Below, piece by piece: positions 1 through 64,000 of a DNA stretch of 64,000 bases; positions within the stretch are counted from its first letter, which is position 1; every line of letters starts with the position of its first letter. The notes below the pieces were generated by a model. It was not told the DNA's origin and ran no database searches. It saw nothing but the letters and a program-made list of their open reading frames with translations. Source of the DNA: Candidatus Gastranaerophilales bacterium (GTDB taxonomy: Bacteria > Cyanobacteriota > Vampirovibrionia > Gastranaerophilales > Gastranaerophilaceae). The stretch covers positions 1 through 64,000 of the forward strand of contig CALUQG010000008.1 in NCBI GenBank assembly GCA_944322855.1, given 5' to 3'. Position numbers and translations under genes: made by a program.

Positions 1-2220
1 GGTCAATATACAAACAAAGATGCTCAAGCATACTTTGCTTATGACTCTAAAAAATCTTTTGGTGTAACTGTTTCTCACTTGAGATTTGGTGACAAACCGA
101 TTAAGTCTACCTACTTAATCACAGCACCGGACTTTGTTTCTTGCTCTGCTCACTCTTACATCGGCAGATATGACCTGTTAAAAGGCATCAAAGAAGGCGG
201 TGTATTCCTTCTTAACAGCCCGTGGTCAAAAGAAGAAGCATTCTCTCACTTAACAAGAGATATGCAGGAAACTATCATTAATAAGAAAGTTAAATTCTAC
301 AATATTGACGCAGAAGCTCTTATTAAAAAACAACCCGGCTTGCGTGGTAAAGGTGCTAACACTGTAATGATGGTTGCTTACTTCAAAGTATCAGGTATCA
401 TTCCTTTTGAACAAGCTTTAGAAGGTATGAGAGAAATGACTAAGAAAACCTTTAAGAAAAAAGGTGACGATGTTGTTAACATGAACTTAGCATTGATTGA
501 TGCAGCTGTTGATGCCTGCGAAGAAGTTGTTGTTCCTTCATCATTGGATGGTGTAGAAGCAGCAGCTCCTGTTAAATTCATTTCTGATGACGCAAGCGAT
601 TTTGCTAAGAAAATCATTGAACCTTCAATGAGACAAAAAGGCGACGATATTCCTGTATCAGCTATGTCAGTTGACGGTGTAATCCCGACAGGCACATCAT
701 GCCTTGAAAAACGTGCAATTGCACCGCGTGTTCCTCACTGGAACTCAGAAGCTTGTATACAGTGCGGTATCTGTGCTTCTGCTTGTCCGCATGCTGCAAT
801 CAGAACAAAACTTGTTGAAAAAGAAAATCTCGGCAATGCTCCGGAATCTTTCAACACAGTTGAAGCTAAACCTAACCTCAACGGTGAACACTTCAAAGTT
901 CAGGTTTACTGCAAAGATTGTACAGGTTGCGGTGTTTGCGTTGACCAGTGTCCTGCTAACAAAAATCCTGAAAAACAGGCTCTTACATGGTCTTCTGTAG
1001 AAGCAGAAGAAGCAGCAGGTGAATGCGTAAACGAAAAATTCTTTGACGAATTACCTGACAACGTAATGGGTAAAAACACTACAAAAACTATCAAAGGTGC
1101 AATGCTCAGAAAACCGTTGTTTGAATTCTCAGGCGCTTGTGCAGGCTGTGGAGAAACTCCTTATGTTAAGCTTGTTTCTCAATTGTTCGGTGAAAACGCT
1201 ATTGTTGCAAACGCAACAGGTTGTTCTTCAATCTACTCAGGTACTTTCCCAACAATTCCTTACACAACTACAAAAGATGGCAGAGGACCGGCATGGGCTA
1301 ACTCACTGTTTGAAGATAACGCTGAGTTCGGTTTCGGTATGAGATTGGCTGTTGACCAAAATAGAGATACTTTGAAAACATATGTTGAAAAAGTTATTGA
1401 AAATGACAAAACACCGGCTGACCTCAAAGATGCTTTGAATGAAGCAATGTCACACTGGGATAACTCAAAAACAGATGAAGCAGTCGCTGCTCAGGATAAA
1501 GCAAAAGCCGCACTTGCTAAATATGCTGATGTTCCTTGTCCTGATATGGCAAAAGTAAGAGAGCTTCAAGATTACTTTACTGACAAATCAGTATGGATTA
1601 TCGGTGGTGACGGCTGGGCTAACGATATCGGTTACGGCGGTATTGACCACGTTCTTGCTCAAAACAAAAACGTAAATATCCTTGTTCTCGATACTGAGGT
1701 TTACTCTAACACAGGCGGTCAGGCTTCTAAGTCTACACCTACAGGTGCTGTTGCTAAATTTGCTACAGGCGGTAAACCTACATACAAGAAAAACATGGGC
1801 TTGATGAGCATGTCTTATGGTTACGTTTATGTTGCATCAGTTGCTCTTGGTGCTGACAGAGCTCAAACTCTTAAAGCATTCCAGGAAGCTGAGGCATACA
1901 ACGGACCTTCTATCATCTTTGCTTATGCTCCTTGTATCGCTCATGGTATTGATATGAGCAAAACCCAGACTGAACAAAAACGTGCTGTTGAAGCAGGATA
2001 CTATCCGTTGTACAGATACAATCCTGAAAATGAACAACCGTTCACTTGGGATGCTAAAGATCCTAAAGGCAGCTATCAAGAGTTCATCAGAAGTGAAGGA
2101 CGTTACAAACAGTTGATGAAAACTAATCCTGAACATGCTGAAGCTCTTTATACACAGGCTGAATCAGATGCAGCTAAGAGAATGGCTGTATTCAAATCAG
2201 TTGGTGAATTGCTGAAATAG
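1..2220 (+). CDS. nifJ: Pyruvate:ferredoxin (flavodoxin) oxidoreductase, 5'-truncated
   Basis: C-terminal ~739 residues of a single-chain PFOR, which oxidatively decarboxylates pyruvate to acetyl-CoA and reduces ferredoxin. The frame is open from base 1, so the gene enters from the left; the TTG at 79 is not a real start. Seen in order: the gamma domain, a two-[4Fe-4S] ferredoxin domain (CIQCGICASACP at ~751-789, CKDCTGCGVCVDQCP at ~907-955), the proximal-cluster/TPP domain beginning CAGCGETPY (~1138), and the TPP-binding GGDGWANDIG (~1603). Full-length family members are ~1,180 aa, so roughly the first 440 residues lie outside. A hairpin terminator follows at once. It implies fermentative, oxygen-sensitive pyruvate metabolism in the cytoplasm. 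Confidence 0.97.
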   Translation, partial: GQYTNKDAQAYFAYDSKKSFGVTVSHLRFGDKPIKSTYLITAPDFVSCSAHSYIGRYDLLKGIKEGGVFLLNSPWSKEEAFSHLTRDMQETIINKKVKFYNIDAEALIKKQPGLRGKGANTVMMVAYFKVSGIIPFEQALEGMREMTKKTFKKKGDDVVNMNLALIDAAVDACEEVVVPSSLDGVEAAAPVKFISDDASDFAKKIIEPSMRQKGDDIPVSAMSVDGVIPTGTSCLEKRAIAPRVPHWNSEACIQCGICASACPHAAIRTKLVEKENLGNAPESFNTVEAKPNLNGEHFKVQVYCKDCTGCGVCVDQCPANKNPEKQALTWSSVEAEEAAGECVNEKFFDELPDNVMGKNTTKTIKGAMLRKPLFEFSGACAGCGETPYVKLVSQLFGENAIVANATGCSSIYSGTFPTIPYTTTKDGRGPAWANSLFEDNAEFGFGMRLAVDQNRDTLKTYVEKVIENDKTPADLKDALNEAMSHWDNSKTDEAVAAQDKAKAALAKYADVPCPDMAKVRELQDYFTDKSVWIIGGDGWANDIGYGGIDHVLAQNKNVNILVLDTEVYSNTGGQASKSTPTGAVAKFATGGKPTYKKNMGLMSMSYGYVYVASVALGADRAQTLKAFQEAEAYNGPSIIFAYAPCIAHGIDMSKTQTEQKRAVEAGYYPLYRYNPENEQPFTWDAKDPKGSYQEFIRSEGRYKQLMKTNPEHAEALYTQAESDAAKRMAVFKSVGELLK

Positions 2221-2249
2221 TTGATATAAAAGCATAAAGGCATAATATG

Positions 2250-2285
2250 AGGCATCTTGAAAAATTTCGAGATGCCTTTTTATTA
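2250..2285 (+). terminator. Rho-independent terminator of nifJ
   Basis: An 11-bp stem (AGGCATCTTGA / TCGAGATGCCT, one G-U pair) with a six-base loop is followed directly by TTTTTATTAT, 30 bp after the nifJ stop codon. Confidence 0.85.
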
Positions 2286-2319
2286 TAATCATTTTAGTTT
2301 TTATATAAAAAATTCAGGA

Positions 2320-4818
2320 TTAAAATTTTTTCAAATTAGTATACAGGGAGTCAACAGCTTTTTTTCCCTGTTTTCCAAAGTCGATAACGTACATTTTTGA
2401 AGAACCTATTTCTTTAATTTCCTGTATATGCCCTATACCGAATTTGCCATGAAAAACTCTGTCTCCTATAGAGTACTCAGAGGTGTTATTATTTTCTGTT
2501 ATATTGCTTGCGGAAGCTGCGGCTTCTTTTCTTTTTCGTTCTTCAAGCATTCTTTGTATCGGGTTGTCTTCCAGTAATTTTTTAATTTTTTCTTCGTCAT
2601 TTGTTTTGTTTTGCGCGCTTTTTACAATAAAAGCTTCCTTTTTAGTAAAATTCACTCCGGATGTTTGTGTCGTATTTTTGTAAGTTGGTTTTGGTTTAAC
2701 AACTTTGCTTATTTTTTGTGTGGTTTGCCCTGAAATTGGTGCAACAAAGCCTGAGCCAAAAGAATTTGTTTTTTCAACATAACCGGATCTGTCAGATTTG
2801 ATTTTTGAAACAGCCTGTTTGAATGTTGATGTTTTGTATGTAGAAAGGGCTGTTTCATCACTAATATGACGTTCAGTAAGGCTTTCCGGAATTTCTACGA
2901 GAAATCTGCTTGGATTATAATACCTTGTTTCTCCCCACATTTGACGTCTTTTTGCATAAGTAATGAACAATTTCTGTTTTGCTCTTGTGATGCCGACATA
3001 CATTAGTCTTCGTTCTTCTTCCATTTCAGTGTTGCTGTTTAAAGAACGGCTGTGAGGAAAGATGCCTTCTTCAAGCCCTGCAAGAAAAACCGTATCAAAT
3101 TCAAGGCCTTTGGCGGCATGAAGCGTCATAAGTGTTACTGCATCATCTGCCTCCGGTGTTTCATCAAGGTCACTTACAAGTGCAACTTGAGCAAGAAATT
3201 CTCCCAGTATATTGTCTTCTTCTTCGGGTGAAAAATCACGGGCTACATTGACAAGTTCTTGAAGGTTTTCTATTCTTGTTTGTGCTTCTTCTGTGTCTTC
3301 CTGTTTTAATTCTGCAAGATAACCTGTCTGTTCAACGACAAACGCAATAAATTCAGGTAAAGACATTGTATTTCTGTTTTTGTCTAATTTATCAAGTAAT
3401 TCTTTAAAAGATGTTAGTTTTGCTTTTACTCCTGCTGAAAATTCGTCATATTGCTCAATGTTATCAATAATTTCGTACATTGAATAGTTCATAGAATCTG
3501 CAATTTCTTGAATTTTCTTTACTGTTGTGTCTCCGATAGAGCGTTTGGGAACATTGATAATTCTTTTTAAACTCTGAGAATCATGCCTGTTGTACAGTAA
3601 TTTGAGATATGCGATTATATCTTTGACTTCTTTTCTGTCATAGAATTTTAGTCCACCAACCATTTTGTACGGTATACCCTGTGAGATTAGTGCTTCTTCA
3701 ATAGGACGTGATTGAGAGTTTGTTCTGTACAATACTGCGCATTCATTGAGATTTGCATTCAAATGCCTTATTTTATTGGCAATGTAATAGGCTTCATTTG
3801 CTTCATCCTGAGCTTCATAAATATCTATTTTTTCGCCCTGCCCTTTTGTTGAATACAGGTTTTTGCTTACACGTTCAGTGTTATTTACAATTATTGCATT
3901 TGCCGCATCCAGTATGGTTGCAACGGAACGATAATTTTGTTCAAGCTTAATGAGTTTTGAGTTTTTGTAGTCTGTTTGGAAGTTTAATATGATTTTATAG
4001 TCAGCGCCTCTCCAGCTATAGATGGATTGGTCAACATCACCTACTACGCAAAGGCTTCTGCCTTTTAATTCTTCGTCTGTTTTTCCGTTTGAATACAGGT
4101 GCTTAATCAGCATATACTGGCTTATGTTTGTATCTTGAAACTCATCAACAAGAATGTGTGAAAATCTTTCGTGGTATTTATTTCTAACTTCTTCATTTGT
4201 TGAAAGCAGATTTACAGTCAGCAGTAGCATATCATCGAAATCAATTGCATTGTTTGAAAGAAGCTGCTTTTCATATTCCTCATAAACCTCTGAAATTCTT
4301 TGAGAACGGTAATCTCTGGCTCTTGTTGAAAAAGTGTATGCGTCTTGCATTTTGCTTTTTGCGTTGCTGATGGCAGCTTTGACGAGTTTGGGTGCAAAGA
4401 CTTTTTCGTCCATGTTCAGTTTTTTCAAAACATTTTTGATTATTGTATTTGTGTCAGAATCATCATATATGACATAATTTTTGTCCCATTGTTTCCCGTC
4501 AGGGCTTTTGTAGTTTTCGATGTCATAACGCAATATGCGTCCGCAGATGTTGTGGAATGTTCCAACCCACATTTTTTTGACAACATCCTCTCCAAGCATT
4601 TTTGAAAGACGTTCTTTCATTTCTTTTGCAGCTTTGTTTGTAAATGTAACAGCCAGAATTTTATATGGGTTTATGCCTGATTTGACAAGGTTAACAATAC
4701 GGGTTGTGAGTACTTTTGTTTTGCCGCTTCCGGCACCTGCCAGAACAAGCAATGCACCTTCTTTTTCTGTTACGGCTTCTTTTTGCTGCTCATTCAAAGA
4801 TTTTAATAATTCTTCCAA
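2320..4818 (-). CDS. pcrA: ATP-dependent DNA helicase PcrA/UvrD
   Basis: An 832-aa SF1A 3'-5' helicase acting in nucleotide excision repair and in removing proteins from DNA. The Walker A motif AGAGSGKT is at residues 27-34. DEFQDTN (motif II, ~225), GDVDQSIYSWRGAD (motif III region) and LMYVGITRAKQKL (motif VI) are all intact. The last ~50 residues (YSIGDRVFHGKFGIG...) form the Tudor-like C-terminal module of PcrA. Length is slightly above the usual ~720-750 because of a low-complexity Lys/Thr/Asn-rich linker before it. It stands alone and is transcribed away from the SLOG gene. Confidence 0.96.
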   Translation of the reverse strand: MEELLKSLNEQQKEAVTEKEGALLVLAGAGSGKTKVLTTRIVNLVKSGINPYKILAVTFTNKAAKEMKERLSKMLGEDVVKKMWVGTFHNICGRILRYDIENYKSPDGKQWDKNYVIYDDSDTNTIIKNVLKKLNMDEKVFAPKLVKAAISNAKSKMQDAYTFSTRARDYRSQRISEVYEEYEKQLLSNNAIDFDDMLLLTVNLLSTNEEVRNKYHERFSHILVDEFQDTNISQYMLIKHLYSNGKTDEELKGRSLCVVGDVDQSIYSWRGADYKIILNFQTDYKNSKLIKLEQNYRSVATILDAANAIIVNNTERVSKNLYSTKGQGEKIDIYEAQDEANEAYYIANKIRHLNANLNECAVLYRTNSQSRPIEEALISQGIPYKMVGGLKFYDRKEVKDIIAYLKLLYNRHDSQSLKRIINVPKRSIGDTTVKKIQEIADSMNYSMYEIIDNIEQYDEFSAGVKAKLTSFKELLDKLDKNRNTMSLPEFIAFVVEQTGYLAELKQEDTEEAQTRIENLQELVNVARDFSPEEEDNILGEFLAQVALVSDLDETPEADDAVTLMTLHAAKGLEFDTVFLAGLEEGIFPHSRSLNSNTEMEEERRLMYVGITRAKQKLFITYAKRRQMWGETRYYNPSRFLVEIPESLTERHISDETALSTYKTSTFKQAVSKIKSDRSGYVEKTNSFGSGFVAPISGQTTQKISKVVKPKPTYKNTTQTSGVNFTKKEAFIVKSAQNKTNDEEKIKKLLEDNPIQRMLEERKRKEAAASASNITENNNTSEYSIGDRVFHGKFGIGHIQEIKEIGSSKMYVIDFGKQGKKAVDSLYTNLKKF

Positions 4819-4892
4819 AGTCCCCTTCTTCCCCGTAATATAAATGTTTCGTACTTATTTTGTTTGAGATTTTTATGAAAACCCTTTTATTT

Positions 4893-4921
4893 TTGTCAAT
4901 TTATGCTATTATTATGATAAT
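4893..4921 (+). promoter_or_regulatory. Candidate sigma-70 promoter of the SLOG gene
   Basis: TTGTCA, 17-bp spacer, GATAAT, ending 41 bp before the ATG at 4963. An overlapping extended -10 reading (TGCTATTAT, 4904-4912) is also possible. Confidence 0.45.
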
Positions 4922-4962
4922 CAAAAAAAAGTTTTTAGTAAATTATTAGTTCAGGATACAAT

Positions 4963-5535
4963 ATGTCAGAAGAAAACAAAGAAAATCAGGAACAACAGTC
5001 TTCAATAATGGTGCCGATAGACGATTTGGATAAAGTTCCTGAAGACGGAACAAACACGGTTGATCAGCTAGCAATGGAGCTTGCCACTATTCAGCAGTCA
5101 GAAAAGCGTATTGCTGTAATCGGCAGCCGTAATTTGCCTATTACTCACCAGCAAATTATTGAAACATTGGCTTATGCTCTTGTCTCTCAAGGAAATACAA
5201 TTATTACATCAGGCGGTTCATCAGGTACAAATGCTGCTACAATTAGAGGGGCAATGAAGGCAAATCCTGAAAAGTTAAAAGTTATTTTGCCTCAGACAAT
5301 CGGTCAGCAGCCTTCAGATGTTCAAGACCAGCTTATCGGAGTTCCGAATATTATTGAACATGCTGACAGAGCTATGATGACACTTGCTGATGCAAGCCGT
5401 ATTTGCAACAGAGAAATTATAGATGACTGCCAGCAGTTGATTTGCTTCCTTTCTCATACTTCAAATACTTTGCATAAAGCAATTGATTATGCGGAAGAAT
5501 CTCACAAAGTTATTACAGCTTTTTATCTTGATTAA
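4963..5535 (+). CDS. SLOG-superfamily (DprA/recombination-mediator-like) protein
   Basis: A 190-aa protein with an acidic, Gln-rich ~45-residue N-terminus followed by a Rossmann-like SLOG domain: AVIGSRNLP, then TSGGSSGTNAATIRGAM (the GGxxG[TS]N-type nucleotide-binding turn), and CNREIIDDCQQLICF near the end. It resembles the stand-alone cyanobacterial proteins annotated as DNA recombination-mediator protein A, but lacks the SAM and winged-helix parts of full DprA. Binding of single-stranded DNA or of a nucleotide ligand is possible; neither can be decided from sequence. Monocistronic, between divergent pcrA and the convergent nuclease. Confidence 0.75.
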   Translation: MSEENKENQEQQSSIMVPIDDLDKVPEDGTNTVDQLAMELATIQQSEKRIAVIGSRNLPITHQQIIETLAYALVSQGNTIITSGGSSGTNAATIRGAMKANPEKLKVILPQTIGQQPSDVQDQLIGVPNIIEHADRAMMTLADASRICNREIIDDCQQLICFLSHTSNTLHKAIDYAEESHKVITAFYLD

Positions 5536-5557
5536 TTTTGGTGTATAAAAACTTATA

Positions 5558-5597
5558 AAAAAGAAACGAAACGCACATCAGGATTTTGTTTCTTTTT
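5558..5597 (+). terminator. Weak hairpin between convergent genes
   Basis: AAAAAGAAAC pairs with GTTTCTTTTT across a ~20-base loop. It is A/T rich with no clear GC core, so it may be a weak bidirectional terminator for the SLOG gene and the nuclease. Confidence 0.35.
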
Positions 5598-5600
5598 CTA

Positions 5601-6287
5601 TTAGTAATACGGACAGGCTCTGTAATATTTGCAATATTTACAGTTGTCAGTTTTGTTACAAAAATAATTAGGGTTGTTGTTTATTTTATTTATTAAATCA
5701 AGTATCTGGTTTTTATATTGAATGTATAGATTTTCATCAAACAGAATTTTTACACTGCTTCCTGCTGAAAGATTTATATAATGCAGTGACAGCTGTTCGG
5801 GCTTTTTTATATAGTTTTTCGCTTTCAGTATTTCATACATACAAAAAAGATAAAATGTTGTTTGAAATTTTACATTTTCAGGAGTGAATTTTTCACCTGT
5901 TTTCCAGTCAAGAATAACGTAATTTTCACCGTTTTGCATCAATGCATCAATACGGCCTGTCAGCCAGTATTCATCTATTTTTAAATTGAAAGTATATTCA
6001 CTTGCGATATATTTCAGATTTTTAATTTCACTATTTATAAAATTGTTCCACAGTAGTTTTTCATTTTTTGATAACGAAGCAATAAGTTTTGAAATATCCA
6101 TGCCCTGAAGATAAAAATTAATAAGGTTATGCAGAGTGTTACCTGTTTCTGATGCGCTCAATTTGCTCAAATTCTCGACTATATGGACTTTGTCTATATA
6201 ACAGAGTTTATATTTTTGAGGGCATTCGTCATACATTTGTAATTTTGCCAGCGTATATGTTTGAACTGTATTTTTGCTATTTTGCAT
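5601..6287 (-). CDS. PD-(D/E)XK nuclease with predicted Fe-S cluster (AddB/Cas4-like)
   Basis: A 229-aa RecB-family nuclease. The catalytic core is GRIDAL...YVILDWKTGE (Asp and Asp-Trp-Lys). Fe-S-type cysteines are one N-terminal Cys in YDECPQKYKL and a C-terminal group, CNKTDNCKYCKYYRACPY, the arrangement seen in AddB and Cas4 nucleases. The ATG at 6287 is chosen because GGAG lies six bases upstream and it overlaps the end of the helicase gene by 11 bp, which suggests translational coupling; a start at 6320 is possible but has no such support. It probably works with the preceding helicase as a recombination exonuclease. No cas genes or repeats are nearby, so Cas4 is unlikely. Confidence 0.85.
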   Translation of the reverse strand: MQNSKNTVQTYTLAKLQMYDECPQKYKLCYIDKVHIVENLSKLSASETGNTLHNLINFYLQGMDISKLIASLSKNEKLLWNNFINSEIKNLKYIASEYTFNLKIDEYWLTGRIDALMQNGENYVILDWKTGEKFTPENVKFQTTFYLFCMYEILKAKNYIKKPEQLSLHYINLSAGSSVKILFDENLYIQYKNQILDLINKINNNPNYFCNKTDNCKYCKYYRACPYY

Positions 6288-9200
6288 TTTTTTCTCCGTG
6301 CTGTAAGGATAGTATATCAAATAGAATAGATGGTTTTGTTGTCGTTATCTTGGCAAATTTTTTGTACTTTTGTGCAGATGTGATGAATAATTTTTTCTTT
6401 GCCCTTGTAAATGCAACATACATCAATCGTAGATTTTCTTCAATCTGAATAATTTTTTGTTCATTTTCATTTCTGTATTTGTATTTAGAGTTTAGTGCTT
6501 TTATTGCTTCAAGAAAACGTTCTTTTGATTTAATTTTTATGTCTTCTGTTTTCAAAGGTAATATTTTATCAGTTAATTCGGGGAGAAAAACATAATCAAA
6601 TTCATCTCCTTTTGATTTGTGATAAGTCATTATTTGTACAGCTCCCTGTGCTGTAGTTGTTTCTTTTTCATCTGTAGTAAAAAATCTGTATCTGCTGCCG
6701 GCCGGTTTTTGAGAAGCTTCTTGCAGTTTATCAATTAATACGTCTCTATTTTGATATTGGCTTTCATAGTTTTTGAAAAGCAGTGCAGTCAGATAGACAT
6801 TTGATTTTTCTATTTCCGAAGAGTAGTAATAAAGACCTGCTTTTATGGTGAATTCTTCCAGATTTAATGACGAATTTTCAAGCCAGTAATTTAAATCCCA
6901 CAGCAATTTGCATAGAGCTTGGGACTCTATATCATCTTGATTTATAGTTATAAAAGGAGTTTTTAAATTTTTTAAAAAATCAATATCTTTTGTATCTAAG
7001 TCTAGAAGCTTTTGTTCTGCCATAATCTTTGCACATTCAATAACTGTTTCATTTTGCCAAGGATGGGTACAGAAACACTGCAAAGCAAGAATTAGCGAAA
7101 AAATAGGCTGCTGATTTAGAATATCTCCTCTTGTCAGAACGACAAATCCGTAATTTTTTAAAAATTCACTGTATTCAGCTACATTGTAATTGTTTCTGAC
7201 GAGAATTGCTATAGTTGAGTCAGGTTCAGATGTGAAAATTTTTCTTATTTCTGACAGAAGAAAATTCCTTTCTTCTTTGTAGTTATCAAATATTTCAAAA
7301 TTTACGGCATTTTTTATTTCCGGATTTTTTCCTTTCACTCCTTGCATCTTTATATCAAAAAAAGCATTTTTATATTCCGGTTGTTTATTTGAGTATTCTA
7401 TTAAGTTGTTTGCGAGAGTATAGATATCTTTTGTACATCTTTGGGAGTGGTTCATTGTTACATTTTTTGAGCCTTTTATGAAATTTCTGAAACCTTCCAT
7501 ATCGGCATTTGTGAAAGTTGTTGTTATTGCTTGATTTATATCTCCGCAGCGTATAAGATTTTTGTGCTTTTGGCTCAATATATTTAGCAGTTTTTGTTGA
7601 ATATACGACGAATCCTGTGCTTCATCCTCTATAATGTAATGGCACAATTCTTGATAATATTCTGCAATATCTTTGTTATTTTCAAGTAGTTTTACGGAAA
7701 GAACAAGCATATCATCATAATCTATGATATTTTTGCTTTTTAGGTAAAGATTGTAAGTATTGAAGAATTTTAAAAATTTTGAGATTTCACTGTCTTTGGT
7801 ATAAGGGATTTTTCTTATATCAGAAAGTTTGAGAGACGAAACAGCACTCTGGTATTTTTCGTAATCATCTTGATTATATTGAAGTTTTAGAAGAATTTCT
7901 CTCATTATCTTTTGACGTGCGGTATCATCACAAACTTCAAAATTTTCATCAAGCCCTATACGAACAAAGTTAGAATTTTCTTTTAGTATTTTTAATGCCA
8001 GCCCGTGTATTGTAGAAATATTGGGCAATTTTTCGATGTTCGGGCAGGCTTTTTTTATTCTTTCTTTAAAATTTCTTGCTGCCGATTCCATATAGGTGAG
8101 AACAAAAATGTTTTCGCTTTTTATATTTCTTTTCAAAAGTTTAATCAATAGTGCCAGCAAAATTGTTGTTTTTCCTGCTCCGGGTACTGCTGAAATAGAC
8201 ATATTCCCGTTTTTGTATTCCAGAACAGGTCTCTGGTCATCTCTCGGAGTAAATTTGAAATCATATTTATCCGATAGTTTATCTTTTGTTGCATTTGAAA
8301 GTAATAATTCATCGATGCCGCCAAAATTTTCAATCCCCTGTGTATCAAATAAGCTGGAATATGCAAAAATTCGATTTCTAGCAAGGAGTGAAAGCTTTCT
8401 GAGCATTTTTTCAGTTTTTATTTTTGATAATTCAATATTGTCTTCATAAGTAAAGCTGTCTTTGTTCCATGATTTTTGAAAGACCCATGCATTATATAAT
8501 GTGCCGAAATCATCTCTAATCCACTTTGTTGAACTTGTATCAATCCATATCTGGTATTTTGTTTTGATTGAAAAATCAATGATTTTTTGAGCTGTTGAGA
8601 TTATAACCGCATCATCTTTTATCTCCGGTGAAGTATATGGATTTTCAGATATTATTGAATTTTCAATTTGAGATAAGATTAATTTTTGAAAAGAAATATT
8701 TTGTTTTTGTTCCTCAAATACTGTTTCAAAATCCCGTATTTGTTTCATAAAAAAGTTGAGTTTTCCTGTGTCTTTTATTAGTTCATTGTTATCGAGTACT
8801 ATCTTTGTATAAATATTAAAAATTTTTTCACTCAACAGCATTTGAGAAGCTTTAATGTCTGTTATAGTCTGTATAAGATTTTTTAGTTTACTGTTGTAAA
8901 TATCATTTTTTAGATTACAAAAATTCAAACATTTGTCTGTCTTGTAATTTTCTACAATTTGCATACAATATTTTAAAGGGATGTTCATAAGTCCATGCAA
9001 AATTGCTCTTATGTCATATACATCAACCTCTTCGCCTATAGAAATTTTTAAAATTGAAAGAACATTTTTTACTGTTTTGTTGTAACAAAGTTTTTCACTT
9101 CCTGAAAGATATTGATATGATATTTCTTTTGGTTCAAATTTTTCCTGAATCGCAAATTTTAAAATACTGTCAATTTCAGGTGTAATAATAGAAATATCGG

Positions 9201-10113
9201 ACGGGGACATGCCGTTTGAAATTAGTTCTTCTACTGTATTTAATGCTTCTTCTATCATTTCAAGCCGTCTCGTGAAAGATTTTTGCTCCGGAGCTATCGG
9301 TGCGGTTTTTATGTCATCTGCAATAAACACTTTTTCTGCTTGAAAAACAGATTCGATATTTTCTATTGTTTTTATGTCTGTATTCAAAAATCCGAGTCTT
9401 GATGAACCATATTGGTCATATCCTATAAATATTTGTTCGAGTTGAGGTTTTAAGTATGTAATAAAGTCCAGTTCTGAAGGAGTGGTTTCATCCGCATCAT
9501 CAACCAAAAGATATTTGATATTTGTGAAACAGTTTTCATTTTTATACAAATAAGAAAAAAGGCTGACCTGTCTCAAATAGTCAAATGCTCTGTATTCAAG
9601 AGTCTTTTTTTTGAATAAATCGATAGCACATTTGGCATCTTTATCAAAGACTTCACCCAGTATTTTTGAGCGGTTGTCTATCATTGAATCCGTCAAGTTA
9701 TTGTTTACAATAAGTGAGTAACGCCGAAAAAGCTGGTGAATTAAATTTATTTTCGAATTGTAATCTTTGAAGCCGACTTCTTTTATTGCCTGCCTGAAAA
9801 AAAATTGTGAAACCTCAAGCCCGGTTAAATATGGAGAAACCACAGTAGTTCCAGAGTTTATAAGATTTTCCAAATAAGGCCAGTAATTTTTTATTGTGTT
9901 GTAGCATAGTCCGTAAAAAGAGTGAATTTGCTGGTCTTCAAAGTGATTTATTTTTACTCTTTTTTTTACTTCATTTATAAAAAAGTCTTTCTTGAAAGAA
10001 TTCTGTACGAGCACAAGAATTTCATCAGCCCTGATGCCGTTTTCTATCAGTTCAATATATTTTTTTATTAACAAATCAGTTCTATCTGAAATTGCAGAAC
10101 CTTTAATAAGCAT
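6277..10113 (-). CDS. Tandem SF1 helicase: degenerate N-half fused to active UvrD/AddA-like half
   Basis: A ~1,278-aa protein with two UvrD-like motor halves. The C-half has Walker A VPGAGKTT (~640), IEDEAQDSS (motif II, ~830), STIHGLALKIL (motif Ib) and LRLMYVAFTRAKKKLFIT (motif VI). The N-half keeps the framework (ILVLVQNS, IHSFYGLCYNTI ~65, LLVDDADET ~200, IFIGYDQYGSS) but its P-loop position reads IKGSAISDRTD, without GKT, so it is probably inactive, as in RecC or AddB. A nuclease with Fe-S cysteines is encoded just downstream with overlap. The unit therefore resembles an AddAB/RecBC machine re-divided between two polypeptides. The ATG at 10113 (GGGG six bases upstream) is preferred to the one at 10143. 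Confidence 0.85.
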   Translation of the reverse strand: MLIKGSAISDRTDLLIKKYIELIENGIRADEILVLVQNSFKKDFFINEVKKRVKINHFEDQQIHSFYGLCYNTIKNYWPYLENLINSGTTVVSPYLTGLEVSQFFFRQAIKEVGFKDYNSKINLIHQLFRRYSLIVNNNLTDSMIDNRSKILGEVFDKDAKCAIDLFKKKTLEYRAFDYLRQVSLFSYLYKNENCFTNIKYLLVDDADETTPSELDFITYLKPQLEQIFIGYDQYGSSRLGFLNTDIKTIENIESVFQAEKVFIADDIKTAPIAPEQKSFTRRLEMIEEALNTVEELISNGMSPSDISIITPEIDSILKFAIQEKFEPKEISYQYLSGSEKLCYNKTVKNVLSILKISIGEEVDVYDIRAILHGLMNIPLKYCMQIVENYKTDKCLNFCNLKNDIYNSKLKNLIQTITDIKASQMLLSEKIFNIYTKIVLDNNELIKDTGKLNFFMKQIRDFETVFEEQKQNISFQKLILSQIENSIISENPYTSPEIKDDAVIISTAQKIIDFSIKTKYQIWIDTSSTKWIRDDFGTLYNAWVFQKSWNKDSFTYEDNIELSKIKTEKMLRKLSLLARNRIFAYSSLFDTQGIENFGGIDELLLSNATKDKLSDKYDFKFTPRDDQRPVLEYKNGNMSISAVPGAGKTTILLALLIKLLKRNIKSENIFVLTYMESAARNFKERIKKACPNIEKLPNISTIHGLALKILKENSNFVRIGLDENFEVCDDTARQKIMREILLKLQYNQDDYEKYQSAVSSLKLSDIRKIPYTKDSEISKFLKFFNTYNLYLKSKNIIDYDDMLVLSVKLLENNKDIAEYYQELCHYIIEDEAQDSSYIQQKLLNILSQKHKNLIRCGDINQAITTTFTNADMEGFRNFIKGSKNVTMNHSQRCTKDIYTLANNLIEYSNKQPEYKNAFFDIKMQGVKGKNPEIKNAVNFEIFDNYKEERNFLLSEIRKIFTSEPDSTIAILVRNNYNVAEYSEFLKNYGFVVLTRGDILNQQPIFSLILALQCFCTHPWQNETVIECAKIMAEQKLLDLDTKDIDFLKNLKTPFITINQDDIESQALCKLLWDLNYWLENSSLNLEEFTIKAGLYYYSSEIEKSNVYLTALLFKNYESQYQNRDVLIDKLQEASQKPAGSRYRFFTTDEKETTTAQGAVQIMTYHKSKGDEFDYVFLPELTDKILPLKTEDIKIKSKERFLEAIKALNSKYKYRNENEQKIIQIEENLRLMYVAFTRAKKKLFITSAQKYKKFAKITTTKPSILFDILSLQHGEKNAK

Positions 10114-10238
10114 AATTTTCCCCTGTATATTTAATTTTAACATTACAAAAATTTTTGTGCACGGTAGTGTAACATATTTCCCATGTTTTTTTTCGTGTTG
10201 TAAAATATAAAAAAGATTAGGGTTAGGGAGATTTTTTA

Positions 10239-11489
10239 ATGGAATTAGATGTTATAAAAAAAGTTGATAATCAAGTTGCTGAAGCTATTGAAAAAGAACT
10301 TGAAAGACAGAGAAACACAATAGAATTGATTGCAAGTGAAAATTTTACTTCTCCTGCAGTAATGGCCGCCTGCGGTTCTGTGTTAACAAATAAGTATGCT
10401 GAAGGCAAGCCCCATAAAAGATTTTATAACGGATGTGAAAATGTTGATGTTATAGAAGAACTTGCTCAAAAAAGAGCCTGTGAGCTTTTTCATATGGATC
10501 ATGCAAATGTTCAGCCTCATAGCGGTGCGCAGGCAAATATGGCAGTTTTTATGTATGCATTGAACATAGGCGATACTGTTCTCGGTATGGATTTGTCAAA
10601 CGGTGGACACCTGTCTCATGGTTCACCTGTTAATTTTTCCGGTATAAATTACAATATTGTAAGCTATGGAGTAGATGAAAACGGCTCTATTGACTATGAT
10701 GAAGTAGAAAAACTGGCAAAAGAGCATAAACCGAAACTCATAATTGCCGGTGCAAGTAACTATTCAAAAATCATTGATTTTAAAAGATTTAGAGAAATTG
10801 CCGATATGGTAGGTGCTTATTTGATGGCAGATATAGCTCATATTGCTGCACTTGTTGCAGGAGGAGTTCATCCGTCTCCTGCCGGCTATGCGCATTTTGT
10901 TACCACAACAACTCATAAAACGCTGAGAGGCCCGAGAGGCGGTATTATTATGTGTGATGAAGAGCATGCAGCTGGTATTGATAAAGCTGTTTTTCCGGGC
11001 ATGCAAGGCGGCCCTTTGGAACATATTATTGCAGGAAAAGCAATTGCTTTAAAAGAAGCTCTTGAGCCTTCTTTTAAAGAATATGCCGCACAGATTGTCA
11101 GAAATGCAAAAGCTCTTGCTAACGGATTAATTGATGAAGGGATGGATATAGTTGGTGGATGTACTGAAAACCATCTTATGACTTTGGATTTGAGAAAGTT
11201 TAACAAGACAGGAAAAGATATTGCAAATGTACTTGAAAAAGTTGGAATTACCGCAAATAAAAATACAGTTCCGAATGATCCGCAAAGTCCGTTTGTTACA
11301 AGCGGAGTGAGACTTGGTGCTGCTGCTGTAACAACAAGAGGCTTCAAAGAAGACGATATGGTTGAAGTTGCAAAAATTATTGCTGGTGCGGTAATTGCTT
11401 CTGATAATGAAATTGCACTTCAAAACTTGAAAGAACGTTCTTTAAAATTGTGTAAGAAATATCCGTTGTATGAAGGGATGCATGTATAA
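10239..11489 (+). CDS. glyA: Serine hydroxymethyltransferase
   Basis: A 416-aa PLP enzyme that converts serine and tetrahydrofolate to glycine and 5,10-methylene-THF in the cytoplasm. The PLP lysine is in [15 protein letters not shown] (K227). The family signatures [26 protein letters not shown] and [10 protein letters not shown] are intact and the length is normal. A GGGAG ribosome site precedes the ATG by about eight bases. Its stop codon overlaps the next start (TAATG), so it is translated with the WecA-like gene. Confidence 0.97.
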
Positions 11490-12532
11490 TGATATCTTTA
11501 AAACTGTCTGATGCACATATTCTTGGCGCTATAATGTCATATTTGCTTGGCTTTTTTATTATGCCATTTGTAATATATTTTGCCAAGAAAAATAATCTGG
11601 TTGATAAACCAAATGAAAGAAAAATACATCACGGCCCTATAGCAAGACTCGGCGGAATTGCCATCTGGGCAAGTGTTATGCTTACATTCCTGTTACTGGT
11701 TGTATTAAGCTATTATCCTTACGGAAAACTTCTTTCAGGGATTTTGTTGGGCAGTTCTCTTATGTTTCTGCTGGGGTTGATAGATGATATTTATACACTT
11801 AATGCAAAGTTTAAACTGATGATACAGCTTGCGATTGCTTCTATTGTCTATTTCCTCGGTATTAATGTAGATTGTATCTATAATCCTTTTGGGGCTCCAA
11901 TTCATCTAGGTATTGTTGTATCATATATTGTTACTGTTTTGTGGATTGTTGGAATAAGCAATGCATTGAACTTTATTGACGGTGTGGATGGTCTTGCTGG
12001 TTCTATTGTTACAATAAGTGCTGTTACACTCGGTCTTACGGCTGTTGCAATGACACCAACTAATGCTATAAGCGCATTAATTGCTTTTATTCTGGCCGGG
12101 TCAATGCTTGCATTTTTGACTTATAATTTTCATCCTGCAAAAATCTTTATGGGGGATTCAGGTTCTTTGTTTGCCGGATTTTTGCTCGCAACATTGTCTA
12201 TTACAGGTGTTATGAAGTCAGCTGCTTTGACGATGTTTGTCCCGTTTTTTATATTGTCGGTTCCAATAATTGATATTACGTTTTCATCTTTGAGACGAAT
12301 AGCCAAAGGGGTATCACCTTTTACTCCGGATGCAGAACATCTTCATCACAAACTTCTTCATAGAGGTCTGTCTCAAAACCAGACAGTTCTTGTATTAACA
12401 TCGATTGCAACTGCCTCAGGTGCAATTGCCAGCTTTATAGTCGGTGCATCTCTCAAGTTCTTTATGTATGCGGTTCTTGTGTCTGTAATAATGCTTGTTT
12501 TAAGTTTTCTTGCAAGTAAGAACAAAGAATAG
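11489..12532 (+). CDS. Polyprenyl-phosphate HexNAc-1-phosphate transferase (WecA/TagO family)
   Basis: A 347-aa, ~10-helix membrane enzyme of the MraY/WecA superfamily. It transfers a sugar-1-phosphate (probably GlcNAc-1-P) to undecaprenyl phosphate at the inner leaflet, the first step of O-antigen, enterobacterial common antigen or teichoic-type polymers. Motifs: PNERKIHHGPIARLGGIAI, LLGLIDDIY, NFIDGVDGLAGS, FMGDSGSLF and HLHHKLLHRGLSQNQ; the HxHHxLxxRGL loop fits WecA/TagO rather than MraY. Coupled to glyA by a one-base overlap and followed by two hairpins. Confidence 0.9.
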   Translation: MISLKLSDAHILGAIMSYLLGFFIMPFVIYFAKKNNLVDKPNERKIHHGPIARLGGIAIWASVMLTFLLLVVLSYYPYGKLLSGILLGSSLMFLLGLIDDIYTLNAKFKLMIQLAIASIVYFLGINVDCIYNPFGAPIHLGIVVSYIVTVLWIVGISNALNFIDGVDGLAGSIVTISAVTLGLTAVAMTPTNAISALIAFILAGSMLAFLTYNFHPAKIFMGDSGSLFAGFLLATLSITGVMKSAALTMFVPFFILSVPIIDITFSSLRRIAKGVSPFTPDAEHLHHKLLHRGLSQNQTVLVLTSIATASGAIASFIVGASLKFFMYAVLVSVIMLVLSFLASKNKE

Positions 12533-12565
12533 AAAATGTGTAAAATTTTATGAAAAAACTGCTTT

Positions 12566-12590
12566 ATTGCTTTAAGTTAAGGCAATTTTT
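12566..12590 (+). terminator. Candidate terminator downstream of the WecA-like gene
   Basis: Stem ATTGCTTT / AAGGCAAT (one G-U), loop AAGTT, then a T run of four to five bases. Confidence 0.5.
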
Positions 12591-12643
12591 CCAGGAAAAG
12601 AGACTTTATATATATGAAAGCTCTCTCTTCTTATTTGAATTTT

Positions 12644-12667
12644 AGACCCGATAAGGGTCTTTTTTTT
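12644..12667 (+). terminator. Rho-independent terminator, second in tandem
   Basis: Stem AGACCC / GGGTCT with loop GATAA followed by seven T. It ends at the stop codon of the convergent hisI/E-like gene. Confidence 0.7.
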
Positions 12668-13811
12668 AATCAAGCATACTCGACAATTTGTTTAAAACAT
12701 CTTTCGGAGTAATATTGTGCGCAGCCATAAAGGTTAAAAGCAGATAAGTAAGCTGAGCTGCTTCAGTTTCAAGGCTGCTGTTTTTTTCGTAATTAATTAA
12801 GTCAAAAGCCTTTTCCATCAATTTCTTTTTTAGTACAAATTCATCTTCGAAAAGTTTTGTGGTTAGGGCTTTGTCGGGAAGAAGCCGTTTTTTATTAAGT
12901 ATATCATTATATAAAGAATTTATTTCAATATCTTTTTCTGAAAAACAAGAATATTTTCCATGTCTGCATGCATTTCCGGTTTGCCTTACAAAAAACAGGA
13001 GAGCATCTTTGTCGCAATTGTATCTGGCCTTTACAAGGCCTTGGACATTTCCTGATGTTTCTCCTTTGACCCAGATTTTTTTTCGTGAACGGCTAAAATA
13101 TGTTCCCTTTTGTGTATTTAGTGCCTGTTTTAGAGAGTCAAGGTTTGAATAAGCCAGCATTAATACCTGTTTTGTTTCATAATCCTGAACTATTGTTGGC
13201 AGATAACCGTATCTTTTTTCAAAATCCAGGCATTGGCAAAATGCTTCTGTCATTTTTTCTTTATTTTCATAATATTCGCAATCAATAATCACTGAGATAT
13301 TTTCTTTTTCAAAACGGGAAATATCTGGAATATCAAATTTGGATTCAATTGCAATATTTTTAGCTGTATATGTCCTAATTTCTTCCAGGCTGGTATTTTC
13401 TTTATTGGCTAATTTAACGAAAAAAAGATTTGTATAATTGTTGTATCTTTTCAGATTTGTTTCCATGTCTGTTTCAATATAAACAGCTGCTTTATTTTTA
13501 GGTAATAAAGCAAGAATATTGTCCTGTGTCCCAGCTTTCAAAACTATTTTTTGTGCGCCGTATGAAATGATTTTCTTTGCCTCTTCCAATGTTGGATTGC
13601 TGTTTACAAGCACATTACAGTCTGCGAATTTACAAATTTGTTTCAATACCTCCTCTGATTTTGGCGAATTGTCTGTTTTTACAAAAATTTCACCAAATAA
13701 TCTCAGATATCTTACAAATTCAGAAATATTTGTATTTTGTATAGTTTCTGAGTTGTTTGAATCAATACGAACCAAATCACCATTTTTTAAATTTATGGTT
13801 GATATAATCAT
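12666..13811 (-). CDS. HisA-like/HisI/HisE-like fusion protein (divergent)
   Basis: A 381-aa protein in three parts. Residues ~1-190 look like a degenerate HisA/HisF TIM barrel (MIISTINLKNGDLVRI). Residues ~200-300 are a phosphoribosyl-AMP cyclohydrolase (HisI) domain (FSRSRKKIWVKGETSGN... CRHGKYSCF). The last ~85 residues resemble phosphoribosyl-ATP pyrophosphatase (HisE). Three HisI cysteines are kept, but the usual DCDxD reads NCDKD. In HisE, the usual GEExxE reads MEKAFD and the second acidic motif (NEASD in E. coli) reads TEAAQ, so metal ligands appear altered. No other his gene is in the window. Last gene of the udk-like/nadD/yqeK unit. Histidine biosynthesis is the default guess; activity is uncertain. 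Confidence 0.75.
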   Translation of the reverse strand: MIISTINLKNGDLVRIDSNNSETIQNTNISEFVRYLRLFGEIFVKTDNSPKSEEVLKQICKFADCNVLVNSNPTLEEAKKIISYGAQKIVLKAGTQDNILALLPKNKAAVYIETDMETNLKRYNNYTNLFFVKLANKENTSLEEIRTYTAKNIAIESKFDIPDISRFEKENISVIIDCEYYENKEKMTEAFCQCLDFEKRYGYLPTIVQDYETKQVLMLAYSNLDSLKQALNTQKGTYFSRSRKKIWVKGETSGNVQGLVKARYNCDKDALLFFVRQTGNACRHGKYSCFSEKDIEINSLYNDILNKKRLLPDKALTTKLFEDEFVLKKKLMEKAFDLINYEKNSSLETEAAQLTYLLLTFMAAHNITPKDVLNKLSSMLD

Positions 13812-13834
13812 TAATTATTTACTCCGCTATTTAA

Positions 13835-14425
13835 TTAAAGGATGCTTTTTAGTAATTCATTGTATACATCAATAGTTATATGACATATCGCCAGCCTTCT
13901 GTCAACAAGACTTTTTATAGTTGCTTCGAAACATTTGAACAGTGCTTTATCAAGTCCGTTTTCTTCTTTTAATAATTCAAGACATTGATTTCTGAATTCA
14001 GGTTCTCTTGTTCTTGCTTCTATTTTGTCTGCAAGAAATATGATTTTTTCAAACTTGGTCATACCGCAGCGCCCGAGAGTGTGCCATCTGATAGCATCTA
14101 AGATTTCACTGTCAGAAATACCAAATTTTTCTTTTGCAAGATAAGCACTCACCGGAGCATGGAGGGTTTTGTAATTTAATAATTCGCATTCTTGAACTTC
14201 AGGTATATGTTCATGAATAATCTCCAGAAGCTTTTCATTTGAGAAACATTTAGCCGCATCATGCAATAGACCCGTTAATCTGGCTTTTTCAATATCCATA
14301 TTAAGCATTGCAGCCAGTTCTGCAGCAGCTTCCATAACTCCTATGGAGTGGATATATCTTTCTTCATAAAGATTTTCTTTCAGCCAGTTTTTTATTTCGT
14401 CTATTTTATTTTCTGTATAAGCCAT
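13835..14425 (-). CDS. yqeK: HD-domain nucleotide hydrolase YqeK
   Basis: A ~196-aa HD-superfamily protein of the YqeK family, whose characterised members hydrolyse diadenosine tetraphosphate symmetrically to ADP. Seen: RYIHSIGVMEAA (first His, H26), LLHDAAKC (HD, 55-56), LHAPVSAYLA and IRWHTLG for metal binding. It follows nadD as in many bacteria, overlapping it by 20 bp. The usual third partner rsfS is absent and the HisA/I/E-like gene follows instead. The start is uncertain: ATG 14425 is used; in-frame TTG codons lie further upstream. Confidence 0.88.
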   Translation of the reverse strand: MAYTENKIDEIKNWLKENLYEERYIHSIGVMEAAAELAAMLNMDIEKARLTGLLHDAAKCFSNEKLLEIIHEHIPEVQECELLNYKTLHAPVSAYLAKEKFGISDSEILDAIRWHTLGRCGMTKFEKIIFLADKIEARTREPEFRNQCLELLKEENGLDKALFKCFEATIKSLVDRRLAICHITIDVYNELLKSIL

Positions 14426-15008
14426 ATTTATCAATGTATTTTGCAACTCCGTCAGGTACAAGTGCTTTTATTGGCACACTGTTATGTATATTTTTTCTTA
14501 TTTGTGTTGATGAAATGTCAACAAACGGCATTTTCATCATTCTATAATTATATCCTTTTTGGCAGAGTTTTTGCAAATATGTTTCATCTGCTTTGAGTGA
14601 TTGTTCGTCTTCTCTTACAAAAAGAACAAAGTCGACCATTTTTTTTAATTTTTCGGTTTCGTACCAGCTTTCAATATTTTTGAAAGCATCAGTTCCGATA
14701 ATAAAATTAATCATCCCATCAACTGGATATTTTTCGTATATTTCTTCAACGGTGGGTACTGTATAGGAAATATCATCTCTCTGGTATTCTATGTCGCTGA
14801 CTTCAATGTAATCAATATCTTTTGCTGCGATTTCAGCCATATTCAGTCTATGAACAGCCGATTCTTCATCAATATTTTTGTGAGGCGGTCTGGCTGCAGG
14901 GATAAGTATGATTTTATCGAAATCAAAATGCTTTTTTGCATATTCACATATTTGCAGGTGTGCATTATGAATAGGGTTAAATGTACCTTGAAACAGACAG
15001 ATTTTCAT
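14406..15008 (-). CDS. nadD: Nicotinate-nucleotide adenylyltransferase
   Basis: A 200-aa nucleotidyltransferase that makes nicotinate adenine dinucleotide from NaMN and ATP in NAD synthesis. The N-terminal GTFNPIHNAHL is the [ST]xGxxxPxHxxH-type signature. IIGTDAFKNIESW and the late SSTQIRKNI (ISSTxIR motif) are present, and length is typical. GGAG eight bases upstream supports the ATG. Lies 11 bp after the kinase gene and overlaps yqeK. Confidence 0.95.
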   Translation of the reverse strand: MKICLFQGTFNPIHNAHLQICEYAKKHFDFDKIILIPAARPPHKNIDEESAVHRLNMAEIAAKDIDYIEVSDIEYQRDDISYTVPTVEEIYEKYPVDGMINFIIGTDAFKNIESWYETEKLKKMVDFVLFVREDEQSLKADETYLQKLCQKGYNYRMMKMPFVDISSTQIRKNIHNSVPIKALVPDGVAKYIDKYGLYRK

Positions 15009-15019
15009 AATGAAAACTC

Positions 15020-15907
15020 CTAGCCCGGAAGAACTATGTTATTTTTTCTGTGAAGTTCATGAATTTCTTCAACCAGACAAAGAATTTTATTGATAAATTT
15101 TTTGTAAGCTGCTCTGTCAGCTTCTCCGGAAAGTATTATGTCAGCTTTTGCAGCAGTCGGATGAATATGAATTTTTGCTTTTGATGAAGCATTTTCATAA
15201 ACTTCATCAGCAGAATCTCCTAATCCTCTTGCCTGTGCTCTTTCATAGAATCTGGCTTTTTGAACAGAATGAGACACATCAACATAGATTTTGAAGTCAA
15301 ATGCATCAACAATTTTTTCAGTTAATGTAAACAAACCTTCTGAGATAATAATTTTTGAAGGTAGCGCTTTTGTTACATTATCTTTTCTTATGGCAGTTCC
15401 TGACATATCATATTTGGGCAGATATACAGTATCTCCAAACAATAATTGTTTGATATGTTTTTTCATAAGTTCAAGTTCAAGAGCTTCAGGAACATCTAAA
15501 TCATAATGTTTTGCAAATTCAGCAAAACTGCCTGCTTTTTTTACCATTTCAGATCTGTCATAATAGTAGTCATCTGTATTTAATCTTGTGATAACATTTT
15601 CAAAACAGTATTCAGCAGCAAATGCCTGAATTGTGTTTATTATATCAAATGCGATAGTTGATTTTCCGCTTGCAGTTTCTCCAGCAATACCTATTGCACA
15701 GGCTCTTGTAATATGTCCGGAAAGAAATAAAGCCATTTTTCGTATTGCATTGTTGCTTACTTTTTTAAAGATTGACTCAGCTGAATTAATTTCATCAAAG
15801 AAAATTTTATTAAGACGTTTTTCAACAAATTGGAGAAGGACAGGATTCCCTGTTTTGTGGGGTGTTGTTTGTTTTGTAACGAATTCCTGTGTTATGATAT
15901 TTTGCAC
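15020..15907 (-). CDS. Uridine kinase-like P-loop kinase
   Basis: A 295-aa phosphoribulokinase/uridine-kinase family protein. The P-loop is GETASGKST, NTDDYYYDRSEM carries the catalytic acidic pair, and SEGLFTL and ARFYERAQARG match the lid and base regions of Udk-type kinases. It has an N-terminal extension of about 75 residues before the P-loop that ordinary Udk lacks, so the substrate (uridine/cytidine or another small alcohol) is not certain. The GTG start at 15907 is preceded by AGGA. First gene of a compact unit with nadD, yqeK and the HisA/I/E-like gene. Confidence 0.8.
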   Translation of the reverse strand: MQNIITQEFVTKQTTPHKTGNPVLLQFVEKRLNKIFFDEINSAESIFKKVSNNAIRKMALFLSGHITRACAIGIAGETASGKSTIAFDIINTIQAFAAEYCFENVITRLNTDDYYYDRSEMVKKAGSFAEFAKHYDLDVPEALELELMKKHIKQLLFGDTVYLPKYDMSGTAIRKDNVTKALPSKIIISEGLFTLTEKIVDAFDFKIYVDVSHSVQKARFYERAQARGLGDSADEVYENASSKAKIHIHPTAAKADIILSGEADRAAYKKFINKILCLVEEIHELHRKNNIVLPG

Positions 15908-15972
15908 TTTTGAATTCCTATTATCTTTTTTGAGTAAAATAAAAACCGAACAAAATTATTTTTGCCGGTTTC

Positions 15973-16329
15973 TTATATTTTTTTTACAATGTTATTTTTA
16001 TCATCAACCATTACAACAGAGGGCTTAAAGCTTGCTTTTTCTTCAAGAGTCATCATTGCATAAGAAACAATAATAACTTTGTCTCCAACAGCCACTTTTC
16101 TGGCGGCGGCACCATTGAGACAAATATCTCTATTGCCTCGTTTACCCTTGATTACATAGGTTTGAAAACGTTCACCATTGTTTACATCCAGGATGTCGAC
16201 TTTCATACCTTCCAGCAAATTGGCAGCTTCCATCAATTCTTCATCAATAGTGATAGAACCGACGTATTCCAAATTTGCATCTGTAACTGTTGCTCTATGG
16301 ATTTTGGAGTATAAAAATTCTATCTGCAT
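15973..16329 (-). CDS. panD: Aspartate 1-decarboxylase precursor
   Basis: A 118-aa pyruvoyl enzyme making beta-alanine for pantothenate/CoA. The self-cleavage site YVG-SITID (G24/S25) is present, together with [26 protein letters not shown] and [10 protein letters not shown]. Length is standard. GAGG sits five bases before the ATG. Monocistronic; no panB or panC nearby. Confidence 0.97.
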
Positions 16330-16345
16330 ATTTACCTCAAGAGAT

Positions 16346-16354
16346 ATTCTACCA
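16346..16354 (-). promoter_or_regulatory. Candidate extended -10 of panD
   Basis: On the minus strand TGGTAGAAT forms an extended -10 (TGnTATAAT type) about 20 bp before the panD ATG. No clear -35 element is visible at the right distance. Confidence 0.35.
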
Positions 16355-16511
16355 GAAAAAGATAAAGGTGGTGTAAAATTTTTATAAAGATGTTAAAATT
16401 GTAAAATATTCTTATATTCAACTGACGTTATCAATTTATATTTTTTCATTTTTTATTTCAGGCGTTTATGTGCATTTTAATTTTTCTCTATTAGATTAGA
16501 ATTTTATTATG

Positions 16512-16520
16512 TGCTATTAT
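16512..16520 (+). promoter_or_regulatory. Candidate extended -10 of the DMT transporter gene
   Basis: TGCTATTAT, 31 bp before the ATG at 16552. The same TGCTATTAT string is found before the SLOG gene. The -35 region is weak. Confidence 0.35.
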
Positions 16521-16551
16521 TATGTTATATTTAGTGGATAATGCTTAGATT

Positions 16552-17457
16552 ATGGATAAAGACAATCAGTTTATCGGGCATATTTTAGCTCTTTTTACTT
16601 CGTTCATCTGGGGCACAACTTTTATTTCAACTAAAATTTTGTTAAAACAGTTTCATCCGGTTGAAATATTGTTTTTGAGATTCCTTCTTGCAATAGTTGT
16701 TCTTTGGCTTATATGTCCTAAAGAAAAACTTAAAACAACCAAAAAACAAGAGATTATATTTGCATTTGCAGGCTTGAGCGGTATTTGTCTTTATTACTTA
16801 CTTGAAAATACAGCATTGATTTACACATTAGCAGCTAATGTCGGAGTTATTGGCTGTATTTCTCCATTATTTACTGCCGTTATAGTTTCGATATTTTATA
16901 AAGACAGAGAAAAAATTAGCCCGAATTTTTTTGTAGGATTTGTTTTATCAATTGTCGGTATTTCTTTTATAATGTTCAACGGTATGAGTATCCATCTAAA
17001 TCCGATAGGTGATGCTTTGGCAATTATTGCTGCATTAACGTGGTCTGTTTATTCTATATTAATCAAAAAACTTACAAATTATGGATTTTCTATAATTTAT
17101 ATAACCAAAAAGACTTTTTTATATGGAATTTTATTTATGATACCATTTTTAATCTTTTCTGATTGCCATATCGGTATAACAAGGTTTTTATCTCCTGTTA
17201 ATGCAGCTAACTTACTCTTTTTGGGGTGCTGCGCATCTGCAATATGTTTTGCGTCATGGTCAAAAGCAATAAAGATATTGGGAGCAATAAAATCAAGTGC
17301 ATACATTTATTTAATTCCTTTTATAACAATAGTTGCTGCAACTTTGATTTTAAAAGAACCTGTTTCAGTTTTCTTGATAGCAGGAACAGTTTTAACTTTG
17401 AGTGGATTGATTATTTCTGAAACTGATAAAAAATCCGGCACTCTTAATATAAAATAA
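16552..17457 (+). CDS. EamA/DMT-superfamily transporter
   Basis: A 301-aa inner-membrane protein with ten predicted helices in two EamA repeats: SFIWGTTFISTKILL opens the first and LTWSVYSILIKKL the second. The family exports metabolites such as amino acids, but the substrate cannot be told from sequence. Monocistronic, with 193 bp of AT-rich sequence before the nitroreductase gene. Confidence 0.9.
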   Translation: MDKDNQFIGHILALFTSFIWGTTFISTKILLKQFHPVEILFLRFLLAIVVLWLICPKEKLKTTKKQEIIFAFAGLSGICLYYLLENTALIYTLAANVGVIGCISPLFTAVIVSIFYKDREKISPNFFVGFVLSIVGISFIMFNGMSIHLNPIGDALAIIAALTWSVYSILIKKLTNYGFSIIYITKKTFLYGILFMIPFLIFSDCHIGITRFLSPVNAANLLFLGCCASAICFASWSKAIKILGAIKSSAYIYLIPFITIVAATLILKEPVSVFLIAGTVLTLSGLIISETDKKSGTLNIK

Positions 17458-17650
17458 AAAATTTAAGGCTAATTGTTCTATGAAATTTTTCAAATAACAA
17501 CGCAAAATACTTTATAGCGTGCAGCATTTGTAAGTAGAATCCTTTTGTGCCGGAATTTAATCATTTCATGCTAACATATAAAAGTAGGAGTGATAAAATT
17601 TTGTCATAGAAGAATTCTTTATTCTAAAGAATTTATGAGGAAATTGTAAA

Positions 17651-18271
17651 ATGGACTTATATGAAGCTATATACAAAAGAAGAATTACAAGAGATTTCAA
17701 CGATAAAATAATCCCTGATGAAATTATTGAAAAAATTATAGATGCAGGACTTCAAGCTCCGACTCATGATCATTTAAGAAACTGGGAGTTTGTTATAATA
17801 AAAGACCCAAAAGATAAAGAAAATGTTTTGCAGTTTATAAAAAAAGGTGTAGAACCACAGCTGGAGATATTAAAACAAATTCTTACAGAAGGAACTCCAC
17901 AGCAAAAAATGTACGCTGCAGCAATGCCAAGACAATATTCTATGTTGTACAATGCATCACACATTATTTTACCGTTTTTTAAATCAAATTCCGGTGTTTT
18001 TCACCCAAATTCAGTCAGTTCGTTAAACCCGATTTCATCTATATGGTGTGTTATTGAAAATATTTTTTTGGCGGCAACTGCAGAAAATTTGGCTTGTTCA
18101 ATGAGAATTCCTGTAGGAGAAGAAGGTTTGAATGTAGCAAAAATTGTAAATGCACCTGATGAATATCTTTTGCCTTGCTACATAGGAATAGGCTATCCTG
18201 CTGATGAATGCCCTATTGTTGAACAGGTTCAATACACAGCAAAAGAAAAAATGCACTTTGGAAAATGGTAA
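17651..18271 (+). CDS. Nitroreductase-family flavoprotein
   Basis: A 206-aa FMN-dependent nitroreductase-like protein. The family opening YEAIYKRRITRDFNDKIIPDEIIEKII includes the FMN-contacting RR motif; QAPTHDHLRNWEFVII and the late IGIGYPADE region match the fold. The physiological substrate is unknown. GAGG lies close upstream of the ATG. The vWA gene begins 24 bp later in the same direction, but a functional link is not obvious. Confidence 0.88.
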   Translation: MDLYEAIYKRRITRDFNDKIIPDEIIEKIIDAGLQAPTHDHLRNWEFVIIKDPKDKENVLQFIKKGVEPQLEILKQILTEGTPQQKMYAAAMPRQYSMLYNASHIILPFFKSNSGVFHPNSVSSLNPISSIWCVIENIFLAATAENLACSMRIPVGEEGLNVAKIVNAPDEYLLPCYIGIGYPADECPIVEQVQYTAKEKMHFGKW

Positions 18272-18295
18272 TTAATTACACAAACAGGAGTCTGT

Positions 18296-19198
18296 ATGAA
18301 AAAACTATTTCTTATATTTCTGATAATGTTTTCTGTTTCTCTGACGGCATTTGCTGCGAAATACAAAATTAACACCTCGGGGAAAGTTACAGCTCCGGGT
18401 GGAAAGACTCAAAACAGCAGTGCCTTATCTAATACACCTAATTTTTACAATAACTACTATTCAGGAAATTATGTATCCTCTAAACAGGTATTGTCTCAAA
18501 AAGCAGGAACAATTGATATTGTAATGGATTATTCAGGCAGTATGTATTACTGGATTAATGAGGCAAAAAACTCAATGTCAGCAATAGTTTCGCAGCTGCC
18601 AACAAGCACAAAAATCGGGTTCAGAGTTTTCGGGCACGACGGAGGAAACAATCCTTATACACCGGTACTGGCTAAAGTAAAAAGCATTGCAAAAGGAAAA
18701 AACGGCAACTACAAAGTTACTGCATCAACAGCTTCGTATCTTGGAAACACGTCAGGCTCCTGCAGTGCAACTACTCAGGTGGCAAAAGTTGTACCTTATA
18801 ATACATCAGCTCTTTTAAGCGGAATGAATTCTGTAAGCATCGGAGGTTCAACACCGATGACTCTTGCCTTAAAACAAGCTGTAGAATTTGATTTTGCAGG
18901 TTTGTCGACAAATTATCCTAAGAAAATTATACTGATTACGGACGGGGGAGAAAACTGCGGAGGTGATCCTTGCCGTTTTGCTGCAAATCTCGTCAGACAA
19001 AGAAAAGATATCATTGTTGATGTTGTGTTAGTATCATCAAATTCTACAGAACTCCGATGTCTTTCAGACACAACAGGCGGAAACTTCTATACACCATCAG
19101 ATCTTTCTTCTTTCACATCATCGCTTATCCAATCAATGAATAATGCTGTACAGAAAGAACCTCAGGAAGTCAAGCAAAAATACGAGTTTGTTGATTAA
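18296..19198 (+). CDS. Secreted von Willebrand factor A-domain protein (vWA-1)
   Basis: A 300-aa protein with a Sec signal peptide (MKKLFLIFLIMFSVSLTAFAA) and a Ser/Asn/Tyr-rich linker, then a vWA domain from ~70. The MIDAS metal site is complete: DYSGS (D78, S80, S82), GGSTPMT (Thr) and ITDGGENCGGDPC (Asp). Cysteines Cys-GGDP-Cys and SCS/LRC may form disulfides. It probably acts in the periplasm or on the surface as a metal-dependent binding protein. It ends 2 bp from the convergent zinc-ribbon/TonB_C gene, opposite a six-gene operon that holds a second vWA protein. GGAG six bases upstream supports the start. Confidence 0.85.
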   Translation: MKKLFLIFLIMFSVSLTAFAAKYKINTSGKVTAPGGKTQNSSALSNTPNFYNNYYSGNYVSSKQVLSQKAGTIDIVMDYSGSMYYWINEAKNSMSAIVSQLPTSTKIGFRVFGHDGGNNPYTPVLAKVKSIAKGKNGNYKVTASTASYLGNTSGSCSATTQVAKVVPYNTSALLSGMNSVSIGGSTPMTLALKQAVEFDFAGLSTNYPKKIILITDGGENCGGDPCRFAANLVRQRKDIIVDVVLVSSNSTELRCLSDTTGGNFYTPSDLSSFTSSLIQSMNNAVQKEPQEVKQKYEFVD

Positions 19199-19200
19199 AA

Positions 19201-20163
19201 CTAATTTAAATCAACCTCAAAATTGCCTCCGTACATTTTTACGGATAGTTTCAGCGTTTCATTTTTGTATGCAGCCGGTGGAGGATTGTATGCAGGTGTC
19301 TGCATTACTGCCGCATACACTGCATCGTTCAGGCTGTCGTTGTTTGATAGTTTTGAAAAAGCACGATTAGTTAAAACACCTGAAGGAGAAATTTTAAAAG
19401 AAATAACGTTCTGTCCGTCGCCAACAACAGCTGCAAAGTTTATTTTTGAAGCTATTCTATTTCTCAAGGCTATTTTGTAATTTAATAACTCCGCTTTTGA
19501 AGCAGCAGTATTTATTTTTGGTTTTTGAATAGATTTCGATTTCTGAATAGCAGAACCTGTATTTTTTCTAGCAGTAGAAGTAGGCGAAGTTTTTTTTACT
19601 GCAGGTGTTGTTTGTTTTACCTGTTTATTGGTGTTGTTTTTTTTTACAAGCGATATATTTTTTTGAGGCTGCGGTATTGTTCCAGCATTGTCAGTCACCG
19701 GTTCTGATTTGGGACTTTGAGATAAATCTTTTGAAATAGGTGCAGACTCTTGCCACAGAGCGTCAATTGACGGAATATTTTTATTCTTTTTCAAGATTTT
19801 TTCTTTTTTGGGCTGGCTATTTTCCTGCAAAGTATTGTCATCTTGATTTTTTGGTGCACCTATAAAGATAACAGACAAAATCGAAAGAATAATACAGAAT
19901 ACAAATATTGCCCATGAAAGTTTTTCTTCATTAGTTTGAGACTTTTTAGGTGTGTGTGAGAACAAAGAAGAAGTCGTATTATTTTCATAATTTGAATAAT
20001 CCTGTTTCTTATCTTCTTCATGATGAGAAAACATCTCTGCCTGCTCATTTTGTTTTTCTGACACATCTGCGGCTAAGGCTATTTCGTCGAAAATATTGTT
20101 TCCGCAATCGCAATAGTCCGGTTTTGATGCAAATTCCTGTCCGCATTCACTACATTTATACAT
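19201..20163 (-). CDS. Zinc-ribbon, single-TM protein with TonB_C-like domain
   Basis: A 320-aa protein. The N-terminal CSECGQEF...CDC is a short zinc ribbon (C4, C7, C18, C20). An acidic stretch, one TM helix (~83-105, LSWAIFVFCIILSILSVIFIG) and a Lys/Thr/Pro-rich linker (~115-225) follow. The C-terminal ~95 residues (VISFKISPSGVLTNRAFSKLSNN...) have the TonB C-terminal pattern, so the protein would span from cytoplasm to periplasm. No ExbB/ExbD or TonB-dependent receptor is nearby, so classical TonB energy transfer is not supported. Last gene of the operon, 3 bp after the second TonB_C-like gene. Confidence 0.75.
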   Translation of the reverse strand: MYKCSECGQEFASKPDYCDCGNNIFDEIALAADVSEKQNEQAEMFSHHEEDKKQDYSNYENNTTSSLFSHTPKKSQTNEEKLSWAIFVFCIILSILSVIFIGAPKNQDDNTLQENSQPKKEKILKKNKNIPSIDALWQESAPISKDLSQSPKSEPVTDNAGTIPQPQKNISLVKKNNTNKQVKQTTPAVKKTSPTSTARKNTGSAIQKSKSIQKPKINTAASKAELLNYKIALRNRIASKINFAAVVGDGQNVISFKISPSGVLTNRAFSKLSNNDSLNDAVYAAVMQTPAYNPPPAAYKNETLKLSVKMYGGNFEVDLN

Positions 20164-20166
20164 AGA

Positions 20167-20874
20167 TTAATTCCTTATTTTTTCTATATCTTTGTAATCA
20201 GCCGGTGTACTGTATTTTGATGTCTGAGAAATTTTCCAGCCGCCTTCAACTGTTGTAACCATTCTGTTAGAGCCGGCAGGAAAATCCAGAATGCTTCTTC
20301 CCTGATAGCTTTTTATAACCGGGGCAATATATTGTATTGCATACGGTGTATATTGGGGTGATGTCGACCAGGTTGAAAGATTTGAAATTTTTCCGTACTT
20401 ATCTACATCAAACTTAAATCTAAAAACAGTTCCCTGCTCAACTATCGGGAGCTTAACATCCGTCATTATCCTGTTTTGCAAATCAGAGCGCCACTTGTTC
20501 CAGAGGATAACCTCCTGTTGTTGAGTTGAAGTTGATTTATTAGTTATAGATTGAGGCTGATATTTTTTTACTGATTTTTGTACAACAGGTGTATTAGATG
20601 TCTTTTGAGAAACAGTCTTTTTTTGTATGGAAGGTTTTGATGCTTTTTTTTCTATAGTTCTGTTTTGAATTGTTTTTGTTTCTTTTATTTGTTTTGTCGT
20701 ATTGTTTTTTTGTGGGAGTGATTTTGTTTCACTAATAGATGTATCCTTAACTTCAATTTTGTAATCAGCATCATAGGCAAAAAGCTTTTTATGCATTTGT
20801 GGTCTAAAAGTTGCTGCACAAATTGTTGTCAAAGAAAGTAACAATATTAAAACTGTAAAAAATACCTTATACAA
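20167..20874 (-). CDS. Secreted/anchored TonB_C-like protein
   Basis: A 235-aa protein with an N-terminal signal or anchor helix (VFFTVLILLLSLTTICA), then RPQMHKKLFAYDADYKIE, a long Lys/Gln/Thr-rich linker (~45-125) and a C-terminal domain (RSDLQNRIMTDVKLP... TVFRFKFDVDKYGKISNLSTWS) that follows the TonB_C pattern. Its first ~45 residues resemble those of the 63-aa protein that opens the operon (helix followed by P-x-M-H-K). Function unknown; periplasmic localisation inferred. Confidence 0.7.
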   Translation of the reverse strand: MYKVFFTVLILLLSLTTICAATFRPQMHKKLFAYDADYKIEVKDTSISETKSLPQKNNTTKQIKETKTIQNRTIEKKASKPSIQKKTVSQKTSNTPVVQKSVKKYQPQSITNKSTSTQQQEVILWNKWRSDLQNRIMTDVKLPIVEQGTVFRFKFDVDKYGKISNLSTWSTSPQYTPYAIQYIAPVIKSYQGRSILDFPAGSNRMVTTVEGGWKISQTSKYSTPADYKDIEKIRN

Positions 20875-20889
20875 TTTATTAACAACCGC

Positions 20890-22485
20890 CTATTCTCTGT
20901 CTAATTTTGATATTATGCCGTCGCAGGCATAAGTTTCAAACTTTGTCTGGCTGAGCATATAAGTTTCTGCAATCAATAAAGCTGTAGGGACAAGCGCTGC
21001 AACGCTGCTAAGAAACATACCGCCAAGATCTCCGCCAATTTCCTGCATAAAATATGAAATATTCATAGAAAATTCAATAAATATGATACAAAGTCCGATT
21101 ATAAATGAGCGGCGCATTTCTATATCAAGTTTTTTTACACCTTGAAGACCGTAAATTTCCAGTCCATGCTGCATGTAATTACTAAAGCCGTCATTTTTTA
21201 TTACATTTGAAGCCTGAATTTTCTTATTTGAAAGAAAAGCATTTACAAAAGCAAAGAATGCAAAAATAATCATACAAGAAGCAAGAACAAGAAATACAGG
21301 GCTGAATCTCAAGCCTGAAATTCTAACCCAGCCTGCAGCTTCCGGAAAACACATTGCAAGGGTGTTTGATACACCATAAGCAAGAAACGGCGCTGTCAAA
21401 ATACCGAGAATAGTTTCGCCGACTGCTTTTATTTGTAATGTAAATAGTTTATCTTTGATATTTCTGATTTTTACAGAGCTTAAATTATTAACAAATCTTT
21501 CTATCCAGAGCTGATACTCTTTCACAACCTGCTCAAAGTCCTCTCTGTATTCATATCTGTTAAGGTCTTTAGATATTTCTACATTACTGCTTTTGAAATA
21601 TCCGCAGCCTATCGCAGCAGTAACACATGCTGCAGTGAAGAACAGAGACATAAATACTGCAAAAAACGGCATTGAACCAGGTGCTAAATAGTATAACATG
21701 TTTATTAAATATACACCGGCATAAAATAGCGATGAAGCAACAAGAAGAGCTTTTTCCGCTATTGTGCTGCTGTCATTTTGCTCAAGCCTGTTTTGCAAAA
21801 GCAAAAATACCCCCTGTTTCATTATCAAACCTATTCCGTATAAAATAATCGAATAAACAAACAGCAGCTTTAAATTAACAGGCATTTGAATGATACTACC
21901 GGCATCTTTAAGCGGCAGACCTGTTAAATAATTTGAAACTCCGAAAGACAGAATCAATGATGCTGCATACAATGCTATATGAAGCACTATGCCTGTTTTA
22001 GAATTCATTGAGAGTTTGTGTTTTAAATCATTTATGTGATAAGAAACCTGTTTGATTATAGCAATTCTTGCTTCTTCTATTTCAGATTTTCTTTTCTCTA
22101 TTTTCAATCTTGCTGCTGTATTAACATCTTTTCCGTATAAATCTTTCAAATCCTGTTCAGTCATTTGTTCAGCAGCAATTTTTACATTGCCTGACACGTC
22201 ATTTAGTTTTATTGTAATAAATTCATCAGAATCTCTTACCATAATTTTGCAAACTTTTTCTATTTCAAGTTTTTGAGGCAGTGGCTGACCTTTGAATAGA
22301 AAGTTCTGACAGTTGAACTGGTTTAGCAAAATACACTTTCCTGCCTGTGCATCAAACTGAACTGTCAGCATAAAGTCAAAACCGGTATTTAGAAAATAGT
22401 CAAAACCTTCTTTTGATGAAATATTTACTAATTCATTATTATCAAAAGTTTTTTCATTATTTTTTGTAATTATGGTAAAGCTCAT
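20890..22485 (-). CDS. Multi-pass membrane protein with FHA-like N-terminal domain
   Basis: A 531-aa protein not recognised as a known family. The first ~95 residues look like a degenerate FHA-type beta sandwich (ILLNQFNCQNFLFKGQPLP... KIMVRDSDEFITIKL). A charged amphipathic stretch (~100-150) comes next, then about eight TM helices, some separated by soluble segments (~290-350 and ~430-450). Repeated small-residue TM segments such as FFAVFMSLFFTAACVTAAIGCG are visible. It sits between vWA-2 and the TonB_C-like genes with 10-15 bp gaps, and is likely the membrane core of this locus. Confidence 0.7.
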   Translation of the reverse strand: MSFTIITKNNEKTFDNNELVNISSKEGFDYFLNTGFDFMLTVQFDAQAGKCILLNQFNCQNFLFKGQPLPQKLEIEKVCKIMVRDSDEFITIKLNDVSGNVKIAAEQMTEQDLKDLYGKDVNTAARLKIEKRKSEIEEARIAIIKQVSYHINDLKHKLSMNSKTGIVLHIALYAASLILSFGVSNYLTGLPLKDAGSIIQMPVNLKLLFVYSIILYGIGLIMKQGVFLLLQNRLEQNDSSTIAEKALLVASSLFYAGVYLINMLYYLAPGSMPFFAVFMSLFFTAACVTAAIGCGYFKSSNVEISKDLNRYEYREDFEQVVKEYQLWIERFVNNLSSVKIRNIKDKLFTLQIKAVGETILGILTAPFLAYGVSNTLAMCFPEAAGWVRISGLRFSPVFLVLASCMIIFAFFAFVNAFLSNKKIQASNVIKNDGFSNYMQHGLEIYGLQGVKKLDIEMRRSFIIGLCIIFIEFSMNISYFMQEIGGDLGGMFLSSVAALVPTALLIAETYMLSQTKFETYACDGIISKLDRE

Positions 22486-22494
22486 AAATGTCTC

Positions 22495-23163
22495 CTATCT
22501 TCCGATTGCCTCTAAAAGTTTTCGTGACGACTTTTCAGCGGTTTCTTCATTTACTACAATCAATCTTTTCTCTCCCAGCACAGGGGTGAGCTTTGTTTTA
22601 ACAATATCCAGTTTTTCCGGATGCGCATATGCAAACATCATAGAAATTTCCGGTACATATTTTTTTATATTTTTAACATTTTGAGGCAATGTGTCCCAGT
22701 TAATCTGTTTTGATACTTCACCTTCGTTTTCCAAATCACCGATAACAACAATCGCAGGAATATAGCCTTCTTTTTTCATATTCAAGGCATGTTCAAAAGC
22801 TTTTTTCAAAGCTTCTCCGTATGCAGTTCCGTATTTTTCACTGTCATATTCTGTGAATTTTTTAAGAGTTTTATTAATGGCAGAATTGTCCATCGGCGAT
22901 CCTTCATAAATCAAATATGCTGTTTCGGTTACATTCAATATCTTTATACTATCCTCCGGATCAAGCACTGAACAAATTGATTTAAGATATTTTTTCTCTT
23001 CTTCAAGCATTGTCTGGTTCGATGCCGATGAATCGACAACAAAAATAACAGACGCAGGATGAAACTCATCTACTTTTATATTTTTAATTCCGACATAAAT
23101 CAACTTTCCTATAACGGAACATACAAGTATCAATACACCTAAAATTATTAATCTTTTATTCAT
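22495..23163 (-). CDS. Membrane-anchored vWA-like protein (vWA-2)
   Basis: A 222-aa protein with one N-terminal TM helix (RLIILGVLILVCSVIGKLIYVG) and a vWA domain. The MIDAS start VVDSSAS (D44, S46, S48) is intact; the third motif reads VVIGDLENEGE. No long loop insertions. The domain would face the periplasm. Eight bases separate it from the upstream gene. It may bind the same target as vWA-1 or assemble with the membrane protein downstream. Confidence 0.75.
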   Translation of the reverse strand: MNKRLIILGVLILVCSVIGKLIYVGIKNIKVDEFHPASVIFVVDSSASNQTMLEEEKKYLKSICSVLDPEDSIKILNVTETAYLIYEGSPMDNSAINKTLKKFTEYDSEKYGTAYGEALKKAFEHALNMKKEGYIPAIVVIGDLENEGEVSKQINWDTLPQNVKNIKKYVPEISMMFAYAHPEKLDIVKTKLTPVLGEKRLIVVNEETAEKSSRKLLEAIGR

Positions 23164-23171
23164 CTCTTCCT

Positions 23172-24209
23172 CTAATAACTTAATACTACATTCACAGGCT
23201 TATTCAAAACGACTTCCATATCTGTATAAGAAGGTATTTCTGCATCAACACCTTTTTGAATAGCAGATGTGGCAAGAGCGCCTCCTCCTCCTATACTCGC
23301 TCCAATAATAGCACCCTGAGCGAGATTTGATGTGTCTCCGGTAAGAGCAGCAATGCCGACTCCCAAAAGAGCTCCTACTGCGGCCATAGCAACTGTATTT
23401 GTTATTGTCCTTTTAACTTTGCCTTCGTTTGTTACATCAAAATCAATTTTTTCTGTAGAAATTTCTATCGTTTTATTCTTCGGGGTAACGAGTTTGTTAA
23501 ACACTATGCTGACAGAACCGTTTCTGGAACCGGCTGTAGCATGATTTGCTTTTGTCAGTGTACCATACAATAGACTCCCCTGAGGTGCCACTGTACATTC
23601 TTTATAAATCCAGTCATTTTTTACAACAGCAATGACATTGTCGCCTTTTTTAGCAGTTGCTGTATTTATCGGGTTTTGCAGATACACATTCAGTTTTGTT
23701 CCTGCATCAATCTTTCCGACAAAACCTTTTAATGTAGTAGATGTTGTATTTTTTTGCGCTGTTTTAACAGAAGTTTGTTGTTTTTTAGGTTCTTCAAAAG
23801 AATAAATCTTTTTCTGACCGGTCATTGTTCTATAGGCAATTTGCGCAAAATTATTCAAATGCTGCTCATTTTCTGATTGTTCGTATACGATATCTGCTTT
23901 TTTAAATGTTTTAATGATTTTTTTGTTAAGTTTTTTGTTTTTGTCATTCGATTCATAGTAATAAAACAAATTTTCTCCGCTTTGCTGCAAAACAACAACC
24001 GCATAATTTTCCTGTTTCTTTTTAGAAATTGCATAAAACGGATTTTTTTTCTGTATATTATATTCTTCTTCGTTCAATACAGTTTCAACCTGGTTTGAAA
24101 TTGTTTTTGTGTCAACATTTTTTAGATAATACAATTCACTAAACGCAAAACAGGCATTGGAAGATATAATGTACATAAAACATAGAATTAAAGACCAGAA
24201 TTTTTTCAT
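23172..24209 (-). CDS. Secreted protein with VirB10/TrbI-like barrel and glycine-zipper segment
   Basis: A 345-aa protein with a signal peptide (LILCFMYIISSNACFA), an N-terminal ~120-residue region rich in Lys/Asn, a Gln/Thr linker, and a domain at ~165-265 whose pattern (DAGTKLNVYLQNPINTATAKKGD... APQGSLLYGTLTKA... GSRNGSVSIVFNKLVTP) resembles the VirB10/TrbI C-terminal barrel. A Gly/Ala-rich stretch (AAVGALLGVGIAALTG... GAIIGASIGGGGA, ~275-320) follows, like a glycine-zipper membrane segment. No other type IV secretion genes are here, so the resemblance is structural only. Overlaps the preceding 63-aa gene by 4 bp (ATGA). Confidence 0.65.
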   Translation of the reverse strand: MKKFWSLILCFMYIISSNACFAFSELYYLKNVDTKTISNQVETVLNEEEYNIQKKNPFYAISKKKQENYAVVVLQQSGENLFYYYESNDKNKKLNKKIIKTFKKADIVYEQSENEQHLNNFAQIAYRTMTGQKKIYSFEEPKKQQTSVKTAQKNTTSTTLKGFVGKIDAGTKLNVYLQNPINTATAKKGDNVIAVVKNDWIYKECTVAPQGSLLYGTLTKANHATAGSRNGSVSIVFNKLVTPKNKTIEISTEKIDFDVTNEGKVKRTITNTVAMAAVGALLGVGIAALTGDTSNLAQGAIIGASIGGGGALATSAIQKGVDAEIPSYTDMEVVLNKPVNVVLSY

Positions 24210-24397
24210 TTATTTATCCCTTTTAAATTTGTCGTTGTAATCTGCTTGGTTGTCGTCATAGAACCGTCATTGTTGAATTTTAGTACATATTCAATTATAT
24301 TCAGCTGAAAAGTTTTGTGCATTTTAGGTTTAACAATACAAAATGAAACGGTAAAAATTATTATCAAAATAACAAAGAGTATTGTAAAATGTTTCAT
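24206..24397 (-). CDS. Small single-TM protein opening the vWA/TonB_C operon
   Basis: A 63-aa protein: one hydrophobic helix (FTILFVILIIIFTVSFCIV), then KPKMHKTFQLNIIEYVLKF and a Thr-rich tail. The segment after the helix resembles the same region of the 235-aa TonB_C-like protein (RPQMHKKLFAYDADYKIE). The four-base ATGA overlap with the next gene supports it being translated. Function unknown. Confidence 0.6.
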   Translation of the reverse strand: MKHFTILFVILIIIFTVSFCIVKPKMHKTFQLNIIEYVLKFNNDGSMTTTKQITTTNLKGINK

Positions 24398-24522
24398 ATT
24401 CCACCTGATACTGACATTTATTTTTCACTGTATGTTTGCTTAATTATACTATAAAATATAGTTCTTTAACAGTAAAATCTTTATTATTAAAAAAACAATA
24501 TAAATGTCTTATTCAGAATAAT

Positions 24523-26259
24523 CTAGCAATTTTCAAGCATTACTCTTTTTGAAATCTCAAAGTCAGGAAGATCATTTCCCTCTTTGATATCAAGCGGATT
24601 GGGGTTTTTCATCCAAAAATCTATAGAATCTTTATGGATATAGTTTTTGGCTTTTGATGTAATTATATCTATAATTTCTTCTTTTGATTTGTCTTCGTAA
24701 GCATCAATTCCGGCGAAATCCAGGACTTTTATAAAATTATTTTTCATAACATAAAAAGCATTTTCCAAGCCACGTGAATTTTTTGCAGCTCTTGTTTCTG
24801 CAGGATTAAGAGGCAGACCAGAAGGCTGTTTCATATCAATTTTTTCATCCTGCACTCCATCTTTAAGTTTTTTCACATTTTTATCACCAATTACCGGTGC
24901 GAGATCCTCAATGTCATTTGCTGTAAGCAAATAACCGTTATGAAAATTATCCACACTTATCGAAACAGGTCTGTATGAAGTTCTGAAATTTACAGCTGCA
25001 TTGCAGCCTTGAGCGTCGAGAGAAATATCTATATTCGGTACTTCATATCCATTTTGGAATAAAAGTACTTCTCTAATCGTCAAAGGTTTTGTTTTATCTA
25101 CTCTGTGCTTGTCCAGATAATACAGAGCATATCTTAAAATATCAACAGTACCTTTCACATCAGAAAAAGCATCATGCGCATTCTCCATATTTTTGCAGAA
25201 AAAGTATCTGTACTGGTTTGAAAGCCTTTTGGATGTACCGACATACGGATGTATACGCTGAATAAGTAAAAACGGATCTATTACTTTAAAATATCTTTTG
25301 GGTTTCAATTCGTCTGCAGAAAAGCTGTTGTGTTCTTTTATTGCATTGTTTAGCATTGTTATATCAAACTGTGAGTTATAAGCAACAATTATTCCGTTTT
25401 TTTTATTTAAATAGTTATTGACAAAAGGCTTAAGCACCTGCTCCATAACAGGTGCATTCTTGACATCCTTATCATAAAGCCCGTGAACAGCTGAAGCCTG
25501 TTCCGGAATATGAATTTCCGGGTTAATAAGCTGACTCATTGCCGTTTCTTCTACGATTTTTCCGTTTTTAATCTGTATTGCGCCAATTTGTATAATCTTG
25601 TCCAGAGGACGAGACCTGTCAGAGGTATTTGTCCCTGTTGTTTCAGTATCAAAGACTACGGCATCAATGCATAAATGTCCGTTTTTATCAGTTATTGGCT
25701 TATCAAGAGACTTGTGCCGTCTTGTATCAAGAAGTTCCTCTAAATTAGATGCAAAGGATTTATCCAGATATATATCTTTTCTTAGTTCTTTAGACGGTGG
25801 TTCTTTAACATAACGTGAGTCAATTGAATGTGATGTTGCTAAAGCTTTTTTTCTGTTTGTATAATTAAATCTTCTTACCCAGGAAGACTCATAACCTTCT
25901 GCAAGAGCATTGGCCTGTAAAAACACATAAAATTCTCTTGGTGAAGCAGTCTTCCAGTTTAATGGTTCTTTGCTCAAATGCTGCCATCCGACTTTGGAAA
26001 AATCATACCACTCAGCAGTTCCTATTTCATTTTTTTCCATAAGCCCGAGGCCCTGATATTTTTTATCCGTAACTTTTCTTGTGAAATTATTCTCAAAATA
26101 ATCACCCTTGAAACTTGGTATAAATCTGCTCAGAAAAATTGCTCGATAGTCAACAGCTTGAAAAGATTTTTCTTCTGTTTTCGGTTTTGAAACAACAGAT
26201 GCCGTAACAGGTATCTTATTTTGAATATTTGTATAAAAATTTACGGGTAAAATTTTCAT
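24523..26259 (-). CDS. DEDDh 3'-5' exonuclease-domain protein with SFKG N-terminal tag
   Basis: A 578-aa protein. A ~195-residue N-terminal region contains IPSFKGDYF (49-52 = SFKG). A DnaQ-like exonuclease domain spans ~198-380 with all catalytic residues: D204/E206 in VFDTETTG, D299 in NSQFDITML, and H362/D367 in AHDAFSDV. A ~200-residue C-terminal region has no recognised domain. It is much longer than DNA polymerase epsilon subunit or RNase T. AGG eight bases upstream supports the ATG. Only 2 bp separate it from the phospholipase-D gene, so they are co-expressed. Substrate unknown. Confidence 0.82.
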   Translation of the reverse strand: MKILPVNFYTNIQNKIPVTASVVSKPKTEEKSFQAVDYRAIFLSRFIPSFKGDYFENNFTRKVTDKKYQGLGLMEKNEIGTAEWYDFSKVGWQHLSKEPLNWKTASPREFYVFLQANALAEGYESSWVRRFNYTNRKKALATSHSIDSRYVKEPPSKELRKDIYLDKSFASNLEELLDTRRHKSLDKPITDKNGHLCIDAVVFDTETTGTNTSDRSRPLDKIIQIGAIQIKNGKIVEETAMSQLINPEIHIPEQASAVHGLYDKDVKNAPVMEQVLKPFVNNYLNKKNGIIVAYNSQFDITMLNNAIKEHNSFSADELKPKRYFKVIDPFLLIQRIHPYVGTSKRLSNQYRYFFCKNMENAHDAFSDVKGTVDILRYALYYLDKHRVDKTKPLTIREVLLFQNGYEVPNIDISLDAQGCNAAVNFRTSYRPVSISVDNFHNGYLLTANDIEDLAPVIGDKNVKKLKDGVQDEKIDMKQPSGLPLNPAETRAAKNSRGLENAFYVMKNNFIKVLDFAGIDAYEDKSKEEIIDIITSKAKNYIHKDSIDFWMKNPNPLDIKEGNDLPDFEISKRVMLENC

Positions 26260-26261
26260 AA

Positions 26262-28238
26262 TTAACCTACCAGATCCAATTTTCTGTTTTCTCCTGCAAT
26301 TATTGAAGGAGGCTCATAAAGCTTATTTTTGACTCTTTCATATTCTGATTCTGAATGTTTCCAGTCTTTTTCAAACTGCCTTAAAAATACTCTTGCAAGT
26401 GAAGGTTTCTCAAAAGCAATTGCTGCTTCGTTATTCCCTCTTTTATATTTTTCTTTAGCATTATTTCTATCAATTATAATTTTGTAGTAGCCTTTAATCG
26501 TATTCAAATCCGAACGATCTTTGACCGTAAATTTGTAAATCTTATCCTGCAGCCTTATTTCAGCAGAACCGGTTTCATTTATTTCATTTACAGCTTTTTT
26601 TATTTTTCGTCTTCTGAGCATAACTTCCTTGTAGTCAAGTTTTTTTCTGATAAGTGGAGGCAGTCCTATAGCATTTTCATATTTTTCAACTGTCTTCATG
26701 TATCCTACAATTTCATTATTAATCTGGTTTGTATACTTTTCGTAGTCTTCTCTTTGACCTTTTTTCAAATTTTGATTCATCGCCATTGCTGACCAGTTCG
26801 CCGAGCCTATAAGAATTTCAGAATCATCAAAAACAGCCCATTTCCCGTGCATACGCTGGGTTATGTTTGTATCGGTTTTGTACTGTCGTACTTCTATACC
26901 GTTTTCAACAAGTTTTTGATATGCAGTATTACAATAGGGAAACTCCTCAATTATAGAAGGATCAACAATGATTTTTGCGTCCAGTTCACCTTTGTGTACT
27001 CTGTCTATAATAGTTTGAATAATTTCCTTGTCGGAGAGAACAAATAATTCCGCACGGATTTTGTTTGCAGTTTTTACTTTATTCATCACATACTGACGGA
27101 TAGATTCAGAACCGCTTTCACCTATATAAGCAAGTTCTCTTGGCTTTGTTGAAAGAACTTTGATTGCAGGATTTTGAACAGGATTTCTTTGGATAATATC
27201 CAGTTTTGAAAGATTTTTTTCGTCATATCGATGTTTATCTATATCATTGTTATACAGCTCACCGACGATTTTCATATATTCAACATTTTCTTCTTTAATT
27301 TCCTTGTTCAAGCCTTTATAAAACTGTTGTTCTTCTTCACTCAAAGGCCCTGCAACAATTTTTGTACGGCCGAGTCTCTGCCAGGAGAAAGCCCAGTCTT
27401 TGTTGAATATTTCACTTAAAATATTATCAACTTCAGAATTTTTATACTCGCTTCTGGTTTCTAAAGCTACACAGGCATCATGATTTGCAGTGGAATGTGT
27501 TCCCCAGTTCATTCCGCCGATAATCAATTTTCTTCCGTCAACTGCGACCAGTTTAACATGCTGCAAAGCTGCACCGTTTTGTGCTGCTCTCGGATACGGA
27601 ACAACATCTATTCCGTTAGCTCTGAGGTATCTAATCATATCTTGATTATTGTAATGACGTTTTGGAGCACCCGTTCCGTCCATATACCACTTGTGAGCAT
27701 CTAGTATAATCTGTACTTTAAGATCCGGATTTTCCTTTTTCTTCTTTATAATCATCGGCAAAAGACTGTTGTGCTGTTCAAATCCGGACACAGCTTCCGC
27801 ACCGTTTGAAGGCCATTTGTTACCATCTATAGACGGGTGCTGAAATTCAAACATCTCTATTTGAATTGAGTCTTTTGCACTTTTTATATAATCAACAGCT
27901 TTGTCAAAAATCTGTTCACCGTCAATCAATGTCGTGACATTTGTTCTTCCGACCATTGCGGTTTTAGATGGTTCAGGAATAACCTGCGGTATATATGACA
28001 GAGATTTTATATTTTGAATTAAATAATCAGTTCTTGAAAGTCCGAGTTTGTTCGCATTTTCCGCTATCTTTTTTGCTACGAAAAAAGAAATATCATCAAG
28101 AGCAACGGGATGCTCTTTTCTCGGAGTTTTCACAACAGGTTTTGGTATCTGTTTTTGATAAGAATCAGACGAATTTGCGGCAAAACTGATATTCTGCCTT
28201 TGAAAGACCACAGGTGCAACAACAAGATTACTCTTCAT
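26262..28238 (-). CDS. Phospholipase D-superfamily protein with two HKD motifs
   Basis: A 658-aa protein from the ATG at 28238, which has GAGG eight bases upstream; an ATG at 28283 would extend it by 15 residues but lacks this. It has two PLD domains: QHVKLVAVDG...GGMNWG (H227) and RMHGKWAVFDD...GSANWS (H464). Both HxKxxxxD motifs are complete. The N-terminus has QNISFAAN, similar to the SFKG tag of its neighbours. A Lys/Arg-rich helical C-terminal region follows. Could be a cardiolipin-synthase-like enzyme, phospholipase or nuclease; the lack of TM helices and the neighbouring exonuclease favour a soluble hydrolase. Confidence 0.82.
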   Translation of the reverse strand: MKSNLVVAPVVFQRQNISFAANSSDSYQKQIPKPVVKTPRKEHPVALDDISFFVAKKIAENANKLGLSRTDYLIQNIKSLSYIPQVIPEPSKTAMVGRTNVTTLIDGEQIFDKAVDYIKSAKDSIQIEMFEFQHPSIDGNKWPSNGAEAVSGFEQHNSLLPMIIKKKKENPDLKVQIILDAHKWYMDGTGAPKRHYNNQDMIRYLRANGIDVVPYPRAAQNGAALQHVKLVAVDGRKLIIGGMNWGTHSTANHDACVALETRSEYKNSEVDNILSEIFNKDWAFSWQRLGRTKIVAGPLSEEEQQFYKGLNKEIKEENVEYMKIVGELYNNDIDKHRYDEKNLSKLDIIQRNPVQNPAIKVLSTKPRELAYIGESGSESIRQYVMNKVKTANKIRAELFVLSDKEIIQTIIDRVHKGELDAKIIVDPSIIEEFPYCNTAYQKLVENGIEVRQYKTDTNITQRMHGKWAVFDDSEILIGSANWSAMAMNQNLKKGQREDYEKYTNQINNEIVGYMKTVEKYENAIGLPPLIRKKLDYKEVMLRRRKIKKAVNEINETGSAEIRLQDKIYKFTVKDRSDLNTIKGYYKIIIDRNNAKEKYKRGNNEAAIAFEKPSLARVFLRQFEKDWKHSESEYERVKNKLYEPPSIIAGENRKLDLVG

Positions 28239-28359
28239 ACTCAGAACCTCACAACCAGTTCTTTTTTCATTATGTAAGGTCATGAACTATCAGGCAATAG
28301 TTTGTTACGAAAATTTCATATTGCACACAATTTTTCAAAAAAAATGCTATAAAAGAAAT

Positions 28360-29745
28360 ATGATATCACCTGTTTCTTTATATTCTTATAATAAAAGAAC
28401 TGCAGTAAACAATCACAGCAGTCAGCAATACCTGTATAATCCGGTCTACTACAGGAAAAAACAGGATACTGTTGAAATCTCGTTCAAAGGTTCTTCTATA
28501 GTTGACAATCTTACTTTCAAATTTAAAAATAAAATCTTTGAAAAAGATGCGATGACACCTGGCAATCCGAATTGGGCAAAAGCTGTTCAAAGATATTCAT
28601 CAATAGAAACAAAAGAAAATGAAATACGTTCGGATTTTGAAAGAGACAGAAATCGTATAATGCACACGGAAGGCTTTGACAGAATGCGTTTTAAAGCTCA
28701 AGTCTTTCCTGTTTGTGAAAATGATATGGTTTCAACAAGAAGCTCACATGTGCTGCAGGTCTCTGATATTGCAAGGAATATCTCTAAAAAATTAGGGCTG
28801 AATGAAGAACTTGCTGAAACAATAGCAATGGGGCATGATATCGGTCATTCTCCTTTCGGACACGACGGAGAAAAATCTTTAAAGAATATAACGATCAAAG
28901 AAGGACTGCCGCTTTTCTGGCATGAAAAAAACAGTCTCAGAATGGTTGACAAAATTCTTACATTAGAAAACAGCAAAGGGAAATTGAATAATCTGGGACT
29001 TACTTACGCTGTTCGTGACGGAATCATCAACCATTGCGGAGAAGTTGATGATAATTTTATTAAACCCAGAAAGAATATCTTAAATCTCGAAGAAATCTCT
29101 TCGCCCGGCAAAGTACAGCCATACACCTGGGAAGGCATAATTGTAAAAGTTTCCGATAAAATTGCATACCTTGGCAAGGATATTGAAGATGCAACCAAAA
29201 TGGGGATTTTTACTAAAAAAAATCATCAGGAACTTAATCAAATTTTGAAAAAATATTTACCTGACACAGATTGCCAGTTAAACAACACGTATCTTATTAA
29301 TCTTTTTGTAAATGACCTGATAAAAAACTCATCACCGCAAAAAGGTATTGGCTTTTCAAAACCTGTTTATGAATTAATGAAAGAAATAAAAAATTACAAC
29401 TATGAACATATCTATCACGCAAAAGGAGTGAAAGCTCTTTCGCAAAAGCAGTGTGATGAAATTATTGAAGGCATATTTTATACATACAAATCTATGTATA
29501 AAGGGAAAGATACAATAACATACTTGGAGACTTTTAATAATCCATACATTTCAAACTTCAAAAATTGGCTTGTGAAATATTCACAGTCATCTGAGCGTCC
29601 TCCTGAATTTTGCAATAAAATTCTTTATGATATTTCAAAGCCCGAAGATTACAAACAGGCAATTGTTGATTATATCTCAGGAATGACTGATAAATATGCT
29701 ATAAAAACATTTCAAGTACTTACAAAAAGAAATGTTATGCCATAA
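28360..29745 (+). CDS. HD-domain dNTP triphosphohydrolase (Dgt-like) with SFKG tag
   Basis: A 461-aa protein related to dGTPase. The signature RNRIMHTEGFDRMRFKAQVF, SSHVLQVSDIARNI (H130) and AMGHDIGHSPFGHDGE (HD at 159-160) give the metal site; KVSDKIAYLGKDIED supplies the last Asp. Residues 1-60 are an extension with VEISFKG (40-44). The reaction is probably dNTP to deoxynucleoside plus triphosphate. ATG 28360 is preferred because a start at 28282 would run into the divergent PLD gene and adds 26 residues with no domain. Tail overlaps the convergent peptidase gene by 11 bp. Confidence 0.85.
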   Translation: MISPVSLYSYNKRTAVNNHSSQQYLYNPVYYRKKQDTVEISFKGSSIVDNLTFKFKNKIFEKDAMTPGNPNWAKAVQRYSSIETKENEIRSDFERDRNRIMHTEGFDRMRFKAQVFPVCENDMVSTRSSHVLQVSDIARNISKKLGLNEELAETIAMGHDIGHSPFGHDGEKSLKNITIKEGLPLFWHEKNSLRMVDKILTLENSKGKLNNLGLTYAVRDGIINHCGEVDDNFIKPRKNILNLEEISSPGKVQPYTWEGIIVKVSDKIAYLGKDIEDATKMGIFTKKNHQELNQILKKYLPDTDCQLNNTYLINLFVNDLIKNSSPQKGIGFSKPVYELMKEIKNYNYEHIYHAKGVKALSQKQCDEIIEGIFYTYKSMYKGKDTITYLETFNNPYISNFKNWLVKYSQSSERPPEFCNKILYDISKPEDYKQAIVDYISGMTDKYAIKTFQVLTKRNVMP

Positions 29746-30121
29746 AATTGAGTTTTTTACCTTTTTGCAGATTTTCTGCCTGAGCTTTTATTGAAGAAGC
29801 CTGAGCAGCGACTTTGTAGTCCTGTTCAGAAGGATCTCCAGGAGCAAGTGCAGCCTTTATGACAATATTTGCATGATCAATTGTATGCTGGGGGTTTTGG
29901 GGATTAAGCACAGGCATTTTTATCGGTACATGTCCTGAAACAGGTATCCCGTCAGAATTCTTTTCTATGGTAATACTTCCTGCAAAAGAACCGCCTGCTG
30001 TTTTATGTGCCAGTTCATGCGCATATATATGGTTATAGTTGCGCTGAATTAGTTCATCTTTTTGTTTTTGCATTTCTCTTATAGGAGTAGAGAAAGCACT
30101 TGAATAGCTGCCAATAAACAC
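29735..30121 (-). CDS. SprA-related putative zinc metallopeptidase
   Basis: A 128-aa protein with YAHELAHKTAGGSFAGSI. HELAH is an HExxH-type zinc motif, and the context fits the SprA-related putative metallopeptidase family. Members are usually longer (~200-300 aa with a variable N-terminus), so this is a minimal version. There is no signal peptide; the Ser/Ala-rich first 15 residues are not hydrophobic enough. Separated by 78 bp from the FkbM gene and overlapping the dGTPase gene tail to tail. Confidence 0.75.
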   Translation of the reverse strand: MFIGSYSSAFSTPIREMQKQKDELIQRNYNHIYAHELAHKTAGGSFAGSITIEKNSDGIPVSGHVPIKMPVLNPQNPQHTIDHANIVIKAALAPGDPSEQDYKVAAQASSIKAQAENLQKGKKLNFMA

Positions 30122-30199
30122 ACTTTTCCCCTGACTTATAACTGCTTCTATTATATTTTACTACATTTGTAGCGTTTTGTAAATCCCAAATATTTAATT

Positions 30200-31318
30200 T
30201 TAAATCAATTCATTTGGAATTGCATAAAGCACCGTTTCGTGAAGATTATAGCTGTAATGCCCGAGATAGAAGGAATAATCCCATAAGTGTTCTTTTAAAA
30301 ACAAGGGAATTTCAACAAAATCAAAAACGGAATGATAAATAGAAACCGCTATCTGTGGTCTGTCTGACTCAATCGCAGCCAAACCTCCTTCCAATGCGGC
30401 AAGTTCAGCCCCTTCTATATCCATTTTTATAAAGTCAATCTTTTTAATATTTTGCTGCTCTTTTATTTCATTAATCGTTGTTGTCTTTATTTTTAGTAAA
30501 TCTTCATTATTTTTCGCCGAATTTAATCCGTTTGTCCCAAGCACTCTTGAAGCAGCAGGGTGTAATTTATTTTTGCAAAATTCAAGTTCCGTTGAAGCTT
30601 TCCAGAGTCCCTTTTCTATAATTTCGGCATAATTTTCTTTTTGTATAAAGGCATCAAATGTTTCATCTTTGAATTCTTCATACATAGGTTCCAGTGCGTA
30701 TAATATTTTTAAATTCTTAAAATGTTTTTTAAAAGCCAGAGAGTGGATACCATTGCAAAAACCTGCATCAATAACTGTTTTTATTGCATCTCTGTTTAAA
30801 TGTTCAAGGTACTGTGCATTAAAATTCCTATAGGGCTGGAACACAGAAATTGAATGCTTACGATATACATACTTTTGAATATCCTCGTATGGCTTTCCTT
30901 TATATACTTCCCATAGCATATTATAGAGATTTTTGCTTTCTTCGGAAGAAAAAATCTCTAGTGTCTGTTTTTGTTTATCTATATATTCGTATATTTTAGA
31001 ATACTGTTCAATCTCTCTTGTTACCATCAAAAAAGGAATATCATAAAAGTCAAAAATCTCTGTTAACTCAGAAGCCATAAATCTTGATGTATCAATGAGA
31101 ATATCAAATTCATTCTTGTATTTCGGCAATTCCTTTAGCGAAATTACTTTCAAACCTTCAATCTGGTCTGTTTGAGGATTTTTATCGGCAAAAAAAACTA
31201 TCTTCAAATCAGCTCTGTAGTCAGAAATGTATTTTTTTATAAATAATGCGGTCTTTCCTGTATTATACAGGACAATTTTTGAATTTTGTTTTATGTTATT
31301 CAAAAAAGTTTTTAACAT
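30200..31318 (-). CDS. FkbM-family methyltransferase with N-terminal Rossmann-like domain
   Basis: A 372-aa protein. Residues ~1-90 (KIVLYNTGKTALFIKKYIS... IVFFADKNP) form a small nucleotide-binding-like domain seen in sugar-modifying enzymes. The C-terminal ~200 residues are a class I SAM methyltransferase of FkbM type (VIDAGFCNGIHSLAFKKHF, LYALEPM, IDFIKMDIEGAELAALEGG). It is the last gene of the minus-strand aryl-polyene arm, 15 bp after the LPLAT gene, and may add an O-methyl group to a sugar or polyene product. Canonical ape clusters are not known to me to carry it. Confidence 0.8.
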   Translation of the reverse strand: MLKTFLNNIKQNSKIVLYNTGKTALFIKKYISDYRADLKIVFFADKNPQTDQIEGLKVISLKELPKYKNEFDILIDTSRFMASELTEIFDFYDIPFLMVTREIEQYSKIYEYIDKQKQTLEIFSSEESKNLYNMLWEVYKGKPYEDIQKYVYRKHSISVFQPYRNFNAQYLEHLNRDAIKTVIDAGFCNGIHSLAFKKHFKNLKILYALEPMYEEFKDETFDAFIQKENYAEIIEKGLWKASTELEFCKNKLHPAASRVLGTNGLNSAKNNEDLLKIKTTTINEIKEQQNIKKIDFIKMDIEGAELAALEGGLAAIESDRPQIAVSIYHSVFDFVEIPLFLKEHLWDYSFYLGHYSYNLHETVLYAIPNELI

Positions 31319-31333
31319 TGCACCACCTTGTTT

Positions 31334-32257
31334 TTATTCGAATAAATCATAAAAATGATAAAACTGTAAAGGAGCAATATTTACAAGTTTTTCAAGAAAT
31401 GCTATATAATCCGTTTGCATTTTGTGAAGATTTTCAGATTTTGATAATCTATCATCAGGAACAAACGGGCTTATATAGATTTTATACCTGTCATTTTTCT
31501 CTTTTAATGCGCTGATAAAATAAATGTCACACTCCATAAGCTGAGCCAGCTTGAATGAGCCGGCAGGAAAATTGACTTTTTTATTTAAAAAATCCGCACA
31601 AAAAGTAACCACTGATGACCCAGGGGAGAGTCTGTCTCCTGCGATAAAAGCAACATCGCCGTTTTCTATTTTGTCTTTTAGTTCTATTGCTGTATCTATG
31701 CCGATATTTTGCACCGGATAAGTTGTTAAATTTGTTTTTGTTTCTATTTTTTTCAAAAATGAATTAAATATTTTACACTGTTCCTCACTCAAAAATATGT
31801 CTATATGGGGATTTACAGAAATTTTGGGGTTAGAAACACATATTCTCAAGACCTCAATATTACCTATATGTGAACAGATAAAAATCATCCCCTTTGATGC
31901 AGACATTTTTTCAATCAAAACATTCTTTAATGGTTCATCATCAAAATCTATTTTTTGGACATCGAATTTTCTTAAAAATGATTCCATCCTGTCAACAAGG
32001 GATAAAGCGTAGTTTGCCGTATTTTTATATTGATTAAAAAATGTCGGCTTTGCTTTTTCATTATGAGTATATTCAAAGATTACAGACAAATTTTTTTTTG
32101 TAAATGCTCTGATTTGTTTAGAAAAGCAAAAAGCAAAAAATGAAACACAAAGAGCAATTAATTGAACAACTTTTTTACCAAAAAGTTTGTAAATAAACAA
32201 AGACACCATCAAACGTTTTGTTCCTGCAGCCTGTTCTTTCATTTGATACCATTTCAT
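31334..32257 (-). CDS. LPLAT-superfamily acyltransferase (LpxL-like; ApeJ acyltransferase part)
   Basis: A 307-aa membrane-associated acyltransferase with an N-terminal hydrophobic helix (VVQLIALCVSFFAFCFS), the HX4E catalytic motif in CSHIGNIEVL, and AGDRLSPG. It matches the LpxL/HtrB-like acyltransferases of aryl-polyene clusters, which are thought to attach the polyene to its membrane anchor; in some clusters this domain is fused to a glycosyltransferase, absent here. The ATG at 32257 forms an ATGA overlap with the methyltransferase stop; a GTG at 32269 is the alternative. Confidence 0.82.
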   Translation of the reverse strand: MKWYQMKEQAAGTKRLMVSLFIYKLFGKKVVQLIALCVSFFAFCFSKQIRAFTKKNLSVIFEYTHNEKAKPTFFNQYKNTANYALSLVDRMESFLRKFDVQKIDFDDEPLKNVLIEKMSASKGMIFICSHIGNIEVLRICVSNPKISVNPHIDIFLSEEQCKIFNSFLKKIETKTNLTTYPVQNIGIDTAIELKDKIENGDVAFIAGDRLSPGSSVVTFCADFLNKKVNFPAGSFKLAQLMECDIYFISALKEKNDRYKIYISPFVPDDRLSKSENLHKMQTDYIAFLEKLVNIAPLQFYHFYDLFE

Positions 32258-33342
32258 TTTTTGCTGCACTCCAGCAGAGTATAATCGTATTTTCCTATAT
32301 TTTCATGAATGTAATCAAGCTTCAGCCCTGCTTTTTCTACCAGCTCTTTCATATCTTTTTCTTTATACATTTTACTTTTGCCGTTAGCCATACAGGTAAA
32401 ATAAAGAGAAATATGACTGAGAGCATAAGCTGCACCCTCAAATTTTTGCTTGTCAATGAAAGGTTCAAGTATAAAAACTTTTGTACTGTTATCAATTGCT
32501 TCACATAATTTTTTCAGTATAAATAAAATCTGCTCCTTTGAAAAACAATCAAGAAACTGACTCATAAATACAGCACCGGCTATTTTCGGAAATTTTTCTT
32601 CCGAAAGTACATCTATCGGATAAAATTTACATCTTTTTGTATCAAAATTTTTTTCTGCCGCTTTAATGTTCGGAGCAAGATCAAACATTGTAACAACGCA
32701 ATCGCTGTCAAAATCCAGACAGGCTTTTTCAAATTTACCTGTATTTCCGCCTAAATCAAAAATGTTTTTAGGTTTTTCTTCTTTAAAAGAAGCGTCAAAG
32801 ATTAATGGCAGCACTTCATCAAAGCAATCATCCGAATAATGATGGTCAAATTCGTACCAGCTTTTTTTCATTTGAGGCGGCATTTGAGTAAGCATAGGAT
32901 AAATGGTTTTCGCATTATCAAAAAAATATTTTTGCAAACCAGCCGGTCTACTTTCTTCAAATGATTTTTTCAGCTCAGCTGCTCCGAGATAACACACATC
33001 TTTCATGAAATTGAAATTTACTCTCGTCATCTCATCATACAAAAAAGCATCAGCAAGTTTTGTCAAAGAATAAAACCCTTCTTCATTAAGTGTAACAAGA
33101 CCTATACATAAAGAAGCATCAAATAAAGTGTCAACAGTATACTCAGAAAGTCCGCAATGTTTCATAACGTCTTCTTTTGTTGCAGATTTTTCCGACAAGA
33201 ATTTTAGTATTCCAAAATCAAGCATTGCCGCAACTGCTTGAAAAGCAAAAGGTGCAAAAGCAATTTTTTGGGCTTCAGCCAAGGCCTGAACCATTGAGCC
33301 CTTTTTATTTGATTTTCTTTTAACTGTTGATTTCTGTTCCAT
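32254..33342 (-). CDS. SAM-dependent O-methyltransferase (aryl-polyene tailoring, ApeB-like)
   Basis: A 362-aa class I methyltransferase with an N-terminal helical/winged-helix dimerisation part (FQAVAAMLDFGILKFLSEKSATKEDVMKHCGLS) as in small-molecule O-methyltransferases. The SAM motif is IFDLGGNTGKFEKACLDF, with MFDLAPNI after it. Within this cluster it probably methylates the aryl head group. Between the MMPL exporter (37 bp) and the acyltransferase (4-bp overlap). Confidence 0.83.
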   Translation of the reverse strand: MEQKSTVKRKSNKKGSMVQALAEAQKIAFAPFAFQAVAAMLDFGILKFLSEKSATKEDVMKHCGLSEYTVDTLFDASLCIGLVTLNEEGFYSLTKLADAFLYDEMTRVNFNFMKDVCYLGAAELKKSFEESRPAGLQKYFFDNAKTIYPMLTQMPPQMKKSWYEFDHHYSDDCFDEVLPLIFDASFKEEKPKNIFDLGGNTGKFEKACLDFDSDCVVTMFDLAPNIKAAEKNFDTKRCKFYPIDVLSEEKFPKIAGAVFMSQFLDCFSKEQILFILKKLCEAIDNSTKVFILEPFIDKQKFEGAAYALSHISLYFTCMANGKSKMYKEKDMKELVEKAGLKLDYIHENIGKYDYTLLECSKK

Positions 33343-33379
33343 AATTCTATTATATCACATACAATTTTTGTCTAAAATT

Positions 33380-35611
33380 TCAATGCATTTCAGGATTTTC
33401 CTGTTCAAAATTCTCATCAGATTTTCCTTTACCGGACAGCAAAATTAAGCTAAACACATAAGAACTGCTAAGCCCGAGAGCCAGAACCAGGCCGAGAGAA
33501 CTGATTAATTTAAAACTTGTAAAAGACAGCAGCAAGAACGAAAACACACTTGTTGCACAAGAAATAAAAACAGCAGTATTAGAAGAGCTGTTTTCTTTAG
33601 TACTTTCATATCTGAATATCGAATAATCCAGGCTAAATCCTGTTATTAAAAATATAGAAAGGATATGAAAAAGATTAATACTGTGTTGAAATATTCCAAT
33701 CAAACCGATTGTAAAAACACACCCAATAAAAGACGGAGCAAGTATTTTCAGTGCATTTTTAGGCTTATAAATGATAGATAAAAGAACAAACAAAATAGCA
33801 GCAATAGGCAAAAGCAATGAAATACAAGATTTTCGACATTCAGCAACTTTGTTTGAAATATCATCTTTTAAATTTACATATTTTACATTACTGTTTTCTG
33901 ACAGTATTTTTTCAATAGTGCTATTTTCAACATCTTGAAGAATAACTACGCTGATATTTTCACCGGCAAAAAATTCTTGCAAATACGGCATCTTAAGTTT
34001 GTGTATATTTAAAAAGCCGAGTCTTGGCTGTTCATTTAGAAGTTTGATTTTAATATCCGGACTCAGAAAAGTCGCATAATCATTAAGCTGAGACTTGTAT
34101 AGTTTTTCTCTTAACAACTTATTTTCTTTCTGCTGTTTTATGGAAGGAAGGAACTTGCTCAATGCAATATACTGTTCCTGTTTTAAATCTTTTGTGGCGC
34201 ATTCTTCATTTTCCAGCAAATTTTGAATATCATTGCCTTGGACAATCAAAAATGATGTATTTTGTTTCTTTTGAGTCAGTTCAGTATACAACTGTTCCGC
34301 TTTCAATAAAGACTGAGTCGGGCGATACATGCCTGTGATATCATCATTAAAATGCAATCTAAAAAGCCCTGCTGCTCCAGCAGCAATACAAATCAGAAGT
34401 GCAAATATTTTTTGTTTGTCTGGGATATGAAAATCAAGAATTTCAGACAGGCTGAATGCCGAAACAAAGTCACATTTGAACTTTTGAGGCAAACAAGGAT
34501 AAAAAAGTACAACAAACAGATATACAGACAACAGACCTGTTGCGGTAAAAACAGCTATCTGCTGCAGAAGAACGATGCCTGAAAACAGAAGAATTAAAAA
34601 AGCACACACCGTGGTAAGCATACTGATAGTCAAACTCTTTAATATTGAATTAATATCACTATTATGCGCAAAAAAGTGTAATGAGTAATCAACACATATA
34701 CCGATTAAAGTTGTGGAAAAAACAAACGTTAATATGTGTATAGAATGGAAAAACACTGATGTGACAAGATATCCTGAAAGAATACCGAGCGCTATACTTA
34801 CGGCAACTGGCAGAAGTATTTTAAAAGAACGGAAATAAAATCTGCATAGCAAAATTATAAACAATGAAGACAATACACAAATAATATTAATCTCCGTCAT
34901 AGATTTTGAACTTGCGTAATATGTATGAATAGGAATTCCTGTCAGATAAATTGTTACATCTTTATGATTAGTTTCTATACTATCTTTGATTTTTACGATT
35001 TCAGACATTTCTTTGTTTAAAAGAGAAGGTGACAATGCTATTTCATCTTTTAATTTAAGACTGAGTATTTCGTAATATCTTTCATTTTTTTCAATAATAC
35101 CTGTATTATTTCCGTTTGACAGACTCAAAAGAAAATCACTGAACAGAAGAAAAGGATCTTCCTCAATCGGAAGCAGATTTATTCCTATAGGATTATATAG
35201 ACGTTCTATTGCCTCCAGTTTTACTATTTCATAATCATAGTGTCTAAGCTTATATTGAGTATTTTTTCCAAGAAGATTTTGTGAATAATAGCTGTATGTA
35301 GCAAGAATATCTCGCATATCATTGTTTTGAGAAAAATCAGCCTGAAAATCCTTCTTATCCAGACTCTGTTCAAAACTTTTTTTTGCATTTTCAATTGCAT
35401 CTATATTTTCAGATTCAAAAATAACATTAAAATGTCCGGAATGTCTCTGGCTCAAGTCAACAAGCAACCTGTCATCAGATTTATCAGACAATATTGCATC
35501 AAGAATGTTTGTCTGTGTTTTCGCAGGGTTTATACAAGCAAATACTGCAAGAAAAACTATAACGAAAACAAAGAGTATTCTTAATATATTAATCAATATA
35601 TTCTTATTCAT
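33380..35611 (-). CDS. MMPL/RND-family exporter (ApeM-like)
   Basis: A 743-aa inner-membrane protein with the two-repeat RND layout: TM1 at the N-terminus, a large periplasmic loop, five clustered TM helices (~230-390), then the same again (TM near 400, loop, five TMs ~590-735). The TM5/6 region LIGICVDYSLHFFAHNS and the second-half GFSLDYSIFRYES carry the GxxxDYxxF motif of MMPL proteins. In aryl-polyene clusters this exporter pairs with the LolA-like carrier to move lipid-linked polyene outward. It starts 2 bp after the lolA-like gene. Confidence 0.9.
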   Translation of the reverse strand: MNKNILINILRILFVFVIVFLAVFACINPAKTQTNILDAILSDKSDDRLLVDLSQRHSGHFNVIFESENIDAIENAKKSFEQSLDKKDFQADFSQNNDMRDILATYSYYSQNLLGKNTQYKLRHYDYEIVKLEAIERLYNPIGINLLPIEEDPFLLFSDFLLSLSNGNNTGIIEKNERYYEILSLKLKDEIALSPSLLNKEMSEIVKIKDSIETNHKDVTIYLTGIPIHTYYASSKSMTEINIICVLSSLFIILLCRFYFRSFKILLPVAVSIALGILSGYLVTSVFFHSIHILTFVFSTTLIGICVDYSLHFFAHNSDINSILKSLTISMLTTVCAFLILLFSGIVLLQQIAVFTATGLLSVYLFVVLFYPCLPQKFKCDFVSAFSLSEILDFHIPDKQKIFALLICIAAGAAGLFRLHFNDDITGMYRPTQSLLKAEQLYTELTQKKQNTSFLIVQGNDIQNLLENEECATKDLKQEQYIALSKFLPSIKQQKENKLLREKLYKSQLNDYATFLSPDIKIKLLNEQPRLGFLNIHKLKMPYLQEFFAGENISVVILQDVENSTIEKILSENSNVKYVNLKDDISNKVAECRKSCISLLLPIAAILFVLLSIIYKPKNALKILAPSFIGCVFTIGLIGIFQHSINLFHILSIFLITGFSLDYSIFRYESTKENSSSNTAVFISCATSVFSFLLLSFTSFKLISSLGLVLALGLSSSYVFSLILLSGKGKSDENFEQENPEMH

Positions 35612-35613
35612 TT

Positions 35614-36153
35614 TTATTCACATTCACTAAACTTTATTGTTGTTCTTATATTTTTGGTATCTATAATCAATTTGTTTATTATACCATTTTTATTGTCAGT
35701 TCTGCCAAAAATTTGAATATAATTCATCTCGCCGGCTGTCTGTTTTTCCTTTTTGGGTTTCAATCCCATAATCCAACTGTTGTTGTTCTGAACATAAAAA
35801 ATATCAAAATTCTTTTCTATGTAAGAATAATTTTTATTTGAAATTGAATTTATTATTGAATTTACAATGCGGTTTTGTCCAGAAGTATAAGATGAAGTCG
35901 AATGTATAGGATATGTAGTTTCAAAAATAACTCCTTTATTTTTCAGAAAAGTGAAATTGCCGTTGGATTTCAAAGAGCTGTTTGATGTTTTCATCAGTTT
36001 CTCCTGCGAAAACTTGCACGAAGCATTTTCAAAAACAGGTATTTTATCAGAAACAGTATCTGCATTAGTCTTGTTCAAAAATACATCAGCAGCATTTAAT
36101 TTTAGAGGCGAAAAAACTATTAATACAAACAAAACTAAAAGATATCTTATCAT
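35614..36153 (-). CDS. LolA-like outer-membrane lipoprotein carrier (ApeL-like)
   Basis: A 179-aa periplasmic protein with a signal peptide (YLLVLFVLIVFSPLKLNA) and a LolA-type half-barrel: FENASCKFSQEKLMKTSNSSLKSNGNFTFLKNKGVIFETTYP is the typical opening of cluster-borne LolA homologues. It probably carries the hydrophobic product or its lipid anchor across the periplasm. Four-base overlap with the thioesterase upstream and a 2-bp gap to the exporter. Confidence 0.85.
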   Translation of the reverse strand: MIRYLLVLFVLIVFSPLKLNAADVFLNKTNADTVSDKIPVFENASCKFSQEKLMKTSNSSLKSNGNFTFLKNKGVIFETTYPIHSTSSYTSGQNRIVNSIINSISNKNYSYIEKNFDIFYVQNNNSWIMGLKPKKEKQTAGEMNYIQIFGRTDNKNGIINKLIIDTKNIRTTIKFSECE

Positions 36154-36566
36154 CCTTTGTACTCCTCAATCTTTTGCAAAAATCTTTTTGGAGCAGTAAA
36201 CATTGTCTCCATTGTTTTTATATCAATTCGCATTTGCATGCTTTTTGCTTGAAAAATCTTTTCTCCGGTTTTGTTATCTGTTACAAAATATTTTATTATT
36301 AAAGCAGGCTCAACTTCTTCAATCACTGTTTTTATGTTCAATTTTTGCATAAAAGTTGCAGGTTTTATGTATTTCATATCCATTTTTACTATCGGATATG
36401 CAGAATTATCCGATTTCATATCATCATATGTGTAACCTATTTTTGAAAGCATATCACATCTGGCTTTTTCCAGATATTTTACGTAATTCCCATGCCAAAC
36501 AACATTCATCGGGTCAAGGTCATAAAACTCAACATCTATTTTACAATTTGTTTCTATTCTTTTCAT
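36150..36566 (-). CDS. Hotdog thioesterase, 4HBT type (ApeK-like)
   Basis: A 138-aa single hotdog-fold thioesterase. The catalytic region FYDLDPMNVVWHGNYVKYLEKAR contains the Asp of the 4-hydroxybenzoyl-CoA thioesterase type and the helix that packs on it. It would release or proofread acyl chains from the ACPs. Short spacing (20 bp) after the ligase/dehydratase gene and an ATGA overlap with the lolA-like gene. Confidence 0.88.
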   Translation of the reverse strand: MKRIETNCKIDVEFYDLDPMNVVWHGNYVKYLEKARCDMLSKIGYTYDDMKSDNSAYPIVKMDMKYIKPATFMQKLNIKTVIEEVEPALIIKYFVTDNKTGEKIFQAKSMQMRIDIKTMETMFTAPKRFLQKIEEYKG

Positions 36567-36586
36567 TCCAGTGCCTTTTATACAGC

Positions 36587-38230
36587 CTATATATCTGTCA
36601 GTTCAAATATTCCGCTTGAACAGACAATCTCTTTATTTTTGTACTCATACATTATATTTCTATCTGTTAATTTTAAAATTAATTCAATTTTTTCATCAGG
36701 TCTAATCAGATGAGAAAATTTAACCTTTTTAGCCGGAGAAGATTTTATATTTCTATCAAAAGCCTTTTGGGCAAACTGATGTGCAAAATAAAGCTGAACA
36801 ACGCCAGGTAAAATCGGAAAATTTTGGAAATGACCTTCAAAAAAATTGCAGCAAGGTGAAAATATCATTTCATATAAAGCTTCATTGCTGTCTTTTCTGT
36901 AATTTAGAACAAGAGGCAGAGAAATATTAGTGTTAAAGATTTCTAATATTTTTTCAATATCAATTTTTCCGTTTTTTGTCTTTGGAATTTCATCAAGAAA
37001 ACGCCATTTTTGCGGTAATATTTCTGATTTGTCTTTCAGAAAACTTTTTAAAGCTTTAATCAAATTTTGCCTGCCGCCATTTTCTTTATCTATATAATAC
37101 GCTATGCCATCCTGCGATAAAACTGCTGCGCATGCGAGTTTTTCTCCGTGTTTAAAACAATATGCTCTTTTTACAAAACCAGTAGATTTCAGATAATTTT
37201 CGATTTCCTCAGTACTGACTCTTTTTTCCTGAATTTTTACAATCCTGTCTTTTCTTGCTCCAAGAGAAAATCGTTTTTTGTCAATCAACTGTATACTATC
37301 TCCAAGAGTAACACTATCACCAATAAAGAAAGGTGATTTTACTACAATTTGCGAATTTTCATCAATATCGACATCAACGCTTCTGTAGCAGCAAAAATAG
37401 TCATCCATTGATCTTTTTTGTGCTATCACTCCGGTCTCTGTAGAACCATAAATTTCGCAAATCGGGATATTTATATTCTCAAAATAGCTGAATACATATT
37501 TTTCCAGCTTAGCACCTGCAGTAAAAATCATTAAAGGCGAATTATCAGGTTTTATTTGATATCTTTCAAATTTTTCTAAAAATGACGGTGTTGACACAAA
37601 AATAGAATTATCAAATCTGGCTCTGTCAGGGTAGAGTATTTCATCTGTATTCAATATAAATTTTTCGATATTATATATCCAGAAAAACAGCCAGCAAGTT
37701 AAGCCATACATATGATTTGCGGTTGTAGATGTATCAAGCTGTATTCTTTTTTCATCTTGATTTATTACATCTGCTACATCAAAAAGCATATCTTCTGTCT
37801 CTTTTATTAAATTAAAAAGGTTTTTTCTGACTCGCTTTTGACGACCGCTGGAACCTGACGTATAAAGATTTATAAAAGTGTTTTTATAATCAGGAATATA
37901 AAAATCAAAGCCAAAATCTTCATTTATCGTATCTGTATTGATATTGTCAGGCAAAATATATTCAACATCAACAAGGAATGTTTTTTTTAAATCAGAAAGC
38001 AAAAAAATTTCTTTATTTGTAATTGCCGCAGCAAGAAAATTTATAACAAAATCAAAATTGCTTTCCGACACAATCAAGACATTTTTGCATTTATTTTCTG
38101 CAAGACTTTTTGCAGATTTTGCAACCAGCTTTTTTATATCAAGAAGAGAATAATCTTTGCCTTTGTTTTTTAAAACTACAAGATTATTATATTCTGACTC
38201 TTTATTTGAAAATGACGAAAAAATATCCAT
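36587..38230 (-). CDS. AMP-dependent acyl/aryl ligase fused to a FabA/Z-like dehydratase (ApeH-ApeI)
   Basis: A 547-aa fusion. Residues ~1-425 form an ANL-family ligase: TSGSSGRQKRVRK (P-loop), EIYGSTETG (adenylate motif), RKDRIVKIQEKRVSTEEIE (hinge) and KTKNGKIDIEK with the catalytic Lys. Residues ~430-547 form a hotdog dehydratase with FFEGHFQNFPILPGV (catalytic His). The ligase half would activate an aryl acid starter and load it on an ACP; the dehydratase half would form double bonds, perhaps together with the ApeP-like protein. Separate genes encode these in the proteobacterial clusters I know. 15 bp after the ApeG-like gene. Confidence 0.87.
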   Translation of the reverse strand: MDIFSSFSNKESEYNNLVVLKNKGKDYSLLDIKKLVAKSAKSLAENKCKNVLIVSESNFDFVINFLAAAITNKEIFLLSDLKKTFLVDVEYILPDNINTDTINEDFGFDFYIPDYKNTFINLYTSGSSGRQKRVRKNLFNLIKETEDMLFDVADVINQDEKRIQLDTSTTANHMYGLTCWLFFWIYNIEKFILNTDEILYPDRARFDNSIFVSTPSFLEKFERYQIKPDNSPLMIFTAGAKLEKYVFSYFENINIPICEIYGSTETGVIAQKRSMDDYFCCYRSVDVDIDENSQIVVKSPFFIGDSVTLGDSIQLIDKKRFSLGARKDRIVKIQEKRVSTEEIENYLKSTGFVKRAYCFKHGEKLACAAVLSQDGIAYYIDKENGGRQNLIKALKSFLKDKSEILPQKWRFLDEIPKTKNGKIDIEKILEIFNTNISLPLVLNYRKDSNEALYEMIFSPCCNFFEGHFQNFPILPGVVQLYFAHQFAQKAFDRNIKSSPAKKVKFSHLIRPDEKIELILKLTDRNIMYEYKNKEIVCSSGIFELTDI

Positions 38231-38245
38231 AATTCAAGTTAAAAA

Positions 38246-38674
38246 CTATATCTTATTTCTCTTTTTAAAAATAATTCTGACAATATATTCTATCGTAAAA
38301 AAACAGCCAAGGAAAAAATATGACAAAAAACCATTATAAATTATCCAGACTCTGTCAGATAAAAAACAGGTCACAATAGACAAAATCAGTTGAATAAACA
38401 AAAATACACACCAGATATAAGTAAGATTTTTGGTATATATTTTTACAGGTTCTTTTAGTTCACCTTCTGAAAGCATTGCAAATTTTTGTATTATAGTTTC
38501 TTTTTGAAATAAAGATGAAAAAAACAGACCGAAAATAGCGCTGTTAACTATAACAGGATAAAGCTTTAAAGCTCCGAATTTAGTAAAATGAAACGCAGCA
38601 ATAACAACTATTGTGAAACAAACTGAAAAAACAAAACTGTATTTTCTGATTAAATTCTTCAAGCTGTTAAACAT
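38246..38674 (-). CDS. Small membrane protein of aryl-polyene clusters (ApeG-like, COG4648 type)
   Basis: A 142-aa protein with four predicted TM helices and a loop FAMLSEGELKEPVKIYTKNLTYIWCVFL, which fits the membrane protein usually placed between the ACPs and the ligase in ape clusters. The role is unknown. Seven bases after ACP-1 and 15 before the ligase gene. Confidence 0.75.
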   Translation of the reverse strand: MFNSLKNLIRKYSFVFSVCFTIVVIAAFHFTKFGALKLYPVIVNSAIFGLFFSSLFQKETIIQKFAMLSEGELKEPVKIYTKNLTYIWCVFLFIQLILSIVTCFLSDRVWIIYNGFLSYFFLGCFFTIEYIVRIIFKKRNKI

Positions 38675-38681
38675 AATTTTC

Positions 38682-38936
38682 TTATTTCAAGAGGTTTTCA
38701 ATAGCATCGACAACATCATTTATTGTCCTGATTTGTTTAAAATTGTCAGGAGAAATTTTTTGTTTTGTATAATCCTGCAGACGAACAGCAAGATCAACAG
38801 CATCAATGCTGTCAAAATCCAAATCTTCAAAAAGATTTGCTTCCGGTATAATTTTTGATTCAGCTATTTCAAAATCATTAACCAGAATATTTTTTAATTC
38901 TTCTTGTATTTGTTCTCTGCTAAATTTTGCACCCAT
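38682..38936 (-). CDS. Acyl carrier protein 1
   Basis: An 84-aa four-helix carrier protein. The phosphopantetheine serine is S43 in EDLDFDSIDAVDLAVRL. One of two adjacent ACPs (ApeE/ApeF-like); which is the loading and which the extending carrier cannot be decided. 33 bp after ACP 2. Confidence 0.92.
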   Translation of the reverse strand: MGAKFSREQIQEELKNILVNDFEIAESKIIPEANLFEDLDFDSIDAVDLAVRLQDYTKQKISPDNFKQIRTINDVVDAIENLLK

Positions 38937-38969
38937 TGAAATTCCAAACCTTTATTATCTTATAAAAAT

Positions 38970-39224
38970 TTAAGCCTGCTGGCTTCTTATGAAATCAGCC
39001 AGTGTTTTAACCGAATAGAAATGCTTTTTATTTTCTTCTTTGTCTGTCCCCATTTTGAGGTTATATTTTTTCTTTAAAGCCATTCCTAACTCAAGAGCAT
39101 CAATAGAATCAAGCCCGAGTCCGTCGATAAACAAAGCCTCCTCCGTATTGATTTCTTCAGGAGTAATATCCTCCAGTTCCAACACATTTATTATTAATTT
39201 TTTTAATTCTTCTTCAAGTGTCAT
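38970..39224 (-). CDS. Acyl carrier protein 2
   Basis: An 84-aa carrier protein with phosphopantetheine site S40 in DGLGLDSIDALELGMAL. It differs clearly from ACP 1 outside helix II, consistent with distinct partners. 66 bp after the PlsC-like gene, the widest gap in the arm before the MMPL gene. Confidence 0.92.
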   Translation of the reverse strand: MTLEEELKKLIINVLELEDITPEEINTEEALFIDGLGLDSIDALELGMALKKKYNLKMGTDKEENKKHFYSVKTLADFIRSQQA

Positions 39225-39290
39225 AACCTTAAAATCCTTTATATATTTTATAGCCTAATATAATTTTATAGTCAACTACACAAAGGTATA

Positions 39291-40079
39291 TTAAATCATA
39301 GAAACAGAAATATTTTCTTTTATTATTTTATTTAACCTGTTTCTCATCTTTATTTCAGTGAGATTGCTGTTATTCACAAAAAATTCATTAATATTTATCG
39401 GATTATTAAAAGTCAGAGTGTATTTTACTGCTTTTTCACCTGCATCATAAATTTTTTGATGTTTCGCCAGAAATTTATAATCACAGTGTATATGAACAGG
39501 AATAATATCTGCTTTTGAATGCAATGCCATCATTGCCGCACCTTTGTGAAGTTTCATATCTTCACCTTCTACAGTTCTTGTACCTGTGGGAAAGATTATT
39601 ATATTGAAACCGTTATTTAAAAGATTTACAGCATCATTTAACAATTTTTCATTGTCTTCATCGTTTATCAAATACAACGACTTAACAATATTCCCCATAA
39701 AAAGATTTTTTTTAAGCTCTTTTTTGGCAATGCAAACAGTATTTGGCAAAAGTCCTATTAAAAGCACAATATCTATAAAACTCGGATGGTTAGCAACTAT
39801 TATTTTCCCATATTTGCTGCTGTCGGAATTTTTTAAGGCATCCGGAAAATTAAGAACATCTATTGAAATAGAACCTGATTTTTGCATTACACTACTAAAA
39901 AAATTCCAGGCTTTATGAATAACATCGCAATATAAAAATCTTTGTTTTTCTTTTGGTACAAACACCGATATACAAGGAAAAATCAAAGAATTAATAACCA
40001 GTGCACCTGCCCCGAAAAATGCAAACTGCAATACGACAGCCAGTCCTCTAAAAAAAACTACCAGTCGACGTTTACACAT
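39291..40079 (-). CDS. PlsC-type 1-acyl-glycerol-3-phosphate acyltransferase-like protein (ApeD-like)
   Basis: A 262-aa protein with one N-terminal hydrophobic segment (VVFFRGLAVVLQFAFFGAGALVI). The NHX4D box is present as IVANHPSFIDIVLL and the second motif as FPTGTRTVEG. It resembles the AGPAT homologue of aryl-polyene clusters. It probably transfers the polyene or a fatty acid to a lipid at the inner membrane. Overlaps the KS-like gene by 22 bp. Confidence 0.85.
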   Translation of the reverse strand: MCKRRLVVFFRGLAVVLQFAFFGAGALVINSLIFPCISVFVPKEKQRFLYCDVIHKAWNFFSSVMQKSGSISIDVLNFPDALKNSDSSKYGKIIVANHPSFIDIVLLIGLLPNTVCIAKKELKKNLFMGNIVKSLYLINDEDNEKLLNDAVNLLNNGFNIIIFPTGTRTVEGEDMKLHKGAAMMALHSKADIIPVHIHCDYKFLAKHQKIYDAGEKAVKYTLTFNNPININEFFVNNSNLTEIKMRNRLNKIIKENISVSMI

Positions 40080-40615
40080 ATTTTTTCTCCATCCTGTTTA
40101 TACAAACGTCTGTTTTCATATTTTACATTTGGATTTTTTCCATGCTTAATCAAACAGGAAAAACCCTTTGTATTAGTCTCTGACATCGCATCACAGCAGC
40201 AAAAAAGTACATCATTATCTTTTGAAGAAATTACTGCTTCTATTAAACCTGCTTCAAAGGTATTTTCTTCTGCCGAAATAGAATTGTATCCAGCCGTAAT
40301 TTTATTCAATAAAGAAAACTGCCCCACCACACTATTGTGCACAGAACCGCTGAATGTTGACGGAGATACTTCATTCTCTTCCGTATATTGATATACCAAT
40401 TTTTTCAGCCTATCCAACTCCCCGTATCTGGAAGCAAAAACTATTTTTAAATCTTTAATTGACTCACTGTCTTTATAACTTGAAATACAGTCATTCATAA
40501 GGCATAAAGCTATTTTGTCGAGCAAAGAGAGTTTTCTTCTTGCCATTGGCGGCAAAAAAGAGACATCTATATTTTCAAAAGATCTTTGCGAATATTTTTC
40601 TATATAAAATTCCAA
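40058..40615 (-). CDS. Chain-length-factor-like ketosynthase (ApeC-like)
   Basis: A 185-aa N-terminal-half ketosynthase fold. The position of the active-site Cys reads YNSISAEENTF, with no Cys, and the usual catalytic His motifs are missing, as expected for a chain-length factor. It would pair with the active KS encoded across the divergent promoter, as reported for the ApeO-ApeC heterodimer. First gene of the minus-strand arm. Confidence 0.82.
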   Translation of the reverse strand: MEFYIEKYSQRSFENIDVSFLPPMARRKLSLLDKIALCLMNDCISSYKDSESIKDLKIVFASRYGELDRLKKLVYQYTEENEVSPSTFSGSVHNSVVGQFSLLNKITAGYNSISAEENTFEAGLIEAVISSKDNDVLFCCCDAMSETNTKGFSCLIKHGKNPNVKYENRRLYKQDGEKICVNVDW

Positions 40616-40717
40616 TGACAGTTATCCTACACTACAAGCTTTTTCGTTTAAAATCCATATTTGTGCTAATATAAATTTTATTATAAATCATTTATTTTAT
40701 CAAAGTTTTAAAGAACC
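40616..40717. promoter_or_regulatory. Divergent promoter region of the aryl-polyene arms
   Basis: 102 bp of AT-rich sequence between two divergent arms. On the plus strand TGCTAATAT (40664-40672) may be an extended -10 for the KS gene. The minus strand contains TTGATA and TATAAT, but spaced only 12 bp apart, so no minus promoter can be fixed. No operator palindrome is obvious. Confidence 0.4.
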
Positions 40718-41884
40718 ATGCCAGATAAATCTATAAAAGACATTTATATTAATTCATACAGTGCTATATGTAATCTCGGTGCTAATATAGAACAAATATT
40801 TTTAAATACACAAAATAGGGATAAAGATTTTTTCACTCTTGATTCAAATGTAATAAAAGGAGAGCCTTTTTATTTCGGAAAAATTAATTCAAATCTGCCT
40901 GAAATAGAAAACAATGAAAAATACAATCTTCGCTGCAACAGGATATTGCTCCACTGTGCGAAGCAAATTGAAAAAGATATAACATCTGCAATTAAAAAAT
41001 ACGGAAGAAATCGTATAGGAATTGTCATAGGAACAACAAATTCAGGCGTGGATGAATATGCAGCATCAAAAGATATTGACCACTCACAGATAGGCAACCC
41101 TGCAGGCTTTTTGCAAAAATATCTCGGATTAACAGGATATTACAGCGGAGTTTCAACAGCTTGTACTTCCGGAATTAAAGCATTTTCAACGGCACGAAAA
41201 CTTATTGAAAACGATATATGCGATGCTGTTATTGCCGGTGCGACAGATGCTCTTTGCAGAATGCCGGTATACGGATTTCATTCTTTAGAAGTGCTTAGTT
41301 ATGAGCATTCAATTCCTTTTAGCAAAAACAGAAATGGAATAAATATAGGAGAAGGCGGAGCTTTGTTTCTGATTGAAAAAGAAAAAACAAAACAAAGCAT
41401 AAAAATAGAAGGAATCGGCGAAACCTCCGATGCCTATCACTGTGCAACTCCTGACCCTGATGGCATACAGGCATCTGCAGCAATAAAAGAAGCACTTGAG
41501 AAAAGCGGACTCAATCCCAATGATATTTCTTACATAAACCTGCATGGCACCGGTACTTTGAGCAATGACCTGATGGAAGCAAATGCTGTATATCGAATAT
41601 TCAAGAATAATATTCCCGTCAGTTCAACAAAATCTCTTACTGGACACTGCCTTGGAGCTTCTGCCGGAATAGAAGCCGCCTTGTGCTGTGCAATGCTTGA
41701 TAGGAGAATTAATCCCGATAAAAAACTTTTGCCACATAAATATGACGGATTATATGACGACATTTTGCCTGAATTGCAACTTACAAATTACGGACAAAAA
41801 GTTGAAAGTCTAAATCACGTAATGTGCAATGCTTTTGGATTTGGAGGTTCGAATGCAGTAATTATACTTGGAGTTTCGAATTAA
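40718..41884 (+). CDS. Beta-ketoacyl-ACP synthase (ApeO-like)
   Basis: A 388-aa FabF-type ketosynthase with the full catalytic triad: C149 in VSTACTSGIKAF, H276 in NLHGTGTLSND and H310 in KSLTGHCLGASAG. It would catalyse chain extension of the polyene with malonyl-ACP, together with the ApeC-like partner. The stop overlaps the dehydratase start (TAATG). Confidence 0.9.
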   Translation: MPDKSIKDIYINSYSAICNLGANIEQIFLNTQNRDKDFFTLDSNVIKGEPFYFGKINSNLPEIENNEKYNLRCNRILLHCAKQIEKDITSAIKKYGRNRIGIVIGTTNSGVDEYAASKDIDHSQIGNPAGFLQKYLGLTGYYSGVSTACTSGIKAFSTARKLIENDICDAVIAGATDALCRMPVYGFHSLEVLSYEHSIPFSKNRNGINIGEGGALFLIEKEKTKQSIKIEGIGETSDAYHCATPDPDGIQASAAIKEALEKSGLNPNDISYINLHGTGTLSNDLMEANAVYRIFKNNIPVSSTKSLTGHCLGASAGIEAALCCAMLDRRINPDKKLLPHKYDGLYDDILPELQLTNYGQKVESLNHVMCNAFGFGGSNAVIILGVSN

Positions 41885-42306
41885 TGGAAAATAATTTAGA
41901 AAAAATATTACCGCATAATCATCCAATGATATTGATTGATCGTCTTATTGATGTCGATCTCAATAATAATACAGTTTGTGCTGATGTAACAATATCTGAA
42001 GACAAAATATTTTACGACAAATCTATCGAAGGAATGTCTCCGCTCGTCGGCATTGAGTTTATGGCACAGACAATCGGCTGTTATGCTTATTACAGAAATG
42101 GTGAAAAAGAGCCGAAAATCGGATACTTGCTAGGCAGCAGACAATACAATTGCGGTCTTGAGAAATTTGAAAAGGGCAAAACATATACAATAACTGCAAA
42201 AATGGTGTTTTCAGACAACGAGCTTGTTTCGTTTGACTGTTTTATCTATAATAATGATATGGAATGCGCCAGGGCAACAGTAAATGTTTATCAGCCTTAT
42301 TCTTAA
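41884..42306 (+). CDS. Hotdog 3-hydroxyacyl-ACP dehydratase (ApeP-like)
   Basis: A 140-aa single hotdog protein: ILPHNHPMILIDRLIDV is the FabZ-like opening, and GIEFMAQTIGCYAYYRN is the hotdog central helix with the acidic residue. It begins at the ATG overlapping the KS stop; an upstream in-frame start (41824) would extend into the KS gene. It may form the dehydratase dimer with the domain fused to the ligase. Confidence 0.87.
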   Translation: MENNLEKILPHNHPMILIDRLIDVDLNNNTVCADVTISEDKIFYDKSIEGMSPLVGIEFMAQTIGCYAYYRNGEKEPKIGYLLGSRQYNCGLEKFEKGKTYTITAKMVFSDNELVSFDCFIYNNDMECARATVNVYQPYS

Positions 42307-42323
42307 ATATATAGAGATTTTTT

Positions 42324-43058
42324 ATGGATAAAAATATTTTAATCACAGGTTCCAGCCGGGGTATCGGAAAAGAAACAGCTCTTTATATCGCAAAAAAGAA
42401 TAAAGACATAAAAATTGTACTGCATTGTAATAAAAACAAAGAGAAAGCTGAAGCAGTAAAAACAGAAATTGAGTCTTACAATGTCGAAGCAAGAATTTTG
42501 CAGTTCGATATAACAAACAGAAAACAGTGTTTTGAAATAATATCAAAAGACATAGAACAAAACGGCGCTTATTACGGTATAGTTTTGAATGCAGGTATTG
42601 CAAGAGACAATGTTTTTCCCGTTATGGAAGAAAATGAATGGGATGACGTTTTAAATACAAATCTTGGAGGATTTTATAATGTCTTAAAACCGGCTGTAAT
42701 GTCCATGATTGAAAACAGAGTAAAAGGCAGAATAATTACTATGTCATCAATTTCAGGATTGGCAGGAAACAGAGGTCAGGTCAATTACAGCGCATCAAAA
42801 GCCGGCATAATAGGCGCAACAAAAGCACTAAGTCTTGAACTTGCTAAAAGAGGTATTACCGTAAACTGCGTAGCCCCCGGTGTAATTGAAACTGATATGA
42901 TAAACGGCATACCTGTTGAAGAAGTGAAAAAAATGATACCGATGAAACGCATTGGAAGACCGGAAGAAGTGGCAAGTCTTGTTAATTATCTGCTCGCTGA
43001 AGATGCATCTTATATTACAGGTCAGGTTATCTCCGTTAATGGAGGCATGTATAGGTGA
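42324..43058 (+). CDS. 3-oxoacyl-ACP reductase, FabG family (ApeQ-like)
   Basis: A 244-aa short-chain dehydrogenase. GSSRGIGKETA is the cofactor turn, LNAGIARDN the NAG motif, and the catalytic Ser/Tyr/Lys lie in SSISGLAGNRGQVNYSASKAG. It reduces the 3-keto group after each extension, using NADPH. The stop overlaps the next GTG start by 4 bp (GTGA). Confidence 0.92.
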   Translation: MDKNILITGSSRGIGKETALYIAKKNKDIKIVLHCNKNKEKAEAVKTEIESYNVEARILQFDITNRKQCFEIISKDIEQNGAYYGIVLNAGIARDNVFPVMEENEWDDVLNTNLGGFYNVLKPAVMSMIENRVKGRIITMSSISGLAGNRGQVNYSASKAGIIGATKALSLELAKRGITVNCVAPGVIETDMINGIPVEEVKKMIPMKRIGRPEEVASLVNYLLAEDASYITGQVISVNGGMYR

Positions 43059-44281
43059 AAAGAGTTGTAATAACAGGCATGGCACTGGCCAGTCCTCTGG
43101 GATGTGAGGTTAATACTGCATTTGAAAAACTCAAAACCTTCGAAAACTGTATTGAATACAGTAAGGATCTCGATGAATTTGAAAATATGAACACCCGTCT
43201 TGCAGCTCCTGTAAGAGATTTTGTTGTACCCGGGCATTTCAACCGCAAAGTACTCAGAACAATGGGACGTGTCGCCATTTTAAGTACTGCAGTTACGGAA
43301 GAAGCTCTGAAAGATGCAGGTTTACTTGGAAATGAAATTATAACAAACGGGCAAACCGGTGTAAGCTACGGTTCTTCATCAGGCTCATTAGAATCAATTA
43401 TTGATTTTTACACAATGCAGGTTGAAAAGAAGGTAAAATGTGTAAACTCAGGTTCATATATAAAAATGATGCCCCAGACAACCTCAGTAAATATTTCGCT
43501 TTATTTCAAAACAAAAGGCAGGCTTATACCTACATCTACAGCATGCACTTCGGGGTCAATGGGTATAGGTTATGCTTATGAAGCAATAAAATACGGCTAT
43601 CAAACAGTTATGATTGCAGGAGGGGCAGAAGAACTTCATGCCTCACATATTGCGATATTTGATACACTGTATGCCACAAGTTTAAAAAACGATACCCCAA
43701 AACTTACGCCATCCCCTTTTGACAGAGACAGAGACGGTCTGGTGCTCGGAGAAGGCGCAGGAACGGTTATTTTAGAAGAATATGAACATGCTAAAAAACG
43801 CGGAGCAAAAATTTATGCGGAAATAATAGGATTTGGAACCTCAACGGACGGTACACACATAACAAATCCTTGTCATGAGACCATGGGCTCAGCACTTGCT
43901 CTCGCAATCCGGGATGCAGGAATAAATTCTAAAGAAATTGGCTATGTCAATGCACATGGAACAGCAACGCTTCAGGGAGACATTGCAGAGAGCATTGCGA
44001 CATATGACATTTTTAAACGCCCTGTGCCTATTAGTTCATTAAAGAGTTATACAGGTCACACTCTGGGCGCCTGTGGAGCAATTGAAGCTATTCTTTCAAT
44101 AAAAATGCTCAATACAAAATGGTTTGCACCAACATTAAATTTAAAAAATATTGATGAAAAATGCGCTCCTCTTGATTATATAACAGGACATGGCAGAAAA
44201 CTTGAAACAGATATCATAATGTCTAACAACTTTGCTTTCGGAGGCATAAACACATCACTGATTTTCAAAAAAGTTGATTAA
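43055..44281 (+). CDS. Beta-ketoacyl-ACP synthase II-type (ApeR-like)
   Basis: A 408-aa ketosynthase with C164 in STACTSGSMG, H301 in NAHGTATLQGD and H335 in KSYTGHTLGACG. It is longer than the first KS and has the MPQTTSVNISLYF stretch typical of FabB/FabF-like enzymes at the end of ape clusters. The role of the second KS is less certain than the first. GTG start; last gene of the plus-strand arm, overlapping the convergent small secreted protein by 4 bp. Confidence 0.9.
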   Translation: MKRVVITGMALASPLGCEVNTAFEKLKTFENCIEYSKDLDEFENMNTRLAAPVRDFVVPGHFNRKVLRTMGRVAILSTAVTEEALKDAGLLGNEIITNGQTGVSYGSSSGSLESIIDFYTMQVEKKVKCVNSGSYIKMMPQTTSVNISLYFKTKGRLIPTSTACTSGSMGIGYAYEAIKYGYQTVMIAGGAEELHASHIAIFDTLYATSLKNDTPKLTPSPFDRDRDGLVLGEGAGTVILEEYEHAKKRGAKIYAEIIGFGTSTDGTHITNPCHETMGSALALAIRDAGINSKEIGYVNAHGTATLQGDIAESIATYDIFKRPVPISSLKSYTGHTLGACGAIEAILSIKMLNTKWFAPTLNLKNIDEKCAPLDYITGHGRKLETDIIMSNNFAFGGINTSLIFKKVD

Positions 44282-44616
44282 CGTGATGCTTTCAATAATG
44301 AAAGAGAAGCTTTATATTCTCTTTTCAGACACATTTTTTGATTTGTTAAATCTTCAATTTGCTTCTGGTAAGCAAGAATTTTTTGTTTTACTTCTGGATT
44401 GTTGCAATAATCCTCACGGGAAAGCTCCTGTATAGCAAGCATTTTCCCTTTGACCTGTGCATTAATAACTTTGTTTTTAATCATTTTCCTGTTATGCAGC
44501 ATTTTTTTCTGAGTACGGTAACTGCAAGCACAATCTTTTGTAGTACAAACAGACTTTGCCTCGGCAATACCGGACAAAATACAAACTAAAACCAACGTAC
44601 ACAGTATTCTTTTCAT
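44278..44616 (-). CDS. Small secreted helical protein A
   Basis: A 112-aa protein with a signal peptide (RILCTLVLVCILSGIAEA), a Cys-rich start (CTTKDCACSY) and a long, charged, helical remainder. MLHNRKMIKNKVINAQVKGKMLAIQELSRED matches the next protein closely (MLKNQKNVTNKIIDTQINNKMTRIIQVAND), as does the later QKQIEDLTNQK (QNDIVNLKNQK). Function unknown; periplasmic. Confidence 0.6.
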   Translation of the reverse strand: MKRILCTLVLVCILSGIAEAKSVCTTKDCACSYRTQKKMLHNRKMIKNKVINAQVKGKMLAIQELSREDYCNNPEVKQKILAYQKQIEDLTNQKMCLKREYKASLSLLKASR

Positions 44617-44707
44617 TGTAAATCCTCCTTTATTTATAAATACAAATAAAAGAATTTTAAAAAATAATCAATTAGACAGAATAAAACCTGTACGGCTAAG
44701 TAGAAAG

Positions 44708-45016
44708 CTAAAGTTGTTCTATTTGCTTTTTATATTTATAATTATTCAAAGTTTTTTGATTTTTCAAATTAACTATATCGTTTTGATATTGTTTTAAAAT
44801 TTTGTCTTTTTCTTCGTCAGACATTTTTGTATCATTTGCTACCTGAATTATCCGGGTCATTTTATTATTAATTTGTGTGTCTATAATTTTATTTGTAACA
44901 TTCTTCTGATTTTTAAGCATATTTTTTTGCAATTGGGTTTCGTCACTAATTGCAAAAACTATACTTGCACTAAAACAAACAATCATAAGCAGTGCTGCTA
45001 TTTTTATCTCTCTCAT
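44708..45016 (-). CDS. Small secreted helical protein B, paralogue of A
   Basis: A 102-aa protein with a signal peptide (IAALLMIVCFSASIVFA), then a predicted coiled-coil-like helix rich in Lys/Gln/Asn. It lines up over most of its mature length with protein A but lacks its cysteines. The 91-bp gap shows no clear terminator. Function unknown. Confidence 0.6.
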   Translation of the reverse strand: MREIKIAALLMIVCFSASIVFAISDETQLQKNMLKNQKNVTNKIIDTQINNKMTRIIQVANDTKMSDEEKDKILKQYQNDIVNLKNQKTLNNYKYKKQIEQL

Positions 45017-45150
45017 AAATAAGACAATCCCTATTCCTTTTGATACAAGATTATACTTAAAATCAATTATTTAGTAAACATACATTAAATAAATGATTAA
45101 AATTATTTAAAATTTTCTTATACTAAAATAAAATACGGGGAGATTGTATT

Positions 45151-45636
45151 ATGGGAATTCAAATAAATAATGAAGTGAATTTTCAAAATGAGATATTAAA
45201 TAATCTCTATACAAAAGTTCAGGGATATACATCACAATTTTTAAATACTGATACCAGAGAATTTGCATCATACTTAAAAGATAATTATGATTCTATAGAC
45301 AAAGATGCAAACAACGAACTTACAATGGAGGAAGTTTCTGCATCTGTAAAACAGCAGACAAAAAATCAGGAATTACAAAAACTTATTGAAAACAAAAGTC
45401 TTGAAAAAATGTTTGCCAATATAGATACGGATGAAAATGGTTCAATTTCTTACAGTGAAGCAAATCCTGACGGAAATTTAAAAGATATTTTTCAATCAGC
45501 ATATAATCAATACAAGACAAATCCTGACAATTGGGGAAATGCAGCATTGAGTTTGACTCAGAATTTATGCAAAAATTATTATGCATCAGCGGCAATGACC
45601 AAGTTAGCAACAAATGCAGTTAGCGCTCTTGTGTAA
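45151..45636 (+). CDS. EF-hand calcium-binding protein
   Basis: A 161-aa protein with two canonical EF-hand loops: DKDANNELTMEE (50-61) and DTDENGSISYSE (92-103), each with Asp/Asn/Glu at the expected ligand positions. No signal peptide. Rest helical and Asn/Gln-rich. A role in Ca2+ binding or signalling is likely; its partner is unknown. A purine-rich GGGGAGATT precedes the ATG. Confidence 0.75.
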   Translation: MGIQINNEVNFQNEILNNLYTKVQGYTSQFLNTDTREFASYLKDNYDSIDKDANNELTMEEVSASVKQQTKNQELQKLIENKSLEKMFANIDTDENGSISYSEANPDGNLKDIFQSAYNQYKTNPDNWGNAALSLTQNLCKNYYASAAMTKLATNAVSALV

Positions 45637-45715
45637 TATCGATTTAAGATTATTGCATATTTTGCTTGAAACAGTTATTATTAAATAACGGTTTATAACA
45701 CAGGCGAAATTAACA

Positions 45716-47287
45716 ATGATTAATATTAACTCAGTAAAAAAAGATATACTGGCATCAGTTATCGTGTTTTTGGTTGCTATGCCGCTGGCAATAGGTATTT
45801 CGATAGCATGCGGCTTGCCGGTTTATTGCGGAATTATCTCAGGAATAATCGGCGGTATTGTAGTAGGTGCCCTTTCTGGAAATTCTCTGCAGGTGTCAGG
45901 GCCTGCAGCCGGTCTTATATTGATAGTTGTAGATATTATCAATAATCTCGGGATAGAAAAACTGTTTTTGATAATATTTTTAGTTGGACTTATTCAAATT
46001 CTTTTTGGATTTTTGTCACTTGGAAAATGGTTCAGAGCAATATCACCTGCAATTATTCAAGGGATGCTTGCCGGTATTGGTATTTCTATTTTCCTGTCTC
46101 AGTTTCATATAATGCTTGATAGTAAACCACAAAATTCATTTATCGAAAATATTCTTGATCTTGGACGAGTTATTTATCATTCTGTTCTTCCGTTGAACGG
46201 CTCAAATCATCATCTTGCCAGTATGGTTGGAATTTTAACTATTTCTATCATTATTATCTGGAATGCACTTCCTTATAAAAAGCTCAAAACAATCCCTGCT
46301 GCACTGGTAGCTGTTATTGTCGCATCTTTATTTGCAAACCTTATGCACTTTAACATAAATTACATTGAAGTAGGAGACAATTTCTGGTCGTCCGCTACAT
46401 TTTTCAAACCGGCATTGCTGGCTGAATTATTTGATATAAAAATCATAATAAGTGCACTTGTTATAACATTTATCGCCAGCGCTGAAACTTTGTTGACATC
46501 AACCGCAATTGACAAAATGAGTGATAAATCAAAAACAGATTACAATAAGGAAATTATAGCGCAGGGTGTTGGCAACTCTATTTCAGGGCTTGCCGGAGGA
46601 CTGCCGATAACAGGTGTTATTGTAAGAAGTGCGGCAAATATTAATGCAGATGCGCAGACCAGATTTTCTGCAATTATGCATGGTGTCTGGATATTACTTT
46701 TTGTAAGCATTTTCCCTGCAGTTTTAAACTATATCCCAATATCTGCTCTGGCTGCCATACTAGTCTATACGGGATACAAACTTGTTGATGTTCAAGCAGC
46801 AAAGCATATTTTCAAATTAAGCAAAGGGGAATTTGCAATTTATATAATTACTCTTGTTGCTATTTTATTTACAAATCTGTTTGAAGGAATACTTGTCGGA
46901 TTTTTCTGTGCTCTTGTAAAAAGTGCTTATAAAGTTCTAAAAGTTGATATTGATACAGAATTTAGCGAAGAAACAAATACGGTTACAGCAAAAATCCATG
47001 GGAATATTACTTTTATTCAGCTTCCGACACTTATTGAAGCTCTGGAGAGTCTTCCAAGAGACAAAAATATTACACTATGCGCAGAAAGACTTCATTATAT
47101 AGATCATGCCTGCATTGATTTTATAAAAGAGTGGGAAAAAGAACGTCAATCAGAAATTACTGAGAAAAATCTGGATTATGACGTGCATGTTTCTTGGGAG
47201 CAAATGAAAGAAACATACCCGTCTTTTAAATGGTGTCATTTTCACAGGCATGCCGAAGAAAATAAGAATTCAAACTCTCAGCATTAA
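45716..47287 (+). CDS. SulP-family anion transporter with STAS domain
   Basis: A 523-aa inner-membrane protein of the SLC26/SulP family: the opening FLVAMPLAIGISIACGLPVYCGIISGIIGG and GGLPITGVIVRSAANINADAQTRFS (TM10 region) are typical. The last ~115 residues form a STAS domain. Cyanobacterial relatives move bicarbonate or sulfate; the substrate here is not set by the sequence. Monocistronic. Confidence 0.9.
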   Translation: MININSVKKDILASVIVFLVAMPLAIGISIACGLPVYCGIISGIIGGIVVGALSGNSLQVSGPAAGLILIVVDIINNLGIEKLFLIIFLVGLIQILFGFLSLGKWFRAISPAIIQGMLAGIGISIFLSQFHIMLDSKPQNSFIENILDLGRVIYHSVLPLNGSNHHLASMVGILTISIIIIWNALPYKKLKTIPAALVAVIVASLFANLMHFNINYIEVGDNFWSSATFFKPALLAELFDIKIIISALVITFIASAETLLTSTAIDKMSDKSKTDYNKEIIAQGVGNSISGLAGGLPITGVIVRSAANINADAQTRFSAIMHGVWILLFVSIFPAVLNYIPISALAAILVYTGYKLVDVQAAKHIFKLSKGEFAIYIITLVAILFTNLFEGILVGFFCALVKSAYKVLKVDIDTEFSEETNTVTAKIHGNITFIQLPTLIEALESLPRDKNITLCAERLHYIDHACIDFIKEWEKERQSEITEKNLDYDVHVSWEQMKETYPSFKWCHFHRHAEENKNSNSQH

Positions 47288-47292
47288 AGAAT

Positions 47293-47670
47293 TCAAAGTT
47301 TTTCAATAACTTCAATTTCATTACCGTCCGGATCTTTTATGAATGCGATTTTGGATGAAGCTTCTTCAAGAATGAACGGCTCATACAGATATTCATAACC
47401 TAAGTTTTTTATTTTTTTATCAAATTCATTCATATTTTTTGTTTCGACTGCAAAATGTCCGAAGGCATTGCCATTTTGATAGCCGTTTTCAGGAATATCA
47501 AAGTTTTGCGTCAATTCAATTTCAAAGTCACTGTCTTTGTCTTTCAAGAAATGCAAAATGCTGTCTTCCAATTTAATTTCATGTGTCTTTTCAAGCCCGA
47601 GAAGTTCTGTATAAAACTTCATTGATGCATCAATATCTTTGACTCTTATCATTGCGTGTAAAATTTTCAT
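47293..47670 (-). CDS. gloA: Lactoylglutathione lyase-like (glyoxalase I/VOC) protein
   Basis: A 125-aa VOC-fold enzyme with H5 (ILHAMIRVKDID), FEIELTQN, FGHFAVE and NEIEVIEKL, which supply the His/Glu metal ligands of glyoxalase I. It would convert the methylglyoxal-glutathione adduct to lactoylglutathione. It is divergent from the glutathione genes across 111 bp, which supports the assignment. Confidence 0.85.
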   Translation of the reverse strand: MKILHAMIRVKDIDASMKFYTELLGLEKTHEIKLEDSILHFLKDKDSDFEIELTQNFDIPENGYQNGNAFGHFAVETKNMNEFDKKIKNLGYEYLYEPFILEEASSKIAFIKDPDGNEIEVIEKL

Positions 47671-47781
47671 TATGGTCTCCTGTATAAAATCACTCTTATG
47701 ATTTAATCATATCATGGCATTGTATTTTTTTGTGGTGTTGATATATAGTAGATGATATAAAACGGACTTGCCGGAGAGAAT

Positions 47782-48783
47782 ATGATACAAGAATTGCAAC
47801 AAACTATCCTTTTTGTAATTGATGATTTAGAGCTAAAATATTTTGAATTTAATGACCTTGTAACCAATTTCTGGTTAATAAAAGAGTTTTTGGAACGTAA
47901 TTTTGAAGTTTTTATTACTGTAAAAAGTGGATTGATGACAGAAGGTTGTATTGCAAAAACAATTTGTTATGAAGCTTATCTGAAAGACAACAACATTTTT
48001 TACAAAAAAGATGAGGCAAAAAAATATCCTGTTAATGATTTTGATATTGTATTTTTCCGCCCTGATCCTCCGGTAGATACAGATTACATCAATGCTTGCA
48101 ATGTTTTTGATTATGTTAATTCTGAAAAAACAATTGTCATCAACAATCCTGTTGCCGTAAAGAACTTTAATGAAAAATTTCACCTGAACTATTTTCCGCA
48201 ATTTGCGCCTGAAAATATTGTCACAGCCAATTCTGACGAAATTAAGAACTTTGTCAGGGAACATAAAAAAGCAATAATCAAACCGCTTAACAGATGCTTT
48301 GGAAGTGGTATATATTATCTGGATACGAATGAAAGAAATATTAACACCATAATAAAAAGCCTTACAAATGAAGGTAAAACAATGGTTATGGTTCAAAAAT
48401 ATCTTGAAGGCGCTGTAAAAGGGGACAAAAGAATACTGATACTTGGCGAACATGTCTTTGATGAATGTATAACTAAACTCCCCGGAAAAGATGATTTTAA
48501 ATTTAGTGAACATTCCGACAAATATTTTGAAACAGCCAAAATAACAGAAGAAGAAAAAACAATGGCTTTAAAAGTTGCCAAACAATTGAATTCTGTTGAA
48601 CTTTATATGGTAGGGCTTGACGTAATTGACGGTAAAATTACAGAAATAAATGTAACAAGTCCTTGTTATTTTATAAGAGAAATAAATATGCACAACAATG
48701 AACGTTTTCAAGATATCCTTATGGAAAAACTAATAGAACTTATTGAACTTAAACAGGGGAAAATACCTGCATCTGTATGCTGA
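47782..48783 (+). CDS. gshB: Glutathione synthetase, ATP-grasp (GshB-like)
   Basis: A 333-aa protein. The opening TILFVIDDLELKYFEFND and FRPDPPVDTDYINACNVF match the bacterial GshB N-terminal domain; the ATP-grasp part includes AIIKPLNRCFGSGI, VQKYLEGAVKGDKRILIL and DVIDGKITEINVTSPCYFIREI. It joins gamma-glutamylcysteine and glycine. GGAG precedes the ATG; its 3' end overlaps gshA by 7 bp. Confidence 0.88.
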   Translation: MIQELQQTILFVIDDLELKYFEFNDLVTNFWLIKEFLERNFEVFITVKSGLMTEGCIAKTICYEAYLKDNNIFYKKDEAKKYPVNDFDIVFFRPDPPVDTDYINACNVFDYVNSEKTIVINNPVAVKNFNEKFHLNYFPQFAPENIVTANSDEIKNFVREHKKAIIKPLNRCFGSGIYYLDTNERNINTIIKSLTNEGKTMVMVQKYLEGAVKGDKRILILGEHVFDECITKLPGKDDFKFSEHSDKYFETAKITEEEKTMALKVAKQLNSVELYMVGLDVIDGKITEINVTSPCYFIREINMHNNERFQDILMEKLIELIELKQGKIPASVC

Positions 48784-50141
48784 AACATATTCCAACAAAT
48801 AAAGAAGAAAATTTACTAACCGGAAAAACTCAACTGGTTGAGTTCTTTTATTCGGGGTTTAAAGATTGTAAAGAAAAGAAAACAGGGCTTGAGTTCGAAA
48901 AGCTTCCGGTTTTGAAAGAGTCATTTAAATCGGCGCCGTATGTTGATGTTGTCAAATTTTTAAATGAATATAGAAAAGAAAATTGGCAAAGTATTGTTGA
49001 AAACAATTCTATTCTCGGACTAAAAAATCAAGAAGGAACAATTACTCTTGAGCCGGGTTCACAAACAGAATTGAGCTTGGAACCGTCAGAAAATTTGTTC
49101 AATATAAAACAATACATAGATATCTATAATACCAAAACAGCACAAATTGCTGATAAATTTGGAATTTTATGGCTGGGCTGCGGCATACAGCCTGTTTCTA
49201 CTTACAAAAGTATAAATATTATTCCTAAAAAACGCTATGAATATATGACAAGGTATCTTCCTACAGTTGCTAAAAAACCTCTTGTTATGATGAGAGAGAC
49301 AGCAGGTATTCAATCAAGCTTTGACTATAAAAATGAAGAAGATGCAATGAAAAAGTTTTCAATAGCACTGAAATTGTCACCGATTGTAAGTGCTGCATTT
49401 TCAAATTCTCCGGTGAGAAACGGACATCTGACAAAATTTAAATCTTACAGAGCAAGCAGCTGGCTGGACACTGACAATGCAAGATGCGGACTTGTCAGTT
49501 CAAAAGCTTTTACTCAGGAATGTTTTTCTTTTGAAAATTATGTAGAAATTCTTCTGGATGTACCTATGATTTTTATTGAAAGAGAAATTGACAGTACAAC
49601 AAATGAAAAAACGGCTATAAAAATTGAGAATACTACTTTCAGACAGTTTTTAAGACACGGGTATCATGGCTTGTATCCAACAAAAGCTGATTGGGAACTG
49701 CATTTAAGCCTTTATTTCCCTGATGTAAGATTTAAAAATTACATAGAAATAAGAAATCATGACAACCAGAAAAAAGATAATATAATGGCTGTTCCTGCTT
49801 TTTGGAAGGGAATTATATACAATGACGAAGCCATAAATGCAGTTAATGAACTGCTAAAGTCTTTCTCATATTTTGATTTTGAATATATAAGAAGAAAAAC
49901 TCCGCAAAAAGGGCTTGATATAAAAATCAAGAACTACAAATTATCAGAACTTGCAAAAGAAATTTTTAATATTTCATTTCAAAGTCTCAAATCATATAAA
50001 GATGGTGAAGAAGTTCTTCTTGAACCCTTCAAAACGATAATTGACAGCGGAAAAACTCCGGCTGACATAATTATTGAAAACTGGGAAAAAGACTGGCATT
50101 GTGATATTTCTGAACTGATTAAATATTCACAGCTTTATTAA
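48777..50141 (+). CDS. gshA: Glutamate-cysteine ligase, plant/cyanobacterial-proteobacterial GCS2-like type
   Basis: A 454-aa enzyme of the GCS2 family: KTGLEFEKLPVL, ILWLGCGIQPVSTYKSINIIPKKRYEYM, and RETAGIQSSFDYKNEEDAMKKFSIALKLSPIVSAAFSNSPV are diagnostic. It makes gamma-glutamylcysteine, the first step to glutathione. It follows gshB, the reverse of the biosynthetic order, and overlaps it. Ends 11 bp before the convergent uvrA stop. Confidence 0.88.
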   Translation: MLKHIPTNKEENLLTGKTQLVEFFYSGFKDCKEKKTGLEFEKLPVLKESFKSAPYVDVVKFLNEYRKENWQSIVENNSILGLKNQEGTITLEPGSQTELSLEPSENLFNIKQYIDIYNTKTAQIADKFGILWLGCGIQPVSTYKSINIIPKKRYEYMTRYLPTVAKKPLVMMRETAGIQSSFDYKNEEDAMKKFSIALKLSPIVSAAFSNSPVRNGHLTKFKSYRASSWLDTDNARCGLVSSKAFTQECFSFENYVEILLDVPMIFIEREIDSTTNEKTAIKIENTTFRQFLRHGYHGLYPTKADWELHLSLYFPDVRFKNYIEIRNHDNQKKDNIMAVPAFWKGIIYNDEAINAVNELLKSFSYFDFEYIRRKTPQKGLDIKIKNYKLSELAKEIFNISFQSLKSYKDGEEVLLEPFKTIIDSGKTPADIIIENWEKDWHCDISELIKYSQLY

Positions 50142-50152
50142 AATTTTTATAA

Positions 50153-52987
50153 CTAATTAAGCATGTTTTTAAGATATTGTCCTGTGTAGGACTGCGGACA
50201 GTTGATTATTTCTTCCGGTGTACCTTCAAAAACAATATTTCCACCGCCATTACCGCCTTCTGGGCCAAGATCAATTATATGGTCTGCAATTTTTATCAAA
50301 TCCATATTGTGTTCAATAATCAAAATGGTATTTCCGTTGTCAGCAAGTTTATTGATTATTTTTATTAATTTATCCAAATCATACCAGTGCAGACCGACAG
50401 AAGGTTCATCAAGAAGATATAAGGTTTTTCCTGTAGCTTTTTTGTTAAGTTCCGAAGCCAGCTTTATTCTCTGAGCCTCGCCGCCTGAGAGTGTTGTAGC
50501 ACTCTGTCCGAGTTTTATATACCCCAAACCAACATCATATAGGGTTTTTAGCCTGCTTTTGATTTTTGGAATATTTTCAAAAAATACATATGCTTCAGCA
50601 ACTGTCATATTCAAAACATCAGAGATAGTCGCACCTTTGTATTTTACCTCAAGGGTTTCTCTGTTATATCTTTTGCCTTTGCAGACATCACATTTGACAT
50701 AAACATCCGAGAGAAAATTCATCTCGATTTTAATAAGACCGTCTCCTTTACAGGCTTCACACCTGCCGCCTTTGACGTTAAAACTGAAACGTCCGGGTTT
50801 GTATCCTCTGACTTTTGCTTCGTTTGTCATTGAATAGAGTTCTCTGATGTAAGTAAAAACATCCGTATATGTAGCAGGATTGGAACGAGGGGTTCTGCCT
50901 ATCGGAGACTGGTCTATGTCTATGATTTTGTCGATGTGTTCAAACCCTAAAATTTCATCCACACCTTGAGGTTTAGGCTTGTTACCCCTGAGCTTATGTA
51001 AAGCATATTCGTGTATCAAATCCTGCATCAAAGTTGATTTCCCTGAACCGGAAACTCCTGTGAGCGCTACGATTTTGCCGAGCGGTATATCGACATTGAT
51101 GTTTTTTAAGTTGTTCAAATGAGCGTTTCTTACCCTTAAAAATTCGCCGTTGCCTTCTCTTCTTTTAGATGGCACAGATATTTTCTTGGCACCGCTTAAA
51201 TATTGTCCTGTTATAGATTCTTTTACGGATTTTATTTCCTCAAGGGTTCCTTTTGCAACTACTTTTCCGCCATGCACACCGGCTCTGGGGCCAATATCAA
51301 CTATATAATCGGCATTTTTCATCGTATCTTCGTCATGTTCTACAACAATGAGCGTATTTCCGAGATTTCTTAAACGAAGAAGGGTTTTAATCAGCATATC
51401 GTTATCTCTTTGATGAAGTCCGATAGAAGGTTCATCAAGAACATATAATACTCCTGTTAAGCCGCTTCCGATTTGAGTTGCCAGCCTTATACGCTGAGCT
51501 TCACCGCCGGAAAGAGTCAAAGACATTCTGCTTAAATTCAAATAACCAAGCCCAACATCAAGCAAAAATTTAAGCCTGTCCCGGACTTCGTCCAGAATTT
51601 GTTTGGCTATTTTCATTTGATAATCGCTTAGTTCCAAAAACAGATTTGAAAAGAATTGAAAACACTCTGTAATCGGCATTTCACAAACTTCATTAATATT
51701 CTTTCCGTTGATTGTGACGGCAAGAATATACGGTTTTAATCTTGCACCATGGCAGTCTTTACATGGAGTCATTTTCATATATTTTTGGATTTCTTCTCTC
51801 CAGTACTCTCCGCCTGCTTCGTTATAGCGTTTTTCAAGAAACGGAATAACACCCCAGAACTTCATCTTATGGTTTTCATATCTGTTAGTGCCGAAATGTT
51901 TAACCTTTATATTTATAAGCTCATTTCCGCCATACAAAATTATATCCTGTTCTTTTGGGGGCAACTCTTCAAATGGTTTGTCCAAATCAATTTTATAATG
52001 TGAAGCTACAGAATTTAAAACATCAGTATAATACGTAGTCGTAGTTTTACTCCAGGGGTATATAGCACCGTCTTTTATCGATTTTTTTCTGTCAGGAATA
52101 ACCAGATCAGGATCTATAACAAAATCATAGCCAAGTCCGGAACATGTAGGACAGGCGCCATATGGACTGTTGAAGCTGAAACTTCTTGGGGAAAGTTCTT
52201 CAAAGCTCAAACCGCACTTGGGGCAAGCTAACTTTTCTGAAAAAATTAGTTCCTTATCTCCGATAACATCTACCGTCATCAGTCCGTTTGCTCTTTTCAA
52301 AGCAATCTGAGCGCTATCCGCCAATCTTGATTTTGCTGATTCTTTTATAACTATCCTGTCGACTATTACATCTATATCGTGTTTTTTTGTCTTCTCGAGT
52401 TTAATATCTTCAATATCTGTCTCGTCGAGGTTGTATGTTTCTTTGTCAATTTTTACACGTATAAATCCATCCTGCTTGAGCTCATTTATCAAAGATGAAT
52501 ATTCACCCTTTTTCCCTCTTACAATAGGTGCAACAATTTGAATTTTTGTGCCTTCAGGCAGTTTCATTATTTTATCAACAATTTCATCAATACTCTGAGG
52601 CTTAATTTCATCACCGCATTCAGGGCAATGTGGTGTGCCTATTCTTGCAAACAAGAGTCTCAGATAATCATAAATTTCCGTAACAGTCCCAACCGTAGAA
52701 CGGGGGTTATTTGAAGTTGATTTTTGGTCAATTGAAATAGCAGGGGATAGACCTTCAATGCTTTCAACATCCGGTTTGTCCATTTGTCCGAGAAACTGGC
52801 GGGCATATGTTGAGAGACTTTCTACATATCTTCTTTGTCCTTCTGCAAATATAGTATCAAAAGCAAGGGAGCTTTTCCCCGAACCGGAGACTCCCGTAAA
52901 TACAATTAGTTCGTTTTTGGGAAGCTCAAGATCTATATTACGCAAATTATGCTGGTTAGCACCTTTTATGATAATTTTATCATTCAT
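50153..52987 (-). CDS. uvrA: Excinuclease ABC subunit A
   Basis: A 944-aa UvrA, the damage-recognising subunit of nucleotide excision repair. Two ABC ATPase modules: Walker A GVSGSGKSSLAFDTIF (N-half) and GVSGSGKSTLMQDL (C-half), two LSGGEAQR signatures, and zinc modules CPECGDEI, CPKCG...CPTC and CEACKGDG...CDVCKGKR. Normal length. The ATG is just downstream of a terminator-like hairpin. Confidence 0.98.
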   Translation of the reverse strand: MNDKIIIKGANQHNLRNIDLELPKNELIVFTGVSGSGKSSLAFDTIFAEGQRRYVESLSTYARQFLGQMDKPDVESIEGLSPAISIDQKSTSNNPRSTVGTVTEIYDYLRLLFARIGTPHCPECGDEIKPQSIDEIVDKIMKLPEGTKIQIVAPIVRGKKGEYSSLINELKQDGFIRVKIDKETYNLDETDIEDIKLEKTKKHDIDVIVDRIVIKESAKSRLADSAQIALKRANGLMTVDVIGDKELIFSEKLACPKCGLSFEELSPRSFSFNSPYGACPTCSGLGYDFVIDPDLVIPDRKKSIKDGAIYPWSKTTTTYYTDVLNSVASHYKIDLDKPFEELPPKEQDIILYGGNELINIKVKHFGTNRYENHKMKFWGVIPFLEKRYNEAGGEYWREEIQKYMKMTPCKDCHGARLKPYILAVTINGKNINEVCEMPITECFQFFSNLFLELSDYQMKIAKQILDEVRDRLKFLLDVGLGYLNLSRMSLTLSGGEAQRIRLATQIGSGLTGVLYVLDEPSIGLHQRDNDMLIKTLLRLRNLGNTLIVVEHDEDTMKNADYIVDIGPRAGVHGGKVVAKGTLEEIKSVKESITGQYLSGAKKISVPSKRREGNGEFLRVRNAHLNNLKNINVDIPLGKIVALTGVSGSGKSTLMQDLIHEYALHKLRGNKPKPQGVDEILGFEHIDKIIDIDQSPIGRTPRSNPATYTDVFTYIRELYSMTNEAKVRGYKPGRFSFNVKGGRCEACKGDGLIKIEMNFLSDVYVKCDVCKGKRYNRETLEVKYKGATISDVLNMTVAEAYVFFENIPKIKSRLKTLYDVGLGYIKLGQSATTLSGGEAQRIKLASELNKKATGKTLYLLDEPSVGLHWYDLDKLIKIINKLADNGNTILIIEHNMDLIKIADHIIDLGPEGGNGGGNIVFEGTPEEIINCPQSYTGQYLKNMLN

Positions 52988-52990
52988 AAT

Positions 52991-53030
52991 AAAAAATTAA
53001 TGTCCCCATAATCAATCTACAAGGACATTA
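52991..53030 (-). terminator. Hairpin between the hypothetical gene and uvrA
   Basis: On the minus strand TAATGTCC pairs with GGACATTA (17-base loop), followed by ATTTTTT. It ends three bases before the uvrA ATG, so it may end upstream transcription or act in the uvrA leader. Confidence 0.5.
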
Positions 53031-53047
53031 TTTCACAATATAAAAAG

Positions 53048-53407
53048 TTATTCAATTAATGTCCAGAAGGAAAACAAGTCTCTTTTCAAAAATCTTTCAA
53101 TTACTTTTTCAGGTAAATTCTTTTCTATAATTTTATTATTTTTGGAATACATTAAGGAGGCTTCTGTTTTTCCGTAATAGCTGTCATCATTTGTTTTAAA
53201 AACATATTTTGCAAACATATCGTAATATTGCACATCAGGATCCTTTTCACTATCTTTAATACCGCTCAATTTTATTTGAATAGTATCGGAATCTGTGCCT
53301 ATTCGTTTTCCTACAAATTTAAAATATTTTTTATCTTCTTCTGATAAAAGATTTCGCCCGAGCTGCCAATAATCCAAGACACCTGCCCAACAGCATCCAA
53401 AAATCAC
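53048..53407 (-). CDS. Hypothetical protein, probably 5'-truncated
   Basis: Up to 119 residues from a GTG at 53407; a TGA lies two codons upstream in frame. A TTG at 53377 (AGG upstream) is an alternative start giving ~109 aa. The first ~20 residues (IFGCCWAGVLDYWQLGR) look like the end of a signal or lipoprotein segment and lie in a GC-richer patch, whereas the remainder is AT-rich and hydrophilic. No family was recognised. Possibly a gene remnant. It occupies the place where yidD/yidC often follow rnpA. Confidence 0.35.
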   Translation of the reverse strand: MIFGCCWAGVLDYWQLGRNLLSEEDKKYFKFVGKRIGTDSDTIQIKLSGIKDSEKDPDVQYYDMFAKYVFKTNDDSYYGKTEASLMYSKNNKIIEKNLPEKVIERFLKRDLFSFWTLIE

Positions 53408-53479
53408 GATTCAGGATGACAGTGAGAGAGTCTGTTGGTTGTGGAATGGAAACAAAGCGAACGAAGTTTTTATCTCATT

Positions 53480-53836
53480 TTATTTAATCTTTTTTAAAAG
53501 TGAATAAAATGAGTTTTCTATATCTTTATAATTTGCTCCAATAGTTGAAACTTTAGGGATTATAATAAAAGACATATATTTGTTTAGATTTTCAAGAGTG
53601 TTATTTTTTATTCCGAGTCTGCAGACTTCTCTCAATAATCGTCTTATTCTATTTCTCTTAACTGCCCTTTTATGATATTTTTTGCTTGTAACAAATCCGA
53701 TTTTTGTTGCTGTTTCAATATCTTTTTTTTCTTTGCCCAGATATATAGTCAGCATAGAATTTGAAACCACCTTGTGGTTTCGATAAGTTGCATCAAAAGC
53801 CTTTTTAGATTTCAGCCGGTATCTTTTTTTGAGCAT
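53480..53836 (-). CDS. rnpA: Ribonuclease P protein component
   Basis: A 118-aa basic protein that assists the RNase P RNA in trimming tRNA 5' ends. LKSKKAFDATYRNHK, IGFVTSKKYHKRAVKRNRIRRLLREV is the family signature. ATG 53836 is chosen for its AAGG upstream and the usual MLKKRYRLK start; an upstream start at 53869 is less likely. Downstream of rpmH as in most bacteria. Confidence 0.93.
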   Translation of the reverse strand: MLKKRYRLKSKKAFDATYRNHKVVSNSMLTIYLGKEKKDIETATKIGFVTSKKYHKRAVKRNRIRRLLREVCRLGIKNNTLENLNKYMSFIIIPKVSTIGANYKDIENSFYSLLKKIK

Positions 53837-53914
53837 ATTTCTTACCTTATAAAAATAAAAGGTCTGCAAAACAATTAACAGCAGACCCTTTATTTTTAGT
53901 TTAAAACTTAAATA

Positions 53915-54067
53915 CTAAGCTCTTTTTTTAGCCTGAATAGCAAGTCTGTGACGACCTTTTGCTCTTCTTCTGTTTAAGACTGTTCTTCCGCCGGGTGTAG
54001 CCATTCTGGCTCTAAAACCGCTGACGTTTTGTCTTTTTCTTTTTGTTCCTTCTAATGTACGTCTCAT
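53915..54067 (-). CDS. rpmH: 50S ribosomal protein L34
   Basis: A 50-aa protein read on the minus strand: [20 protein letters not shown], then [20 protein letters not shown] and [10 protein letters not shown]. It matches L34 throughout. GGAG lies seven bases before the ATG. The pair rpmH-rnpA often lies near dnaA/oriC, but neither is seen here. Confidence 0.97.
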
Positions 54068-54185
54068 TTTATTGCTCCTTGAATTAATTTTTTTGCGTTA
54101 TATCATGATAAAAAAGACATAAGTTATTGTCAAATACGGATAACATTTGAATTAATAAAGGTTTACACAAATAGGATTTATAAAT

Positions 54186-54998
54186 ATGGATAAAACAATA
54201 GGTTTTATTGGCGCCGGCAAGATGGCTACTGCTATTATAAAAGGCTTGTTGCGCTCTGAACTTGTAGAAAAGAACAGAATAATAGCTTCTGAACCAAACA
54301 AGGATTATGCCCATAAGATTGAAAAAGAATTGGGTATAAAAATGGTTCACAATAATCGTGAAGCTGCTGCAGAAGCTGACATAATTATCCTTGCTGTTAA
54401 ACCTTTTGTTGTAAAAGATGTACTGACAGAAATAGAAGACAGAATTGATAATTCCAAACTTATTGTAACTATTGCGGCCGGAATTTCTTCAAAAAGAGTT
54501 GAGGAAATTCTTGAAAAACATGCAAAAGTTGTAAAAGTTATGCCAAATACCCCTGCGCTTCTTGCTGAGGGAATGAGTGCTGTTTGTAAGGGCGAACACG
54601 CTACGGACGAAGATTTTGAAAATGTAATCAAAATTTTTGAAAGTGTAGGCAGGGTAATTAAAGCTAAAGAAGAAGATATTGATGCAATTACCGGTGTAAG
54701 CGGTTCCGGGCCTGCTTTTTATTACTATATAATTGATGCAATAGCAAAAGCAGGTGAAAAACTTGGGCTGGATTACAAAACAGCTTTGCTATTATCGGCT
54801 CAGACGGCTTTAGGGTCTGCTAAAATGATACTTGAATCTGGTGTTGATCCCGAGCAGCTTATTACAAATGTAACCACTCCCGGCGGTACAACGGCAGAAG
54901 GCAACAAGGTTTTAAACGAGAGTGATATTTCTGAAATTTTGTTTAATACAGTAAAAAAGACGGCTGAAAAATCACACTTGATGGGTAAGCAGCTGTAA
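54186..54998 (+). CDS. proC: Pyrroline-5-carboxylate reductase
   Basis: A 270-aa enzyme, last step of proline synthesis. TIGFIGAGKMATAIIKGLL is the NAD(P) fold; MPNTPALLAEGM and ITGVSGSGPAFYYYIIDA and VTTPGGTTAEGN are the ProC signatures. Monocistronic, followed by a hairpin terminator. Confidence 0.97.
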   Translation: MDKTIGFIGAGKMATAIIKGLLRSELVEKNRIIASEPNKDYAHKIEKELGIKMVHNNREAAAEADIIILAVKPFVVKDVLTEIEDRIDNSKLIVTIAAGISSKRVEEILEKHAKVVKVMPNTPALLAEGMSAVCKGEHATDEDFENVIKIFESVGRVIKAKEEDIDAITGVSGSGPAFYYYIIDAIAKAGEKLGLDYKTALLLSAQTALGSAKMILESGVDPEQLITNVTTPGGTTAEGNKVLNESDISEILFNTVKKTAEKSHLMGKQL

Positions 54999-55024
54999 AT
55001 ATATTGAATGACTTTTTTATATTT

Positions 55025-55060
55025 TGTCGGTATTGCAGCAACAGTACCGGCAATTTTTTT
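55025..55060 (+). terminator. Terminator of proC
   Basis: Stem TGTCGGTA / TACCGGCA (one G-U) with a 12-base loop, followed by ATTTTTTT. Confidence 0.8.
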
Positions 55061-55196
55061 GGGGGGCTAATCATAATAGATAACAACTTTTTTCAAATTC
55101 TAGCATTTCTGATAATAAAATCTTGGATATTTTCGTTTATTCTTTACATAAATCTAATCTTTAGATTTTATGGAAATTAATGAGAAAGGTAAAAAA

Positions 55197-56501
55197 ATGA
55201 GTTTTAATCCGCTAGAAGAAAAAGGTATTCCTATAGAAAAACAGCATAGAAGCTGGCATGAAATAACAAAAAAGCCGTTTAATAAAAACGAGGTTGACTG
55301 CTATTCCAGGACAAGACAAATTTTGATGAACGGTATTGAAGTCGAAGCTTGGAATTTTAAACATAATTTTTCAAGAAACTGTGCTGATTCTGAGATAAAT
55401 AAACTGATTGCACAAACAAGACGTGTAGAAGATATGCAGCAAACGACAGTAAACTGGCTCACACCTGCTGACCAATCTGTTTTGGAAACTACACTCGGCT
55501 ATGAACAGGTCGCTGTAGATTTGACAGCATGGATGGCACAAAATGAGCCGGATGACTATGTGAGGGAAACATTTAACTTTGGTCTGCTTGAAGATTTTGA
55601 CCATCTTTACCGCTACAGCCAGTGGGCATATTTTGAACATGGCATAAGCCCTAATGATATTGTACAGGGTCAGACAGATATTATGCTGAGCCGTCCGACT
55701 CAAAATCACCATAACGACAATAGAATAAGGCTTAGAAAACCTTATGACAAATTCAGTGCTGACCCACAAACAAAAGTAAATATTTACACACTTGTATCCG
55801 GTGAACAGCAGACGCATAATTATTATGCAGAGCACGGTATGGAATATGGGAACCAGTGTATAAGAGAAACGTATGCGGAAATTAAGGATGTGGAAGAAGA
55901 ACACGTTACTATGTATGAATCCTTGATTGACCCGACAGAATCGTGGTTTGAAAAATTACTACTGCACGAATTTACTGAGGTCTGCAATTACTATAACTGT
56001 ATGGAAGATGAGACAGATGAACGTCTTAAAAAAATCTGGGAGATGTTTATGGAATATGAAATAGGACATTTGCATATTGCTGTTGATTTGTTCCAAAAAC
56101 ATGAAAAAAGAGATGCAGAAGAAGTTATCGGAAACAAAGTAGTACTTCCCTGCAGATTTATGTCTCAAAAAGAATATGTAACTAATATTTTGGAAAATGA
56201 AATTCAAAAAAGATTGGGAACAAATATGGATTATACCGAAATTGATAAACTTCCGAAAGATTGGCCGAGTTATCAATTGCAGGAGGATGTTAATAAAGAC
56301 GGCTCTCCGACAGAAATGGTTATTCAGATTATGGCTGCAGCAAAAGGCAGAGATCTTACTGTTGCAGACAGCAAACTTAAAAAGAAAGAGTTGTCACTGC
56401 TTGAAAAAGGGCTTGAAGAAAAAGTACAGGCTCCTGACACTGTTTCAACGGAAATGCTTTCTAAAATGCTAAAAGAAAAAGAAATTGAGCATGAATGTTA
56501 G
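55197..56501 (+). CDS. Large ferritin-like (diiron-type) hypothetical protein
   Basis: A 434-aa mostly helical protein not assigned to a named family. It has several ferritin-type iron motifs: GLLEDFDHLYRY (a DxxH variant), IKDVEEEHVTMYES (ExxH) and MEYEIGHLHIAVDL (ExxH), with Glu-bearing helices between (GYEQVAVDLTAWM, LLLHEFTEVCNYY). This suggests a rubrerythrin/ferritin-like bundle, possibly with two di-iron sites. The last ~100 residues are charged and unassigned. A possible role is oxygen or peroxide defence or iron handling. The ATG at 55197 (AAAGG upstream) is used; another at 55170 is possible. Confidence 0.65.
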   Translation: MSFNPLEEKGIPIEKQHRSWHEITKKPFNKNEVDCYSRTRQILMNGIEVEAWNFKHNFSRNCADSEINKLIAQTRRVEDMQQTTVNWLTPADQSVLETTLGYEQVAVDLTAWMAQNEPDDYVRETFNFGLLEDFDHLYRYSQWAYFEHGISPNDIVQGQTDIMLSRPTQNHHNDNRIRLRKPYDKFSADPQTKVNIYTLVSGEQQTHNYYAEHGMEYGNQCIRETYAEIKDVEEEHVTMYESLIDPTESWFEKLLLHEFTEVCNYYNCMEDETDERLKKIWEMFMEYEIGHLHIAVDLFQKHEKRDAEEVIGNKVVLPCRFMSQKEYVTNILENEIQKRLGTNMDYTEIDKLPKDWPSYQLQEDVNKDGSPTEMVIQIMAAAKGRDLTVADSKLKKKELSLLEKGLEEKVQAPDTVSTEMLSKMLKEKEIEHEC

Positions 56502-56510
56502 TATCTAAAA

Positions 56511-56542
56511 AATAGGAGCCTGAGATTTCAGACTCCTATTTT
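56511..56542. terminator. Bidirectional terminator between the ferritin-like gene and trxB
   Basis: Stem AATAGGAG / CTCCTATT, extended by CTGA/TCAG after one mismatch, with A and T runs on both flanks. Confidence 0.75.
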
Positions 56543-56552
56543 TTATGACTTT

Positions 56553-57503
56553 CTATACTGAAATTTTGTCTTTTGCTTCTTCTAGATATTTTACGGAAAA
56601 ACATCCGGCAATAGCACCGTCTGCTGCTGCTGTGATAACCTGTCTCAGGGGGGTTGTCCTTACATCGCCTATTGCAAAAACACCATCCAAAGAAGTATGC
56701 ATAGTTTCATCAGTTACTATAAAACCTGCTGCATCTTGCTGTAATTGGGCATTAAAGAGCTCAACATTCGGGCTGAAACCTATATAAGGGAATATTCCGT
56801 CAACTTGCAGATTTGTTATTTCGTTTGTTTTTACATTTTTTATGACAATGTTTTCAACATTTTCAGTCCCTTGGATTTCAAGCGGTATAGTATCATAGAT
56901 AAATTCTACTTTGTCGTTTTTAAATGCTCTTTCCTGAACAATTTTGTCTGCTCTGAGAGTGTCACGTCTGTGGATTATGTAGACTTTTTTAGCAAATTTT
57001 GTTAAATAACAGCCTTCTTCTACAGCAGCATTCCCACCTCCGACAACTGCAACGACTTTGTCCTTATAAAATGCGCCGTCACACACAGCGCAATAGCTGA
57101 CACCTCTTCCGATAAGTTCTTTTTCGTTTGGAATACCGAGTTTTTTCGCCTGTGCTCCTGTTGCTATAATTACGGTTTTTGCTTCAAACAAAGAGTCAGT
57201 TGTCTCAATGATTTTTGGTGTTGATGCAAGTTCAATCTTTGTTATTTCTTGCATCGGATATTTGTCAATTTGGAACATATCAGCATGTTCTTCAAATTTT
57301 TCCATCATATCGTATCCGCCAATTTTTCCCAATCCCGGATAATTTTCCAGTTCAAGGTAGTTTGACGGTTGTCCGCCGAACATGGATATATCAATAACAG
57401 CAGTCTTTGCTGCACCTCTCGAGGTGTAAATAGCCGCTGACAATCCTGCCGGGCCTCCTCCAAGAATAATTACATCGTAGGTTATTTTCTTTTTCTCACT
57501 CAT
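56553..57503 (-). CDS. trxB: Thioredoxin reductase
   Basis: A 316-aa flavoprotein: FAD motif GGGPAGLSAAIY (15-26), redox pair CAVC (C138/C141) followed by DGAFYKDK, NADPH motif GGGNAAVEEG, and ATGDVRTTPLRQV-type C-terminal FAD motif (AIGDVRTTPLRQ). It reduces thioredoxin with NADPH. Single gene. Confidence 0.96.
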   Translation of the reverse strand: MSEKKKITYDVIILGGGPAGLSAAIYTSRGAAKTAVIDISMFGGQPSNYLELENYPGLGKIGGYDMMEKFEEHADMFQIDKYPMQEITKIELASTPKIIETTDSLFEAKTVIIATGAQAKKLGIPNEKELIGRGVSYCAVCDGAFYKDKVVAVVGGGNAAVEEGCYLTKFAKKVYIIHRRDTLRADKIVQERAFKNDKVEFIYDTIPLEIQGTENVENIVIKNVKTNEITNLQVDGIFPYIGFSPNVELFNAQLQQDAAGFIVTDETMHTSLDGVFAIGDVRTTPLRQVITAAADGAIAGCFSVKYLEEAKDKISV

Positions 57504-57529
57504 TCTCTTCTCTCTTTATGTATTATATA

Positions 57530-58039
57530 CTAATTTGTACTCATAAATATAGTTCTGGCTGAATTTCCGGAGAGTTTTTTTGCTGTTATTTTATAAATAA
57601 CTACATCTTCACTAATTTTTTCTCCGTTTTTGAATTTTTCAATTACTATTTTATCAGTTCCAGAAAAATTTTCACCATTTAATGTCAAAGTCGGTGTTTC
57701 TGTCATTGTTGCATTTTTCCCTCTGGTAACGTGTGTAAATTTTATCCTGTTACCTTTAACATCTTCAATATTAACAGATGCTTCCGCTCCAGAAACCGGA
57801 TTGCTGAGAGTAATGACGTCATTTTCTTTTGATAAGTTCCAGTAGTCAGTTGTAATTTCGTTAAAAATTTTTGAATTGTTGCTGTATGTCATAACAGATA
57901 TAATTTTCCACGAACCGAAAAATCCTTTAGGCACCTGATCTGATAATGATATGCCTGTTTTCAACAGAGTTTGTGCATGACTGTATCCTGTAGGCAGCCA
58001 GAAAATTAATATAAGAAATAACATTAAAAATTTTTTCAT
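57530..58039 (-). CDS. Secreted beta-rich hypothetical protein
   Basis: A 169-aa protein with a signal peptide (FLMLFLILIFWLPTGYSHA) and a beta-strand-rich body. GFFGSWKIISVMTYSNNSKIF is lipocalin-like in pattern (G-x-W). No known family recognised. Faces the tsaE gene with only 63 bp between. Periplasmic location inferred. Confidence 0.6.
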   Translation of the reverse strand: MKKFLMLFLILIFWLPTGYSHAQTLLKTGISLSDQVPKGFFGSWKIISVMTYSNNSKIFNEITTDYWNLSKENDVITLSNPVSGAEASVNIEDVKGNRIKFTHVTRGKNATMTETPTLTLNGENFSGTDKIVIEKFKNGEKISEDVVIYKITAKKLSGNSARTIFMSTN

Positions 58040-58102
58040 AATTTTATATATAATAATTAACTTTGAATAATCAATTTGTTCTATTTATGTTATTCTTAAC
58101 TT

Positions 58103-58576
58103 ATGGAAAAGATTTTTACATTCATCTCTAACAGCTTAAGTGATACAGAAAACATTGCAGAAAAATTTGCAAAAGCAGTTGAAAAAAACGGTGCTTTTGT
58201 CTGTTTATACGGTGATATCGGTGCCGGTAAAACAGCATTTACAAAACTTGTTGCAAAACATCTCGACGTAAAAGAAAAAGTGACAAGTCCCAGTTTTGTT
58301 ATAATAAATGAATATCTATCAGGAAAACTGCCTGTTTATCATTTTGATTTGTACAGGCTTGAAAAAGAAGGCGTAAAAACTATTATAGACGAGTTGATTG
58401 AATATTCAAGACCCGGAGTTCTTGCTATGGTTGAATGGGCTGAATTTTCGGATGTTGAACTCCCTTTTGATCGTATAGAAATTCGTATAGAGTATCTTGA
58501 TGAAACCGAACGAAAATTTGATTTTTATGCATCGGGTAATATTTATAAAAATATCTTAGAAGGATTAAAATCTTGA
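58103..58576 (+). CDS. tsaE: tRNA t6A biosynthesis ATPase TsaE
   Basis: A 157-aa P-loop ATPase. Walker A GDIGAGKTAF (37-46); the SPSFVIINEY and YHFDLYRL motifs are diagnostic. With TsaB/TsaD it makes threonylcarbamoyladenosine at tRNA A37. Overlaps tsaB by 4 bp (TTGA). Confidence 0.96.
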   Translation: MEKIFTFISNSLSDTENIAEKFAKAVEKNGAFVCLYGDIGAGKTAFTKLVAKHLDVKEKVTSPSFVIINEYLSGKLPVYHFDLYRLEKEGVKTIIDELIEYSRPGVLAMVEWAEFSDVELPFDRIEIRIEYLDETERKFDFYASGNIYKNILEGLKS

Positions 58577-59244
58577 AAACTTTAACTTTTGATACAAGTT
58601 TAGATAAAACTTTTGTAACTCTTTTTGATGATGAAAAGATGCTTGCATCTGAAATAATTGAAAATCACAACGAAAAATATCACTCAGCCTATTTGATACC
58701 TGCCATAGTTGAAATTTTGAAAAAAAACAATTTAACAATGAAAGATATTAATGTAATTGGTACAAATGTAGGCCCCGGTAGCTTTACCGGTATCAGAGCC
58801 TGCGTGACTGTAGCAAGAGTTATTGCGCAGCAGCTTGAAATACCTCTTGTCGGAATCAGTTCTCTAGAAATTCTATCAAAAATTAACAAAACTGATAAAA
58901 AAACTATAACTGTTCTTGATGCTAGAAAAAATCAGTATTACACAGCTGTTTTTGAAAAAGACAATGTAATTCAGCAGCCGGTGTTAACTGATGCTCAGGA
59001 TGTTTTAAAATATGATTTTACGGATGCAATTGTTATTGCTGATAAAGCAAGTGAGGAATTTTTAAACAGCAATGGAATTTCTTCAATTTTGTATAACAGC
59101 GTAAAAGAAGATTTGGGAGTTATTTTAAATAATATTGTAAGAAAAAGATTAAAAACTGCTGCAAATGACGAGTATTACTGGTCAAAGCTAAAACCCCTTT
59201 ATCTGCAGGCACCGCCTGTTACGATTTCTCAAAAGTCAAAGTAA
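58573..59244 (+). CDS. tsaB: tRNA t6A biosynthesis protein TsaB
   Basis: A 223-aa ASKHA-fold protein, the scaffold for TsaD and TsaE. TFDTSLDKTFVTLF opens the fold, IGTNVGPGSFTGIRACVTVAR is the YeaZ/TsaB signature. TTG start, coupled to tsaE. No rimI follows; motA begins 82 bp later. Confidence 0.95.
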   Translation: MKTLTFDTSLDKTFVTLFDDEKMLASEIIENHNEKYHSAYLIPAIVEILKKNNLTMKDINVIGTNVGPGSFTGIRACVTVARVIAQQLEIPLVGISSLEILSKINKTDKKTITVLDARKNQYYTAVFEKDNVIQQPVLTDAQDVLKYDFTDAIVIADKASEEFLNSNGISSILYNSVKEDLGVILNNIVRKRLKTAANDEYYWSKLKPLYLQAPPVTISQKSK

Positions 59245-59326
59245 AAGCCAATATAAGTTAAATAAAGGATTTCAAAAATAAGAATTTAATATTTAATTAA
59301 AGATAATAACAAAATCGGAGATTAGT

Positions 59327-60094
59327 ATGGATTTTACATCATTAGTAGGTGTATTTTTCGGAATAGTGTGTATCCTGATTGGTCAGGCGCTTGAAGGCGG
59401 TAATGTTGGACAGCTTTTACAGATTACAGCTGCATTCATTGTATTTGGCGGTACCGGCGGCGCTGTTTTGTTAAGCTTTTCGGTTGAAGAACTTAAAAAC
59501 GCACTTTTGTTATTAAAAGATGTCTTCTTTGGAGAAAAGGTTGATTTTGAGGAACTCATTGCTGAAATTATAAAATTTGCAACAAAAGCCAGAAGAGAAG
59601 GGGCTATTTCTCTTGAAAAAGAAGCAAGAAACGCTTCTGATACTCTTATGGTAATGGGGCTTGAAGCTGTTGCTGACGGTACAGACCCTGCACTTGTTCG
59701 ACAAATGATGGAAACTCAGATTGCGGTGCTTGAAGAAAAAGTCGGAGGCGCTGCAAAAGTTTGGGAATCCGCAGGCGGTTTTTCTCCTACAATCGGTATT
59801 ATCGGTGCGGTTTTGGGGTTAATTCAGGTTATGCAAAACCTTTCTGACCCATCGAAACTAGGTGCAGGTATTGCTGTTGCATTTGTTGCAACTGTTTATG
59901 GTGTTGGTGCTGCAAACTTGATATTTATTCCGTTTTCTACAAAGTTGAAAACTAAATATAAAAAAGTATTTCTTAAAAAAGAAGTTATTGTTGAAGGAAT
60001 ACTTTCTATACAGGCAGGCGAATCTCCTGCATTGATTGAACGTAAATTAATGTCGTATATTCTTGATAGTCACATGAGAGAAGAAACTTTGTAG
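59327..60094 (+). CDS. motA: Flagellar motor stator protein MotA
   Basis: A 255-aa stator subunit with four TM helices. TAAFIVFGGTGGAVL early and FSPTIGIIGAVLGLIQVMQNLSDPSKLGAGIAVAFVATVYGVGAANLI are the MotA/ExbB-type signature; the cytoplasmic loop carries charged residues for FliG contact. GGAG upstream of the ATG. Followed by motB after 12 bp. Confidence 0.94.
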   Translation: MDFTSLVGVFFGIVCILIGQALEGGNVGQLLQITAAFIVFGGTGGAVLLSFSVEELKNALLLLKDVFFGEKVDFEELIAEIIKFATKARREGAISLEKEARNASDTLMVMGLEAVADGTDPALVRQMMETQIAVLEEKVGGAAKVWESAGGFSPTIGIIGAVLGLIQVMQNLSDPSKLGAGIAVAFVATVYGVGAANLIFIPFSTKLKTKYKKVFLKKEVIVEGILSIQAGESPALIERKLMSYILDSHMREETL

Positions 60095-60106
60095 GCATAA
60101 TAAAAT

Positions 60107-61078
60107 ATGGCTAGAAAAAAGAAACCTGAAGAACATGAAAATTTGGAACGCTGGCTTGTGTCATATGCTGATTTTATGACACTTTTGTTTGCGACTTTTG
60201 TTGTTCTTTATGCTCTTTCTCAAATAAACGTTAATGAATTTAAGAAAGTTGAAGAATCATTGAAAAAAGCATTTAGTGTACAATCAATTCTTGATGGCGG
60301 CAGTGGTGTGATGTCATCAGGAAACTCCGTAATGGACACCAGTGCCGCAGATTCTGTTATTGACAATCTTTTAATGGAATATATAAGTCCCAGATATGAG
60401 CAGGAGTCTTATGAAAAAATAAAAAAAGAAGTAGAAGACCTTGCAAAATCAGGTGAAATGGATGGTGTTAGCGCAACTATTGATGAAAGAGGTCTGGTTA
60501 TTATTATAACAGATAAAAATATACTTTTTGCTTCTGCGTCAGCGGAGTTAAACGCTAATGCCAAAAAGCTTCTTGATAAAATAGGAAAATTAATTATTGA
60601 GAAATTTGCTATGCATTCGATTCGTGTGGAAGGTCATACGGACAGTCTGCCAATCAGCGGCGGAAAATATCCTTCTAACTGGGAATTGTCATCAGCAAGA
60701 GCTTCTTCTATTGTTAGATATTTGATTGACAGATTTCATATTCTGCCTGATTTGATGTCTGCTGTCGGCTATGCTGATACAAGACCTGTTGATACAGCAA
60801 AAACACCTGAAGCTCTTGCTAAAAACAGAAGAGTTGAAATTGTCGTTCAAAGAAATCAATACAAAAATCTTGATCATTACCAAAATACATATATTAAATT
60901 AGGCAAAACCGAGCAGCAAAGAAGACGTAATGAACAAATAAAGATAATAAAAGAGATTGAAAATAACGAAATTGAATCGCTCGGTGATGATATTCATCAT
61001 TCTTCGGAAATGTCAGAGTATTCTAATGATTTTCTTGAGGAATCAAGAAGAATTGAAAAACTCTCAGGTTCAAAATAG
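60107..61078 (+). CDS. motB: Flagellar motor stator protein MotB
   Basis: A 323-aa protein: a TM helix with the proton-carrying Asp (SYADFMTLLFATFVVLYAL, D22), a plug/linker region, then an OmpA/MotB peptidoglycan-binding domain (ILFASASAELN, VEGHTDSLPIS, NWELSSARASSIVRYL, NRRVEIVVQ). The C-terminal ~50 residues are charged and extend past the domain. It forms the stator with MotA. No other flagellar gene is in the window. Confidence 0.94.
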   Translation: MARKKKPEEHENLERWLVSYADFMTLLFATFVVLYALSQINVNEFKKVEESLKKAFSVQSILDGGSGVMSSGNSVMDTSAADSVIDNLLMEYISPRYEQESYEKIKKEVEDLAKSGEMDGVSATIDERGLVIIITDKNILFASASAELNANAKKLLDKIGKLIIEKFAMHSIRVEGHTDSLPISGGKYPSNWELSSARASSIVRYLIDRFHILPDLMSAVGYADTRPVDTAKTPEALAKNRRVEIVVQRNQYKNLDHYQNTYIKLGKTEQQRRRNEQIKIIKEIENNEIESLGDDIHHSSEMSEYSNDFLEESRRIEKLSGSK

Positions 61079-61086
61079 CATTAGTT

Positions 61087-61113
61087 TTGAAAATTGTATG
61101 TTTATTTTATAAT
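61087..61113 (+). promoter_or_regulatory. Candidate promoter of the symporter gene
   Basis: TTGAAA and TATAAT separated by 15 bp, ~40 bp before the TTG start. The spacer is short, so -35 use is uncertain. Confidence 0.4.
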
Positions 61114-61152
61114 ACTATTGTCCGGTAAATGTTTATTTTATGAGGAAGACTT

Positions 61153-62406
61153 TTGCAAAACATTAAACTTACAAGATATATTCTCATATCGCTTATTCTT
61201 GGTATTTTTACCGGTGTTTTAGTTCCTGATTTTGCTGTTAAATTATCTCCTCTTGCTGTCATGTTTTTAAACATGGTCAAAATGATAATTGCTCCGTTGC
61301 TTTTTGCAACACTTGTTATAGGTATAGCAGGACACGGTGATATAAAAAGCCTCGGTAAAATCGGGTTTAAAACTATTATATACTTTGAAGTTGTTACTAT
61401 TGCGGCATTATTTATCGGTCTTGGTATCGGACATGTTATGCAGCCGGGCGCCGGGGTTAGTGCACCTGCTGATGTGTCTTCGACTTATATGCAGACTGTT
61501 GCTCAAATGGGAGAAACAGCTTCTCATTCGTCTTTGACTCATCTTGTGATTGATATATTTCCTTCAAGTGTGGTCAAGGCTATGGCTGAAGGTAATTTGC
61601 TTCAAATCGTTGTATTCAGTTTGTTTTTTGCACTTGCTATTTGTGCGGTAGGTCAAAAAGCAAAACCGATTATGGATTTTCTAAATTCCTTATCAGAAGT
61701 AATGTTTAAATTTACCGAATATGTTATGTGGTTTGCTCCGGTCGGAGTTTTTGCCGCTATTGCAAGTACTATAGGAAACAGCGGAATAGGTATATTGAAA
61801 AACTATGTCAAAATAGTTTTTTCTTTGTATTTTGCATTGTTTGTTTTTCTTGTTTTTATAATTGTTCTTGTCTGTAAAGTTGTAAAAATCCCGGTTATAG
61901 GATTGATTAAAACGTTGAAAGATCCTGCTTTGCTTGCTTTTTCTACTGCAAGTTCTGAAGCGGCTTTGCCCAAAGCAATGGAAAAAATGGAAAAATTTGG
62001 TGTTCCCAAAAATATTGTCGGATTTGTAATGCCGACAGGATATACATTTAACCTTGACGGTAGTACTTTATATTTGTCTATGGCTGTATTGTTTGCAACC
62101 CAGCTTGTCGGTATTGACCTGTCTTTTCAACATCAGCTTGTGATTATGTTTGCTTTGATGTTTACAAGCAAAGGGGTTGCAGGGGTGCCAAGGGCTGCTC
62201 TTGTTGTTCTGGCCGGAACATTGTCCAGTTTACATTATCCTTTAATAGGTGTTGCAATTTTGCTGGGTATAGACCAGATTCTTGATATGGGACGTACTAC
62301 TGTTAATCTCATCGGAAACTGTATTGCTACTATTTTTATTGCAAGATGGGAAAACGAATTTGACTATGAAAAAATGAATGAATATCTTGCCTCAAAGGAA
62401 ATATAG
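61153..62406 (+). CDS. Sodium/proton:dicarboxylate (glutamate) symporter, DAACS/SDF family
   Basis: A 417-aa transporter with eight TM helices and re-entrant loops. STASSEAALPKAMEKM (hairpin 1), PTGYTFNLDGSTLYLSMAVLF (NLDGS in place of the NMDGT-type sodium motif), FTSKGVAGVPRAALVVLAG (hairpin 2) and LGIDQILDMGRTTVNLIGNCIA are the GltP/DctA signatures. The last motif binds substrate; aspartate/glutamate or C4-dicarboxylates. TTG start with GAGGAAG upstream. Confidence 0.93.
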   Translation: MQNIKLTRYILISLILGIFTGVLVPDFAVKLSPLAVMFLNMVKMIIAPLLFATLVIGIAGHGDIKSLGKIGFKTIIYFEVVTIAALFIGLGIGHVMQPGAGVSAPADVSSTYMQTVAQMGETASHSSLTHLVIDIFPSSVVKAMAEGNLLQIVVFSLFFALAICAVGQKAKPIMDFLNSLSEVMFKFTEYVMWFAPVGVFAAIASTIGNSGIGILKNYVKIVFSLYFALFVFLVFIIVLVCKVVKIPVIGLIKTLKDPALLAFSTASSEAALPKAMEKMEKFGVPKNIVGFVMPTGYTFNLDGSTLYLSMAVLFATQLVGIDLSFQHQLVIMFALMFTSKGVAGVPRAALVVLAGTLSSLHYPLIGVAILLGIDQILDMGRTTVNLIGNCIATIFIARWENEFDYEKMNEYLASKEI

Positions 62407-62407
62407 T

Positions 62408-64000
62408 TTATTTTTTTATTAGTATTGTTATAAATGAATTCGGTTCAATTATTGAATCTGCATATTTTGTTTGTATTTGTTCCATTGCATCAGTTATATA
62501 AACAGCTTTATTTTGTAGTTTTGTAGTGAATTTAAGTTTTTGTTTTAAATTTGATGTGTTAAGAAATCTGATTATTAAATCATTTTCAGTGTTGGTTTTA
62601 ATTGTTGTTAATATTATATTTTTGTTTCCTGAATTGAATAAATCAATTTGCGCTAAATTGGCTTGCAGCAACATTGCTGCATCATAAAATTTTTCAACAC
62701 TAGGTTGAATGTTTTGAATTTTTTCAGAGAAACATATTGCAAATCTGGCAGAATTGTCTCCAATCATTTGTAAATCAGGTGTCGGCAAAGGAGGCCCTGC
62801 AGGGGTGCCACGTGTTGGGTTGTGAGGATTTGATATTGTCCCGGTTGCTCTGAGCAAGGTTAAGCGCAGCTCATTTTTCCAAATCTCGTATTCTTGCAAG
62901 CCTTCTGTAATAATTCCGATATTTTGTGTCCAGAGGCATTTTTGCAGGGGGGCGGTGTTGTGTTTTAGCTCTATTCCTCTTGGCGCAGGCAACAGGTCAT
63001 AGATATTATAATCAGGATTAAATTTTCGTTTTATAAATCCGGCAAGATCGTCAGAATATGTCTCTGTAACAGGGTTTTCCATATTTAATTTTGCCTGTAG
63101 AATGTGATTTAATGATTTGTTATTCCAGTTTAACTTAAATTCAATGAAATCATTTTGATTTTCAAGGATAGCATCGAGATTTAGAATATGTTTTTTTGTT
63201 TTCGATGCTCTTTTTCTGTTTGTAGATGTTTCTGGAATATCAATGGTGAATGTTATATTAAGAATATTTCTTATTCTTCCTGTTTCTTTAATCTTAGTTT
63301 TTAAAATTTTAGCTTCAAGCGCTTTATCATTTTTCAGTGCACCGAAATTATAGCTGTCTCCTATATCGGCTCTGTCAATGAAATTAATAAAATCAGGATA
63401 TTTTTTCCTTCTTATTTTATCTTCAACCAAAATTTTGTTATTTTTAACTTCAAGTTTTATGTATTCATTTTCAATTGATTTTGCTGTTATTTTTAGATTT
63501 GATTTTGTGTTTATATCTGCAGCTGTAATTGTTTTTAAAGAAAATGGTTTTATCTTTTTTAAATCAATTAAATATTCATAAATATCAGTATAGTCTTCGG
63601 TTACAGGAATTTCATTTATTCTGTATAACCTTGTCAGAGGGAAGCCTCTGGTTTTTGATATCAACTGTGCATTATAAATTGTATCAAGTTTTTGTGTTGT
63701 TTTTATTTTTAAGGCACCGTTTAGTTCAAAATTTGAAAGATTAAAGACGGAGATATTTTTTTCATCGTAAATATCTCTCGCAATTGAGCATAAAACAGCA
63801 TGAGAAGCTTCTTCTATTTTTTTGAACCTCATAATATTTTCCGAATGCACATTATCAATACTGCAGCCGTAAATGCTGTCATGCGGTTGGTTCTGGATTA
63901 AAAGTTTGTGAATGTAATTTGTTTCAGGTTGAAAATTTTTAGTTAATCCAATAAATGACGTTAGAGCTTGAAGCGGCTGTAATATTCTTGAAATTTGCCA
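62408..64000 (-). CDS. GH38-family alpha-mannosidase, 5'-truncated (C-terminal part)
   Basis: Open frame running to the right edge. The reading continues above the GTG at 63850: upstream, in frame, are LLIQNQPHDSIYGCSIDNVH (~63846-63905), the GH38 HDSIxGCS-type motif before the C-terminal domain. About 530 residues are inside the window; the catalytic Asp domain lies outside. The C-terminal beta-sandwich has PVTETYSDDLAGFIKR and TRGTPAGPPLPTPDLQ. It hydrolyses alpha-mannosides and is usually cytoplasmic. No sugar transporter gene is adjacent in the window. Confidence 0.88.
   Translation of the reverse strand, partial: WQISRILQPLQALTSFIGLTKNFQPETNYIHKLLIQNQPHDSIYGCSIDNVHSENIMRFKKIEEASHAVLCSIARDIYDEKNISVFNLSNFELNGALKIKTTQKLDTIYNAQLISKTRGFPLTRLYRINEIPVTEDYTDIYEYLIDLKKIKPFSLKTITAADINTKSNLKITAKSIENEYIKLEVKNNKILVEDKIRRKKYPDFINFIDRADIGDSYNFGALKNDKALEAKILKTKIKETGRIRNILNITFTIDIPETSTNRKRASKTKKHILNLDAILENQNDFIEFKLNWNNKSLNHILQAKLNMENPVTETYSDDLAGFIKRKFNPDYNIYDLLPAPRGIELKHNTAPLQKCLWTQNIGIITEGLQEYEIWKNELRLTLLRATGTISNPHNPTRGTPAGPPLPTPDLQMIGDNSARFAICFSEKIQNIQPSVEKFYDAAMLLQANLAQIDLFNSGNKNIILTTIKTNTENDLIIRFLNTSNLKQKLKFTTKLQNKAVYITDAMEQIQTKYADSIIEPNSFITILIKK

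Follow-up and report, generated by a model that had tools for sequence, protein, structure and literature searches.

Organization of the locus

The locus lies at positions 18296–24397 of a stretch of 64,000 nucleotides (the window) from a metagenome-assembled genome of the Gastranaerophilales. These bacteria, related to Cyanobacteria, are common in the gut and have not been cultured; to our knowledge, almost nothing is known of their surface biology. All seven open reading frames described in the initial annotation are present in a row. Six of them are co-directional on the minus strand, running from 24397 to 19201, and the spacing from one gene to the next, about −4 to 15 bp, bears out the claim of a tight operon. 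The seventh gene, which encodes vWA-1, converges on the operon from the plus strand, and its end is 2 bp from the last operon gene. Scans of the locus for promoters and terminators gave signals that were no better than the level of shuffled sequence, or were below it.

The encoded proteins

The operon begins with the gene for smTM (24206..24397), a protein of 63 aa with a single transmembrane (TM) helix and a PxMHK motif. It matches the profile of TBC2 (20167..20874, with a TTG start) and is related to the N-terminus of that protein, where the motif also occurs. TBC2 continues from its N-terminal TM anchor into a long K/Q/T-rich linker and a TonB_C-like end, and TBC_zr (19201..20163) has a zinc ribbon (CxxC...CxCG) that is predicted to be cytoplasmic, a TM helix, a long linker and a TonB_C domain. 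Two TonB_C-like proteins had been claimed here. The claim holds for TBC_zr, which is above the Pfam gathering score for TonB_2 (PF13103); the label is weaker for TBC2 because this protein has no Pfam match and is supported by the match of its profile to that of TBC_zr (E 7.5e-7 over 50 columns). A TM-helix histidine of the SHLS type was found in neither (0/27 for TBC2 and 0/26 for TBC_zr).

The TrbI/VirB10-like protein (23172..24209) has a signal peptide, an alpha/beta N-domain (residues 23–131) and a VirB10 C-terminal barrel (residues 161–345). The secreted barrel of the earlier reading is sub-threshold in Pfam, where TrbI/VirB10 scores 31.8 bits against a cut-off of 35 bits, and is confirmed by the predicted structure, with a Foldseek E of 1.4e-6 and, against VirB10 of X. 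citri (6gyb_C), a Z of 13.1 (2.6 Å over 116 residues). A glycine-zipper hairpin sits at the position of the VirB10 antenna.

Both vWA proteins were also borne out, with Pfam matches at 6e-10 and 3e-7 and with the MIDAS letters intact in 46/46 vWA-1 homologues and 46/49 vWA-2 homologues. vWA-2 (22495..23163), the most conserved protein of the operon, has an N-terminal TM helix, containing neither His nor Asp, and a vWA domain predicted to be periplasmic. vWA-1 (18296..19198) is a predicted secreted protein with conserved cysteines and a C-terminal QxYEF motif. The two profiles match weakly and in the first MIDAS motif only, so we claim no special kinship between these proteins.

The multi-pass protein, MP (20890..22485), has a degenerate FHA domain (residues 1–100), predicted to be cytoplasmic, and about eight TM helices. 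That the head is FHA-like, as first proposed, agrees with its predicted structure, which gives a Z of 12.2 against Rv1747 FHA-1 (6ccd; 2.1 Å over 93 residues). When the phosphothreonine site is located by sequence pattern, its Arg/Ser/Asn are not conserved over 61 MPs, and N55 is the sole invariant residue in the region. The membrane part consists of two related halves of four TM helices, an internal duplication. E471, N475, K223, R388, D432 and H440 are invariant; charged or polar residues in the membrane helices are conserved in 61/61 sequences, E471 and N475 being on one helix. MP has no sequence relative in the PDB and none in Pfam or NCBIfam, where matches were sub-threshold. Beyond the FHA head, Foldseek returned only weak ABC/MATE-like entries (TM-score 0.10–0.17), and a profile search detected no similarity to TolQ. 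Elsewhere, a stand-alone FHA gene in genus g6 adjoins an efflux cluster, and its setting offers no hint of function.

Conservation and modularity

The initial annotation had considered that these might be random neighbours, with the genes scattered in relatives. The gene order is repeated in 42 related loci, some cut by contig ends and some missing vWA-2 or smTM, and none of the tested flanking genes recurs with the operon across these loci. The flanking genes of the window are scattered within the genus, where the genes surrounding the locus are in general found in scrambled order. Because the order recurs in relatives while the flanks do not, the genes are not random neighbours. vWA-1 is found at the same position in most related loci, with up to four copies in some, and a recurring secreted protein of surface type (~870 aa) adjoins the operon in 11 loci. 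MP occurs in 195 of 286 genomes and 31 of 50 genera of the Gastranaerophilales, and its linkage to the other genes implies the same spread for the unit. In a sample of the phylum, all MP matches among those listed fall within the same family, and a plasmid search with MP gave no match.

The unit is also modular. Some paralogous loci are reduced to vWA-2–MP–TBC2, and others consist of TrbI–MP–TBC2–TBC_zr with copies of vWA-1, lacking vWA-2. A small open reading frame with a PxMH motif is confined to the loci that bear vWA-2; the 13 loci with TrbI but without vWA-2 have none. Since vWA-2 is missing in several loci, and since reduced forms exist, it follows that not every part is needed.

It had been suggested that the locus could be an envelope-spanning signalling or adhesion machine. 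The conserved order, the unconserved flanks and the placement of the parts, which would span from the cytoplasm to the outer membrane, give good support to the view that the genes make up a single envelope unit. A role in signalling or adhesion is a further, inferred step, and a reading in terms of phospho-signalling is weakened by the missing phosphothreonine-binding residues of the FHA head.

A related ExbBD cluster in the same genome

The statement that no ExbBD genes are nearby is right for the neighbourhood: the operon contains no ExbB or ExbD gene, and a search for MotA_ExbB found nothing near MP in G000, G076, G081, G206 or G031. On another contig of the genome (L119:5888-9532) there is a core cluster, VirB10-like–TonB–ExbB–ExbD–ExbD, for which we know of no name. 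Its TonB is present in 284 of 286 genomes of the Gastranaerophilales. In 30/30 loci the neighbours of this TonB are VirB10-like, TolQ and ExbD genes, and its TM helix carries the motif LHP. Each of 12 genomes examined carries at least one ExbB/MotA homologue, and the window itself includes a MotA/MotB pair (59327-61078). A TonB receptor Plug domain was found in one of the 12, which is not the genome of the window.

Our main new result concerns the origin of the operon. The VirB10-like proteins of operon and core cluster match at HH E 2.9e-32 over 187 columns; the TonB domain of TBC_zr matches core TonB at E 4.6e-6, and TBC2 does so weakly (E 0.0014). As judged from these profile comparisons, the VirB10-like part can be firmly assigned an ancestor in common with the near-universal cluster; for the TonB_C part this assignment is tentative, because the match of TBC2 is weak. 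Both sets have a VirB10-like protein with a glycine zipper, a TonB domain of the TBC_zr type and linker-rich TonB proteins. The core cluster has in addition ExbB, two ExbD proteins and the TM histidine (30/30), lacks MP, FHA and vWA, and is near-universal, whereas the operon is accessory. A VirB10–TonB–ExbBD cluster so widespread in a lineage almost without TonB receptors raises the question of its outer-membrane partner, for which the core VirB10-like protein is the obvious candidate.

Proposed arrangement and function

The gene set looks like the parts of one undescribed machine that would extend from the inside of the cell to its outer surface. We see about an even chance that its products form an accessory complex across the envelope, with part of its ancestry in Exb/Ton, and that the FHA–8TM platform and the vWA proteins have taken the place of the motor, in the following arrangement. 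MP would be an FHA-capped platform in the inner membrane, with vWA-2 docked on its periplasmic face. The same membrane would anchor TBC2 and TBC_zr, whose linkers are of sufficient length to span the periplasm and whose TonB_C ends would contact the VirB10-like protein. This protein may use its glycine-zipper antenna to form a ring, either within the outer membrane or next to it. vWA-1 would be a secreted, metal-dependent, ligand-binding effector of the adhesin type, held or displayed by this ring; alternatively, it might be retained in the periplasm. Duplication may have been the source of the part shared with the core cluster.

By analogy with vWA/MIDAS proteins, the function of the complex is probably adhesion or surface sensing. 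Because the operon has neither ExbB/ExbD nor the motor-contact histidine, the complex is most likely a static or self-energized envelope tether and sensor for adhesion, and not an ExbBD-driven transporter, although the lack of the histidine is compatible with an unusual mode of ExbB binding. The locus illustrates how a motor-linked trans-envelope system may have found another use without its motor.

Alternative explanations

A different possibility, which we hold to be unlikely, is a force transducer driven by the PMF, with either MP as a new ion-coupled energizer or the genome's own ExbBD supplying the drive in trans; the outer membrane would then be pulled by vWA-2 together with the TonB_C proteins. 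The invariant membrane residues of MP (E471/N475), K20 in the TM helix of vWA-2, the position of an inner-membrane-tethered vWA protein beside TonB_C proteins and the ExbB/MotA homologues in 12/12 genomes are all consistent with this, and the vWA transducers of PMC12204202 provide a precedent. It is opposed by the lack of ExbB/ExbD in the operon, the missing motor histidine in both TonB_C TM helices, the lack of both His and Asp in that of vWA-2, the undetectable similarity of MP to TolQ and the absence of K20 from most paralogous minimal loci.

Less likely still is a secretion or display system, with the VirB10-like ring as an outer-membrane pore and MP as an inner-membrane gate, exporting vWA-1 and/or the large surface protein that directly adjoins the operon in 11 loci. 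The operon encodes no ATPase (VirB4, VirB11 and VirD4 were all absent from it), VirB9/CagX (PF03524) was found in 0/12 genomes, the minimal paralogous loci lack both the VirB10-like gene and vWA-1, and signal peptides already provide Sec export to the periplasm; these points have to be set against the barrel with its antenna hairpin and the one to four copies of vWA-1. We would allow only a slim chance that MP and vWA-2 constitute a new inner-membrane energizer, unrelated to ExbB, TolQ or MotA, that powers TonB_C force transduction to the VirB10-like ring, with vWA-2–MP–TBC2 as the minimal form.

A co-transcribed yet functionally loose set of envelope genes would accommodate the loss of modules in paralogous loci and the gene-to-gene correlations of identity matrices of only 0.61–0.84, but the order is unchanged across deeply diverged loci in which all tested flanks differ, and we think this reading quite improbable. 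That the locus is what is left of a type IV secretion or conjugation system, as the TrbI/VirB10-type barrel might suggest, was rejected as highly improbable given the absence of VirB9 from 12 genomes, the location of the VirB10 relative in the core ExbBD cluster and not beside conjugation genes, and the lack of a plasmid match for MP.

Tol-Pal was rejected (TolB, PF04052, in 0/12 genomes, with control genomes positive), as was antiphage defence, for which the best PADLOC match was no better than E 0.007.

Comparison with known systems

The accessory complex that we favour has, like TonB/ExbBD, linker-rich proteins anchored by a TM helix and bearing a TonB C-terminal domain, which is recognized in TBC_zr by PF13103 and in TBC2 only by the profile match to TBC_zr. 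It differs in having no ExbB/ExbD alongside, no TM histidine where core TonB has one, and no receptor Plug domain found in the window's genome. With the outer-membrane core of type IV secretion systems (VirB10/TrwE/CagY/ComB10) it has in common the C-terminal barrel fold and the antenna position, but VirB9 was found in none of 12 genomes and a signal peptide replaces the inner-membrane anchor of VirB10.

The zinc-ribbon/TM/TonB_C layout of TBC_zr presumably resembles that of GltJ, and we take the putative vWA adhesin of the locus to resemble CglB. Membership of the GltJ family was rejected, the weak NCBIfam match (E 0.0099) falling in the low-complexity linker. In the Agl–Glt gliding machinery of Myxococcus, GltG combines an FHA domain with a TonB motif (PMC3169522). 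An FHA domain and TonB_C segments thus occur within one trans-envelope system in both cases, but in the operon they are on separate proteins, MP is unrelated, and the AglRQS motor genes and the TPR proteins (GltD/E) are absent.

Inner-membrane-tethered vWA force transducers found beside TolQ-like motors have been proposed to pull on the outer membrane (PMC12204202). As in those systems, a TM-anchored periplasmic vWA protein is encoded beside force-transmission genes; the operon has no adjacent TolQ, SHLS motif or TM Asp, and has MP and two TonB_C proteins instead. The locus combines four envelope themes that are otherwise separate: a putative VirB10 ring, TonB transducers, vWA proteins and an FHA membrane platform.

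Gene order and its conservation

The locus lies in a Gastranaerophilales MAG (genome G000, contig C8), and the named related contigs are mostly from Candidatus Gastranaerophilales. The seven open reading frames of the initial annotation are all present. Six are co-directional on the minus strand and spaced approximately -4 to 15 bp apart: the small single-TM protein smTM (24397-24206, the first gene), a TrbI/VirB10-like protein (24209-23172), vWA-2 (23163-22495), the multi-pass membrane protein MP (22485-20890), the TonB_C-like protein TBC2 (20874-20167) and its zinc-ribbon counterpart TBC_zr (20163-19201). The seventh, vWA-1 (18296-19198), is transcribed convergently, with 2 bp between its end and the operon. 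Both vWA domains are confirmed by Pfam; one of the two proteins described as TonB_C has a Pfam TonB_2 match, and the second owes its assignment to a profile match with the first (E 7.5e-7, 50 columns). In smTM (24206-24397) and the N-terminus of TBC2 (20780-20874) alike, a TM helix is followed by PxMHK, as if one were derived from the other.

The genes do not scatter in relatives, as random neighbours might be expected to do. The order smTM–TrbI–vWA-2–MP–TBC2–TBC_zr facing vWA-1 is kept in 42 loci found via MP, the exceptions being contig ends and some loci in which vWA-2 and/or smTM is missing, but none of six flanking genes tested from the window was found in any of these loci. Clustering of all neighbours gave no further family common to most loci. 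Within the same genus, the window's flanking genes sit on unrelated contigs; synteny is thus generally low, and the operon stands out. In 11 loci (L032, 5361-7979; L050, L056, L057, L060, L061, L063, L064, L069, L070 and L071) a gene for a secreted protein of approximately 870 residues, found in either orientation, adjoins the operon at its TrbI end; the protein has a repeat region and, by eye, a barrel-like C-terminal end, with no Pfam match. Two unrelated genes of the window, one exonuclease-like (24523-26259, minus strand) and one HD-hydrolase-like (28282-29745, plus strand), carry a similar S-F-K-G motif in a short stretch at their N-terminus, perhaps a tag specific to this lineage.

Distribution and modularity

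MP occurs in 195 of the order's 286 genomes and in 31 of its 50 genera. Two or three copies are common, and within one genus some members lack MP. All matches listed in a phylum sample belong to the family Gastranaerophilaceae; a plasmid search gave no match, and outside the phylum a single close-relative scan was made. MP identity is out of step with that of the core TonB gene, described below: same-genus genomes (G076, G100, G129, G088, G154) have 65-68% for MP versus 76-78% for TonB, and genomes of genera g3, g6 and g16 have 70-75% versus 53-60%. Transfer between members of the family would fit this, as would the sorting of ancient paralogues. In genus g6 the FHA domain of MP also occurs as a stand-alone 99-residue gene (L109, 8387-8686; L110, 9021-9320; both minus strand) adjoining a MarR/HlyD/MFS/OEP efflux cluster; G069 and G172 are among the genomes of this kind that have the complete operon as well.

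Two kinds of reduced paralogous loci, vWA-2–MP–TBC2 (L104, L106, L107, L108) and a TrbI–MP–TBC2–TBC_zr set that lacks vWA-2 and comes with one to four vWA-1 genes (L098, L100, L101, L112), identify MP, a TonB_C protein and at least one vWA protein as what stays constant in nearly every locus seen. At L103 (5571-15809) a full MP-type operon and one that retains just vWA-2–MP–TBC2 follow one another in tandem. The small PxMH TM protein was found only together with vWA-2; it was not found at any of 13 loci that have TrbI but not vWA-2, these loci not being independent. Gene identity matrices of the set correlate at 0.61-0.84, compatible with joint inheritance plus module exchange.

The component proteins

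The most conserved protein is vWA-2 (81% mean column identity), followed by MP (67%), vWA-1 (61%), the TrbI-like protein (57%), TBC2 (44%) and TBC_zr (36%). The MIDAS sites, initially described as intact, are so in 46/46 vWA-1 and 46/49 vWA-2 homologues. The TM helix of vWA-2 has neither His nor Asp. Loci without vWA-2 include some with an expanded vWA-1, its two to four tandem copies transcribed away from TrbI (L100, 3672-7439; L098, 11069-12864; L112, 5163-6969).

The suspected FHA-like head of MP is borne out by its model (mean pLDDT 79.9), in which residues 1-100 adopt an FHA fold (Foldseek probability 1.0; Z 12.2 and 2.1 A over 93 residues against Rv1747 FHA-1). Across 61 MPs there is no conservation of the Arg/Ser/Asn typical of phosphothreonine readers (positions assigned by sequence pattern), and N55 of the head is invariant, which makes phospho-independent docking the more likely role. 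About eight TM helices follow; since the two halves align with each other (146 columns, E 5.7e-4, an FGVSN-type motif in both), a duplicated four-helix unit is the probable origin of MP. K223, R388, D432, H440, E471 and N475 are invariant in 61/61.

For the TrbI-like protein, Pfam TrbI stayed sub-threshold and the model as a whole scores lower (mean pLDDT 69.6), but a VirB10 C-terminal barrel like that of many T4SS cores is recognisable in residues 161-345 (Z 13.1 and 2.6 A over 116 residues; Foldseek E 1.4e-6). The model places a low-confidence glycine-zipper hairpin at the VirB10 antenna position.

Relationship to the core cluster

At least one MotA/ExbB homologue was found in each of 12 genomes tested. 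The ExbB-type one of the window's genome lies in a cluster BamA–VirB10-like–TonB–ExbB–ExbD–ExbD outside the window (L119, 3875-9532, contig C9), its BamA named by eye from a POTRA-like start. The VirB10-like–TonB–ExbB–ExbD–ExbD part recurs both where the operon is present (G031) and where it is absent (G093); further loci of this cluster are L121, L122 and L124-L153. The core TonB is found in 284/286 genomes of the order, accompanied by VirB10-like, TolQ and ExbD in 30/30 loci inspected.

Profile comparison clearly relates the TrbI-like protein to the core VirB10-like protein (hhalign E 2.9e-32, 187 columns); TBC_zr matches the core TonB through its TonB domain (E 4.6e-6, 84 columns) and TBC2 does so weakly (E 0.0014). 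The LHP motif of the core TonB TM helix, with its His, is present in 30/30 loci, and a TM His in 0/27 TBC2 and 0/26 TBC_zr sequences; ExbB and ExbD genes are, as first reported, absent from the operon. Part of the operon thus shares ancestry with an Exb/Ton-type set, minus the known motor determinants, and we infer that it came from duplication of the core set. A MotA-like and a MotB-like (OmpA-domain) gene are adjacent at 59327-61078 (plus strand), 35 kb from the operon.

VirB9 and TolB were absent from the 12 genomes tested, as were TonB receptors in all but one, which leaves VirB10, TolA and TonB without their customary partners. Nearly all Gastranaerophilales have the core cluster even though TolB and TonB-dependent receptors are all but missing from them; the obvious candidate for its outer-membrane target is the VirB10-like protein.

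Proposed function and comparison with known systems

From topology, MP would be the platform in the inner membrane, its FHA head facing the cytoplasm; vWA-2, TBC2, TBC_zr and smTM would be anchored in the same membrane, the TonB_C ends could reach a VirB10-like outer-membrane ring, and vWA-1 would be a secreted metal-dependent ligand binder. We give even odds to a static or self-energised complex for tethering and adhesion sensing, the adhesion role being suggested by analogy. The main rival, a PMF-coupled force transducer, we regard as unlikely; the missing motor determinants speak against it.

The zinc ribbon of TBC_zr presumably resembles that of GltJ, and vWA-1 we take to be comparable to CglB. 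GltG is listed as FHA plus TonB (PMC3169522), whereas here FHA and TonB occur in different proteins, and the locus encodes no motor. Inner-membrane-tethered vWA force transducers have been proposed beside TolQ-like motors (PMC12204202); unlike these, the locus has no TolQ, SHLS motif or TM Asp. At least one defining feature of each of the Exb/Ton, Agl-Glt and vWA transducer systems is missing, yet the locus would work as they do, by trans-envelope force or tether.
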